Shown here piece after piece: positions 1-43,817 of a DNA stretch of 43,817 bases. The position numbers and the translations under genes were made by a program. The stretch is from Fimbriiglobus sp. (GTDB lineage Bacteria > Planctomycetota > Planctomycetia > Gemmatales > Gemmataceae). The notes under the pieces were generated by a model. It did no database searches, was not told the origin of the DNA, and was given only the letters and a program-made list of their open reading frames with translations. How positions within the stretch are numbered: the stretch's first letter is position 1; each line of letters starts with the position of its first letter. The stretch spans positions 1-43,817 of the forward strand of contig JANXWE010000084.1 in NCBI GenBank assembly GCA_025351325.1, in the 5' to 3' direction.

Positions 1-1
1 G

Positions 2-1666
2 AATGTCGGAAATGTCTCTCCTGATACTCCGCATTCCGAACTCCGCACTCCGCACTTTCAAGATGAGATCCTCCCCTTCAGCGGCAAGCCGCGGATCATG
101 ATTCTCGGAGGCGGGCCGAACCGGATCGGGCAGGGGATCGAGTTCGATTATTGTTGTGTTCAGGCGGCGCTGGCCCTGCGGCAAGCGGGGTATGAAGTAA
201 TCATGGTGAACTCCAACCCGGAGACCGTGAGCACCGATTACGACACGTCGGATCATCTCTTCTTCGAGCCGCTGACGGCCGAAGATGTGCTGAACATTTA
301 CGAGCGGATGAAGCCCGAAGGGGTGATCGTGCAGTTCGGCGGTCAGACGCCATTGAACCTCGCCAAGCCGCTCTCGGAAGCGGGCCTGCCCATCATCGGG
401 ACGAGCGTCGACAGCATCGATCAAGCCGAAGACCGCGAGCGCTTCTCGAAGCTCATCACGGAACTCGGCCTGAAGCAGCCGGCCAACGATCACACCAAGG
501 ATCTGACCGAAGGCTTGGGGATGGCCCGCCGCATCGGCTACCCGGTCCTGGTGCGACCCAGCTTCGTGCTCGGCGGCCGGGCAATGGAGATCGTCTACGA
601 CGAAGAATCGCTGACGCGCTACCTGAGTCGGGCCCTGGAAGCATCGCCGGGCAAGCCGCTGTTGATCGACAAGTTTTTGCAGAACGCCACCGAGGTCGAT
701 GTCGATTGCCTCTGCGACGGGCACCGCACCGTGATCGGCGGGGTGATGCAGCACATCGAGGAGGCGGGGATTCACTCGGGCGATTCGGCCTGTGTGATCC
801 CGCCGCACAGCCTGCCGAAGGAAGTGATCGAAGAGATCAAACGGCAGACGCGGGTGCTCGCCAAAGCCCTGCACGTGAAGGGGTTGATGAACATCCAGTT
901 CGCGGTGACTGGGTTGAACCCAGACGGCACCACGAGCGAAGAACCGGTGGTGTACATTCTCGAAGCGAACCCGCGTGCCAGTCGCACGATCCCGTTCGTG
1001 AGCAAAGCCACGGGTGTGCAACTCGCACGGCTCGCCAGCCTGGTGATGGTCGGCAAGACGCTCGACGAACTCGGGGTCATCGGCGAAGTGGTACCCAGCC
1101 ATTACTCGGTGAAAGAGAGCGTCTTCCCGTTCAACAAGTTCCCCGGCATCGACATCATCCTCGGGCCGGAAATGAAGTCGACCGGCGAAGTGATGGGCAG
1201 CGACCTGAAGATGCCCATGGCGTTTGCCAAAGCGCAGATGGCGGCGAATGCACCGTTGCCGACCAAAGGGACGATCTTCATTTCGGTGGCCGGGAACGAC
1301 AAACAGACGATCGTGCCGGTGGCGAAGCAGTTCGCCGAGATGGGCTACAAATTGATCGCAACGTCGGGCACGGCGAACGTTCTGAAGTGCCACGGGGTGC
1401 CCGTGGAGACGATCTTGAAGATTCAAGAAGGGGCGCGGCCGGACATTTTGGACAAGATGAAGAACGGCGAGATCGCGATGGTGCTGAACACGCCGACGGG
1501 GCGAGGCAGCCAAACGGACGAGGGGAAAATCCGCTCGGCCGCTGTCAGCCACCGCATCACCTGCCTGACGACGTTGTCCGCGGCGTTCGCCGCCGTGGAA
1601 GCGTGCAAAGCGCTACGGGAACAGGAGATCACCGTGACGGCGCTCCAGGATTGGTTTCCGAATTAG
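2..1666 (+). CDS. carB: Carbamoyl-phosphate synthase large subunit, 3' part (window edge)
   Basis: This is the C-terminal half of the large subunit, which joins ammonia, bicarbonate and two ATP into carbamoyl phosphate for arginine and pyrimidine synthesis in the cytoplasm. The frame is open to the first base, so the gene starts outside the window; the ATG at 98 is internal. From that point the second synthetase unit is visible: GGGPNRIGQGIEFDYCC, NPETVSTDYDTSD, FGGQTPLNLA, an ATP-grasp core (LVRPSFVLGGRAMEIV, EANPRASRTIPF) and a final MGS-like allosteric domain (SVAGNDKQ, IATSGTANVL, NTPTGRGSQTDE) over about the last 125 residues. Unusually, the stretch just before GGGPNRIG, encoded by bases 20-60, is made of CTCCGCA repeats where the family normally has the linker between the two synthetase halves. 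Identity is certain; only the linker is odd. Confidence 0.95.
   Translation, partial: NVGNVSPDTPHSELRTPHFQDEILPFSGKPRIMILGGGPNRIGQGIEFDYCCVQAALALRQAGYEVIMVNSNPETVSTDYDTSDHLFFEPLTAEDVLNIYERMKPEGVIVQFGGQTPLNLAKPLSEAGLPIIGTSVDSIDQAEDRERFSKLITELGLKQPANDHTKDLTEGLGMARRIGYPVLVRPSFVLGGRAMEIVYDEESLTRYLSRALEASPGKPLLIDKFLQNATEVDVDCLCDGHRTVIGGVMQHIEEAGIHSGDSACVIPPHSLPKEVIEEIKRQTRVLAKALHVKGLMNIQFAVTGLNPDGTTSEEPVVYILEANPRASRTIPFVSKATGVQLARLASLVMVGKTLDELGVIGEVVPSHYSVKESVFPFNKFPGIDIILGPEMKSTGEVMGSDLKMPMAFAKAQMAANAPLPTKGTIFISVAGNDKQTIVPVAKQFAEMGYKLIATSGTANVLKCHGVPVETILKIQEGARPDILDKMKNGEIAMVLNTPTGRGSQTDEGKIRSAAVSHRITCLTTLSAAFAAVEACKALREQEITVTALQDWFPN
26..55. repeat. CTCCGCAC-type short repeats in the carB linker
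   Basis: Three near copies of ACTCCGCAT/C occur at 26-34, 40-48 and 47-55. They are read in frame as a Ser/Thr/Pro/His-rich stretch (TPHSELRTPHF) in the interdomain linker of carB. The pattern looks like an intergenic repeat that has been accepted in a coding region. Confidence 0.6.
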
Positions 1667-1755
1667 CCGCGAGACGTCCGTCGAGCGCGAACCACACCGT
1701 GGCTCCGGGGAGCGCGGGCCGACCCGCGAGTCCCCCTCTCATGAGGATTCTGAGC

Positions 1756-3126
1756 ATGACCCTGAGCGAACTGAAGGCCCATTACGCGTCTCATGGGCAA
1801 TCGCACGTCTTCGCGGGGTGGGACACGCTCTCGGATAAGCAGCGCAGCGCGTTCCAGACGCAATTGGAAAGTGTCGATCTCGACCTGTTGGCCGACCTCT
1901 ATTTGCTGCGGAACGAACCATCCGCGGCATTGCCAGCACGCGAATATATCGACCCGCTGCCCGTGGTCGGGGCCGACGAGGTGCCACCTTCGGCTAAAAC
2001 GGCCGGCGAACTCGCCCTGTGGAACAGCGAAGTTGCGGTGCTCGTCGTCGCCGGCGGCCAAGGGACTCGCTTGGGTTTCGACAAGCCAAAAGGGTTGTTT
2101 CCCATCGGCCCGGTCTCGGGGGCCAGCCTGTTCCAAATTCACGCCGAGAAGGTATTGGCCCTGTCGTGGAAGTACGAAACCGAAGTGCCGTTGTTGGTGA
2201 TGACCAGCGCGGCCACACATGCGGAGACGGTGGAATTCTTCCACGAAGAAGGTTTCTTCGGCCTCGCCGAAAGCCAGGTGAAATTCTTCCAACAAGGGAC
2301 GATGCCGGCGCTCGACTTAGCCACGGGGCAGTTGCTGCTCGACGCGCCGGGCCAACTCTTCCTCGGGCCGAACGGCCACGGCGGCACGCTGACGGCGCTG
2401 CACGATTCCGGCCTGCTCGCCGAGTTGGAAGCCGCCGGGATCAAGCAGATTTTCTACTTCCAAGTCGACAATCCGCTGGTGAAGATCGCCGACCCGAGTT
2501 TCGTCGGCCAGCACATCCAATCGCGTGCGGAAGTGTCGTCCAAGGTGGTCTTCAAAGAAGTCGGCGAGGAGAAAGTCGGGATTCTGGCGCTGCTCGATGG
2601 CCGCTGCGGGATCGTGGAATATTCGGACATGCCGACCGAGATGCTGAATGAACGCGGCGACGATGGGGCACTCGCATTCCGTGCCGGCAACCCGGCGATC
2701 CACATTTTCGACGTGCCATTTTTGAAGCGGATTACGACGGGTGCCCACCGACTGGGGTACCACATCGCCAAGAAGAAAGTGCCGTACTACGACGACGCCA
2801 CGGGTACCACTGTGACCCCGACGGTCGAGAACGCCTTGAAGTTCGAGCTGTTCGTCTTCGATGCGCTGCCATTGGCCGACCGTTGGCTGGCGGTGCAAAC
2901 CGTCCGGGACGAGGAGTTCGCCCCGCTGAAGAATGCGACCGGCAACGATTCCCCGGACTCGGCACGAGCGCTGATGATCGCCCAGGCATACCGTTGGTTA
3001 GGGTTGCCAAAAGGTAGTGTGCCGGTGGAAATTTCACCGTTGTATGCCCTGGATGCCGACGAAGCACGGTCGAAAGTGGAAGCGAGCTTTGCACCGACGG
3101 TGCCGACGTATTTGCAAGCGGAGTGA
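1756..3126 (+). CDS. UDP-sugar pyrophosphorylase (UAP1/UGP family)
   Basis: This 456-residue enzyme belongs to the eukaryote-like UDPGP family, which makes UDP-N-acetylhexosamine or UDP-glucose from UTP and the sugar 1-phosphate. Visible family motifs are the nucleotide loop VVAGGQGTRLGFDKPKG near residue 100, GPNGHGGTLTALHDSG, QVDNPLVKIADPSFVG, SSKVVFKEVGEEKVG, GNPAIHIFDVPFL and the late KFELFVFDA. The whole set fits the UAP1 branch better than UGP, but substrate cannot be fixed by eye. I chose ATG 1756 because an AGGA lies eight bases upstream; ATG 1741 is in frame but lacks such a site. The open frame reaching back into carB is a shadow. The downstream neighbour makes GDP-mannose, so this is a local nucleotide-sugar block. 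Confidence 0.88.
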   Translation: MTLSELKAHYASHGQSHVFAGWDTLSDKQRSAFQTQLESVDLDLLADLYLLRNEPSAALPAREYIDPLPVVGADEVPPSAKTAGELALWNSEVAVLVVAGGQGTRLGFDKPKGLFPIGPVSGASLFQIHAEKVLALSWKYETEVPLLVMTSAATHAETVEFFHEEGFFGLAESQVKFFQQGTMPALDLATGQLLLDAPGQLFLGPNGHGGTLTALHDSGLLAELEAAGIKQIFYFQVDNPLVKIADPSFVGQHIQSRAEVSSKVVFKEVGEEKVGILALLDGRCGIVEYSDMPTEMLNERGDDGALAFRAGNPAIHIFDVPFLKRITTGAHRLGYHIAKKKVPYYDDATGTTVTPTVENALKFELFVFDALPLADRWLAVQTVRDEEFAPLKNATGNDSPDSARALMIAQAYRWLGLPKGSVPVEISPLYALDADEARSKVEASFAPTVPTYLQAE

Positions 3127-3171
3127 AGATCGTTCCTCTGGATGGTTTCCAACACAACATAGGTCGTTGAA

Positions 3172-4260
3172 ATGTTGCATGCGATGATTATGGCCGGGGG
3201 GGGTGGTACGCGGTTTTGGCCGCGGAGCCGGAACGCTCGCCCGAAGCAGTTTCTGAACTTCAGCGGGGAACGATCGCTGCTGCAAGGGACGCTGGATCGC
3301 ATTGCCCCGATCGTGCCACCGGGGCGATGCTGGGTCGTCACGGGGGCCGATTACATCGAGGAGACCGCGGCGCAATTGCCGGAGCTGAGTCGGGATCGGA
3401 TCGTCGGTGAGCCGTGCCGTCGGGATACGGCGCCGTGCATCGCCCTCGGTGCGGCCCTGATTGCCAACAGCGACCCGGACGCCACGATCATCGTCATGCC
3501 GGCGGATCACCTCATTGAACCGGAGCGCGAGTTCCAACGGGCGGTACATGCGGCGGAGCAGTTCGCCGAAGAATTTCCGGAGTCGCTGTTCACCTTCGGC
3601 ATCCCGCCGACGTTCCCGAGCACCGGCTACGGTTACATCCAACGCGGTTCGAAGGCGTCCGAGCGCAACGGGATTTCACTGTACCAAGTGAAAGAGTTCA
3701 AAGAGAAACCGGCGGCCGAGTTGGCGGAGGAATACGTGGCCTCAGGGAATTACGACTGGAACAGTGGCATCTTCGTTTGGAAGGCCGCGACCATTTGGAA
3801 GGAACTCGAAGCCAGTCGGCCCGACATCGCCGCCGGGGTGAAACGGATCGCCGACGCGTGGCCGACGGCGAACCGCGCGGCCATATTCGCCAAGGAATAC
3901 GAGGCGATGAAGGGGGCCAGCATCGATTACGCCGTGATGCAGGACGCCGGGCGAGCCGGGAAGGTCAAGATGCTCTCGACCCCGTATCAGTGGGACGACG
4001 TCGGTAGTTGGCTGGCACTTGAGCGGCACAATCCGCAGGATGCGCACGGCAACACGGTGCAGGGCCAACACATCACCATCGACACGACCGGCTGCGTCAT
4101 CTCGGCCCAAGCGGGGCACCTCATCGCCACCATCGGCGTGCACGATCTGGTGATCATCCAAGACGGCAATGCCACCCTCGTGGCCCGCAAGTCGGACGAA
4201 GCCCGCGTGAAGGAAATCGTCGACCGCCTGAAGAAAGACCAACGGGGCGAGTACCTGTGA
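3172..4260 (+). CDS. manC: Mannose-1-phosphate guanylyltransferase
   Basis: This 362-residue protein makes GDP-mannose from GTP and mannose 1-phosphate for glycan synthesis. The N-terminus has the nucleotidyltransferase signature MIMAGGGGTRFWPRSR followed by PKQF, then VMPADHLI, STGYGYIQ, VKEFKEKP, YDWNSGIFVWK and WDDVGSWLAL, the normal order for the family. The length matches the single-domain form: the phosphomannose isomerase cupin domain of the longer bifunctional ManC/AlgA enzymes is absent. It follows the UDP-sugar pyrophosphorylase by 45 bases and its stop overlaps the start of ruvX by four bases (GTGA), so the two are probably translated from one message. Confidence 0.93.
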   Translation: MLHAMIMAGGGGTRFWPRSRNARPKQFLNFSGERSLLQGTLDRIAPIVPPGRCWVVTGADYIEETAAQLPELSRDRIVGEPCRRDTAPCIALGAALIANSDPDATIIVMPADHLIEPEREFQRAVHAAEQFAEEFPESLFTFGIPPTFPSTGYGYIQRGSKASERNGISLYQVKEFKEKPAAELAEEYVASGNYDWNSGIFVWKAATIWKELEASRPDIAAGVKRIADAWPTANRAAIFAKEYEAMKGASIDYAVMQDAGRAGKVKMLSTPYQWDDVGSWLALERHNPQDAHGNTVQGQHITIDTTGCVISAQAGHLIATIGVHDLVIIQDGNATLVARKSDEARVKEIVDRLKKDQRGEYL

Positions 4261-4721
4261 TCCGTTCCCCCGGCCGGCTATTGGGCGTCGATTACGGCAC
4301 GGTGCGCATCGGCCTGAGCATCACCGATCCCGACCGCATTTTGGCCAGCCCACTGGAAACCTACAGCCGCCGCACGGTGACCCAAGACGCGGCGTATTTG
4401 GCGACTCTGGTGCGGGTGCAGGGCGTCACGGGGATCGTGCTGGGCATCGCAGTGAGTCTGAACGGGCACGAAGGCCCGAAGGCCCAAGAGTGCCGGGCGT
4501 TCGGAACGTGGCTCGAAGGTGCCACGGGATTACCGGTGCAATTCAGCGATGAACGGTTCACCTCGGCACTCGCGGACGATCTGATGTTCGACGCCAAGAT
4601 GACCAAGCAGAAACGAAACGAGCGGCGAGACATGCTCGCCGCCACGTTGATTTTGAAAGGGTTCCTGGAAGGTGGCTGCGAACCGTATCGGCCGCAGCCG
4701 CCGGGGGATCAGGAGGTGTAA
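4257..4721 (+). CDS. ruvX: RuvX/YqgF-type Holliday junction resolvase or pre-16S rRNA nuclease
   Basis: This 154-residue RNase H-fold nuclease carries the family landmarks: LLGVDYGTVRIGLSITD at the N-terminus with the first catalytic Asp, VLGIAVSLNGHEG in the middle (usually G-x-P in place of AVS), FSDERFTS with the acidic residue, and the C-terminal RRDMLAATLILKGFL with the last Asp. Family members process the 5' end of 16S rRNA in E. coli and have been proposed to resolve Holliday junctions. The start is GTG at 4257, overlapping the manC stop. It converges with the MFS gene, and the two 3' ends overlap by 13 bases with no visible terminator. Confidence 0.92.
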   Translation: MIRSPGRLLGVDYGTVRIGLSITDPDRILASPLETYSRRTVTQDAAYLATLVRVQGVTGIVLGIAVSLNGHEGPKAQECRAFGTWLEGATGLPVQFSDERFTSALADDLMFDAKMTKQKRNERRDMLAATLILKGFLEGGCEPYRPQPPGDQEV

Positions 4722-6406
4722 TCCCTCTTATCTTCGACCGCTTCACCATGTTCCAAGTGAACCTGCTTGTAGCCACCGATGGCCATGAAGTAGATCAACA
4801 GAAGCAAGAAGCCGACGGCCAGGGCGGCGGGCACGGCGGCCGTCCAGAGCAGGGCTTTCCGCGAACCGTAGTTCTTGGCTTCGTCGAGGAAAGGGGCATC
4901 GACTTCGATATTCGGTTTGCCGTCTTTTTCCCACCATGCCAAGGTCTGGGTGAGGGATTTCTCCAGTTCTTCGGGCACCGGTTTCCCGGCATCCTTTTCT
5001 TTCTTCATGGTTTCGAAATCGGCTTCGAGCGTCGTCTTCAATCCCTTCGGCGCTTCCTTTTTCTCGTCGAGGGCGGCTTTGATCTTCGCTTGGTTGCCGA
5101 CGTAATCTTCGGCCACCTTAGTCTTGCCGTTGTCCAAGCCCGCGATCTTCGGGGCCGTGTTCGGCAGAATCTCGGTCACGAGTGGGAAGCCCGCTTCCTT
5201 GTCCGACTTATAGCGGGTGTAGGTGGCTTCGGATTTTTCTTTCAGCAGCGTTACGGCGGCGTAATCCTGCTTGTACCCGATTCCGGGGCCGCCGAGCATC
5301 CCGGCGGAAATCATCCCGATGCCGCCGCTAATGCCGAGTGCCAACGCCCCACCTTTCGGGAAGCGTTCAGAAATCACACCAAGCATAGTCGGCCAGTAGA
5401 ACGTTTTACCGATGCCGTAGATCGTGACGGCACCGATCCAAAGCCAAATCGTGTTTGTGTACGATTGTCCTAAGAGGTAGAGACCGAGCGTTCCAAGTAG
5501 CGCACTGATCAACAGGAGTCCGATCGGGTTGATGCGGTGGACGATCGGCCCGGCGAAGAACCTCAAAACGAACATTAACGCGTTCGTCCAGATGAACGCC
5601 AAGAGCGCCTTGGTTTCGTCTTTCAGCACGGTCGTGGTGATGTTGGTGATCCAACTATCGGTGCCGAGTTCGACGTAGCCGACGAGGGCGTGCAGCAAGA
5701 AAAGGAACAGTAAGATCGGGCTGATCAGGGCGATGAACATACCACCGGTCGAAACGCCGGAGGAGCTCGCTTCCGAACGCGGGAAGGGGCGGTTGCACAT
5801 CAACAAGCCGTACATCAGCACGGGGACGAGGAACAAGCCGAGTTTGATTTCCCAGCGGATCGGGGTGTCGAGTTGGCCGAAGCCGAGGCCGATGACGGCG
5901 CCGAGAATCAGGCCGAGTGGCCAACCGGCGTGCAGGATGTTCAGCCAGTGCGTCTTGTTTTTGGGGAACAGGGTCGCGGTGAGCGGGTTGATCACCGCTT
6001 CGCACGTGCCGTTACCGAGGGCGAACAGGAACATCCCGACGCTGAGGCAGTTGAACGCGGCGGCGCGGCCGAACTGTTCGTACACCGCGGTCGCGGCAAA
6101 CGTGACCACGGCGGAGGAGAGGTGCAGCAGGAACGCGACGAGCATCAGTTTGCCGTAGCCGAAGCGGTCGGCGAAGAAGCTGAAGAAGATGATCGCCAAG
6201 CCGAAGCCGGCCAGACCACCCCCGGAGATGCCCCCGAGTTCGCTCTGCGTGAATCCGAATTGGTTCCCCCAATCCTTCAAGATTAATCCGCGAACCGAGA
6301 AGCCGATGCCGGCGGCGATGAGCGTCATGAAGCTGGCCCAGAAGAGCAGCTTCTCATTGATTCCGGAGGACGCGGGCGCCCCCATCATTTTCGGCGAACT
6401 AGCCAT
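4709..6406 (-). CDS. Major facilitator superfamily transporter with a long cytosolic or periplasmic loop
   Basis: This 565-residue inner-membrane protein has many hydrophobic segments in two blocks and Gly-rich helices typical of MFS carriers (ISGGGLAGFGLAIIFFSFFADRFG resembles the loop 2-3 motif region). The first block ends with a hydrophilic stretch near residue 215 and the second resumes at LISPILLFLFLL. The substrate is unknown; the general look resembles FucP or nucleoside-type carriers. The oddity is a charged Lys/Glu-rich insert of about 135 residues (roughly 378-513) just before the last membrane helix and a charged C-tail. Start chosen at 6406 (MASSPKMM) because translation from the upstream in-frame codons gives Arg/Ser-rich nonsense; GGAG lies upstream. 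Transcribed in the same direction as the kinase behind it. Confidence 0.8.
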   Translation of the reverse strand: MASSPKMMGAPASSGINEKLLFWASFMTLIAAGIGFSVRGLILKDWGNQFGFTQSELGGISGGGLAGFGLAIIFFSFFADRFGYGKLMLVAFLLHLSSAVVTFAATAVYEQFGRAAAFNCLSVGMFLFALGNGTCEAVINPLTATLFPKNKTHWLNILHAGWPLGLILGAVIGLGFGQLDTPIRWEIKLGLFLVPVLMYGLLMCNRPFPRSEASSSGVSTGGMFIALISPILLFLFLLHALVGYVELGTDSWITNITTTVLKDETKALLAFIWTNALMFVLRFFAGPIVHRINPIGLLLISALLGTLGLYLLGQSYTNTIWLWIGAVTIYGIGKTFYWPTMLGVISERFPKGGALALGISGGIGMISAGMLGGPGIGYKQDYAAVTLLKEKSEATYTRYKSDKEAGFPLVTEILPNTAPKIAGLDNGKTKVAEDYVGNQAKIKAALDEKKEAPKGLKTTLEADFETMKKEKDAGKPVPEELEKSLTQTLAWWEKDGKPNIEVDAPFLDEAKNYGSRKALLWTAAVPAALAVGFLLLLIYFMAIGGYKQVHLEHGEAVEDKRDYTS

Positions 6407-6576
6407 CGGATGCGGACTCCAAGAAGAGAGGTACCGAAGTACGGGAAAGTGTGGGGATGATACCAACCCCGATTGATGAGGGCCACTAAATTGATCGGTG
6501 CCCGAATGGAAAGGGGCGAAAGCGGAGATGTGCCAACGGCTCCGGAATGCACTCCGGAACCGTACTGTCGAACCAA

Positions 6577-8016
6577 TTACACTTCCGGCATGATGTACTT
6601 GCGGAGCACCGAGTAGTACGCTTCGCAGCGTTCGAGCCACAAGCCGGGGTCGCTGGGCATGTACATTTTCATCGGTCGGAAATCGACGATCACCGCCACG
6701 CGGTTCGCATCGATCTTGTTCATTTTCAACGACACTTCAATCGGTTCCCGGCCTCGCCCGATGGAACGCCACGACCCGGACAGGAACGAAAAGACCCCAC
6801 TGCGGCCGGCCGGATCTTTCCAGCCCGGGGGCAGTTCGAGCCGGACGCGGATCAGGCCCGGCTCGTTTTCGACGACTTGCCCCTGCACCTCTTCGATAAA
6901 GCCCCGGAGTTTGATCGCAGCCAGTTTTTCGGGCAAGCACGCTTCCAGCGTGTCCGACAAAATAAATCGGTCGTCGATGTCGTCGACCGGCGTCGACGAC
7001 ATCGCGGAGACCTGAATCTGCGTCGGCTCGGGTGGCGTGTAATCGGCGGGTTTACTCGCATCCCAGCAATCCCAGCCGACGCCGCGCGAGAACTGATCGC
7101 ACAGCTCTTTCATGTTCTGGTGGCGTTCGCTCGGATATTTCAACAGCGCGATTTGCACGGCCGCTTCCACCACGGCCGGGATGTGACCGGCGCCGACGCG
7201 GTTGAACCTGGGCGGCGCGTCGCGGACGTGGGCGGTGAGCAGCTTCTGTTGATCTTCGTAGTCGAACGGCAACCGGCCGGTCAGCAGTTCGTAGAGCATC
7301 ACCCCGACGCTGTAAATATCGGCGCGGGCGTCGGTGCTGTCGCCCCGGATCATCTCGGGGCTGACGTACGCCGGGGTTCCGCAGGCGAAGATCGGCCCTT
7401 GGCCGGTGAGTTCCGCCAACTGAATATGAGGCTTCGCCGAGAACCCGGCGAAGCCGAAGTCCATGACGCGGATCGATTCTTTGTCGGTACCGTGATCCAA
7501 GACCATCAAGTTGGCGGGCTTCAAATCGCGGTGGACGATACCCCCGAGTTGGGCGGCGTACAGGGCGTGGGCCAGTGGCCCGAGGAGCAGCCCGACCCGA
7601 TCATGGTGCAAAATGCGGTCGCGCTGCAACACGGCTTCCAGGGTGATGCCCGGGATGTACTCGAGCACGAGGCACGACCCGAGCGGGTCGTCGAGCGAGG
7701 CGTCGAGGAGTCGAACCACATAGGGATGTTGGAAGCCGAGCATCGACTGGACTTCGGCTTCGAAGAATTGGCGGAACCGCGGGGCGATGGTCGCCTCGTC
7801 TTTGATCCGCTTGACGACGACGCGGGAATTCGGATCGGTCGTCGATTGGGCCAGGAAGACGTGCGCATTGCTCCCCTCGCCGAGATACTTCCGGACGCGG
7901 TACTTGCCGAGGAACGTCTGCCCGATGTAGGCATCCGCATCGTGGCGCGGTAGTGCCGCCGTGAGTACGATCGGCGTTTCTTCAACCCGTTTGGCGGACG
8001 ACCCGAAAAGCCGCAT
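6577..8016 (-). CDS. Soluble serine/threonine protein kinase
   Basis: This 479-residue protein has a complete Hanks-type kinase domain at about residues 35-300: glycine loop LGEGSNAHVFLA, VVVKRIK with the ATP-binding Lys, HRDLKPANLM near 159, DFG near 184, a GTPAYVSPEMI activation segment and DIYSVGVMLYELLTGRLPF. No membrane helix is visible, so unlike many PknB-like kinases it should be cytosolic. The last 170 or so residues form an unrecognised domain with alternating strands (VRLELPPGW, VSLKMNKIDANRVAVIVDF). ATG 8016 was chosen because GAGG sits nine bases upstream; the TTG at 8031 would overlap that ribosome site. Targets are not apparent from the neighbours. Confidence 0.9.
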   Translation of the reverse strand: MRLFGSSAKRVEETPIVLTAALPRHDADAYIGQTFLGKYRVRKYLGEGSNAHVFLAQSTTDPNSRVVVKRIKDEATIAPRFRQFFEAEVQSMLGFQHPYVVRLLDASLDDPLGSCLVLEYIPGITLEAVLQRDRILHHDRVGLLLGPLAHALYAAQLGGIVHRDLKPANLMVLDHGTDKESIRVMDFGFAGFSAKPHIQLAELTGQGPIFACGTPAYVSPEMIRGDSTDARADIYSVGVMLYELLTGRLPFDYEDQQKLLTAHVRDAPPRFNRVGAGHIPAVVEAAVQIALLKYPSERHQNMKELCDQFSRGVGWDCWDASKPADYTPPEPTQIQVSAMSSTPVDDIDDRFILSDTLEACLPEKLAAIKLRGFIEEVQGQVVENEPGLIRVRLELPPGWKDPAGRSGVFSFLSGSWRSIGRGREPIEVSLKMNKIDANRVAVIVDFRPMKMYMPSDPGLWLERCEAYYSVLRKYIMPEV

Positions 8017-8232
8017 CAGGCGTAACCTCAAAACTATCGGCGGCGCGGAGTCGGAATGTTCCGATTTCAGCGCTGTACCTTAGTTCGCGTTCTCATCGCA
8101 AGCAAATCGGCGTGCGGGTCAAGTAGCCGTCTCACAAAATTTCTGGCAACTTTCGGTGCGGCGCGGGCCTCACCCTCTCCTTTTTCGCCGCGTTCGCCGG
8201 TAGAACGATGCTTACGATTGAGGAGACGACCC

Positions 8233-9108
8233 ATGGCCGCACTGCGATACTCCCCGTCCGCGTTTCTGCTCCTCGCCTTGGCTTCGTTGATCGGATGCAA
8301 TCCGGAACCGGCCACGTTGCGCACGGCGAAGCCGGCCGATCTGCCCCCGGCCGGTGAGGCCGAATGGAAACCACTCGCGCGGCCGGCGCAGTCGTCCCCG
8401 GAGGCCCAAAAGAAATTGGATGCCCTCTTGGCCGCGCACACCGGCGGTAAACCCGAACTGTTGGCTAAGCTGAAAAATTGCACGTTCATTCGCAATGGGG
8501 CGATTGTCGTCCATGGGCCACCGGGATACGCGGCGACGCAAACGGTCGATGTGGCCTGGTCCGCGCGATTCAAACACACCACGGAATTGACCGCCGCCGC
8601 CATCACCACCAACGCGGTCGGACTCACCCCCGACGGCAATTGGCTGACGGAAGGCAATCGTCCGTTGGGGGAAACCGCCCCGGCCACACTTCCCAAAAAA
8701 AAACTGACCGAAGAAGTGCTCATCATGGCGCAGCGGCAATTGCAGGAAGACGCCTGCTTCCTGCTGTTTCCGTATGCCGATCCACTCACGCGGGTTCAGT
8801 TGGCCGACGATGCCAAGATCGGTGAGCGCGATTGCTACGGTTTGCACATCTGGACGCCGGCGCTGGCGTGCGTGATGCTACACGTCGACAAGAAGACCAG
8901 TACGATCGTGCGGATGACCTTCCTGGGATACGAAAACAGCCACGATGTGTTGAAGGTGCTGCTCTTCGACAACTTGCAAGACTTCGGCGGCGTGAAGCTC
9001 CCGGCCAAAGTGTACTTGCGCGCCGGGAGCTTCGACATCGCCGAATGGCGGAGTCTGAAGGTCACGTTCGACAAAACCTTCGACCCGAAATTCTTCGACA
9101 ACCCGTAA
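8233..9108 (+). CDS. Exported lipoprotein of unknown function
   Basis: The 291-residue product begins with a lipoprotein signal: MAALRYSPSAFLLLALA then LIGC, with the Cys at about residue 22 as the lipidation site. AGGAGA six bases before the ATG supports this start. The mature part has no catalytic motif that I recognise. Its second half (ERDCYGLHIWTP, LHVDKKTSTIVRMTF, FGGVKLPAKVYL) reads like the beta-strand pattern of LolA/outer-membrane-lipoprotein-sorting folds, where a residue pattern of protein-linked substrate followed by a 'slope' of strands is common, but this is only a resemblance. It stands alone between the divergent kinase and the aldolase gene. Confidence 0.7.
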   Translation: MAALRYSPSAFLLLALASLIGCNPEPATLRTAKPADLPPAGEAEWKPLARPAQSSPEAQKKLDALLAAHTGGKPELLAKLKNCTFIRNGAIVVHGPPGYAATQTVDVAWSARFKHTTELTAAAITTNAVGLTPDGNWLTEGNRPLGETAPATLPKKKLTEEVLIMAQRQLQEDACFLLFPYADPLTRVQLADDAKIGERDCYGLHIWTPALACVMLHVDKKTSTIVRMTFLGYENSHDVLKVLLFDNLQDFGGVKLPAKVYLRAGSFDIAEWRSLKVTFDKTFDPKFFDNP

Positions 9109-9143
9109 AGGGGATCCGAGGGTAAGCTCGCAGACCCCCCTTT
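9107..9143 (+). terminator. Possible hairpin after the lipoprotein gene
   Basis: AAAGGGG just at the stop codon can pair with CCCCTTT at 9137-9143, with an inner CGAG/CTCG stem. There is no clear U-tract after it, so it is only a weak terminator candidate. Confidence 0.3.
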
Positions 9144-9218
9144 CCGTTGACCCACTCCGCCCAATTGCTAAAACATCCATTCTTGTCCTTTCCGCGGTTC
9201 CTTCGGAGTTTCGGTTCC

Positions 9219-10295
9219 ATGTCGCATTCGATCACGCGCTTGTATGGGTTGGGTCTCACGCCGGGCAAATTGCGGGGCTTGCAACGCATCAGCAACCCGA
9301 ACGGCACGCTGACCATGGTCGCCACCGACCAAAACAGCTCCATGATCAACATGATGAAAGCCGCCCTCGGCGTGGAACCGACCTACGAAGAAGTGGCCGA
9401 CGCCAAAGTGATGCTGTCGAAGTCGCTCTCGCCGTTTTGCAGCGGCCTGCTCGTCGACGGCTACTACGGCTATGCCAGTACCGTCGCCGCCCACGCGGTT
9501 CCGGCCAGCACCGGACTGCTGGTGCGCGTCGAAAAATCGGGTGCGACCAAAAACAAGGCCAACGCCCCGTGCGGCGAAGTGGAGCCGGGTTGGAGCGTGG
9601 CCAAGATCAAACGCGCCGGTGCCGACGCCGTCAAATTGCTGGCCCAATTCGAGCCGAGCGAACCGGATTCGGCCGAGCGGAACTTCCAATTCACCCAGCA
9701 AATTTACAACGAGTGCATCGACCACGACATCTTGTTCCTGCTCGAGCCGATTCACTTCCCGTACGGCAAAGAAGACGCCAAGACGCCGAGTGTGGTCGCC
9801 CGCAAAGCGAACACTGTCATCGAGAGCGCCCGCATCCTCAGCCGCCTGTGCGACGTGTACAAGTCGGAATTCCCCGGCACCATGGGCGTCGAATCCGACG
9901 CGGTGCTGGTGGACAATCTGAAGAAGTTGAACGACGCCTGCACGAAGCCGTGGGTGCTGCTCAGCGCCGGTGTCGATTACGACGTGTACAAGAAGCAAGT
10001 GGAGATGGCGATGAAGGCCGGGGCGAGCGGCATCCTCGGCGGCCGGGCCTTCTGGAAAGAATTCTTCACGTACAAGACACCGGCCGAGCGGCAGAAGTTC
10101 GCCGACACGGAATGTGCCCGCCGGGTCAAAGAGACCGACGCGATTGTCCGCACCGGCACGCCGTGGTTCGCCAAGTACGGCTACACGACCGAAGATCTCG
10201 GCCAGATGCGGGCGGCGGAAGGCTGGCACGCCCGCTACTCGGGTGGCACCGCCGGCGCCGGGGCTGGCAAAGTAGAAGCCGGCGGAGTGTATTGA
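9219..10295 (+). CDS. LacD-like class I aldolase (tagatose-bisphosphate aldolase family)
   Basis: This 358-residue protein has the LacD/DeoC-like TIM-barrel signs: VATDQNSSMINMMKAALG at the start, LLVDGYYGY, DAVKLLAQFEP (the VKLL strand), ILFLLEPIHFPYG, FPGTMGVESD and the terminal phosphate-binding run LLSAGVDYDVYKKQVE followed by GASGILGGRAFW. Family members cleave tagatose 1,6-bisphosphate to dihydroxyacetone phosphate and glyceraldehyde 3-phosphate by Schiff-base chemistry; the precise sugar here is not known. ATG 9219 has GGAG ten bases upstream and gives the natural N-terminus. No other sugar-catabolism gene is next to it, so a housekeeping or sulfosugar-type role is equally possible. 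Confidence 0.8.
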   Translation: MSHSITRLYGLGLTPGKLRGLQRISNPNGTLTMVATDQNSSMINMMKAALGVEPTYEEVADAKVMLSKSLSPFCSGLLVDGYYGYASTVAAHAVPASTGLLVRVEKSGATKNKANAPCGEVEPGWSVAKIKRAGADAVKLLAQFEPSEPDSAERNFQFTQQIYNECIDHDILFLLEPIHFPYGKEDAKTPSVVARKANTVIESARILSRLCDVYKSEFPGTMGVESDAVLVDNLKKLNDACTKPWVLLSAGVDYDVYKKQVEMAMKAGASGILGGRAFWKEFFTYKTPAERQKFADTECARRVKETDAIVRTGTPWFAKYGYTTEDLGQMRAAEGWHARYSGGTAGAGAGKVEAGGVY

Positions 10296-10305
10296 TCAGG
10301 TGGGT

Positions 10306-10330
10306 GGCCCGCCGGCTAAACCGGTGGGCC
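10306..10330. terminator. Convergent hairpin between aldolase and small membrane gene
   Basis: GGCCCGCCGG at 10306-10315 pairs with CCGGTGGGCC at 10321-10330 (one G-U pair) across a five-base loop. It lies between two converging genes and could stop transcription from both sides, although no long U-run is present. Confidence 0.5.
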
Positions 10331-10331
10331 T

Positions 10332-10559
10332 TCAATCTTCCTCTTTTCCCATGAGACCCCGAACGACGGCGACGGTGCCGAAGATCAACAAGGGCAGAGC
10401 GTAGATTAAAAGAAACCAGTCTGAGATGAAGTAAACCGTCAGGCCGACGAGCATGGACAGCATGCCCCAGATCATGGCGGGAGAGAACGCGATCCACGGT
10501 CGGCGTCGTACTTCGTCCGTTTCCCGTCGGGACCGACGTTTCAATTCGATTGGCGTCAT
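10332..10559 (-). CDS. Small two-helix membrane protein, unknown
   Basis: The 75-residue product starts with a basic cytosolic segment (ELKRRSRRETDEVRRR), followed by two hydrophobic helices (FSPAMIWGMLSMLVGLTVYF and the LLIYALPLLIFGTVAVV region) and a short charged end. Two ATG codons lie close together (10565 and 10559); AGGGG sits six bases before the second and immediately before the first, so 10559 is preferred. No family is recognised. It is transcribed toward the aldolase gene. Confidence 0.6.
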   Translation of the reverse strand: MTPIELKRRSRRETDEVRRRPWIAFSPAMIWGMLSMLVGLTVYFISDWFLLIYALPLLIFGTVAVVRGLMGKEED

Positions 10560-10640
10560 GTTCATCCCCTGAGTCACATTGCAATTCAATAGTACCATGT
10601 TCTGCCGTGAGTCCTGAAGCAAGTCACAAAAAAGCATTCC

Positions 10641-10716
10641 GGCGAGCCGGTTCAGCGTGAGCTGCCGGATTCTAGATTGCTCAGAAGACTCCGACCCCTC
10701 ACGGGGCCGGCTCGCC
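10641..10716. repeat. Inverted repeat GGCGAGCCGG/CCGGCTCGCC
   Basis: A perfect ten-base inverted repeat (10641-10650 and 10707-10716) lies in the 220-base gap between two divergent genes. The interval also holds GTGAGCTGCCGG. It resembles dispersed intergenic palindromes rather than a terminator, because both neighbours start here. Confidence 0.5.
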
Positions 10717-10785
10717 TTCCGCGGAACATTTCGGCCTCCGCGGCGTTAAACTGTTGGCATCCCTTCGCAGTCCCGAGGCGTCATC

Positions 10786-11478
10786 ATGTTCTTCTCCCTG
10801 TGTGTGGCGTTGGTCATCGGCGCGGAACCGGCCGAGGCACCCAAGAGCGGCAAAGAGGCGCTGCAACCGTTCAACGGCTTAATCGCCGCTTGGAAGGGCA
10901 CCGGCTTCCCGGACGGCACCCGCGAGGAACGGGCCAAGGGCTTCTGGGTCGAGAAGATTGATTGGGCCTGGAGTTTCCAAGGCGACGACGGTTGGCTGAA
11001 GCTGACCATCGCCGAGGGCAAGCATTTTCAAGGCGGGGAACTCCGGTACCTGCCCAAGACCGCCGACTACGAATTGAAACTGACGAAGACTGACAAAACG
11101 GAACAGACATTCGTGGGCAAGTGGAGCACCGGCAAACAAAAAGAGCAAATTCTCGTGCTGGAATGCGGCACCCAAACCGAAACGCAACAACTCACCTTCA
11201 CGCTGCTGCACAGCAACCGCTACCTCTACCAACTGGCGACGAAACCCAAAAACGCCAAGGCGTTCACGCGGCTCTGGCAAGTCGGGGCGACGAAAGAGGG
11301 CGAGCCGTTCGCCGAAGTCAACAAAGGCCCGGAGTGCATCGTCACCGGTGGCCGTGGCACGATGAGCGTGAGCTTCCAAGGGACGACCTACTACGTCTGC
11401 TGTTCCGGCTGCAAAGATGAGTTCAACGCCGAACCGGAAAAGTACATCCGGCTCGCCGCCGAGAAGAAAAAGAAGTGA
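10786..11478 (+). CDS. Exported protein with C-terminal YHS/TRASH-like metal domain
   Basis: This 230-residue protein opens with a short signal-like segment (MFFSLCVALVIGAEPAEA). The middle, about residues 30-170, is a beta-rich part without a recognised family (GELRYLPKTADYELKL, QQLTFTLLHSNRYLYQ). The last 45 residues have the TRASH/YHS pattern YYVCCSGCKDEFNAEPEKYI, where the Cys pair is expected to bind a metal, as in copper or mercury-handling proteins. The protein probably works outside the cytoplasm, but the metal and partner are unknown. Its stop overlaps an upstream in-frame region of the next gene and lies about 70 bases before its chosen start, so the two may be co-transcribed. Confidence 0.75.
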   Translation: MFFSLCVALVIGAEPAEAPKSGKEALQPFNGLIAAWKGTGFPDGTREERAKGFWVEKIDWAWSFQGDDGWLKLTIAEGKHFQGGELRYLPKTADYELKLTKTDKTEQTFVGKWSTGKQKEQILVLECGTQTETQQLTFTLLHSNRYLYQLATKPKNAKAFTRLWQVGATKEGEPFAEVNKGPECIVTGGRGTMSVSFQGTTYYVCCSGCKDEFNAEPEKYIRLAAEKKKK

Positions 11479-11546
11479 TGGACGAATGGATCGCCTCCGG
11501 ACTATCAATCGCACACTGCTGCAAATACCGTGTGCGGAGTTCCCCG

Positions 11547-12791
11547 ATGCGACTCAACCTCGGACTGGTCGTACTCCTGGCGTGCGGCTATGCCAACGCC
11601 ATCGAGGCCCCGAATTGGGCGCAGTATGGTGGCCCCAAGCGGGATTTCAGCCTCCCGGCTCCGGCGAGCATCGGAAAAGGTGAGGATCGCCTCTGGCGCC
11701 GCGATCTCGGCCCGGGCACCTCGGGCATCGTCTGCGACGGCACTTCACTCTTCACGATGTACTCGATCCCCGATTCCAAGAACGTGTCCGCCGGGCAAGA
11801 AGTCGTCGTGGCCCTCGACCCCCAAACGGGCAAGACCCTGTGGGAGTTGTCATACCCCGTTGCCCGACTGAAAGGGCAGGAATCGTTCAGCGGGGAGCCG
11901 ATCCGGCCGCTGTCGACCCCGGCACTCATCGGCGCGCGGTTGTGTACGCTCGGCTACACCGGACTGCTGAAATGTTTCGACCCCTCCACCGGGAAAGTCA
12001 TCTGGGAATACGACTTGGTGAAGGAGTTCGAGGCGACGCCCGTGCAGTTCGGCTTCGCGTCCAGCCCGCTGGTGACGGACGGTCGGTTCGTCGTCCACGT
12101 CGGTGGCAAACAGACGATCTTGGTGGCGTTCGATCCGAAAGACGGCAAGGTCGTCTGGAAGTCTAAAGGGGGCGAACCGAGTTACGCCTCGCCCGTCGTG
12201 ATGCCTGCAAAAGATGGTGATACCATTGTCCAAGTGACACGCGATGCGATCTTCGGGTTGTCGGCGAAAGACGGCCAAGAGCGTTGGAAGTACCCGATGC
12301 CCAAGCCATTATTCACGAACGTGCCCACGCCGATCATCCTGCCGAAACAACAGTTGCTGGTGTCCGGTCAAGGGTTGAAAGGAACCCGGCTGCTCGAAGT
12401 CGCCGAAACGGGTGATCGGGTCACGGAAGTTTGGAAGAACGAAAAATCGACTTTCTTCGCCACGAACTGGCTGGCCGATGACGACGCCGTGTACGGGATC
12501 GCCGACAAGTTTTTCGTCGCCTTGAGTTTGACCGACGGCAAAGAACTCTGGCGTGATCGTACCCAATCGGACGCCAATTGTATCCGTGTCGGCCCCGATG
12601 CGCTCGTGTTGCGTGGTGATGGTCGACTCAGCCGTTGCAAGCTGTCGCGCACGGGGTTGGAACCGAACGGGAACTTCGAACTGCTGAGCGGTCGCTGTTG
12701 GATGGCCCCGACCGTCCAAGGGGAAATGTTGTACGCCCGCTCCGAGAAAGAAATCACTGCCATCCCGTTGTCCGCGATCCTCAAGCCGTAA
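11547..12791 (+). CDS. Exported PQQ-like beta-propeller protein
   Basis: The 414-residue product has a signal peptide (MRLNLGLVVLLACGYANA) and then repeated blades of the PQQ-repeat type: VVALDPQTGKTLWELSYP, LKCFDPSTGKVIWEYDLV, LVAFDPKDGKVVWKSKGG, GLSAKDGQERWKYPMP and VALSLTDGKELWRDRT. Such eight-blade propellers serve as scaffolds, for example in BamB-like outer-membrane assembly factors, or as enzyme modules; no quinone-enzyme residues are visible, so a scaffold role is more likely. GGAG nine bases before ATG 11547 supports the start; the longer frame from 11475 overlaps the previous stop and lacks a good leader. Confidence 0.85.
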   Translation: MRLNLGLVVLLACGYANAIEAPNWAQYGGPKRDFSLPAPASIGKGEDRLWRRDLGPGTSGIVCDGTSLFTMYSIPDSKNVSAGQEVVVALDPQTGKTLWELSYPVARLKGQESFSGEPIRPLSTPALIGARLCTLGYTGLLKCFDPSTGKVIWEYDLVKEFEATPVQFGFASSPLVTDGRFVVHVGGKQTILVAFDPKDGKVVWKSKGGEPSYASPVVMPAKDGDTIVQVTRDAIFGLSAKDGQERWKYPMPKPLFTNVPTPIILPKQQLLVSGQGLKGTRLLEVAETGDRVTEVWKNEKSTFFATNWLADDDAVYGIADKFFVALSLTDGKELWRDRTQSDANCIRVGPDALVLRGDGRLSRCKLSRTGLEPNGNFELLSGRCWMAPTVQGEMLYARSEKEITAIPLSAILKP

Positions 12792-12801
12792 CCGAGTCAC
12801 C

Positions 12802-13512
12802 ATGAGTCGGTTCGCGGGTGTGGATGGTTGCCCAGGCGGCTGGTTGTGCATTGTCTACGATCCCGCCACCGAACGATTCCGCGTCACCGTGTTTCGATCC
12901 GCCGACGAGATGCTGTCGCACGATTCGAAGATCAGCATGATGGCGATTGACATGCCGATCGGGTTGGCTGACGCGGGTCGGCGGCGATGCGATGAACTGG
13001 CCCGCAATCGATTGGGTTCCCGACACGTCTGCGTGATGAATGCCCCGATCCGACCGGCGCTGTACGCACCGTCCCGGTTGGCCGCGTCCGCCATCACGGA
13101 ACGAGCGACCGGCCGGCGTGTCGGCAGCAACGAATGGGCGCTCTACCCCAAGATCATCAATCTCGACATCGCCATTTCCCCCGCTCTGCAAACGCGCTGT
13201 GTCGAGATTCACCCGGAACTGGGATTCTCGGCTTGGAATGGTGGCGACGTGATTCCACTCTCGAAACAGACCCAATCCGGTCGGCAGGAGCGCGAACGGC
13301 TGATCGACACCACTTGGCCCGGGGCACGTTTGGACGTATTGGCGCAATTGAAGCGCCAAGGGCACAACCGCCAGCACGTGGCTTTGGACGACGTCAACGA
13401 TGCGTTTGCAGCCGTCTGGACGGCCTGCCGCATCGGTGCGGGTCAGGCGGAACGGTTGCCCGAAACGCCCGAGGTTGACTCTCGGGGCTTGCGAATGGAA
13501 ATTTGGTTCTGA
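12802..13512 (+). CDS. DUF429 protein (predicted RNase H-like nuclease)
   Basis: The 236-residue protein matches the DUF429 pattern: FAGVDGCPGGWLCIVYD at the N-terminus, MMAIDMPIGLADAGRRRCDELAR, then VEIHPELGFSAWNGG and a late LDDVNDAFAAVWTACRI with acidic residues. The acidic cluster (VDG, IDMPIGL, DD-ND) is placed as in RNase H-fold nucleases; the exact substrate is unknown. It starts ten bases after the propeller gene, so the two share a transcript. Directly downstream lies a decayed atpC fragment on the other strand. Confidence 0.85.
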   Translation: MSRFAGVDGCPGGWLCIVYDPATERFRVTVFRSADEMLSHDSKISMMAIDMPIGLADAGRRRCDELARNRLGSRHVCVMNAPIRPALYAPSRLAASAITERATGRRVGSNEWALYPKIINLDIAISPALQTRCVEIHPELGFSAWNGGDVIPLSKQTQSGRQERERLIDTTWPGARLDVLAQLKRQGHNRQHVALDDVNDAFAAVWTACRIGAGQAERLPETPEVDSRGLRMEIWF

Positions 13513-13513
13513 T

Positions 13514-13592
13514 TCAGACCGCCGGATTCTTACCGATCACTTTGGCCATACTTGGCTGCATCGGCCGCTTTCGCCGTGAGTACCGCGTTTAC
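13514..13592 (-). pseudogene. Relic of the 3' end of an atpC-like gene
   Basis: On the minus strand this stretch reads VNAVLTAKAADAAK, then, after a deletion with loss of frame, MAKVIGKNPAV and a TGA. The intact atpC at 15594-16013 ends with VNVLTAKAVDAAK and later MAKVIGKNPVA. The two regions of similarity are separated in atpC by about forty codons that are missing here. The last 26 bases before the stop differ from atpC by one base, while the upstream block is more divergent. The relic begins inside the lyase gene's stop codon and ends next to DUF429. Confidence 0.8.
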
Positions 13593-15457
13593 TTTTCTAC
13601 TTTCGCTCCGCTCGAATAGGTGGACCAACCGATCCAGCCCCCTTCTTTTTTGCTGTCCAATAAACGGGTGTCAGCGCCCTGTTGTTCGCGGACTTTGACG
13701 GGCCAGCAGTTGCCGCCGAAGCAGAGTTCGCGCAACCCTTGGACGGCCAGCGACGCATCAAGGACGTCGAACATTGGGCGTGTGTCGTTGTCCTTGACCC
13801 CCGGGCCGTAGTTGAAGGTGCCGTAGGCTTCGGTTCGCCCGGCTTTCTCGGTGCGAACGCGAACGCCTGTGCCTTCGAACTTCATCCCGAGAATCCAAAG
13901 TTCGGCCCCGGAGTTCACTACAAGGCCGGTGTCGCTGTCCCCTTCGGGGTTGAGTTGCCGGCACCACATTTTTTGCCCGGCTTTTCGGAGTTCCACTTTC
14001 GCCGGGCAATCGGTAGCGAAGATGTCGCCCGCCCCGGTGCCCAGAATCGTCACGCCGCAACTTTCGACCACGAGGGTCTTCTTGAGGGAGCGATTTTCCA
14101 GCACCACCGGTGTGCCGCCGAAGGAATCGATGTTTTGGAACTTCACGACGGCGGCCGAGTCATCGGTGATGACAAACCTCCCCTGTTTTCCACCGAGGAT
14201 TCTCGCCCAACCAAGTCCCAAAATATGCTTCACCGAGCCGTGGACTTTAATTTCCCCATCGACTTTGAACCAATTCGGGTCGCCGCCGCCGCAACCGCGG
14301 AAGTAAACGGTGGTCTTTCCCGTCTTCGCCGCAGCGTCGATTGCTTTTTGGATCGCTTCGGTGTCGTCCTTGTTGTCGCCGGCTTTGGCTCCGAAGTCGT
14401 CGGCGCATACCCAATTTGCGGGGTCGGTCTCCCACGCTCCGGCCGGCTCCCGACGGATCTCGAGCGACTTCGTGTCCTTCGCGGGATCGAACAGTTTTTT
14501 GATCCCGTGCGACGTGTACTCGGCAACGTCCGCCGTCGTCACGTTCCCGCCCGGCCAGCCGCTTGTGATAGCCATCTTGAAGCCTGTCGACTTCACGTTT
14601 CGGGCGTACAAGATGCCGTCGTTTTGGATCGCGGGCAGTTTGGGATCACCGCCGCTGAATTTCCCGCCGACGAGGGCCACGACGCCGGCCCAATGGCCCC
14701 AATCGTTCGGCATTTGCACGTGGATCGCCAGCGGGGTGTCTTCCACGACGAGGTCTTCGACCGCGACGACGTTCGCCGAGACGACCAAACCGACCTTCCG
14801 GCATTTCTTGACCGTGATCCGCGACAGTGTTTGTCCCCAAATCCACTGGGAAAGCACGCCGGTTTCAAAGCCTTCCACGACGACATCTTGGGCGAGGTTC
14901 GGCCCGCTTTGATCGAGGAACCCGGCGTTCAGGCCGACCTTGCCGTTGCCTATGATGCGGACGTTTTGCAAGATGCCGGAGTTGGTCGCATAGTAGCGGA
15001 TGCCGTCGGCCTCCGGGTTATCCCCGGCGTCGAGAGTCAGATTGCGAATATTTCGCATGAACCAATCGGCCGACGTCTTGCCCTTTTCGAGCGGATGCAT
15101 CCGGATCACGCAAGTCACCCCTTTGGAAGCATCCGCCAAACGGATCACGGTTCCATCGCGGCTCTCGCCGTAAAGCCACGGCCCGAGGGCCTTCTTCACG
15201 ACTAGGGTTTTGCTGATTTTGTACGTCCCGTTCGGGAGGAAGAACGCTTTCGTCTTTTGGCCCTCGGCCCCGCAGCTGAGGTCAATCCCTTTTTGCAGGG
15301 CCTCCGTGTCGTCGGTTTTGCCATCCCCCTTCGCCCCGAGATCCTTTCTGGCGTCGATGACACTCGGATCGGCCGGAAAGGCAATCCGGAGCGGTTCCGC
15401 CGCAAGTCCCCGGCCGGCGATGAGGACGAAAAGAAGTGCGACCTGGCGAAAAGGCAT
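13589..15457 (-). CDS. Secreted pectate-lyase-fold (right-handed beta-helix) protein
   Basis: This 622-residue protein has a signal peptide (MPFRQVALLFVLIAGRGLAA) and two copies of the Pectate_lyase_3 entry motif: RKDLGAKGDGKTDDTEALQK near residue 45 and DDFGAKAGDNKDDTEAIQKA near residue 370, each followed by strands typical of beta-helix proteins (LDAGDNPEADGIRYY, VVVEGFETGVLSQWIWG). Such proteins cleave or bind acidic polysaccharides outside the cell; no catalytic residues can be assigned by eye. GGAG seven bases upstream supports ATG 15457; the longer frame adds a stretch that looks untranslated. The gene sits just downstream of atpC on the same strand, separated by a terminator, and is followed by an atpC relic, which suggests that it arrived there by recombination. 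Confidence 0.75.
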   Translation of the reverse strand: MPFRQVALLFVLIAGRGLAAEPLRIAFPADPSVIDARKDLGAKGDGKTDDTEALQKGIDLSCGAEGQKTKAFFLPNGTYKISKTLVVKKALGPWLYGESRDGTVIRLADASKGVTCVIRMHPLEKGKTSADWFMRNIRNLTLDAGDNPEADGIRYYATNSGILQNVRIIGNGKVGLNAGFLDQSGPNLAQDVVVEGFETGVLSQWIWGQTLSRITVKKCRKVGLVVSANVVAVEDLVVEDTPLAIHVQMPNDWGHWAGVVALVGGKFSGGDPKLPAIQNDGILYARNVKSTGFKMAITSGWPGGNVTTADVAEYTSHGIKKLFDPAKDTKSLEIRREPAGAWETDPANWVCADDFGAKAGDNKDDTEAIQKAIDAAAKTGKTTVYFRGCGGGDPNWFKVDGEIKVHGSVKHILGLGWARILGGKQGRFVITDDSAAVVKFQNIDSFGGTPVVLENRSLKKTLVVESCGVTILGTGAGDIFATDCPAKVELRKAGQKMWCRQLNPEGDSDTGLVVNSGAELWILGMKFEGTGVRVRTEKAGRTEAYGTFNYGPGVKDNDTRPMFDVLDASLAVQGLRELCFGGNCWPVKVREQQGADTRLLDSKKEGGWIGWSTYSSGAKVEK

Positions 15458-15539
15458 GGTGAATCTCCGAAACGGCCCGCGGACTGCGAGATACACTTTG
15501 TGTAGTTGACCCGCCGATGAAAAAGCGCATGCGAAAACG

Positions 15540-15569
15540 AAAAAAGCGACCGGGATCGCTCCGGATCGC
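15540..15569 (-). terminator. Rho-independent terminator of the atp operon
   Basis: On the minus strand a GC-rich stem (GCGA plus CCGG, with one bulged T, pairing to CCGG and TCGC) with a seven-base loop is followed by six U. It starts 24 bases after the atpC stop, in the right place to end the atp transcript before the lyase gene. Confidence 0.7.
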
Positions 15570-15593
15570 TCTCGATAGGACTTTCGGCGCCGG

Positions 15594-16013
15594 TCACGCG
15601 ACTGGATTCTTGCCGATCACTTTGGCCATCCCCTGGGCGCGGGCGATAGCCTTGTTGCGGTTCTCGCGTTCGATGCCGTTGGTCGCGGGCAGGGCGTCCG
15701 CTTCGGTGCGGGCCGTGGTCGCCACGACCGGCGTCAGCTTGGCGGCATCGACGGCTTTCGCAGTCAGCACGTTCACGACCCCGCCGGCAACTTGCACGAA
15801 CCCACCGTCGATGTAATACCGCTTCACGTCGGTACCCGTGGTGATGCGCAATTCCCCGGCCGCGAGTTGGCCGACGAACGCGCTGTGCCCCGGCAGCACT
15901 CCGAGTTCGCCGTCGTACATCGGCAGCACGACGGCGTTCGCCGGTGCGTCCAGTTCGGCCCGCTCCGGGGTAACGACGACGATGCGGAGCGTTTTGGTGG
16001 TGAGTTCGGCCAT
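15594..16013 (-). CDS. atpC: ATP synthase F1 epsilon subunit
   Basis: The 139-residue epsilon subunit sits on the F1 central stalk and regulates ATP hydrolysis. The N-terminal beta-sandwich is clear: IVVVTPERAELDAPANAVVL, YDGELGVLPGHSAFV, GELRI and the YYIDGGFVQVAGGVVNVL strand. The C-terminal helix pair follows (ENRNKAIARAQGMAKVIG). It is the last gene of the atp operon; a palindromic element separates it from atpD and a terminator follows it. Confidence 0.95.
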   Translation of the reverse strand: MAELTTKTLRIVVVTPERAELDAPANAVVLPMYDGELGVLPGHSAFVGQLAAGELRITTGTDVKRYYIDGGFVQVAGGVVNVLTAKAVDAAKLTPVVATTARTEADALPATNGIERENRNKAIARAQGMAKVIGKNPVA

Positions 16014-16018
16014 GGGTC

Positions 16019-16102
16019 AGTTCCAGGTTCCAAGTTCCAAGTTCCAGTTAAAAACCAAGAACCCGATTCCAAACTTGGAATCTGGAACTTGGAACCTGGA
16101 AC

Positions 16103-16103
<1 letters not shown>
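16019..16103. repeat. Inverted repeat between atpD and atpC (TTCCAGGTTCCAAG family)
   Basis: Bases 16019-16039 and 16083-16103 are a perfect 21-base inverted repeat around a 43-base loop that contains further TTCCAA copies. The right arm touches the atpD stop codon. The same motif is repeated inside the left arm (TTCCAAGTTCCAG). It could form a hairpin in the atp message between the last two genes. Confidence 0.75.
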
Positions 16104-17590
<1,487 letters not shown>

Positions 17591-17593
17591 TCA

Positions 17594-17674
17594 ACGAGCC
17601 ACCGGGCTTGCCCCGGTGGAAGGAGGAACGGAGAGGGCGGGCAGTCCGCCACCGGGGCAAGCCCGGTGGCTCGT
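17594..17674. repeat. Perfect 26-base hairpin between atpG and atpD
   Basis: Bases 17594-17619 (core GAGCCACCGGGCTTGCC) pair without mismatch with 17649-17674 across a 29-base loop. It lies between two co-transcribed genes, so it is unlikely to be a full terminator and looks like an inserted dispersed palindrome. Confidence 0.85.
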
Positions 17675-17692
17675 CGGCCGATCCCCGCATTC

Positions 17693-18592
17693 TTACTTCA
17701 GCGCTTCGCTACCCGCGATGAGTTCGCTGATCTCCTTGGTGATGTTCGCTTGGCGGGTGCGGTTGTACAACCGCGACACGTCTTTGATCAAGTCCCCGGC
17801 ATTCTCGGTGGCGGCTTTCATGGCGACGCGGCGGGCGATCTGCTCGCCGACGGCGGCGTCGAGGAAGCACTTGAACAGCCGCACTTTGAACGCCACGGGA
17901 ACGAGTTCGCTGAGGATGTCGGTCGCACTCGGGAAGAAGTCGTAATCCTGTTTCGGGCCGACCACAACGGCGGCCGCAGCGGCTGGTTGGCGGGTGGTCT
18001 GCACGGCGACGGACGACAGCGGCAACAGCGTCTCGGCGACCGGGTATTGCTTCGAGATCGACACGAATTTCTGGTAGACGACGATCACTTGATCGACGGC
18101 CCCCGAGGTGTACAGGTCGATGTACTTGGCGGCGAGGACGTCCACTTCCTCGAATTTCGGCTTCTCTTCGAAGTGCGTATACGTGACGGTCGTGGGCACC
18201 TGTTGGAACTTGAAGTAGTTCAGCCCGCGCTTGCCGGACACTTCCAAGTCAAAGGGTGTCCCGACTTCACGGAACTTGCGGAGTTGGCCTTGGGCCTCCC
18301 GCAAGATGCCGCCGTTGTAACCGCCGCAGAGGCCCCGGTTGGCCGTGAGCACCAGCACGAGAATCTTTTTGACGGTCGGCCGAGCAGCTAGCAATGGATG
18401 GGTCACTTCCCCGGCATTCTTGCTGAGGTCGGCCGCGAGTTCGGCGATCTTCTTGGTGTAGGCGTCGGCTTCCATGGCCCGGTCGAACGCTTTCTTGAAG
18501 CGCGACGTGGCGATGAGTTCCATGGTCTTCGTGATCTTCCGGATGTTCCGGATCGCCTTGCGGCGCTTCACGAGCGATCTGAGGTTGGCCAT
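17693..18592 (-). CDS. atpG: ATP synthase F1 gamma subunit
   Basis: The 299-residue rotor subunit has the N-terminal helix of the family (KRRKAIRNIRKITKTMELIA), the central TANRGLCGGYNGGI run and the C-terminal helix MKAATENAGDLI followed by LYNRTRQANITKEISEL. It turns inside the alpha3beta3 head and links it to the c-ring. In most bacteria atpG directly follows atpA; here two small genes stand between them, 31 bases before the atpG start. Confidence 0.97.
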   Translation of the reverse strand: MANLRSLVKRRKAIRNIRKITKTMELIATSRFKKAFDRAMEADAYTKKIAELAADLSKNAGEVTHPLLAARPTVKKILVLVLTANRGLCGGYNGGILREAQGQLRKFREVGTPFDLEVSGKRGLNYFKFQQVPTTVTYTHFEEKPKFEEVDVLAAKYIDLYTSGAVDQVIVVYQKFVSISKQYPVAETLLPLSSVAVQTTRQPAAAAAVVVGPKQDYDFFPSATDILSELVPVAFKVRLFKCFLDAAVGEQIARRVAMKAATENAGDLIKDVSRLYNRTRQANITKEISELIAGSEALK

Positions 18593-18623
18593 TGCACCTG
18601 TTCCCTAATTGAATCCAACCCAT

Positions 18624-18956
18624 TCAAGAGACCGTCGTGATTGATCCGAGAAACCGGAGTTCAACCGCGGGCAATTCGATCACACGATGTTTCGCTTCGT
18701 CCAATTTCACACAAAGCGAGCCTGGAACGGCACGGCTAACCCCGAGTACAGTCCCACGCTGTCCAGATGCGAGTTCCGTCTCAGGGTGATCCACCAAAAC
18801 CTCAACAATGGCCCCATTCAGATGACGGAGTCGCTCTGTCGCTTCGAGATCCGTCCAACCGGTCACTGGATCGCGGACAATCCATCGTTCATAGGATTCG
18901 GCGATTTCTTCATCGGCAGCTTGGACTTCCGCCGAACGAGTATCGGTTCGATTCAT
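18624..18956 (-). CDS. DUF4926-like small protein (possible antitoxin partner) inside the atp operon
   Basis: The 110-residue product has an acidic N-terminal half (AADEEIAESYERW) and a C-terminal half that resembles DUF4926 modules, with NGAIVEVLVDHPETELASGQ then RGTVLGV and a final VELRFLG strand. DUF4926 proteins are small and often adjacent to toxin-like genes, but the function here is not known. ATG 18956 was chosen because the longer frame would run into the preceding gene. The gene lies 23 bases after the BrnT-like gene and 31 before atpG, all on the minus strand, so it is carried by the atp message. Confidence 0.6.
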   Translation of the reverse strand: MNRTDTRSAEVQAADEEIAESYERWIVRDPVTGWTDLEATERLRHLNGAIVEVLVDHPETELASGQRGTVLGVSRAVPGSLCVKLDEAKHRVIELPAVELRFLGSITTVS

Positions 18957-18979
18957 GACATTCCTTGCAAGTGCGGTGC

Positions 18980-19222
18980 TCAGTAGGCCGTGATGACGAA
19001 CGCTTTTTGCTCGCCGTCCCAATCCACATCATATCTCCAGATGATCCGAATCGGTCGCCCGTTCGGGCATTGGCCCAAACTCTCGAAGTATTCTCCGTTT
19101 ACGGGATGGTGCCCGGTCAAATCAACTTTTCCCGTCCTCAACGCGTGTTCAACCTCGGTTTCGGAAAGATTGTGTCGAGCGATCTTGGAACGGTTCCAAT
19201 CGATCCAGATAAACTCGATCAT
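18980..19222 (-). CDS. BrnT-like small protein (RelE-fold toxin type) inside the atp operon
   Basis: The 80-residue product starts IEFIWIDWNRSKIARHNLSE, the W-x-x-x-K...H pattern of BrnT-like ribonuclease toxins, and ends in IRIIWRYDVDWDGEQKAFVI, the last strand of that fold. The usual tail after VITA (arginine-rich) is missing, so the protein may be weakened or differently used. It starts 14 bases downstream of the atpA stop on the same strand. Toxin activity is an inference from fold-level likeness only; a neutral remnant is possible. Confidence 0.6.
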   Translation of the reverse strand: MIEFIWIDWNRSKIARHNLSETEVEHALRTGKVDLTGHHPVNGEYFESLGQCPNGRPIRIIWRYDVDWDGEQKAFVITAY

Positions 19223-19236
19223 AGTTGGCTCACAAT

Positions 19237-20950
<1,714 letters not shown>

Positions 20951-20961
<11 letters not shown>

Positions 20962-21553
20962 GGCGGCCACTCGTCATCAGGTGGGTGCGGAGGGTTTCGA
21001 GTCGGGAGCGAACCGACGTGTCGTAGACGCGGTCGCCGATCTGAACGACGAGTCCGCCGAGCAGTTCCGGCTCGACTTTCACGTCCAAGATCGGCTCTTG
21101 TTTCAAGGTCGTGGCCAGCGTCGACCGCAGGCTTTCCGTCTGGGCTTCGTTCAAAGGGGCGGCCGAGCGAACCTTCACCCGGACGCGGTTGGCCTGGGCA
21201 TCACGCAGGCTGTGGTACGTCACCGAAATGTCGCGGAGCAGCCCGAGCCGGCCGTTCTGGTTCAGCACGCCGAGGAACTTCTTGAACAGATCCGATGAAC
21301 CGTGCTCGAAAGCCTTGGCCAAAATCGGCAACTTGGCGCTCCGGCTAATCGCGGCCGAATCGAAGAACGCGACGATCTGCGGGTTCGGTTTCAAAACGCC
21401 TTCGGCCACGCCCCGCAACTCGTCGCCGATGGTGTCGGCGAGTTGGGCGTGCGTCGCCGACGCCAACAGTGCTTCGGCGTAGACGCGGGCCAGCCGCGCC
21501 TTGTTGCCGGTGGCTTCGGGGAGGGTGTCGTCGGCTGCGGTTGCGTCGGCCAT
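20951..21553 (-). CDS. atpH: ATP synthase F1 delta subunit
   Basis: The 200-residue peripheral stalk subunit has the typical helical N-terminus ([13 protein letters not shown]), [17 protein letters not shown] in the middle and the C-terminal hallmark [20 protein letters not shown]. It links the b subunits to the top of the alpha3beta3 head. Its stop overlaps the atpA start. A long inverted-repeat cluster separates it from atpF. Confidence 0.93.
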
Positions 21554-21569
21554 GGTGGATCTCTAAACC

Positions 21570-21739
21570 GGTAGGGGCACCCCTCGTGGGTGCCCCGGCG
21601 AACCGGATGCTCAGTCGGCAATCGAAATTCAGTAAGTCCAATCTACACGCCGCGGAACGTGGCATCCGGTTCCGGGCACCCACGAGGGGTGCCCCTACCA
21701 GTCCTGCCAATTACGGGCACCCACGAGGGGTGGCCCTAC
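21570..21739. repeat. Inverted-repeat cluster between atpF and atpH
   Basis: GGTAGGGGCACCCCTCGTGG (21570-21589 and on to 21595) is exactly matched in reverse at 21674-21699, and the outer flank GAACCGGATGC (21600-21610) pairs with 21662-21672. A third, slightly changed copy of the right arm lies at 21715-21739. The 186-base gap is filled almost entirely by this element, which looks like a mobile palindrome rather than an operon signal. Confidence 0.85.
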
Positions 21740-22390
21740 TCACGCCTTCGTGACCGTCTTCTTCAATTCGTCCAGCGACTCGGCCAGCAACCGGCTGTGA
21801 TCCTCCGCGGTGATGCTGCGGCGAACCGCTTTGGTGCTCATCAGTGAGGCCAACTGAATCGCTTGATTTTGAATCTCCGAGAGGGCTTGCTGCTTGGCCG
21901 TTTCGATGTCGGCGAGCGCCCGCTTCCGCTCGGCGTTCGCTTCGGCCACGCCCGCTTCTTTTTCCTTGATCCGCAGGGCGTCCGCGTCGCGGCGGCCTTC
22001 GTCCATCATCGCCCGGATCCGATCCTGGGCGACGGCGAACTCGCCTTTGAGCTTCTCGCGGATGTCTTCCGAATCTTTGCGGGCTTGCACCGCTTCGTCG
22101 CGGGCGTCGGCGATGGCCGCTTCGCGTTTCGCCAACCCTTCGGAAATCTTCGGCCACGCGAACCGCATCAGGATGAGGCAGAGCAGTCCGAAGACGATCA
22201 GCGTGAAGATGCCGAGGTCGTACCGCTCGAGGGCGAGGAAGCTGAGGCCCCCCTCCTTCTTCTCGCCGGCGTGCGTCTCGCCGGCGTGCGTCTCGCCGGC
22301 GGTCGTCGTCTCGGCGTGAGTTTGGGCGAGCGCCGGTCGTGCCACGATCAGGCCGAACGCGGCGACCATCGCCAACAGTGCAAAGCGCAT
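21740..22390 (-). CDS. atpF: ATP synthase F0 b subunit with N-terminal signal-like segment
   Basis: The 216-residue protein has a hydrophobic leader (LLAMVAAFGLIVARPALA) before a Thr/His/Glu-rich stretch with tandem GETHA repeats, then the membrane helix (LGIFTLIVFGLLCLILMRF) and the long charged coiled coil that forms the peripheral stalk (KREAAIADARDEAVQARK). The leader is not part of the classical b subunit and looks cleavable, which would put the new N-terminus on the outer side of the membrane. Position between atpE and atpH confirms the identity. Confidence 0.92.
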   Translation of the reverse strand: MRFALLAMVAAFGLIVARPALAQTHAETTTAGETHAGETHAGEKKEGGLSFLALERYDLGIFTLIVFGLLCLILMRFAWPKISEGLAKREAAIADARDEAVQARKDSEDIREKLKGEFAVAQDRIRAMMDEGRRDADALRIKEKEAGVAEANAERKRALADIETAKQQALSEIQNQAIQLASLMSTKAVRRSITAEDHSRLLAESLDELKKTVTKA

Positions 22391-22426
22391 ATCAGCAGCT
22401 CCGTTCCGTGCGGGCGGATCGCCGCA

Positions 22427-22717
22427 TCATTTGATGAACAGGGTGACGAGGCACAGCACGAGGCTGATGATCCCGGCCCCTTCGATGAGGCCGGCGATGA
22501 TGAACATCGCCCCTTGGATGGCGCCGGCTTGCTCCGGCTGGCGGGCGATCCCGCCGAGGGCCGCGAAGCCGACCAGACCGAGACCGATGCCGATGCCGAC
22601 CACGCTGAGGCCCATGCCGATGGCGGCGGTGGGGCCGTTGCCATCCACGGCCGAAGCCGGGCCGACGGACAACAGGATCGCGGCGAGGGCCAAGAAGAAC
22701 GCGAACGACTGACGCAT
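22427..22717 (-). CDS. atpE: ATP synthase F0 c subunit with signal-like N-terminus
   Basis: The 96-residue proteolipid has the usual two helices with a polar loop (ALGGIARQPEQAGAIQ) and the ion-binding Glu in GLIEGAGIIS. The residue after the Glu is Gly, so the Na+-type ligand set is not seen; proton use is more likely. Before the first helix there is an extra segment of about 22 residues, MRQSFAFFLALAAILLSVG then PASA, that reads as a cleavable signal peptide. The c subunit forms the rotor ring that carries ions past AtpB. Confidence 0.95.
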   Translation of the reverse strand: MRQSFAFFLALAAILLSVGPASAVDGNGPTAAIGMGLSVVGIGIGLGLVGFAALGGIARQPEQAGAIQGAMFIIAGLIEGAGIISLVLCLVTLFIK

Positions 22718-22743
22718 GGCAAGAACCTTTCGAGTGAGGAATT

Positions 22744-22766
22744 CCGCGGGGCCCGTCGCCCCGCGG
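22744..22766. promoter_or_regulatory. Intercistronic hairpin between atpB and atpE
   Basis: CCGCGGGG (22744-22751) and CCCCGCGG (22759-22766) form a perfect eight-base stem with a seven-base loop directly after the atpB stop. It stands upstream of atpE, the gene that needs the most copies per complex, where RNA-processing or stabilising hairpins occur in other species. Function here is inferred. Confidence 0.5.
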
Positions 22767-23663
22767 TCAGTGAGCCGGGTGTTTGGCCAACCCGATGAAG
22801 ATCGCCGCCAAGAACGTGAACACGAACGCCTGCAGCCCCGCGATGAAAAGTTCCAGCAGGGACAGCAGCGTGACCAGGATCACGCTGAAGATCGAGACCG
22901 GCCAGTACATCCAGTCTTCGGCGATCGAAATTTTGAAATCGGGATCGGCGACCAGCTTGATGAAGAACAGAACCATGAACAGCACGGTGTGCCCGGCCAA
23001 CATATTGGCGAACAACCGGACGGCCAGCACGAAGACGCGGATGAACGCCGTCATGTATTCCAGGATCGCCATCGAGAACTGCAGGCCGTAACCGAATATC
23101 TTCATCCCGGTTCCGCCTTCGAGGTGGATGTGCGGGATGAACGTCTTGAGGTAGCCGCCGAAGCCGTTTTCCCGGAACCCCGACACGTGGACGACGCCGA
23201 ACACGATCAGCGCGAGCGCCCCGGTCACGTAGATGTGCGCGGTGGGCGACGGCAAGAACGGGATCATCCCGAACAGGTTGCAGAGGAAGATGAACAGGAA
23301 CAGCGTGCTGAGGAACGGCAGGTACTTGTCGCCGTCGTGGACGCCGATCCCGGGGCGGGCGATCTTATCGCGGACGAAGAACAGCAGCGATTCGACGGCA
23401 TTCCAGAGCCTCCCCTTGGGCGGCTCCCCGGATTTGATCTTGTTCGCCACCCACAGGACCAAAGCGCCGACGATGACCGCCACCAGCAGCATGATGATCG
23501 GGAACTTCGTGATGTACACGAACTGGCCGATCTTCCCGGGCAGGTGGATCCCGAGCCCCATCGTCTCGAAAATATGGAAGTGTTCGGCGTCGACGACGTG
23601 CTCGAACGGTTCGATCGCCTTCTTGCCGTCGGCGGGCGCGGCATTTGCGAAGATCGCGAGCAT
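22767..23663 (-). CDS. atpB: ATP synthase F0 a subunit
   Basis: The 298-residue integral membrane stator has the family signature around the essential Arg (VLAVRLFANMLAGHTVLFM) and the last helix pair rich in Leu (LLSLLELFIAGLQAFVFTFL). Its N-terminal 50 residues (EPFEHVVDAEHFHIFE) are long and polar. It conducts protons between the c-ring and both sides of the membrane. Only three bases separate it from the small membrane gene upstream. Confidence 0.96.
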   Translation of the reverse strand: MLAIFANAAPADGKKAIEPFEHVVDAEHFHIFETMGLGIHLPGKIGQFVYITKFPIIMLLVAVIVGALVLWVANKIKSGEPPKGRLWNAVESLLFFVRDKIARPGIGVHDGDKYLPFLSTLFLFIFLCNLFGMIPFLPSPTAHIYVTGALALIVFGVVHVSGFRENGFGGYLKTFIPHIHLEGGTGMKIFGYGLQFSMAILEYMTAFIRVFVLAVRLFANMLAGHTVLFMVLFFIKLVADPDFKISIAEDWMYWPVSIFSVILVTLLSLLELFIAGLQAFVFTFLAAIFIGLAKHPAH

Positions 23664-23666
23664 ACG

Positions 23667-24032
23667 TCATCCTTTCCCAGTTTCGAGTGGCTTCGCTTTT
23701 GGGAGCCTGCGTATCAACAGTGGCAGTTCGATCATCAAGCTGAGCAAATACGCCGCGAGAACCCAGAACCAGAAGGCCATCTTGTCGGTCACCTCGGCGC
23801 TCCAACCACCCAGCAGGGTGAAGGCGAGGGCCGGGCCACCGAGGCCGATCGCCGATCGCAAGACCAAGCCCGAAACCATCGCGGCCAGAGTCCCCACAGG
23901 CCCTTTTTTCAACAGCTTCAAAGCCAGCCAGTAACTCAGGAGTGCCGACGCCCCGCAGAGGACTCCGCCGAACCCCGCTCCGCATAAATGCCAATCGAGT
24001 GGCGTCACGGTTCGATCCGCCTTTGAGCCCAT
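23667..24032 (-). CDS. Small four-helix membrane protein of the atp operon (AtpI/AtpR-like position)
   Basis: This 121-residue protein shows about four hydrophobic segments (LCGAGFGGVLCGASALLSYW, VGTLAAMVSGLVLRSAIGLG, WFWVLAAYLLSLMIELPLLI). It stands where AtpI, a chaperone for c-ring assembly, is usually found, and could serve the same end, but I cannot match the sequence to AtpI or AtpR by eye. ATG 24032 overlaps atpZ by 28 bases; a GTG at 24047 is another possible start. Confidence 0.65.
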   Translation of the reverse strand: MGSKADRTVTPLDWHLCGAGFGGVLCGASALLSYWLALKLLKKGPVGTLAAMVSGLVLRSAIGLGGPALAFTLLGGWSAEVTDKMAFWFWVLAAYLLSLMIELPLLIRRLPKAKPLETGKG

Positions 24033-24205
24033 CGTCGCAAGTGCCACATCGCCAAAACCAACCCGGTGATCGTGAGCAGAACCGTGAAGACCGGCAACGA
24101 GTCGATCAGGCTGTCCAAAAGCACTCCGCCGAGCGTGAACCCGACCATCTCGGAGCCGATCCCGGCCAGAGCCACAGCGGGCCGGGATTGTTTTCCGAAA
24201 GGCAT
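24005..24205 (-). CDS. atpZ: AtpZ-like F0F1 accessory protein
   Basis: The 66-residue product has two helices with the ATPase_gene1/AtpZ pattern: GSEMVGFTLGGVLLDSLIDS, then PVFTVLLTITGLVLAMWHL and a basic end. AtpZ proteins form Mg or Ca uptake channels with AtpI or help c-ring formation. It is the first gene of the atp operon and overlaps the next gene. ATG 24205 was chosen since the upstream in-frame stretch is rich in Arg/Pro and unlike a protein of this family. Confidence 0.75.
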   Translation of the reverse strand: MPFGKQSRPAVALAGIGSEMVGFTLGGVLLDSLIDSLPVFTVLLTITGLVLAMWHLRRWAQRRIEP

Positions 24206-24302
24206 ATTACCATCCCGCAAACCCGATGTGCGAGGTCGTTGCGTACAATTGACTCTACGGGGTTCATTGTGGAACTGCGGGAAGCGGTGGCAACGGGTAT
24301 TC

Positions 24303-24316
24303 GTGAATTTTTTCAC
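24303..24316. promoter_or_regulatory. Palindrome upstream of the atp operon
   Basis: GTGAA-TTTT-TTCAC is a perfect five-base inverted repeat, about 100 bases before atpZ. It could be an operator for the atp promoter or a chance match; no regulator is identified. Confidence 0.3.
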
Positions 24317-24434
24317 AAGCGTGATTCAACTGCCTCAAACTTGGGCAACTGTCGATTTCTTTGCTGAAAATGGCGCATTCCGACCCGACGCTTGAAAAAA
24401 TCGGCAAACCCGGCACCGGTTGCCCCAAGTCATG

Positions 24435-24464
24435 TTGACATCGTACCGTGCCTTTCTTTAGACT
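24435..24464 (+). promoter_or_regulatory. Possible sigma-70-type promoter for the DUF4912 gene
   Basis: A perfect TTGACA at 24435-24440 is followed after 18 bases by TAGACT at 24459-24464, four of six matches to TATAAT. It is about 180 bases before the start at 24645. Confidence 0.4.
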
Positions 24465-24644
24465 GCGTATAGATTTGTGGAAAGTGGCAATTTTTGAATT
24501 GCTTTCCGAATCGAAGCCCGCCCGGCCTTCGGGTTCGCTCACCAGCCGGGATGGATCCCACTTCCAACATGGCACGATGCTTCCCGTAGCCCCACCGTCC
24601 TCCGCGTGCGCCCCAGTGGCTCAAGCGGGGGGGAGTTTTCTGAG

Positions 24645-25802
24645 ATGCCGACGAAAAAGCCTTTGAAACCCGCCAAAGCAGCGATACCGGCCAAGACAAA
24701 GCCCGCTCCGGTGGTGGTCAAAAAAACGCTGGCGAAGCCGGTGACTCCGGTTGCGAAAGCCCCGGTCGCCAAACCGATAGTTAAGCCCCTAGCTCCGCCA
24801 GTCAGTGCCAAACCGGCCGTTCCTGCGCCGAAGCCGACGCCCGTTGTCGCGGCCAAGCCGAGCGCGAATGGCAGCAATGGTGCTCACAAACCGTTGATTC
24901 CGGTGCCCGCCCCGAAACCGATTCTCAAAGTGGAACCGGCCAGAGTCAAAGTGGAATCGACGATCCCCGCCGAGAAGGATTTGTCGGTCAAAAATAAGCC
25001 GGGCCACGTGAAAGATCGCATCGTGTTGATGGTGCCCGACCCGTTCTGGCTCCATTGCTATTGGGAATTGTCGCTGCAATCCGTCCAGCGCGCCGAAGCG
25101 GCTCTCGGTCAAGACTGGCACGGGGCCAAGCCGATCATCCGGCTCTTCGACGTGACCTCCCAAGACACCACCAGCACCTCGGAAACGGCCATCCGCGACA
25201 TCACCGTCCACGGCGGGTGCAGCCATTGGTACATCGACGTGCCGCAACCGCCACGCACCTACCGGGCCGACATCGGCTACGTTTCGAAGCGGGGCCAGTT
25301 CTACGTGCTGGCCCGGTCGAACGTGGTGACGCCGCCGAAATCGGGCGCCACCGAGAGCCTCGAAGACGGTTGGGCCGCCGACATGGATCCGGTGAAGGCC
25401 GACCGCGTCTTGGCTATGTCCACGGGGTTCGAGTCGGCGAAAGGCCCGGCCCAGCTCAAGGAACTGTTCGACGAGCAGTTCCGCCGGCCGATCAAAGAAG
25501 GTTCCTTCGGCACCGGTGCCGCCCCCGGCAAACTCAAGAAGTTCCACTTCGAACTCGACGCCGAACTCGTCGTCTTCGGCAAGACCGACCCGACCGCCAC
25601 GGTGACGCTGCAAAACGAGCCGGTGAAACTCCGCCCGGACGGCTCGTTCACCATGCGGTTCAGCCTCCCCGACAGCCGGCAGATCATCCCCGCCGTCGCC
25701 ACCAGTTCCGACGGCTTGGAAGAGCAAACCATCGTGCTCGCGGTGGAACGCAACATCAAGCGTTTGGATCCGATGGTGCACGACCTGTACGGCGAACAGT
25801 AA
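24645..25802 (+). CDS. DUF4912 protein with a Lys/Pro/Ala-rich N-terminal tail
   Basis: The 385-residue product starts with about 100 residues rich in Ala, Lys and Pro (KTKPAPVVVKKTLAKP), disordered in appearance and like histone-H1-type tails. The core DUF4912 domain follows: LMVPDPFWLHCYWEL, LFDVTS, WYIDVPQPPRTYRADIGYV and FYVLARSNVV. The last third is a second beta domain (FGKTDPTATVTLQNEPVKLR then DGSFTMRFSLPD) of the kind found at the end of longer family members. GGGGGAG ten bases upstream supports ATG 24645. DUF4912 function is not established; it may be a structural or carbohydrate-binding module. Confidence 0.85.
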   Translation: MPTKKPLKPAKAAIPAKTKPAPVVVKKTLAKPVTPVAKAPVAKPIVKPLAPPVSAKPAVPAPKPTPVVAAKPSANGSNGAHKPLIPVPAPKPILKVEPARVKVESTIPAEKDLSVKNKPGHVKDRIVLMVPDPFWLHCYWELSLQSVQRAEAALGQDWHGAKPIIRLFDVTSQDTTSTSETAIRDITVHGGCSHWYIDVPQPPRTYRADIGYVSKRGQFYVLARSNVVTPPKSGATESLEDGWAADMDPVKADRVLAMSTGFESAKGPAQLKELFDEQFRRPIKEGSFGTGAAPGKLKKFHFELDAELVVFGKTDPTATVTLQNEPVKLRPDGSFTMRFSLPDSRQIIPAVATSSDGLEEQTIVLAVERNIKRLDPMVHDLYGEQ

Positions 25803-25897
25803 ACCGGATTGAGACAAGGCAAGCCGAACCGCGTGAGCGGTCGGGTGCGTCAGCGGACGGAGTGAATGGGACACAATTTCCAGCTAAGTATCACACC

Positions 25898-26386
25898 ATG
25901 CTTATTGGAATACTATCAGATACGCACGATGAATTGATTCGCACTCGGAAGGCCGTAGCACTCTTGCAGGATGCGGGTGTCGAAGCATTGATTCACTGTG
26001 GGGACTTCATCGAAGCGACAATTGTGATGGAATGCGCCGTACTTCCATTTTGGTTTGCCTTCGGCAACAACGATTCAGACAGCGTCCCAGAATTACAACG
26101 GACCGCCGAGCAAACCAGGTCGACTTGCCTCGGCTGGGGCGGAATTTTTGAAATTGGTGGCAAGCGAATCGGCGTGACCCACGGACATATGTCCGACGGT
26201 TATTGTTCGAGAACCCTCACTATTTGTTGACGGGTCACTCCCACATTTCTAGCGATTCCATTGTTGGGTCAGTACGGCGGAAACCCCGGCGTATTGCACC
26301 GGGCGGTTGAATACACAGTCGCCGTTTTGGATCTACAGACAGATGATTTGCAATTCTTGAAAGTGCTGGATAAAATCAGTCCATGA
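25898..26386 (+). pseudogene. Broken metallophosphoesterase (YfcE/MJ0936 type)
   Basis: The first part reads as a good phosphodiesterase: GILSDTHDE, EALIHCGDFIE, AFGNNDSDS and GVTHGHMSDGY. Near 26201-26208 one base is lost, because the next frame gives FENPHYLLTGHSHISSDSIV, and near 26279-26284 a second shift (one extra base or two missing) leads to NPGVLHRAVEYTVAVLDL and a proper end at 26386. The five metal-site motifs are thus all present but in three frames. The total length is still a multiple of three, and its end overlaps the DUF433 start by four bases (ATGA), so the break is recent. The encoded enzyme cannot be made as it stands, unless the assembly is wrong here. Confidence 0.85.
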
Positions 26387-26577
26387 ATCCCCTCCTCGCC
26401 CGCATCGCCATCGACCCCGCCATCTGCCATGGGAAACCGTGCATCCGCGGGTTGCGCTATCCCGTCGAAACGATGCTCGAACTCTTGAGTTCGGGCATGA
26501 CCATCGACGAAATCCTCCTCGACTGTGAGGACTTGGAGCGGGACGATTTGTTGGCGACGCTGGCGTATGCAGGCTGA
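26383..26577 (+). CDS. Short DUF433 protein (antitoxin-like)
   Basis: The 64-residue product has the DUF433 core: IAIDPAICHGKPCIRGLRYP, VETMLELLSSGMTIDEILL and DLERDDLLATLAYA, a winged-helix-like domain often paired with a DUF5615 PIN-like toxin. It stops abruptly after AYAG where relatives run on for about ten more residues, and no DUF5615 partner follows. A second, decayed copy lies at 27925-28058. It overlaps the phosphoesterase relic by four bases. Confidence 0.7.
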   Translation: MNPLLARIAIDPAICHGKPCIRGLRYPVETMLELLSSGMTIDEILLDCEDLERDDLLATLAYAG

Positions 26578-26581
26578 TCGT

Positions 26582-26592
26582 GATAAAGTCAT
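26582..26592 (+). repeat. Direct repeat GATAAAGTCAT, copy 1
   Basis: The 11-mer lies five bases after the DUF433 stop and is found again at 28283-28293, in a similar place after the decayed DUF433 copy. Confidence 0.5.
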
Positions 26593-26655
26593 ATCAAGCG
26601 ACTTATGAGACGAGTCTATGCGTTGCTACTCAAGTACTCCGGTGAGTCTTCCCAT

Positions 26656-26946
26656 ATGCGACCCTACACCATCGTCGTCGAGCGCGACACGGACAACGGT
26701 GGATTCGTCGGCTATGTCCCCGGTTGACCGGGGGCAAATTCACAAGGGGACACCGTGGCCGAACTCCAAGAGCACATGTGCGAGGTCATCGCGATGCTGC
26801 TCGAAGACGGCGAGCCCGTGTTGGAATCGGAATTCGTCGGCACCCTCATCGTGAGTCCAGTCCTGAAGCCATACCGAGTGGTGCGGGCATCGGAAACGAG
26901 CCACAATCCGACACAGTTGAACTTCCGATTCCGAGGACAGCCATGA
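26656..26946 (+). pseudogene. HicB-like antitoxin with in-frame stop
   Basis: The frame gives MRPYTIVVERDTDNGGFVGY then VPG, a TGA at 26725-26727, and on the far side PGANSQGDTVAEL, HMCEVIAMLLEDGEPVLESE and FVGT. This is the HicB/RNase-H-like fold with a Leu codon of the PGLPGANSQG motif replaced by a stop. The tail after FVGT (IVSPVLKPYRVV) does not look like HicB, so the natural end is lost too. No hicA-like gene directly precedes it. It overlaps the following intact hicB by four bases. Confidence 0.8.
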
Positions 26947-27164
26947 AGCGACAATTGACCGCGATCATCCAGTCCGAAGGGAATGGCTATGTCGCCCTCT
27001 GCCCCGAGGTGGATGTCGCCAGCCAAGGGGGCACGATCAATGAAGCCCGCGACAACCTGCGGGAGGCGCTGGAACTGTTCTTCGAATGCGCCTCGCCCGA
27101 GGAAATTGCCGAGCGCATGTCGGGAACCGTTTACGTGACCCAGGTGGAGGTCGCCGTTGGGTAA
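26943..27164 (+). CDS. hicB: HicB-family antitoxin
   Basis: The 73-residue product has the compact HicB form: LTAIIQSEGNGYVALCPEVD, VASQGGTINEARDNLREALE and a short C-terminal part ending in a strand (GTVYVTQVEVAV). HicB proteins bind and block the HicA ribonuclease and repress their own promoter. The gene overlaps the HicB-like relic before it (ATGA) and the hicA start after it. Antitoxin-first order is the reverse of the E. coli locus but is common elsewhere. Confidence 0.82.
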   Translation: MKRQLTAIIQSEGNGYVALCPEVDVASQGGTINEARDNLREALELFFECASPEEIAERMSGTVYVTQVEVAVG

Positions 27165-27375
27165 GCTCCGCGTATTTTCGGGACAGCAGGTCTGCGCCAT
27201 ACTCGCACGCCACGGATTCTTTCCAGTACGCCAACGCGGCAGTCACATCATCATGCAACGGAATGTCGGGAATCGAACGAACACGGTTCCGGTTCCCGAT
27301 CACCGCGAAATAAAAATCGGCACGCTTCGTTCGATCATTCGGCAATCCGGCATCGACCGTTCGGAGTTCGAGTAA
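27157..27375 (+). CDS. hicA: HicA-family toxin (mRNA interferase)
   Basis: The 72-residue double-stranded-RNA-binding-fold toxin has GKLRVFSGQQVCAILARHGF, the core RQRGSHIIMQ with the catalytic His, and VPDHREIKIGTLRSIIRQSG. Length and motifs match active HicA. The start is a TTG at 27157 that overlaps the hicB stop by eight bases, with GGAGG seven bases before it. Together with 26943-27164 this is the only complete toxin-antitoxin pair in the cluster. Confidence 0.85.
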   Translation: MGKLRVFSGQQVCAILARHGFFPVRQRGSHIIMQRNVGNRTNTVPVPDHREIKIGTLRSIIRQSGIDRSEFE

Positions 27376-27405
27376 GATTGTCCACAACATAAGGATTGAA
27401 TACGC

Positions 27406-27630
27406 ATGTCCCCGACCCTGCAATCCCTGGGAATCGACCAGCTCACGTCAGCCGAACGCCTCCAGCTCGTCGAAGAAATCTGGGATAGCATTCCGGACGA
27501 GGAACTCGTCCCCGCGTTGACCGATGCCCAACGGCTGGACTTGCAGCGGCGTATTTCGGAATACGAAGCCGATCCGAAGGCTGGTTCGAGTTGGGAGGAA
27601 GTCAAAGCTCGATTGCGAGAGCAGCCGTGA
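27406..27630 (+). CDS. Antitoxin of the addiction-module component family (PF09720-like)
   Basis: The 74-residue protein shows the family pattern LTSAERLQLVEEIWDSIPDE, followed by LTDAQRLDLQRRISEYEADP and SWEEVKARLREQ. These proteins neutralise ParE/RelE-type toxins encoded just downstream. Here the downstream toxin is frameshifted, so this antitoxin may be unopposed. Its stop overlaps the toxin start in GTGA. Confidence 0.85.
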   Translation: MSPTLQSLGIDQLTSAERLQLVEEIWDSIPDEELVPALTDAQRLDLQRRISEYEADPKAGSSWEEVKARLREQP

Positions 27631-27928
27631 GCCTGCCACTTCTGATCACCCCGGCTGCCGAAGCGGATATCCGGGAGGCGCGGTTTTGGTACGAGGCCAA
27701 ACTGGCCGGTCTTAGCGACCGCTTGGTTCTGTGTCTCGAAGCGGCATTCGACCATATCAAACGGATACCTCGCGCTGGGAAGTTGGTCGAACCCGGTGTT
27801 CGGCGGGTGGTCGTCCGGAAGTTTCCGTACGGGGTTTTCTATCGAGTAGAATCCGATCGGATTGCAACCTTGCGGTCTATCACAACAAGCGCGACCCGAG
27901 AATGTGGAAGTCCAGACACGGCCCCTGA
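27627..27928 (+). pseudogene. ParE/RelE-type toxin gene with frameshift
   Basis: From GTG 27627 the frame gives LLITPAAEADIREARFWYEA, RIPRAGKLVEPGVRRVVVRK and FPYGVFYRVESDRIATL, typical of the ParE fold. The normal last strand, AVYHNKRDPRMWKSR, continues in the next frame from about 27870, because one G is missing after ACCTTG. In the present frame the protein runs on for over a hundred unrelated residues to 28295. The restored frame stops at 27928. The toxin is probably inactive because the C-terminal strand is needed for folding and activity. Confidence 0.85.
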
Positions 27929-28058
27929 ATCCCCTCCTCGCCCGCATCACCATCGGCCCCGCCATCCGCCATGGGAACCCGTGCATCCGCGGGTGGCGCT
28001 ACCCCGTCGAAACGATGCTCGAACTCCTGAGTTCGGGCGTGACCGTCGACGACATCCA
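27925..28058 (+). pseudogene. Decayed second copy of the DUF433 gene
   Basis: The stretch encodes NPLLARITIGPAIRHGNPCI and RGWRYPVETMLELLSSGVTV, nearly the same as the gene at 26383, with about a dozen base changes in 134. Its start codon is CTG instead of ATG, and similarity ends after DDI. The copy begins within the last codons of the ParE relic, so a duplication or recombination placed it there. Confidence 0.8.
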
Positions 28059-28135
28059 CGCCGGAACGGCTTTCCAGAGAGTCTGTCCACGCTGGAGGCC
28101 GTTTGTGCACTCGCCGCAAGTCCTGACCCTGTATG

Positions 28136-28194
28136 GACTGTCCAGAAAAAAAGCGCCTGTCCAACGGGGGGTGGGGTCTTCCCGCTGGACAGTC
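28136..28194. repeat. Nine-base inverted repeat with G-rich loop
   Basis: GACTGTCCA at 28136-28144 is matched in reverse by TGGACAGTC at 28186-28194. The loop holds AAAAAAA and a G-rich run. A related TGTCCA also occurs at 28084 (CTGTCCAC) and 28158 (CTGTCCAA), which suggests a decayed element. Confidence 0.5.
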
Positions 28195-28282
28195 TTGAGC
28201 GTGGCCTCCACGTCGAACGGATCCAAAACCGATCTGTGTGTGATCGAGGCGAAAGATGTTCTCGAGGGAACCATCCCCGGCC

Positions 28283-28293
28283 GATAAAGTCAT
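28283..28293 (+). repeat. Direct repeat GATAAAGTCAT, copy 2
   Basis: Same 11-mer as at 26582-26592. It supports the idea that the DUF433 copy and its downstream edge were duplicated as a unit and later interrupted. Confidence 0.45.
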
Positions 28294-28417
28294 GAGGTTC
28301 TACTCATTCCCGACGCTCTGACCGGACTTTGTGCTCTCGACGGGTTTTCCCCTTCCCACCCCGGCGTGGCATCTTGTAACGTAGAACTGTCGCTTTTGGA
28401 TTCTGCGAGATGCTGCT

Positions 28418-30001
28418 ATGTCTGTTGGGCCGGATAAAATTTGCGGGGTCGTCGCGCGGACTCGTCACAAGATGATGCAGGTGGAACTCCGCGAGGCCGC
28501 CGCACGCGGGGCGAAGTTCCTCGAAGTCCGGCTCGATTTCCTCTCCAAAGCGGTCGATTTCAAGCGATTGCAGGCGTACAAGGGCTGCCCGTGGATGGCG
28601 ACCTTCCGCCGGCCGGTCGACGGAGGCCGCTGGTCCGGGAGCGAAGCCGAACGTCAGATGGTGCTGCGCCAAGCCATCGTGTCGGGGGTCTTCGACTGGA
28701 TCGATCTTGAAACGGATGTCATCGAAAACATCCGGCGCTTCGGCCCGGTGAAGCGCGTCGTCAGTTACCACAACATGACCGAGACGCCGCAGAATTTGGA
28801 CGAAATCTACGACAAGATGCTGACCCAAGACGCGGACGTTTACAAGATCGCCGTGATGCCCAAGACCGCCGACGATCTGCAACGGATCGTTGAGATTCAG
28901 AAGCGGGCATCGAAGCCGACGGTGGCGTTTGCCATGGGGGAATTCGGCTTCGTCACCCGGTTCACGGCACTCAAGTTCGGCGCCCCGTGGATCTACGGCG
29001 CCTTCAACAAAGAACGCGGCATCGCACCCGGCTTACCGGCGCTGCACGAGTTCCGCACGACCTATCCGGTGCGGGCCATCGGGCCGAACACGAAGTTCTT
29101 CGCGCTGCTCGGCGACCCCGTCGGCCACAGCTACAGTCCGATTCTGCACAACCATCTATTCCGCCGCTTGAAAGTCGACGCGGTGTACGTGCCGTTCCGG
29201 GTTCCGGACGGGCAATTGGCCGACGCCACCGACGCCATGAACGCCGTGCCGATCAGTGGCTACAGCGTGACGATCCCGCACAAGGAAGCGGCGGCGCTGC
29301 GGGCCAAGGAAGTCGACCCGATGGTGCACATCGTCGGGGCGGCCAACACGTTGCAGGCGCGGGCCGACGGGACGTTCCTCGCGGCCAACACCGATTACCC
29401 CGCCGCACTGGAATCGCTGCGGACCCACCTGGATGCGAAGGCGTTGTCCGAAGGGGTGAAGCCACCGGATTTCTCGCAACTCTTCGTGTTGGTGCTCGGC
29501 GCCGGTGGGGCCGCACGGGCCATCGTCGCCGCATTGGTGCGGGCCGGCTCGAGTGTCACTATCACGTCCCGCACACCGGAGCGGGCGACTAAACTCGCCG
29601 AGCAAATCGGTGGCAAGTCGTGCGATTGGCAAGCCCGCCACAGCATAGCCCAGTGTGATATTTTGATTAATTGCACGCCGGTGGGAATGCACCCGAAGGT
29701 GGATGAATCGCCGGTGCACGCCAGCTTCCTGAAACCGGGCTTGGTGGTCTTCGACACCGTGTACAACCCCGAACATACGCTGCTCATCCGCGACGCCGAG
29801 AGCCGGGGCTGCACGACCATTTCGGGTGTCGATATGTTCGTTCGACAAGCGGCCAAGCAGTTCGAGATTTTCACCGGGATCGCCCCGCCGTTGGAAGACA
29901 TGCGCGAGCTGCTGCGCAAAGCGATGTCGCCGTTGACGGCAGCGATGGACACCGAAGCCGAGAAGAGCGGCGGCATGGGCGAAGCCGGAGAGAATGCGTG
30001 A
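28418..30001 (+). CDS. Fused 3-dehydroquinate dehydratase (type I) and shikimate dehydrogenase
   Basis: The 527-residue protein catalyses steps three and four of the shikimate pathway. The first 220 residues are type I AroD: FLEVRLDFL, VVSYHNM with the His, VYKIAVMPKT with the Schiff-base Lys, and MGEFGFVTRF. The second part is AroE: FALLGDPVGHSYSPILHNHL, SGYSVTIPHKEAA with the catalytic Lys, AANTDYPA, the NADP loop VLGAGGAARAI, INCTPVGMHP and ISGVDMFVRQAAKQFEIFTG. This fusion order also occurs in plants and some bacteria. Its stop overlaps aroK in GTGA, so both are likely translated together. Confidence 0.96.
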   Translation: MSVGPDKICGVVARTRHKMMQVELREAAARGAKFLEVRLDFLSKAVDFKRLQAYKGCPWMATFRRPVDGGRWSGSEAERQMVLRQAIVSGVFDWIDLETDVIENIRRFGPVKRVVSYHNMTETPQNLDEIYDKMLTQDADVYKIAVMPKTADDLQRIVEIQKRASKPTVAFAMGEFGFVTRFTALKFGAPWIYGAFNKERGIAPGLPALHEFRTTYPVRAIGPNTKFFALLGDPVGHSYSPILHNHLFRRLKVDAVYVPFRVPDGQLADATDAMNAVPISGYSVTIPHKEAAALRAKEVDPMVHIVGAANTLQARADGTFLAANTDYPAALESLRTHLDAKALSEGVKPPDFSQLFVLVLGAGGAARAIVAALVRAGSSVTITSRTPERATKLAEQIGGKSCDWQARHSIAQCDILINCTPVGMHPKVDESPVHASFLKPGLVVFDTVYNPEHTLLIRDAESRGCTTISGVDMFVRQAAKQFEIFTGIAPPLEDMRELLRKAMSPLTAAMDTEAEKSGGMGEAGENA

Positions 30002-30558
30002 CCCGGCACCTCTACCTCGTCGGCTACCGGGGCACCGGCAAGACCACGATCGGCCGCTTGGTCGCTGCCGCGCTGGGCTGGCCGTTCGTCGATTTGGATG
30101 AACGCATCGAAGCGGTTGCGGGTCGCAGCATTGCGGCCATCTTCGCGGACGAAGGGGAAGCCGGGTTCCGGGATCGGGAATCGGCGGCGCTGATGGAAGC
30201 TGCCTTACTCCCCCTCTCCGAAGCGGAGAGGGGGAATCAGAACCAAACCGTCATCTCCACCGGTGGCGGCATCGTCCTCCGCGAGGAGAATCGCCGACAT
30301 TTGAAGTCCACGGGGCTGGTGGTTTGGCTCCGAGCGAGTGCCGAAACGATCTGGGCCAGATTGCAAGCCGACGCCACGACGGCCGGTCGTCGGCCGAACC
30401 TCAGCGGGGGGGGATTGGCGGAAATCATCGAACTCTTGGCCGTGCGCGAGCGTTTCTACCAACAGATCGCGGATGGTTCGTTTGACACCGACGGCCGGTC
30501 GCCGGAAGCGTTGGCGGCCACTATCTTGACCAGGATTGATTTCTCCCCCTCTGACTGA
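29998..30558 (+). CDS. aroK: Shikimate kinase with an inserted palindrome
   Basis: The 186-residue kinase catalyses the next pathway step, phosphorylating shikimate. It has the P-loop LVGYRGTGKTTIGRLVA, FVDLDERIEAVAGRSI, FRDRESAALME, the VISTGGGIV run, and a lid RRPNLSGGGL with the conserved Arg. Between FRDRESAALMEAAL and NQTVISTGGG lies the extra segment LPLSEAERGN, encoded by a perfect palindrome (30209-30235) that is also found at 43616-43638. The insertion is in frame and replaces the short loop before the glycine motif. Start GTG 29998 overlaps the previous gene by four bases. Confidence 0.93.
   Translation: MTRHLYLVGYRGTGKTTIGRLVAAALGWPFVDLDERIEAVAGRSIAAIFADEGEAGFRDRESAALMEAALLPLSEAERGNQNQTVISTGGGIVLREENRRHLKSTGLVVWLRASAETIWARLQADATTAGRRPNLSGGGLAEIIELLAVRERFYQQIADGSFDTDGRSPEALAATILTRIDFSPSD
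30209..30235. repeat. Palindrome CCCCCTCTCCG-AAG-CGGAGAGG inside aroK
   Basis: TCCCCCTCTCCG (30209-30220) pairs perfectly with 30224-30235 across a three-base loop (AAG). The same palindrome is present at 43616-43638 in a non-coding region. Within aroK it codes for about ten residues without a stop. Confidence 0.9.
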
Positions 30559-30569
30559 ATCGATCCGAC

Positions 30570-31712
30570 ATGGAGTGGTGGTTTCACGCCCCGATGGCCC
30601 TCTGTTGCCTCTGGGTCTTCATCCTCGGGCTGGGGGTCGGCAGTTTCCTGAACGTCCTCATCGCGCGGTTACCCTACGAAAAAAGCATCATCTGGCCGAG
30701 TTCGCGCTGCTTCGGCTGCTTCCAGAAAATCGGCCTACTCGACAACTTGCCGATCATCGGCTACCTCCGCTTGCGCGGCCGGTGCCGCAAATGCCAAGCG
30801 CCCTTCTCGGCCAAATACCTCTGGGTCGAACTCGGAACCGGGTTGGCGTTCGTCGCGCTCTTCTTCGTCGAGATCGTCCTCCAATCGACCGGCGGCCCGG
30901 CCGAACTGAAACCGTGGCACAACACGCCGGGCTTGGAGTTCCCCTACATAGGCGGCAGCCCGCTGCCCCCTCTGCGCGACTGGGTCTACTTCGGGTTCCA
31001 CGCCGTGTTGCTGTCGGCCCTCATTGCGTCGTCGATGATCGACCTCAAACACCGGCAGATTCCACCCCAAATCACTTACTTGGCCACCCTCGTCGGACTG
31101 ATTGGATCGACGGCGTTCCCCTGGCCGTGGCCGAACGAACTCAGCTGCCTCGGCGTACTCCCGAACGACGGTCGCTCTTGGATTCTGTCGGAAGTCGAAG
31201 GGCGAATTCCCGTCGGTCTGACAGTCTGGCCGTTCTGGGGGCCGATCCCCGAATGGGCACCCACCGGCAGTTGGAAACTCGGCCTGCTGAACGGCTTGAT
31301 CGGCGCCGCCGTCGGCATGGCCATCGGTCGCGGCATCAAGATGATTTTCGAACTCGGCATGGGCAAAGAAGCGCTCGGTCTGGGGGACGCCGACTTGCTG
31401 ATGATGGCCGGGAGCTTCCTCGGCTGGCAGGCGATCTCCCTGGCCTTGCCCGTCGGGGCCCTGTTGACACTGGGCGTGGTGCTACCGCGAATGGCCTACT
31501 TACTGGTGCGTGGCCGCAAGGTCGAATCGCAACTCCCCTTCGGCCCCGGCATCGCGGCGGGTGTTGTGACTTGTTGGTTCGGCTGGCCTTGGCTCGGCCG
31601 CTTGGTGCAGGGCGTCTTCTTCGACCTGTACATCCTCGGATTCGTGATCTTGCTGATGGGCGGCGGGATGTTGATCGCCGGGTTGTTCCTTCGCCGTGGG
31701 AAAGCGTCATGA
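30570..31712 (+). CDS. Prepilin peptidase (A24 family)
   Basis: This 380-residue inner-membrane aspartic protease cleaves and methylates type IV pilin-like precursors. It shows the two Cys pairs of the cytosolic zinc module (CFGCFQK and CRKCQAPF), and both catalytic Asp motifs: SSMIDLKHRQIPPQI and GLGDADLLMM. The N-terminal domain is intact (LGVGSFLNVLIARLP). An unusual spacer of about 80 residues between the two Asp motifs (CLGVLPNDGRSWILSEVEGR, then IPEWAPTGSWK) is longer than in E. coli-type enzymes. It is 11 bases after aroK and overlaps hisH by four bases (ATGA). Confidence 0.93.
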   Translation: MEWWFHAPMALCCLWVFILGLGVGSFLNVLIARLPYEKSIIWPSSRCFGCFQKIGLLDNLPIIGYLRLRGRCRKCQAPFSAKYLWVELGTGLAFVALFFVEIVLQSTGGPAELKPWHNTPGLEFPYIGGSPLPPLRDWVYFGFHAVLLSALIASSMIDLKHRQIPPQITYLATLVGLIGSTAFPWPWPNELSCLGVLPNDGRSWILSEVEGRIPVGLTVWPFWGPIPEWAPTGSWKLGLLNGLIGAAVGMAIGRGIKMIFELGMGKEALGLGDADLLMMAGSFLGWQAISLALPVGALLTLGVVLPRMAYLLVRGRKVESQLPFGPGIAAGVVTCWFGWPWLGRLVQGVFFDLYILGFVILLMGGGMLIAGLFLRRGKAS

Positions 31713-32332
31713 GCGGTACCAACGAAGTCGTCATCGTCGATTACGGCATGGCGAACCTCCGCAGCGTTCAAAAGGCGTTCGAGAAAGTCGGCACGGCCGC
31801 CGTGATTTCGTCCGATCCGAATCGTGTCCACGAAGCGGCCAAGGTCGTCCTCCCCGGCGTCGGGGCCTTTGAAGATGCGATTGGGAAACTCCGGGAGACA
31901 GGCTTGGCCGAAGCGGTCACCGACCACATCGACGCCGGAAAGCCGTTCCTGGGCATCTGCCTGGGGCTGCACATGCTGTTTTCGCGCAGCCACGAGGGTG
32001 GCCACTTTGCCGGGTTGAACCTCTTCGCCGGCGACGTGGTACGATTCACCCCGGAGCAGGGCTTGAAGATCCCGCACATGGGTTGGAACACGCTGAATAT
32101 CCGGATGCCGAAGTGCCCGTTGTTCCACGGGCTTCCACCCGATTCGGCGTTCTATTTCGTCCACGGTTACTACGCCGTCCCGACCGATGCGGGCAGCACG
32201 TCCGCCGAAGCCGATTACCCGGGCCCGTTCTGTGCCGCGCTCTGGCGAGACAACGTCTTCGCCACGCAGTTCCACCCGGAGAAGAGCCAAGCGGTGGGCC
32301 AACTGTTGCTCCGAAACTTCGCCGGACTTTGA
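31709..32332 (+). CDS. hisH: Imidazole glycerol phosphate synthase glutaminase subunit
   Basis: The 207-residue glutaminase passes ammonia to HisF in histidine synthesis. The triad is visible: the nucleophile in FLGICLGLHMLF, and His/Glu in ATQFHPEKSQ. VIVDYGMANLRSV, LPGVGAFEDAIG and IPHMGWNTL are further family marks. hisF is not in the window. It shares its start with the prepilin peptidase stop, so it is part of the aro-pilD run although the products act in different pathways. Confidence 0.95.
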   Translation: MSGTNEVVIVDYGMANLRSVQKAFEKVGTAAVISSDPNRVHEAAKVVLPGVGAFEDAIGKLRETGLAEAVTDHIDAGKPFLGICLGLHMLFSRSHEGGHFAGLNLFAGDVVRFTPEQGLKIPHMGWNTLNIRMPKCPLFHGLPPDSAFYFVHGYYAVPTDAGSTSAEADYPGPFCAALWRDNVFATQFHPEKSQAVGQLLLRNFAGL

Positions 32333-32344
32333 GGGGTATTCACC

Positions 32345-33502
32345 ATGATGAATTTTCTTCGCCTCCTGAGCACGGTCACCCTATTCACCTTGGGGTCGAC
32401 CGCGTTCGCGGAATCACCTCGAGAGCAGTTGGATGTGATCCGGGCCGAATCCAAAGCGGCGACAGCGGCCTACTTCAAAGAAACCAATGCGCTGCCGGAC
32501 ACGCCCGAAGGTTCCAAAAAGAGTAACGAACTTTTCAAAGCTTACGACAAGGGCCAAGCGGCCCGGTTCCTCGCGGCGGTGGAACTCGCCAAGGCCAATT
32601 CGGATTCCGACCTCGGGTTGGAATCGCTGGAATGGGTACTGACCACACCCAGGTCGTACTACCTCCCGGCCGGGAAAATCGCAATGGAGTTGGCGACCGA
32701 GAAGTACGTCGCCCATCCGAAAATCGGCAAGCTCATCGCGACGTTGGGATGGGTACCACCGCACGAAGGGGTCGATTCGAGGACAGCGGCCTTGGGTTTG
32801 ATCCGAGCGGTCGCGAAAAGGAATCCGGATCGCACCGCCCGTGCCCAAGCGGAATTCGCTCTGGCCTACCAGACTTTCGGACAATTCTCGATAGCCGAGT
32901 ACAAGAAAGCACCGGATCTCGAAAAACTGGCCGACGATGCCGAAAAAGCCTACGAGAAGGTCCTCGACGCATACGGCGACTGTTACCTATTGCGTGGCGA
33001 TGGGAAAAAGACACTCGGCGAGCTTGCCAAGCAGTTTCTCTTTGGTCTGCGCAATTTACGAGTGGGAAAGGAAGCACCTGATATCGAGGCGGTCGATTTG
33101 GACGGAACCAAGTTCAAACTGAGCGATTCCAAAGGCAAAATCCGCGTGGTCGTCTTTTGGGCCAGTTGGTGCGGGCCGTGCATGGAGATGGTGCCGCAGG
33201 AGCGGAAAATGGTCGCGCGGATGAAAGATCGGCCCTTTGTTCTGATCGGGGTCAACGGGGACGAGGATCGAGCCAAAGGCAAAGAGGTGGCGGCTAAAAA
33301 CGAGATGGTTTGGCGTTCGTTCTGGAACGGTTCCAAAACGGCGACCACCACGTTGGCACAGGACTGGAATGTCACCGGCTGGCCGACGGTCTACGTCATT
33401 GATGATCTGGGCGTGATCCGCTTCAAGGATTTACATCGGGAACAACTCGACAAGGCCGTCGAGGAACTCGTCGAAGAGTTGGAAAAGAAAGTTAAGAAAT
33501 GA
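32345..33502 (+). CDS. Exported TlpA-like thioredoxin-fold protein
   Basis: The 385-residue product has a signal peptide (MMNFLRLLSTVTLFTLGS then TAFA) and a helical N-terminal part of about 220 residues (LEWVLTTPRSYYLPAGKIAM, RAQAEFALAYQTFGQF) with no recognised family. The thioredoxin domain follows from about residue 240: GKEAPDIEAVDLDG, VVVFWASWCGPCMEMVPQ with the WCGPC redox site, and TGWPTVYVIDD. It probably acts as an extracytoplasmic thiol reductase. The gene is 12 bases after hisH. Either of the first two Met codons may be used. Confidence 0.85.
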   Translation: MMNFLRLLSTVTLFTLGSTAFAESPREQLDVIRAESKAATAAYFKETNALPDTPEGSKKSNELFKAYDKGQAARFLAAVELAKANSDSDLGLESLEWVLTTPRSYYLPAGKIAMELATEKYVAHPKIGKLIATLGWVPPHEGVDSRTAALGLIRAVAKRNPDRTARAQAEFALAYQTFGQFSIAEYKKAPDLEKLADDAEKAYEKVLDAYGDCYLLRGDGKKTLGELAKQFLFGLRNLRVGKEAPDIEAVDLDGTKFKLSDSKGKIRVVVFWASWCGPCMEMVPQERKMVARMKDRPFVLIGVNGDEDRAKGKEVAAKNEMVWRSFWNGSKTATTTLAQDWNVTGWPTVYVIDDLGVIRFKDLHREQLDKAVEELVEELEKKVKK

Positions 33503-33549
33503 TCGCCTGTTACGAATATCACCAGAGTCCCCCTCTCAGGAGTTTCCCC

Positions 33550-34404
33550 ATGCGTTGCCTCAGTTTGCTGGCGGTGCTGACGTTCGGCCTGCCCGCGTTC
33601 GCCGCCGATGACACTTACGATCTTCGTGGCCCGGCCCCGAAGAAGGGGTTGACCATCGTCCGCCAGAGCACCTTGAAAATCAAAGATGCCGACGTCACCG
33701 TGACCGTCATGGGCCAGAAGATCGAGCTGAAACAGAACCTCGTGATCGTCAACGAAGACGAAGATGAAGTGCTCGAAGTCAAAGGCCGCGACATCCAGAA
33801 ATTGCAGACGAAGATCAAAAAAGACACCGTCAACACCGCGTCGAACATCAACGGGATGGAGATGAAAGAAGACAAGTCCGGCGAACTCGAAGGCGAGACC
33901 GTGATCACCGAGAAGGCCAAAGATGGCAAGTGGAAGAAGTCGCTGCTCGACGGCAAACCGACCGACGAACAAGTGAAAGAACTCGACAAGCGGGCCGGGC
34001 CGGAAAACGACGACGAACTCTACCCCGAAGAGAAAGTGAAGGTCGGCCACACGTGGACGGTCGACGCCGCCAAGATGAAAAGTCTGACCGGCAACTCGTT
34101 CACCGACGTGACCGGCAAGATGAAGCAGAAATTCTTGAAGATGGAAACGATCAACGGCGAAGAGTGCGCCGCAATCGAAACCACGGGTACTCTCAAGGGT
34201 AAAATGAAGGACGACAAAGGCACCCCGGACGTGGAGATGACCGTCGTGGCCACGAGCTGGCGCAACCTGAAAACGGGCATCGAAGTGAAGGGCACCATCA
34301 CCGGTACGATCAAAGTCGAAGGCACCCTGAAGATGGGCGACGAAGACATTGAAATGAAGCTGGAAGGCAAACTCGAAGGCACCGGCTCATCGAAGTTGAA
34401 GTAG
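33550..34404 (+). CDS. Exported Lys/Glu-rich protein, unknown
   Basis: The 284-residue product begins with a signal peptide (MRCLSLLAVLTFGLPAFA) and consists of beta-type strands with many Lys, Glu, Asp and Thr residues (ITGTIKVEGTLKMGDEDIEM, MEMKEDKSGELEGETVITEK). The C-terminal part repeats short KGT/EGT units. CAGGAG eight bases before ATG 33550 sets the start. The charge pattern suggests a soluble periplasmic or surface protein. No family is recognised, and the codon use fits the neighbours. It could share a transcript with the TlpA-like gene. Confidence 0.7.
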   Translation: MRCLSLLAVLTFGLPAFAADDTYDLRGPAPKKGLTIVRQSTLKIKDADVTVTVMGQKIELKQNLVIVNEDEDEVLEVKGRDIQKLQTKIKKDTVNTASNINGMEMKEDKSGELEGETVITEKAKDGKWKKSLLDGKPTDEQVKELDKRAGPENDDELYPEEKVKVGHTWTVDAAKMKSLTGNSFTDVTGKMKQKFLKMETINGEECAAIETTGTLKGKMKDDKGTPDVEMTVVATSWRNLKTGIEVKGTITGTIKVEGTLKMGDEDIEMKLEGKLEGTGSSKLK

Positions 34405-34428
34405 GGTCATTTTGTGAAAGACTAACAG

Positions 34429-34473
34429 CCTTCCGAGGAATTGAAATAGATTGATTTTCAATTCCTCGGAAGG
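34429..34473. terminator. Perfect 18-base hairpin after the Lys/Glu-rich protein gene
   Basis: CCTTCCGAGGAATTGAAA (34429-34446) pairs without mismatch with 34456-34473 across a nine-base loop. It stands 25 bases after the stop and lacks a U-run, so it may be a terminator of unusual kind or another dispersed palindrome. Confidence 0.55.
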
Positions 34474-34631
34474 GTGACGCCCATTCATATTTCTCGAGAT
34501 GGATCAGGATTCGAATTTTGGCTGGGAACCATAGGGTCTCCACAGTCTCTTGCCCTTTCCGCTTTACGATTCCAATTCTTCACTGCATTCAGCGAATAGC
34601 ATCTCAGTTGCCCGCCTTCCGGAGATGCGCC

Positions 34632-36143
34632 ATGTTCCTACTCCGAGTTACTGTCCTGGTTGTCCTGGTTTCTGGATTGGTATTCGCTAGCCCGGAGGAA
34701 CCGAAGAAGACGGTGCCGAAGTTCAAGATTGGCAAGGACACCACGTTCGTCGATGGGCCACTCGATGCGGAGGGGTACATCGACTATGAAGCGGCGCTGA
34801 ACACACTGCTGAAAGGGAGCATCACCCCGGAAAACAACGCCGTAGTGCTGTTGCTGAAGTGCCTCGGGCCGAAACCGGAAGGATCGAAGCTGCATCCGGA
34901 CTTCTACAAGGCGTTGGGGGTCGAGCCGCCGCAGGAGAAAGGGGACTACTTGGTGACATACCGGCAACACTTCAAAAACGAACTCGCGGGAGCCGAACAG
35001 CAGAAATACCGCGACCTGCAAGACCGATTGACGTTCAAACCGTGGAAATCTGTGGAGTCCGCGGAACACGTCCAGTGGCTCAAAATCAACGAGAAACCGC
35101 TGTCCGTGGCCGTGGAAGCGTCGCAATATGCCGAGTATTACCATCCGTCCATCTCTCGGAAGAAAGATGGCAAACCGGGGCCGATATTAGAAGCGTCGAT
35201 GCCGATGGTGCAAGAGTACCGCGAGCTTGCTGAGCTACTGGTGACCCGAACCATGTTGAAATTGGGGGAGGGTCAAATCGACGAAGCGTTTTCTGACGTG
35301 TTGGCGATCCACCGGCTCGGTCGCTTGGTGTCGCGCGGCGGTTCGGGACTCGACTTCCTCGTGGGCATCGCCCTCCAGGCCCGGGCGCACAACGCCGAGA
35401 CGGCCATTTTTGAACAGGGTCAGCCGACGGCGAAACAGTTGCTGGCGTACCAAGCTGAGTTGCTGAAGCTGCCACGGATGGCCAAGTTCGCGGATATCGT
35501 CAACTGGTATGACAGGTTCGTCTATCTGGATTCGCACCAAGCCACGCGGCGCGAAGGCTTGGACGGTCGCACGCCGGATCAAGTCGCCCAAGCCCTCGAT
35601 TTCGAACTCATTTTTCGCTACGGCAACACGATTTTTGACAAGATCGTGGCGTTTTTGAAACTGCCGACCCGGTCGGAACGCCTGGGGATGAAAGAGATCG
35701 GTTCCGAAATCGAAAACGGGTTTTCGACACGTAATAGAAAGAAAGCTCGAAAGCAGCTTCAAGGCGACACCAAGAAAGTCCGTGCGGCAGTGAGTGAGGA
35801 GATCGGTAAGGTGCACATCGGTCTGCTGTGCAGCGGTATCGAGAAACTGGCCGACGCGACTGACCGTAACGAGCAGATCCACCGCAATGGCATCGTTGCC
35901 GCGGGTCTGGCGGCTCATTTCGCGGACACCGGCAAATATCCGGAGTCGCTTGTGGATCTGCTGCCAAAGTATCTGGCAAAGGTTCCCAGCGATGTGTTCA
36001 ACGAAAAACCACTGACGTACCGAAAGTTGAACACCGGCTACCTGTTCTACAGCGTGGGATCGAACGGGGTCGATGATGGTGGTAAACTCGTCACCGATGT
36101 CCCGCGCGGCGATGATGTCGGCGTGCGGATGCCGTGGAAGTGA
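34632..36143 (+). CDS. Large exported protein with pseudopilin-like C-terminal motif, unknown
   Basis: The 503-residue product has an N-terminal hydrophobic segment (MFLLRVTVLVVLVSGLVF), either a signal or an anchor, and a mainly helical body with WYDRFVYLDSHQATRREGLD and IHRNGIVAAGLAAHFADTGK. The end holds PLTYRKLNTGYLFYSVGSNG followed by VDDGG, a pattern seen at the end of many planctomycete exported proteins and similar to the calcium loop of GspG-type pseudopilins. GGAG seven bases upstream supports ATG 34632. Function unknown. Confidence 0.75.
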   Translation: MFLLRVTVLVVLVSGLVFASPEEPKKTVPKFKIGKDTTFVDGPLDAEGYIDYEAALNTLLKGSITPENNAVVLLLKCLGPKPEGSKLHPDFYKALGVEPPQEKGDYLVTYRQHFKNELAGAEQQKYRDLQDRLTFKPWKSVESAEHVQWLKINEKPLSVAVEASQYAEYYHPSISRKKDGKPGPILEASMPMVQEYRELAELLVTRTMLKLGEGQIDEAFSDVLAIHRLGRLVSRGGSGLDFLVGIALQARAHNAETAIFEQGQPTAKQLLAYQAELLKLPRMAKFADIVNWYDRFVYLDSHQATRREGLDGRTPDQVAQALDFELIFRYGNTIFDKIVAFLKLPTRSERLGMKEIGSEIENGFSTRNRKKARKQLQGDTKKVRAAVSEEIGKVHIGLLCSGIEKLADATDRNEQIHRNGIVAAGLAAHFADTGKYPESLVDLLPKYLAKVPSDVFNEKPLTYRKLNTGYLFYSVGSNGVDDGGKLVTDVPRGDDVGVRMPWK

Positions 36144-36189
36144 ATTCCGGTTCCGCGCTCGACATTCGTCGGGTGTACGAAACGGTTTG

Positions 36190-37064
36190 GAATGACACGG
36201 CGATTGCCGTCGTGTCACTATGACTCCGTTGGCGGCGTTCGCCGGTCGCTTGGCCGGCCCGGCGAACCCAGAATTCCTCCAACGGACTGGTCTCGCTCAG
36301 GGTATCCGCTCGCAGTTGCAGGATCGCCTCGGCCCCTGGCTCCGACCAAAATTTCTCGGTTCCTTTCACCCGCTGATTCAGCCGCTTGATCGTCGACTCC
36401 ACATGGCTCGTCGTGATCGGCAAACCCGCCTGCCGATACTCGGCGCATTTCATCCGCCCCTGCTGATTCCGCAAGTACCCCAACGAGTCCGCCAACTTCG
36501 TCCGCGGACTCGTCTCCCCGTCCGACTCCCCCGGTTCGCCCAGCGTCACCTGCCGCGCCGCCAAGCCCGTGATGACGGCGGTGACGTCTCCGGTCCACAG
36601 TGCCGCAATCCACCCCGTAGTCCGGCCAACCGTCGGCGAACGGGCGGCCCGCCACCGCCACGTCCGGTGCGATCACCCCGGCCGGCGTCGCCTTCCGCTC
36701 CATCAATGGCAACGCCAAATACGCGTCCGCCGCCGCATCTCGTTCAACGCACCGTTCCATCCCGATCCCCAGCGTCCGCCGCTCCACCTGCTTCGCCGAC
36801 ACGATCACTTCCGCCAACATCGCCAACGCCGTCGACGGACGGCGTCGCCGGGAGGGGCGCTGCTTGACGCTCCAAGGCCCGATTCAAGAGTTCGCGCGAA
36901 ATGGTTCGGCCCAACTGAACAGCCAATTCTTCGAGGTCGGCGAAAGTCGTCCCCCGCGGTGGGCCGTTCGGCCCGTAGAGCTTGCCGACCAGATTTTTGG
37001 CCACCCCGTCGAGGTAGACCTTCGGAATCTCGACTTCCGGACGCGGGATCGTTTTGCGAGCCAT
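36190..37064 (-). pseudogene. Broken ISKra4-family transposase
   Basis: Three pieces in three frames can be read on the minus strand. The start is [20 protein letters not shown] through [13 protein letters not shown] (37064 to about 36854). The middle, [20 protein letters not shown] with the [17 protein letters not shown] segment, lies at about 36830-36650. The C-terminal catalytic part is SLGYLRNQQGRMKCAEYRQA, LPITTSHVESTIKRLNQRVK and TEKFWSEPGAEAILQLRA (36564 to about 36210). The zinc-finger region and the stretch around the first catalytic Asp are deleted, and the stop has been lost, the frame running through the left terminal repeat. It cannot encode an active transposase. Confidence 0.85.
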
Positions 37065-37084
37065 CTTGGAGCTCCATCAGGAGT

Positions 37085-37114
37085 TGCGGCAATTGCCCAA
37101 GAGCAATTGCCGCA
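37085..37114. repeat. 12-base hairpin at the right end of the IS element
   Basis: TGCGGCAATTGC (37085-37096) pairs perfectly with 37103-37114 across six bases. It lies between the transposase start and the terminal repeat and is probably an intrinsic part of the IS. Confidence 0.6.
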
Positions 37115-37190
37115 CAGTCGCCCCCGACGCGCAAGGTCAAGTCGCAAACCGTGTCGTACACCCGGCGTCACCCCCTTCCGCACTTGGCCT

Positions 37191-37213
37191 CGCCGAAGGA
37201 GTCGCCTTCGGCG
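37191..37213. repeat. Nine-base hairpin upstream of ettA
   Basis: CGCCGAAGG at 37191-37199 and CCTTCGGCG at 37205-37213 form a perfect stem 44 bases before the ettA start. It may mark the 3' edge of old neighbouring sequence or act in the ettA leader. Confidence 0.4.
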
Positions 37214-37256
37214 TAAGATACCCTTACCACCACTTAAGTACGGCACCGAGGGTCGC

Positions 37257-38927
37257 ATGGGCGAGCGCTACATCTACAACATCCGCAACCTCACGAAGCA
37301 CTACGGCAAGAAGGAAGTGCTGAAGGAAGTCCACCTGTCGTTCTACCCCGGCGCCAAGATCGGCGTGCTCGGGAACAACGGCTCGGGCAAGTCGACGCTG
37401 CTGCGGATCATGTCGGGCGGCGACAAAGAATTCATGGGCGAAGCCTGGCCCGAATCCGGCGCGAGCATCGGCTACGTCCCCCAAGAGCCGTACTTGGAAC
37501 CGGGCACCACCGTGCTGCAAAACATCGAAGAAGCCGTGGCCCCGACGCGGGCGCTCACCACCCGAATGGACGAACTCGCCGAGAAGATGGCCACCTGCGC
37601 CGAACACGAGTTCGAGAAGATCTCGGACGAGATGGCCCGCGTCCAAGACAAGATCGACGCGACCGACGCTTACAACCTCGACCGCCAACTCGAACTGGCG
37701 ATGGATTCGATGCGGTTGCCGCCGCCGGACGCCCTCGTGGACCGCCTCAGCGGGGGCGAGAAGCGGCGCGTGTACCTGTGCAAGACGCTCCTTCAAAACC
37801 ACGATTTGTTGCTACTCGACGAACCGACCAACCACTTGGACGCCGAGAGCGTCTACTGGCTCGAGCGCCACTTGATGCAGTACAAAGGGGCCGTCGTCGC
37901 CGTGACGCACGACCGCTACTTCCTCGACAACGTGGCCAAGTACATTTTGGAGCTCGACCGCGGCCGGGGGATTCCGTTCGAGGGGAACTACTCGTCGTGG
38001 ATGGAGCAGAAAGTCCGGCGGATGAAAGTCGAGGAGAAGCAAGAAAGTTCCCGGCAGAAGCAGCTCGCCCGTGAAATCGAGTGGTCGAAGATGGCCCCGC
38101 GTGCCCGGATGGGCAAGAACAAGGCCCGCTTGGCCGGCATCGAGAAGTTGCAGAGCCAGGAGATGGAAGACCGCGACGACGAACTGCTGATCCAGATTCC
38201 CCCCGGCCCGACCCTCGGCGATTTGGTCATCCGGGCGGAGGGTGTCAAGAAGGCCTACGGCGACAACTTGCTGTTCGACAACTTGACGTTCAACCTTCCT
38301 AAGGGGGGCATCGTCGGCGTGATCGGGGCCAACGGTGCCGGGAAGACGACGCTCTTCCGCATGATCGTCGGCGAAGAAAAGCCCGACGATGGTGTACTGA
38401 CGGTCGGCCCGACCGTGAAATACGCCTACGTCGACCAGAGCCGCGAATCGCTCGAAGCCGACAAGACGATCTTCGAGGAGATCACCGGCGGCACCGATTA
38501 CATCCTGCTCGGTAACCGCCGGATCGCCAGCCGCGGCTATGTGGCCCGCTTCAACTTCAAAGGGCCGGATCAGCAGAAGCTCGTCGGCACCTGCTCGGGT
38601 GGAGAGCGGAACCGCATTCACTTGGCCAAGCTGTTGCGCAGCGGTGGGAATTTACTGTTGCTCGACGAACCGACCAACGATTTGGACATCGACACCCTAC
38701 GAGCACTCGAAGAAGCCCTCATCAATTTTGGGGGCTGCGCGGTGATTATCAGCCACGATCGCTGGTTCTTGGATCGCATCGCCACGCACATCTTGGCCTT
38801 CGAGGGCGATGGTCAAGTGACCTGGTGCGAAGGGAACTTCCAAGTGTACGAAGAGCAGCGCACCGCGAGATTGGGAGATGTGGCGAGCCGGCCAGCGAAG
38901 ATGAAGTACCGGAAGCTGAGCAATTGA
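37257..38927 (+). CDS. ettA: ABC-F translation factor EttA
   Basis: This 556-residue protein has two ABC ATPase domains and no membrane part. Domain one has [17 protein letters not shown], the signature [17 protein letters not shown] and [16 protein letters not shown]; domain two has [32 protein letters not shown] and [16 protein letters not shown]. The linker between them is the P-site interaction motif ([19 protein letters not shown]), and the arm after Walker A of domain one fits EttA rather than Uup. EttA binds the ribosomal E site and gates the first peptide bond according to ATP level. Start at ATG 37257 with GAGGG four bases upstream; the frame upstream of it is remnant IS sequence. 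Confidence 0.95.
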
Positions 38928-38940
38928 AAGGGGCGATGCG

Positions 38941-39579
38941 ATGGCGCTGGAAGAATTTTGGAGGAATGTCCGCCGAGCGGTGACGCTCATTCGGCCTAGC
39001 GCGATCGCGGACTCGCCGCGCATTTCGACCGAGGAAATTTCGCGGAGCTTGGCGTCGGCCGATTTGTGGCTCGTTCGCGGAGCGGTCGGCGGCTACGACG
39101 AAAAGGATTTCCCGTTCCTGTCGCCGGAGGAGTTGTCCCGGCTCACCGCTGCTGTGCAGCAATTCCGTGATGTGGCGGTCACCGTGAGTCCTCGCGGTCC
39201 CGCGACCCGTCAGCAAATCGAGACGGCCCGGCCCGCGTTCCAAAGCATCGTTGAACTCTTGGAGTTTGATCGTTTTGCGGATGCGGACGCGTTCCGAATC
39301 GGGAAGGAGATTGAACGGCGACTGGCCCCGGATCGTCCGGCGGAGTTAGCCGAACTGCGATTCGAGACCGGGCCAGACAGCACCGGCGATCCAGGTTTGT
39401 GGGTGTGGGCTTTCGTTGCCGAGTCGGGCGAACACCGAAAAGACGTATTTTTCGGGGCGGTGGACAAGATCGAACCTCACCTCGGGCCGATCGCGTGGGA
39501 CGTCGCTTCGGGTAGGCAGCCGTACATCCTATTTCGTTCGACTCTGGATCAACTCGCACCCGAGGCCGCCGCCCGATGA
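38941..39579 (+). CDS. Unknown protein paired with a HEPN-like protein
   Basis: The 212-residue soluble protein starts MALEEFWRNVRRAVTLI and has a mixed helix pattern (TEEISRSLASADLWLVRGAV, SPEELSRLTAAVQQFRDVAV). The second half contains ELRFETGPDSTGDPGLWVWA, a conserved-looking acidic/Gly run. I do not recognise a family. It is 13 bases after ettA and overlaps the HEPN-like gene by four bases (ATGA), so the two are surely translated together. No nucleotidyltransferase motif, the usual partner of HEPN toxins, is seen. Confidence 0.65.
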   Translation: MALEEFWRNVRRAVTLIRPSAIADSPRISTEEISRSLASADLWLVRGAVGGYDEKDFPFLSPEELSRLTAAVQQFRDVAVTVSPRGPATRQQIETARPAFQSIVELLEFDRFADADAFRIGKEIERRLAPDRPAELAELRFETGPDSTGDPGLWVWAFVAESGEHRKDVFFGAVDKIEPHLGPIAWDVASGRQPYILFRSTLDQLAPEAAAR

Positions 39580-40082
39580 GCCTCGCTGCCGACTTGCTCG
39601 CCCAAGCCTTGATGCTGGCCGAATTGGAACCGAAGAAGCCGAAGCAAGCGAGCCTGCGCCGAGCGGTGTCCGCCGCATACTACTCGCTGTTCCATCTCCC
39701 CGTGGACGATGCGGCGCGGCTGTTTGTCCGGGATGATTTCGCCCGGATCGCTTTGATCGCTCGTTCCTTCGACCACGGCAAAATGAAGGAAGTGGCCAGC
39801 CATTTTTTAGGGAACGATTTGCCGGAGCGGATTCGGTTGAAGCTGGTGTACCAAACGCCTCCCGAGTTGAGAGTGGTCGCGGAGGCATTCGTGAAGCTCC
39901 AGCAACTCCGGCACGAGGCGGATTACAACGTGAACCGCCAGTTCACCCGGTCGGAAGTTCAACAGCTCATCCGCGACGCGGAGACCGCCCTCGTCTCTTG
40001 GAACAAGGTTCGAAACACCGACGACGCCCGAATGTTCTTAGCCTGTTTCTCACTGTGGGACAGTTGGAACAAAAGGCGTTAA
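39576..40082 (+). CDS. HEPN-like helical protein
   Basis: The 168-residue all-helical protein shows the HEPN start helix RRAVSAAYYSLFHLPVDDAA and the later LQQLRHEADYNVNRQFTRSE, where R..ADY is usual for HEPN domains of the PF05168 kind. The RX4-6H ribonuclease motif of active HEPN toxins is not seen in its normal form (the visible RH pair is adjacent), so it may be a binding protein rather than a nuclease. It shares a translation overlap with the unknown gene before it and is 22 bases before the ABC ATPase gene. Confidence 0.7.
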   Translation: MSLAADLLAQALMLAELEPKKPKQASLRRAVSAAYYSLFHLPVDDAARLFVRDDFARIALIARSFDHGKMKEVASHFLGNDLPERIRLKLVYQTPPELRVVAEAFVKLQQLRHEADYNVNRQFTRSEVQQLIRDAETALVSWNKVRNTDDARMFLACFSLWDSWNKRR

Positions 40083-40104
40083 AAGTCTTTAAGATAAGGA
40101 AATC

Positions 40105-40806
40105 ATGATCGAACTCCTCAACGTCACCAAGTCTTACGAACAGGGCCGGCGGAACGTCACCGCTGTGGCGGGGGTGACGCTCACCGTCGCGGGGGGCGAG
40201 TACGTCAGCATCATGGGGCCGTCCGGGTCGGGCAAATCGACCCTGATGCACCTGATGGGCGCGCTCGACACCCCGACCACGGGCCGGGCCGTGTTCCAAG
40301 GCCGCGACATGCAGACGATGTCCGACCGGGAACGCTCGCTGCTGCGGCGCACGAAGATCGGCTTCGTGTTCCAGTCGTTCAATTTGCTGCCGACGCTCAC
40401 GGCCGCCGAGAACGTGGCCCTGCCGCTGCTGCTCGACCGCGTCAGTCGGCGGATCGCCGTGGCGAAGGCCCTCGCCAGTTTGGAACGGGTCGGCTTGGCC
40501 CACCGCGGCGAGCATTACCCCGAAGAAATGTCCGGCGGCGAAATGCAGCGGGTCGCCGTGGCGCGGGCCTTGGTCGCCGATCCCGATGCGGTGCTCTGCG
40601 ATGAACCGACGGGTAACCTCGACACGAAGACGAGCCGGGAAATCTTGGAGTTGCTCGCCAGTTTGCCGGAACCGGGTCGGCGGGCCGTCGTCATGGTCAC
40701 GCACGATCCGAACGCGGCGAAGTTCGGCACCCGCTTGGTTCAAATTCGAGATGGGCTGATCGAAGTCGATCAACCCGTCCGGCGCGGTCAGTTACAAATG
40801 GCGTGA
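40105..40806 (+). CDS. ABC transporter ATPase (LolD/MacB type)
   Basis: The 233-residue ATPase has the Walker A run GPSGSGKSTLMHLMGALDTP, the Q-loop FVFQSFNLLPTLTAAENVAL, signature MSGGEMQRVAVARALVADP, Walker B AVLCDEPTGNLDTKTS and the switch His (VMVTHDPNAAK). The DxPTxGRAVF start and the FNLLPTLTA Q-loop are typical of the LolD/MacB/FtsE branch that drives non-transport mechanical work across the inner membrane. The permease follows after 67 bases. AGGA sits close before the ATG. Confidence 0.93.
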   Translation: MIELLNVTKSYEQGRRNVTAVAGVTLTVAGGEYVSIMGPSGSGKSTLMHLMGALDTPTTGRAVFQGRDMQTMSDRERSLLRRTKIGFVFQSFNLLPTLTAAENVALPLLLDRVSRRIAVAKALASLERVGLAHRGEHYPEEMSGGEMQRVAVARALVADPDAVLCDEPTGNLDTKTSREILELLASLPEPGRRAVVMVTHDPNAAKFGTRLVQIRDGLIEVDQPVRRGQLQMA

Positions 40807-40873
40807 GAATGGGAATCCCGGTCGGCGCCAGGATGCGCCGACCGTCACATGCGGCCCCGCCGCGGAGTGCACG

Positions 40874-43564
40874 ATGCAAACCGTCTTTCGCCTGCTGAGC
40901 TTGCGCTATTTGCTGCAGCGCTGGGATCGCTCCGCACTGATCGTGGCGAGTATCGCCCTCGGCGTCGCCACCTTGGTTTCGACTCGCATTCTCAACGAAT
41001 GCATCGAAGCGGCCGCGACCCAATCGGCGACGCCCCTCGGCATCGGCGATCTGTTCATCACCAACGGTGAACTCGGCGTGAACCGGCCGATCGCCGACGA
41101 AGTGCGAGCCGCCGCCATCGACGGCATCGAGAGCGTTCAGCCCATCGTGGTGGATCGGGTGTTTTTGCCGAACCAAGACAACCGCGCCACGGTGCTCGTC
41201 GGCGCCGAACTCGCCAAGCATCAACTCGCCGGGCACGACGCCTTCGAAGCCATGGCCGGAGAAAATCCTCTCAAAATCAGCATCGCTCGAATCGACTTCG
41301 CGCACGTCTCGTGGTTGGCCATCTCATCGCCCCGGAAGGTGATCATCAGCCGCGCGCTCTACGACGAATGGATCCAGCGCAAGAAGTTGAAAGACGAACC
41401 GTTCCTGCTCCGCTACGGGAGTCGCACGCTCGAATACTACCCGGTCGGCATCGTGGATTACGGCGACGATTCGCCGCTGAAAGCCCTCGGGCCGAACATC
41501 GTCGGCATGGAAATCGTCCAAGCGGCGAAGTTCCTCCGCCCGAGTCCGGTCGACGCCGTGGCCGCCCTCGTCGGCGGGAGTGTGAACCCGGACGCTTGGG
41601 ACGAACTCCAGCCGCCGCGCGTGAACCGCATCGACATTTTGTTGAAGCCGGGCGCCGACCGCGCCGCCGTGCAGGCTCGGTTGGAAAGCATCGTCGGTGG
41701 GCGTGCCCTCGTTCGCACCCCGAAAGAACAAGATCAGAACACCCAAGAAATCATCGGCGGCATCCAACTCGGCTTCACGCTCTGTTCCATCGGCGCGATG
41801 GTGGTCGGCCTGTTTCTCGTTTACAACTCGCTCGCGGTGACGGTGGCGGAACGTCGGCACGACATCGGCATCTTGCGCTCCATCGGGGCCACGCGGTTGC
41901 AGATCGTGGCCATGTTCGTCGTCGCCGCATTCGTCCTCGGGTTCATCGGCTCGCTCTTCGGCATCCCCCTCGGCTACGGTTTATCGCAAGTGGCGTTGCA
42001 GATGATCCAGACCGATATGGCCCGGATGTACGTCGGCGGCGAAGTCCCGTTGACCCTGCCCAACCCGCTGACGTTGCTGCTGGCCTTCGTCGCCGGGGTC
42101 GGCACGGCCGTGTTCGCCGCCCTCGTTCCTTCGTTGCAGGCCGCCTACCAAGATCCCGCCGACGCCGTGCGCCGCGTCCCCGGTGGCGTCGGCGGCGCTT
42201 GGCGGGCCGCCCACCGCGTCGTCTGCATGACCCTCGTGGCCGGCGGCGTGGCGATGGTGCTGAGCCGCCACGAACTGCCCCCGCGCGTCGGCGCCTTCGG
42301 CGGCATGGTCTTCGCCCTCGTCGGCATGCTGCTGGCCGCGCCGATTCTGGTCGGCATCTTGGTGAAGTTTCTCCAACCGCTGCTCCGGCAGGTGCTGCCC
42401 ATCGAAGCCCGACTCGCCGCCGACAACTTGATCCGGTCGCCGGGTCGCACCGGGTTGGTGATCGGCGCCCTCGCCGCCGGGGTCGCGGTGATGATTCAAA
42501 CCGCCGGGGTCGGCCGCAGCAACGAAGAACCGGTGACGAAATGGCTCGATGAAATCATCCAGGCCGATCAACTCTTGGCGGCCGGGGACATCACCGAGGC
42601 GATCGGCTCGCAGTGCCCGTGCGACCCCGAAGTGATCCGCCAATTGAAAGCCTTGCCCGGTGTCGAAGCGGTCGCCGGCATCCGCTACGTCCGCCCGGAG
42701 TACAACGGCACGTTCGTGTTCATGACCGCCATCGATATGGATCAGTTCGTCGATCCGAGCCAAGCCCGCGGCCCGAACGGACTGCCGCAACTCGATAAAC
42801 TCCGCAAGTTGCCGAACCGCGACGGCGTGGTGATCTCGGACAATTTCGCCGTGTGGCACAAAGTGAAAATCGGCGACACGATCTCGCTGAATTCGCCGAA
42901 CGGCCCGGTGAAGTTGGTGGTGCTCGACCAAGTGCAAGATTATTCCTGGAGCCGGGGCACGCTCTTCATCGACCGCGCGGTTTACTCGCGGCTCTTCCGC
43001 GATAATCAAATCGACATCGCTCACGTCTTCGTGACCCATGCGACCGACGAGGCCCGCCTCGCCGCCAAAACGCGGGTGATCGCCTTCGCCGCCGACAAGG
43101 GGTACGTCACCGCCGACCGCACCGCCCTCCGCAAAATCCTCGGCGACATCATCGAGCGCGTCTACAAACTCGTCCACATGCAACAGGTGGTCGTGGGGTT
43201 GGTTGCCGCTCTCGGGGTCATCACGTCGCTGCTGATTTCGGTACTCCAACGCAAGCGCGAACTCGGGTTGCTACTCGCCGTCGGGGCGACCCCGGCGCAG
43301 GTCATTCTCACCGTGCTCTACGAAGCCGTGCTGATGGGACTGTTCGGGACGGTGCTCGGTTTCTTCATCGGCGTGCCGCTCGAATGGTACGTCGTCCGCG
43401 TGGTGCTCTTCGAAGAATCGGGCTTCGTGTTCGACGTGATTCTCCCTTGGAAGCAGGTCTTCAGCATCGGCGGCGGCGCCATGCTCGTGGCCACGCTCGC
43501 GGGCTTGCTGCCGGCATTGCGGGCCGTGAGGACGCGCATCCCCGAAGCGATTGCTTACGAATGA
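40874..43564 (+). CDS. FtsX/MacB-type ABC permease, large double form
   Basis: This 896-residue permease has an N-terminal anchor helix (SALIVASIALGVATLVSTRI) followed by a large outer domain, then the FtsX core of three helices beginning QLGFTLCSIGAMVVGLFLVY with ERRHDIGILRSIGATRLQIV. A second half repeats the plan: an anchor region (GRTGLVIGALAAGVAVMIQT), a second outer domain (VFMTAIDMDQFVD) and a final three-helix core (LISVLQRKRELGLLLAVGAT). This double FtsX form is seen in large MacB-like or YbbP-type permeases. With the ATPase before it, it probably moves lipoproteins, lipids or peptides, but the cargo is not known. Confidence 0.93.
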   Translation: MQTVFRLLSLRYLLQRWDRSALIVASIALGVATLVSTRILNECIEAAATQSATPLGIGDLFITNGELGVNRPIADEVRAAAIDGIESVQPIVVDRVFLPNQDNRATVLVGAELAKHQLAGHDAFEAMAGENPLKISIARIDFAHVSWLAISSPRKVIISRALYDEWIQRKKLKDEPFLLRYGSRTLEYYPVGIVDYGDDSPLKALGPNIVGMEIVQAAKFLRPSPVDAVAALVGGSVNPDAWDELQPPRVNRIDILLKPGADRAAVQARLESIVGGRALVRTPKEQDQNTQEIIGGIQLGFTLCSIGAMVVGLFLVYNSLAVTVAERRHDIGILRSIGATRLQIVAMFVVAAFVLGFIGSLFGIPLGYGLSQVALQMIQTDMARMYVGGEVPLTLPNPLTLLLAFVAGVGTAVFAALVPSLQAAYQDPADAVRRVPGGVGGAWRAAHRVVCMTLVAGGVAMVLSRHELPPRVGAFGGMVFALVGMLLAAPILVGILVKFLQPLLRQVLPIEARLAADNLIRSPGRTGLVIGALAAGVAVMIQTAGVGRSNEEPVTKWLDEIIQADQLLAAGDITEAIGSQCPCDPEVIRQLKALPGVEAVAGIRYVRPEYNGTFVFMTAIDMDQFVDPSQARGPNGLPQLDKLRKLPNRDGVVISDNFAVWHKVKIGDTISLNSPNGPVKLVVLDQVQDYSWSRGTLFIDRAVYSRLFRDNQIDIAHVFVTHATDEARLAAKTRVIAFAADKGYVTADRTALRKILGDIIERVYKLVHMQQVVVGLVAALGVITSLLISVLQRKRELGLLLAVGATPAQVILTVLYEAVLMGLFGTVLGFFIGVPLEWYVVRVVLFEESGFVFDVILPWKQVFSIGGGAMLVATLAGLLPALRAVRTRIPEAIAYE

Positions 43565-43817
43565 GTGAATGGCAAGGATCACAATCTACTTCGCAGGTGA
43601 GACCTCACCCCCCGTCCCCTCTCCGAAGCGGAGAGGGGGAGCCGGAATGGCAGAATTTCAGTGCGTTTCGCGTCACGGAGTCACCCCCTGGTATCTTACC
43701 AGTGCAGTTGGAATCACGGTGGGTGAGTTCGATCCCCCTCGGGCCTGCGAGGCCGTCGGAGAGTGTGAACCCCCGCCGTTTCTTCCGCCGCGGAGCCCGA
43801 ACAGTCACCCGGGGATC
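43565..43817. other. Terminal 253-base non-coding region
   Basis: No gene is supported. Besides the palindrome at 43616-43638 it has a small hairpin CTGGTA-TCT-TACCAG (43688-43702), then GAGTTCGATCCCCCT near 43730, which resembles a tRNA T-loop but lacks a pairing stem. The window ends in the middle of this region. Confidence 0.5.
43616..43638. repeat. Palindrome CCCCTCTCCG-AAG-CGGAGAGGGG
   Basis: Ten-base perfect arms with an AAG loop, the same element that is inserted in aroK at 30209-30235. Here it is in non-coding DNA, 50 bases after the permease stop. Confidence 0.85.

Follow-up and report, generated by a model that had tools for sequence, protein, structure and literature searches.

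How does a core housekeeping gene come to have a second tail, stranded beyond an unrelated gene? The question is raised by the 3′ flank of the ATP synthase operon in Fimbriiglobus sp. (Gemmataceae; contig JANXWE010000084.1), analysed here as a window of 43,817 nucleotides. On the minus strand, 79 bases (13592–13514) make up a decayed atpC 3′ end, comprising codons 80–92 followed by codon 129 to the stop, with the intervening 108 nt lost; the first 79 codons are absent, as read from the present-day locus alone. A lyase-like gene ends on one side of the relic and, convergent with it, a gene for a DUF429 protein on the other; of the 76 bases from one stop to the other, 75 belong to the relic, which also includes the final four bases of the lyase gene and overlaps that gene's stop codon. 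Both neighbours keep natural C-termini and are intact to their stops.

A sequence-only reading of this DNA had reported two separated pieces of an atpC 3′ end at minus 13514–13592 and an intact atpC ending at 15594 beyond the lyase gene; the pieces are present and these coordinates are right (Table 1). It had also described a common 26-base stretch before the stop with one mismatch, and a more diverged upstream piece with one extra codon, and both descriptions hold. Relic bases 13549–13524 equal bases 15629–15604 of the intact gene at 25/26 positions, and 13583–13551 equal atpC codons 82–92 at 27/33; GTA-AAC (codons 80–81) and the extra codon GCG take the upstream piece to 13592, this short extension being less secure. 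The C-terminal residues read N-P-A-V-stop in the relic against N-P-V-A-stop in the resident gene.

Table 1. Features of the atpC 3′ flank, with positions counted from the first base of the window.
Feature	Position	Strand	Evidence or remark
PQQ-repeat protein gene	11475–12791	plus	best relative 55%, in G012, among 21 genomes searched
DUF429 gene, convergent, natural C-terminus	12802–13512	plus	PF04250, E 7.8e-48; stop one base from relic stop
Relic TGA	13514–13516	minus	stop at homologous codon of intact atpC
Relic piece A, atpC codons 129 to stop (ATG..TGA)	13514–13549	minus	25/26 bases match over 13524–13549
Single T replacing 108 nt of atpC (internal deletion in relic)	13550	minus	alignment to intact atpC
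Relic piece B, atpC codons 80–92 plus one extra codon	13551–13592	minus	secure part 13551–13583
Lyase-like gene, right-handed beta-helix type	13589–15457, or to 15496	minus	PF12708, E 7.2e-28, two matched stretches
Terminator-like hairpin and T-run directly 3′ of intact atpC	15543–15562	minus	pattern scan, fold
Intact atpC, ATP synthase epsilon subunit, 139 aa	15594–16013	minus	PF02823, E 5.5e-19

The relic is a real atpC remnant. Its two-segment score of 44 was reached by none of 2000 dinucleotide-preserving shuffles (best 25), confirming the excess of similarity over shuffled sequence whose absence the earlier reading would have taken as a refutation, nor was it reached by any of 2152 control 79-mers, for which both strands of the window were used (best 28). 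The 26-base match by itself is weaker evidence and would not convince: in a search of the whole genome it shares its E value of 1.5e-4 with another atpC-like match, on contig C333, which is taken as chance because its reading frame is a different one. The case for the relic is made by the second colinear piece, the identical strand, the position 2 kb from atpC and the common stop. Chance similarity, for which the equal-E rival of the 26-base match might be pleaded, faces the combined score that no shuffle or control stretch attained, and its probability is negligible. A small palindrome at 13507–13520 holds the stops of both DUF429 and the relic, with one base between the two gene ends. A folded element or shared terminator of the two convergent genes was considered as an identity for the relic and rejected, as 13505–13600 folds no better than shuffles (z 0.08 on the minus and -0.17 on the plus strand).

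Relic and resident atpC differ at 13/75 aligned bases, with 0, 3 and 10 differences at first, second and third codon positions (third-position excess, P 0.0016; with the ends left out 0, 1 and 7, P 0.0026), a pattern that rules out a recent duplicate of the resident gene. At the same 75 sites the resident gene likewise shows 13 differences from atpC of the nearest congener, G002 (1, 2 and 10 by codon position), and the relic shows 15 from G002. Since both the amount of difference and the codon pattern equal those between the resident and G002 genes, the relic most likely diverged under selection as the protein-coding atpC of a separate lineage, to roughly the extent seen between two species of the genus. 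The sequence-only reading had raised the possibility of a closer affinity to another genus, which the data do not bear out: among the 95 family genomes the only credible matches besides the relic itself are the resident and G002 atpC genes, and the relic is therefore probably congeneric, a third lineage. The remaining matches, two stretches of 19–22 bases in G028 and G033 (E 0.004 and 0.009), are at chance level over 95 genomes, and near that in G028 there was no ORF of at least 150 aa resembling an atp gene. Exact placement of the relic relative to the resident and G002 genes is limited by its approximately 25 remaining codons.

Divergence biased towards third positions would also be produced by an old tandem duplication of atpC, in which both copies remained coding for a time before the distal one was broken by the lyase gene, or rearranged, and decayed. 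Such a history suits the common strand and order of the two copies and dispenses with a donor atpC; against it, each of the three congeners gives a single atpC match, and a second match was found in only 3/59 genomes searched (G018, G038 and G042), in each case on another contig, which makes this history unlikely, if still a serious contender. An assembly chimera of two strains is another conceivable source of two atpC versions, the window being one contig of a 382-contig assembly. The longest exact word common to relic and atpC is, however, 17 nt, shorter than usual assembly overlaps, and the genes on either side run unbroken to their stops, so that a chimera is scarcely credible.

The intact atpC bears no mark of foreignness, because its identity to G002 (87% at the amino acid level; 81.3% for DNA over codons 9–140) is no lower than that of other window genes, whose longer matches lie at 80–88%. 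A search for atpD in G002 did not find it; the G002 contig begins inside atpC, near the site of a palindromic repeat. In the window this repeat lies between atpC and atpD (16019–16103; 28-nt arms, 93% complementary, GGAACTT-type units) and recurs in congener G003 as numerous scattered partial copies. Short stretches at 17591–17679, 7261–7344 and 10641–10716 have many dispersed matches in all three congeners (G001–G003) and represent genus-wide repeat families. Terminator-like patterns such as that 3′ of atpC occur at five sites in the region, compared with 3.5 expected from shuffles, and the hairpin energy is not unusual against shuffles.

The gene between the two atpC versions, which could start at ATG 15457 or GTG 15496, scores 98.3 bits against PF12708, the pectate-lyase-like beta-helix family (curated cut-off 27), and its sequence relatives in the PDB are a glucan 1,3-beta-glucosidase, a beta-1,3-glucanase and mannuronan 5-epimerases. 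Its distribution is patchy. Relatives at 55–66% amino acid identity occur in 4/94 other family genomes, and a further collection yielded them in Verrucomicrobiaceae (61%), Fimbriimonadaceae (58% and 53%), a Planctomycetota bin (54%) and an unclassified bacterium (54%). Among the three congeners only G003 has a close copy (55%), that of G001 being at 35%. In trees (a first of 21 rows, 17 of 79 loci plus four others, and a second of 10 rows), the window lyase pairs with a Gemmataceae lyase of another genus (L075; support 96/96). A sister relationship to the G003 lyase was rejected (p-AU 0.0003), this topology having been picked for testing after the first tree had been seen, and a single clade of all five Gemmataceae lyases was not rejected (p-AU 0.097). 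Transfer between phyla is accordingly suggested by the patchiness and unproven by the tree test.

No atp gene or DUF429 gene stood beside the lyase at the nine other places examined (11 loci, two places being represented twice; one contig of only 4.2 kb), as far as the available sequence extends. Searches of plasmids and phages gave only partial matches below 31% identity (one plasmid and two phage records). Foreign base composition is uninformative here, the GC (0.598) and GC3 (0.743) of the lyase falling within those of other non-atp genes of the window (GC3 0.722–0.817). On sequence comparison the gene looks horizontally acquired, and to that extent the proposal of an acquired island at 13.6–15.6 kb stands.

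As to its extent, the proposal was too narrow. The PQQ-repeat and DUF429 genes (11.5–13.5 kb) likewise lack a close match in the three congeners, so that the non-conserved stretch is, by sequence comparison, about 11.5–15.5 kb: the PQQ gene has no congener match above 41%, and DUF429 is present in 4/95 family genomes including this one and in 0/3 congeners. The C-terminal SRGLRMEI of DUF429 is common to the window gene and that of G059. Genomes with atpC directly beside DUF429, which the earlier reading had suggested looking for, were not found: DUF429 and atpD lie on different contigs in G059 and G098, and atpD was not found in G090. In 3/3 congeners the sequence 3′ of atpC contains neither lyase nor DUF429 within the limits of the contigs, which extend 339 bases beyond the match in G001 and further in the other two.

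Even the nearest congener does not keep the same gene order: its longer matches to 1–20 kb of the window (G002) are scattered over eight contigs at 80–88% DNA identity. In a genome so shuffled, a congeneric atpC fragment might have been captured as filler at a break, with the lyase arriving separately, and the PQQ and DUF429 genes, as further local additions, would agree with such a rearrangement scar. Random filler would, however, hardly be expected to lie near atpC, on the same strand, and with the true 3′ end and stop, and we regard this origin as distinctly improbable.

In our judgement, held with slightly more belief than doubt, most of an older atpC was replaced by a congeneric atpC together with the lyase gene, through recombination that was homologous towards the operon and illegitimate at the far end and left the old tail behind. 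Originally, an older atpC allele would have closed the locus. Incoming DNA of a related congeneric lineage, with an atpC of its own and the lyase behind it, would have recombined homologously with the atp operon on one side; its other side would have been joined without extended homology, placing the lyase 3′ end near codon 80 of the old atpC. The order would then have become new atpC, lyase, old atpC tail, DUF429, and the orphan tail, free of selection, may later have lost 108 nt and shifted frame. Two atpC lineages do lie at this one locus, in that order and with tight junctions, accompanied by a patchily distributed lyase. Entry of the lyase by homologous recombination at atpC, as the sequence-only reading had it, agrees with the different atpC lineage of the relic and the acquired look of the lyase; since the relic breaks off exactly at the lyase stop, homology on one side fits better than ordinary homologous recombination. 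Neither the old arrangement (atpC beside DUF429) nor a donor arrangement (atpC followed by lyase) was found among the 95 family genomes, three of them congeners, and we therefore infer, rather than observe, which atpC is the newcomer and which lineage the donor; the one-sided mechanism has the same standing.

Recombination of this kind has precedents. In homology-facilitated illegitimate recombination (HFIR), as set out in PMC3240628, one end of the incoming DNA is homologous and the other joins without homology, and insertion is coupled with deletion of resident sequence, averaging 1 kb each. The present locus resembles it in having two diverged versions of the same gene (13/75 differences, biased to third positions) separated by a non-homologous insert, the lyase, which is unlinked to atp genes at nine other places; 3–10 bp of microhomology at the illegitimate junction are a further hallmark of the process. 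HFIR is the most likely mechanism for the relic by analogy, not a proven one, and the case differs in that it is read from a scar in a Gemmataceae genome. For displaced genes, PMC5361080 invokes a mechanism with one homologous end, cites it for orphaned 3′ regions, and proposes the same displacement logic for Vibrio T6SS and Rhs loci. The likeness to such loci consists in a new gene version with its cargo upstream and the old 3′ part stranded downstream. The present case differs in that displacement would have affected a core housekeeping gene, for which a functional replacement is present; the tail left behind has decayed instead of being kept for function; and a beta-helix enzyme of polysaccharide type serves as cargo.

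Displaced gene ends are also typical of site-specific integrating elements, and integrative elements at the 3′ ends of conserved genes leave a partial second gene tail beyond the insert, just as a partial second atpC tail lies on the far side of the lyase. On such an account the 26-bp direct repeats (13524–13549 and 15604–15629, one mismatch, 2080 bases apart) would be attachment sites, the lyase the cargo of a mini-island, and the end of atpC restored upon integration. The lyase is, however, the only gene between the repeats, with no integrase, and the relic extends upstream of the would-be core repeat: an exchange within the repeat would not leave piece B there. Integration of this type is very improbable.

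Between atpA and atpG, a further pair of small overlapping ORFs lies on the minus strand (18624–19222). One, of 80 aa, matches DUF4258 (PF14076, E 2.5e-6) and, of 41 genomes searched, was found in this one only, the 40 others giving no match; the other, of 132 aa, has a sub-threshold match to DUF4926 (E 0.002). The atpA–atpG spacing in G001 and G003 is about 130 bases. Our guess is that the pair, inside a core operon, could be toxin–antitoxin-like. A broader reading, which we consider improbable, is that the F-type ATPase operon serves as a recurrent landing place, where atp homology would admit congeneric DNA and hitchhiking cargo would join illegitimately, making core replacement and accessory gain one event; were this true, the pair of small ORFs inserted between atpG and atpA would represent another load of this kind.

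The kind of event proposed is already known and no new mechanism is added. A literature search found no paper joining Gemmataceae, gene order and horizontal gene transfer. The atpC relic can still be read as a fossil of the way in which a planctomycete may, in a single step, swap a housekeeping gene and acquire an accessory enzyme. Scars of this kind easily escape notice, the stranded tail being too short for annotation, and this one suggests a simple search, for fragments of gene tails in the spaces beyond conserved operons, by which gene gain may be oriented.

Follow-up and report, generated by a model that had tools for sequence, protein, structure and literature searches.

The shikimate kinase gene (aroK) of a Gemmataceae-like planctomycete contains an in-frame palindrome of 27 bp that is very probably a stem from a dispersed family of REP/BIME-like, non-coding repeats. 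The copies that persist inside genes are in frame, and the stem-only copy in aroK would be accommodated as a flexible loop. Reduced intracellular genomes (Rickettsia, Wolbachia) are the best-known setting for in-frame palindromes; those described here lie in a non-rickettsial planctomycete lineage, where AroK and ThrS are among the housekeeping enzymes that carry them. The stretch of DNA analyzed, referred to as the window, is a 43.8-kb contig of a 5.09-Mb draft genome (G000) in 382 contigs, the nearest relatives of which are Gemmataceae-like planctomycetes.

The palindrome in aroK

The host gene occupies positions 29998 to 30558 of the forward strand, begins with GTG and encodes 186 residues that match the Pfam family SKI (E=4e-44) and shikimate kinases in the PDB. 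It is the sole shikimate kinase match in the genome. Its start is overlapped by the preceding forward-strand gene (28418 to 30001), a fused type I dehydroquinase and shikimate dehydrogenase recognized through Pfam DHquinase_I, Shikimate_dh_N, and SDH_C. Within the aroK frame, positions 30209 to 30235 read T-CCCCCTCTCCG-AAG-CGGAGAGGGGG-A, a perfect palindrome of 12-bp arms around an AAG loop, and the in-frame segment at 30208 to 30237 of the forward strand encodes LPLSEAERGN, just as the original prediction had described. As RNA, a 66-nt hairpin at this site is predicted to be strong, with a minimum free energy of -31.6 kcal/mol and a z-score of -4.9.

A second family member lies in intergenic, non-coding DNA near the end of the window (forward strand, 43600 to 43641). 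Its stem at 43616 to 43638 has the predicted 10-bp arms and is preceded by a one-sided family tag at 43600 to 43615 (AGACCTCACCCCCCGT), while the aroK copy is a stem with a tag on neither side. This tag and its stem form the left half of a dimer, followed at 43642 to 43690 (forward strand) by a spacer of the longer-dimer type that resembles those of 124-127-nt dimers elsewhere (e.g., L004 and L046) and lacks its right-hand stem. The pattern CCTCTCC-N0-12-GGAGAGG is matched twice in the window versus 0.00 times in shuffled sequence, so neither copy is a product of chance.

The window contains other repeats as well. A 135-nt direct repeat in a region of short ORFs (26381-26515 and 27923-28057) is 92% identical between copies spaced 1542 nt apart. 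An inverted repeat with perfectly matching 26-nt arms, separated by 29 nt (ACGAGCCACCGGGCTTGCCCCGGTGG), spans 17594-17674 and possibly represents another MITE-like family, and a 28-nt inverted repeat of AGTTCCA units, 93% complementary, spans 16019-16103. Rfam gave no match in the window at the gathering threshold and none of relevance near aroK.

Absence from relatives and effect on the kinase

None of the 29 aroK homologues recovered from relatives carries the insert of about 10 residues. In the first protein alignment they show a gap of 9-11 residues at this position, and they include the closest homologue, from the sister genome G002 (67-68% identical), as well as those of G001 and G003. 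The best-matching solved shikimate kinase, 1shk, also lacks the inserted residues. Since none of these homologues shares it, the insert was gained in the present lineage; the finding that would have refuted the original prediction, the same segment in aroK of all relatives with no palindrome, was not obtained.

The kinase itself is well preserved. The P-loop, D32/D34, R58, the GGG motif (89-91), and the R132-P133 lid region are all intact, which supplies the P-loop, shikimate-binding residues, glycine motif, and lid arginine expected of a shikimate kinase, and these columns are invariant or nearly so in an alignment of 41 sequences that includes this protein. An AlphaFold2 model built from 41 sequences has a mean pLDDT of 90.4 and a pTM of 0.87, and its fold matches known shikimate kinase structures with Z about 25. 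The inserted block (residues 71-80) has a pLDDT of 66 and forms a low-confidence loop between a long helix (45-70) and a strand (84-87) leading into the GGG motif, with the rest of the fold predicted confidently. In parallel alpha/beta P-loop folds, strands begin on the side facing away from the active site. The entry point would be situated away from the nucleotide and shikimate sites, and the model is consistent with an enzyme that keeps its catalytic residues and tolerates the insert as a flexible loop. The earlier observation that P-loop, glycine motif, and lid are kept agrees with both the alignment columns and the fold match.

A dispersed repeat family

The genome contains 43 exact copies of the stem and 65 when up to 3 mismatches are allowed, compared with 0 for a reversed-pattern control; as the draft is split into 382 contigs, these copy numbers are minimal. 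Three genomes of the same genus contain 10, 47, and 236 stems, and counts across Gemmataceae-like genomes of the family range from 0 to 502. The unit consists of a 25-27-bp stem, reaching about 40 bp with its tag and 100-127 bp as a dimer. In almost all copies the stem is flanked on a single side by AGACCTCACCCCC and three variable bases, and there are 47 exact tag-plus-stem half-sites. Head-to-head (inverted) dimers, 100-127 nt long and with spacers of two types, are frequent, solo stem-plus-tag copies are common, and a single stem with tags on both sides was found once (55 nt). Among 18 elements, the outer base never varies: the left end is always A and the right end always T.

The same 18 elements gave no signal of a target site duplication, as 76 of 500 shuffled flank pairs scored as well. 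Short repeats beside the inserts in thrS, the CusA-type pump, and the GcvT-like gene were considered as target duplications, but their offsets are inconsistent and they were taken as chance. Among the copies examined, only those in aroK and in an AMP ligase gene (L048) are tagless. The aroK stem nevertheless matches the family at all 25 positions, the common GAAGC loop included, and this 25-bp stem, which is all that links the two, suggests that the copy descends from a tagged element. The palindromes look like a dispersed REP/BIME-like family, and the genome-wide count bears out the dispersal originally proposed, under which the palindrome should occur elsewhere in the genome.

In-frame copies in other genes

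When 64 stems were scanned by codon score and the candidates inspected, in-frame stems emerged in about eleven genes of this genome; eight genes of a sister species carry them as well. This gives the count of coding copies for which the original prediction had called; the genes were confirmed by Pfam. Besides aroK, in-frame stems are found in ThrS (HPLSASERGPGGEV), a CusA/CzcA-type RND pump (LPLSASERGPGGEV), an ATP-grasp protein (SPPNPLSETERG), a GcvT-like protein (PPLRSGEGE), a U32 peptidase, an unassigned membrane protein, and a prenyltransferase-like protein, the last close to the N terminus. Dimers are carried in frame by a molybdopterin oxidoreductase (...LSLSASERGPGGEV...TSPPNPLSEAERG), a DUF2344 protein, and PutA, where the dimer falls in a linker. 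In G002, HgmA-like, PSD1, and CoaBC-like genes have in-frame stems. A tagged stem at about 1516-1542 of L135 forms the C-terminal end of an upstream response-regulator-like gene (DLTPPPPLPSGEGE-stop). In-frame behavior is not general across genera, because in G024, a genome of another genus with 502 related stems, none of 33 scored copies (a sample from short contigs) was in frame; the coding scorer works in that genome.

With each insertion counted once, 12 read PLSxxERG, 3 read PPLRSGEG, and none use the third phase, compared with open-frame expectations of 0.44, 0.17, and 0.39 from 69 tagged stems (exact p about 0.001). Because the scans were tallied by hand and residues of the tag enter the flank score, this phase bias is suggestive rather than final.

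Most of the insertion sites tested are empty in orthologues. The ThrS, CusA-type pump, GcvT-like, and DUF2344 sites are empty in G002, and conversely the peptides inserted in the HgmA-like, PSD1, and CoaBC-like proteins of G002 are missing from relatives, with the G000 orthologue itself aligned for HgmA-like and CoaBC-like. The CoaBC-like and PutA cases are weaker, as the loop of the former varies in length among relatives and the linker of the latter is variable. Gains at empty sites indicate that new copies appear. Five sites are common to G000 and G002, with flanking identity of about 75-89%. At four of these (L012/L185, L048/L156, L142/L152, and L146/L181) the stems are identical at 22-25 of 25 positions against 74-89% in the flanking coding DNA, a difference that may reflect either constraint or exchange between copies. 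The shared site in the AMP ligase (L048 versus L156) is tagged and in frame in G002 and has lost both tag and frame in G000, where the frameshift next to the palindrome may represent decay or an error of the draft assembly.

Proposed origin and spread of the aroK copy

Copies of the family insert at new chromosomal sites, and those persisting inside genes are in frame, mostly in the PLS-xx-ERG phase. We propose that out-of-frame or disruptive insertions are purged. A stem-only copy, about 30 bp net, would have entered the aroK loop between helix 45-70 and strand 84-87. Its missing tag could have been lost after insertion, as in the AMP-ligase orthologue pair, or could reflect partial insertion. 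The word mobile, used in the original prediction, is supported in part: empty and occupied orthologous sites point to movement, but neither a link to a transposase nor a target duplication was found. A broader reading, in which a planctomycete palindrome family that is independent of a transposase, or moved by an unrecognized one, spreads through essential genes and repeatedly adds PLSxxERG in one preferred phase, so that mobile palindromes keep supplying free-living bacteria with protein loops, is put forward only tentatively and is doubtful at present.

It is possible, though unlikely, that the family is mobilized by one of the genome's own Y1 (HUH) transposases, which would recognize the stem and tag and move the element as in GTAG-type REP systems. 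Three Y1_Tnp genes are present, the absence of a target duplication would fit, and the head-to-head dimers resemble BIMEs. Neither stem nor tag, however, lies within about 1.5-2 kb of the three Y1 genes, and a variant stem lies near only 2 of 30 Y1 loci in relatives. In G031, 37 stems occur without any Y1 match, whereas G012 carries five Y1 genes but lacks stems, and across the genome and 23 relatives no association between the family and Y1/RAYT transposases was found. Another palindrome, which starts with GTAG (GTAGGGGCACCCCTCGTGGGTGCCC), is present in the window at 21567-21739 in three copies, one of them inverted; it resembles a classical GTAG-tagged REP dimer with one further copy, and this family could be the real RAYT partner.

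Somewhat less probable still is a local origin of the aroK palindrome, through a replication or template-switch error or through homologous exchange from another stem, with no insertion of a mobile element. The lack of a tag in aroK is compatible with such an origin, and the high stem identity at the sites common to G000 and G002 is in keeping with exchange between copies. The full 25-position match of the aroK stem to the family, GAAGC loop included, speaks against this reading, as does the AMP-ligase pair, which indicates that an inserted copy can lose its tag.

Retention for a benefit, with the PLSEAERG loop or the strong mRNA hairpin tuning the enzyme or its expression, is improbable to a greater degree. 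The disfavored third phase, the strength of the hairpin, and the intact stems at shared sites would be expected, but the inserts occur in unrelated proteins at unrelated positions and are mostly species-specific, purging of harmful phases explains the bias equally well, and some copies decay, as in the AMP ligase. An assembly error, or loop growth of the ordinary lineage-specific kind, that merely resembles the repeat can be set aside almost entirely. The genome is a fragmented draft with some copies at contig ends, but the 27 nt lie mid-contig and leave the frame intact. Chance would not be expected to produce a perfect 12-bp palindrome that is the same as a genome-wide family, and the family count rules out chance and loop growth as its source.

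Comparison with known palindromic elements

Rickettsia palindromic elements (RPEs) are dispersed palindromes found between genes and in frame in conserved genes, where they are solvent-exposed and absent from orthologues outside the group; they are typically 100-150 bp and encode 30-50 residues (PMC2229807, PMC3767692). The planctomycete stems resemble them, especially the short RPE-4 and RPE-6, in lying in frame in conserved genes and being absent from orthologues (aroK, thrS, CusA-type pump, GcvT-like, DUF2344, and others). They differ in that the sequences are unrelated, the host is Gemmataceae-like and not one of the Rickettsiales, and the aroK unit is 27 bp. Although it behaves as RPEs do, the family is not one of them. 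The suggestion of a bacterial analogue of RPEs is supported for the way the elements work. In-frame palindromes are not unique to Rickettsia: in-frame REPs have been published for several phyla, including those of O. terrae and R. conorii (RPE-4, RPE-6), among others (PMC3733652).

REPs of the GTAG and CGTC super-families have a short stem and an unpaired one-sided tag, occur mostly as head-to-head dimers, and are mostly extragenic with some in frame in ORFs; CGTC REPs show no transposase association, so a RAYT flank is not required of them, and Planctomycetes are mentioned only among the hosts (PMC3733652). The present family is like REP/BIME elements in the wide sense, with a 20-40-bp palindromic unit, high copy number, a one-sided tag, and inverted dimers, the aroK copy being tagless. 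It belongs to neither super-family as defined, because its tag is AGACCTCACCCCC, and it departs from RAYT-flanked REPs in having neither stem nor tag beside its own three Y1 genes.

MITEs such as Correia/NEMIS (107 bp), ERIC, and YPAL also form in-frame fusions (PMC2229807). The planctomycete elements share with them a length of about 100-130 bp, terminal inverted repeats, the lack of a transposase gene, and in-frame gene fusions, but differ in that no target duplication was found and solo stem-plus-tag copies are common. In our literature search, no publication turned up that describes this family, be it from Gemmata or from other planctomycetes. The empty and occupied sites of sister species allow a direct test of whether inserts are neutral, phase-purged, or adopted, and the family offers a way to ask how REPs lacking a RAYT partner are mobilized. 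In the terms of these comparisons, it is a new palindrome family of a known kind, in-frame and REP/RPE-like, in Planctomycetota.
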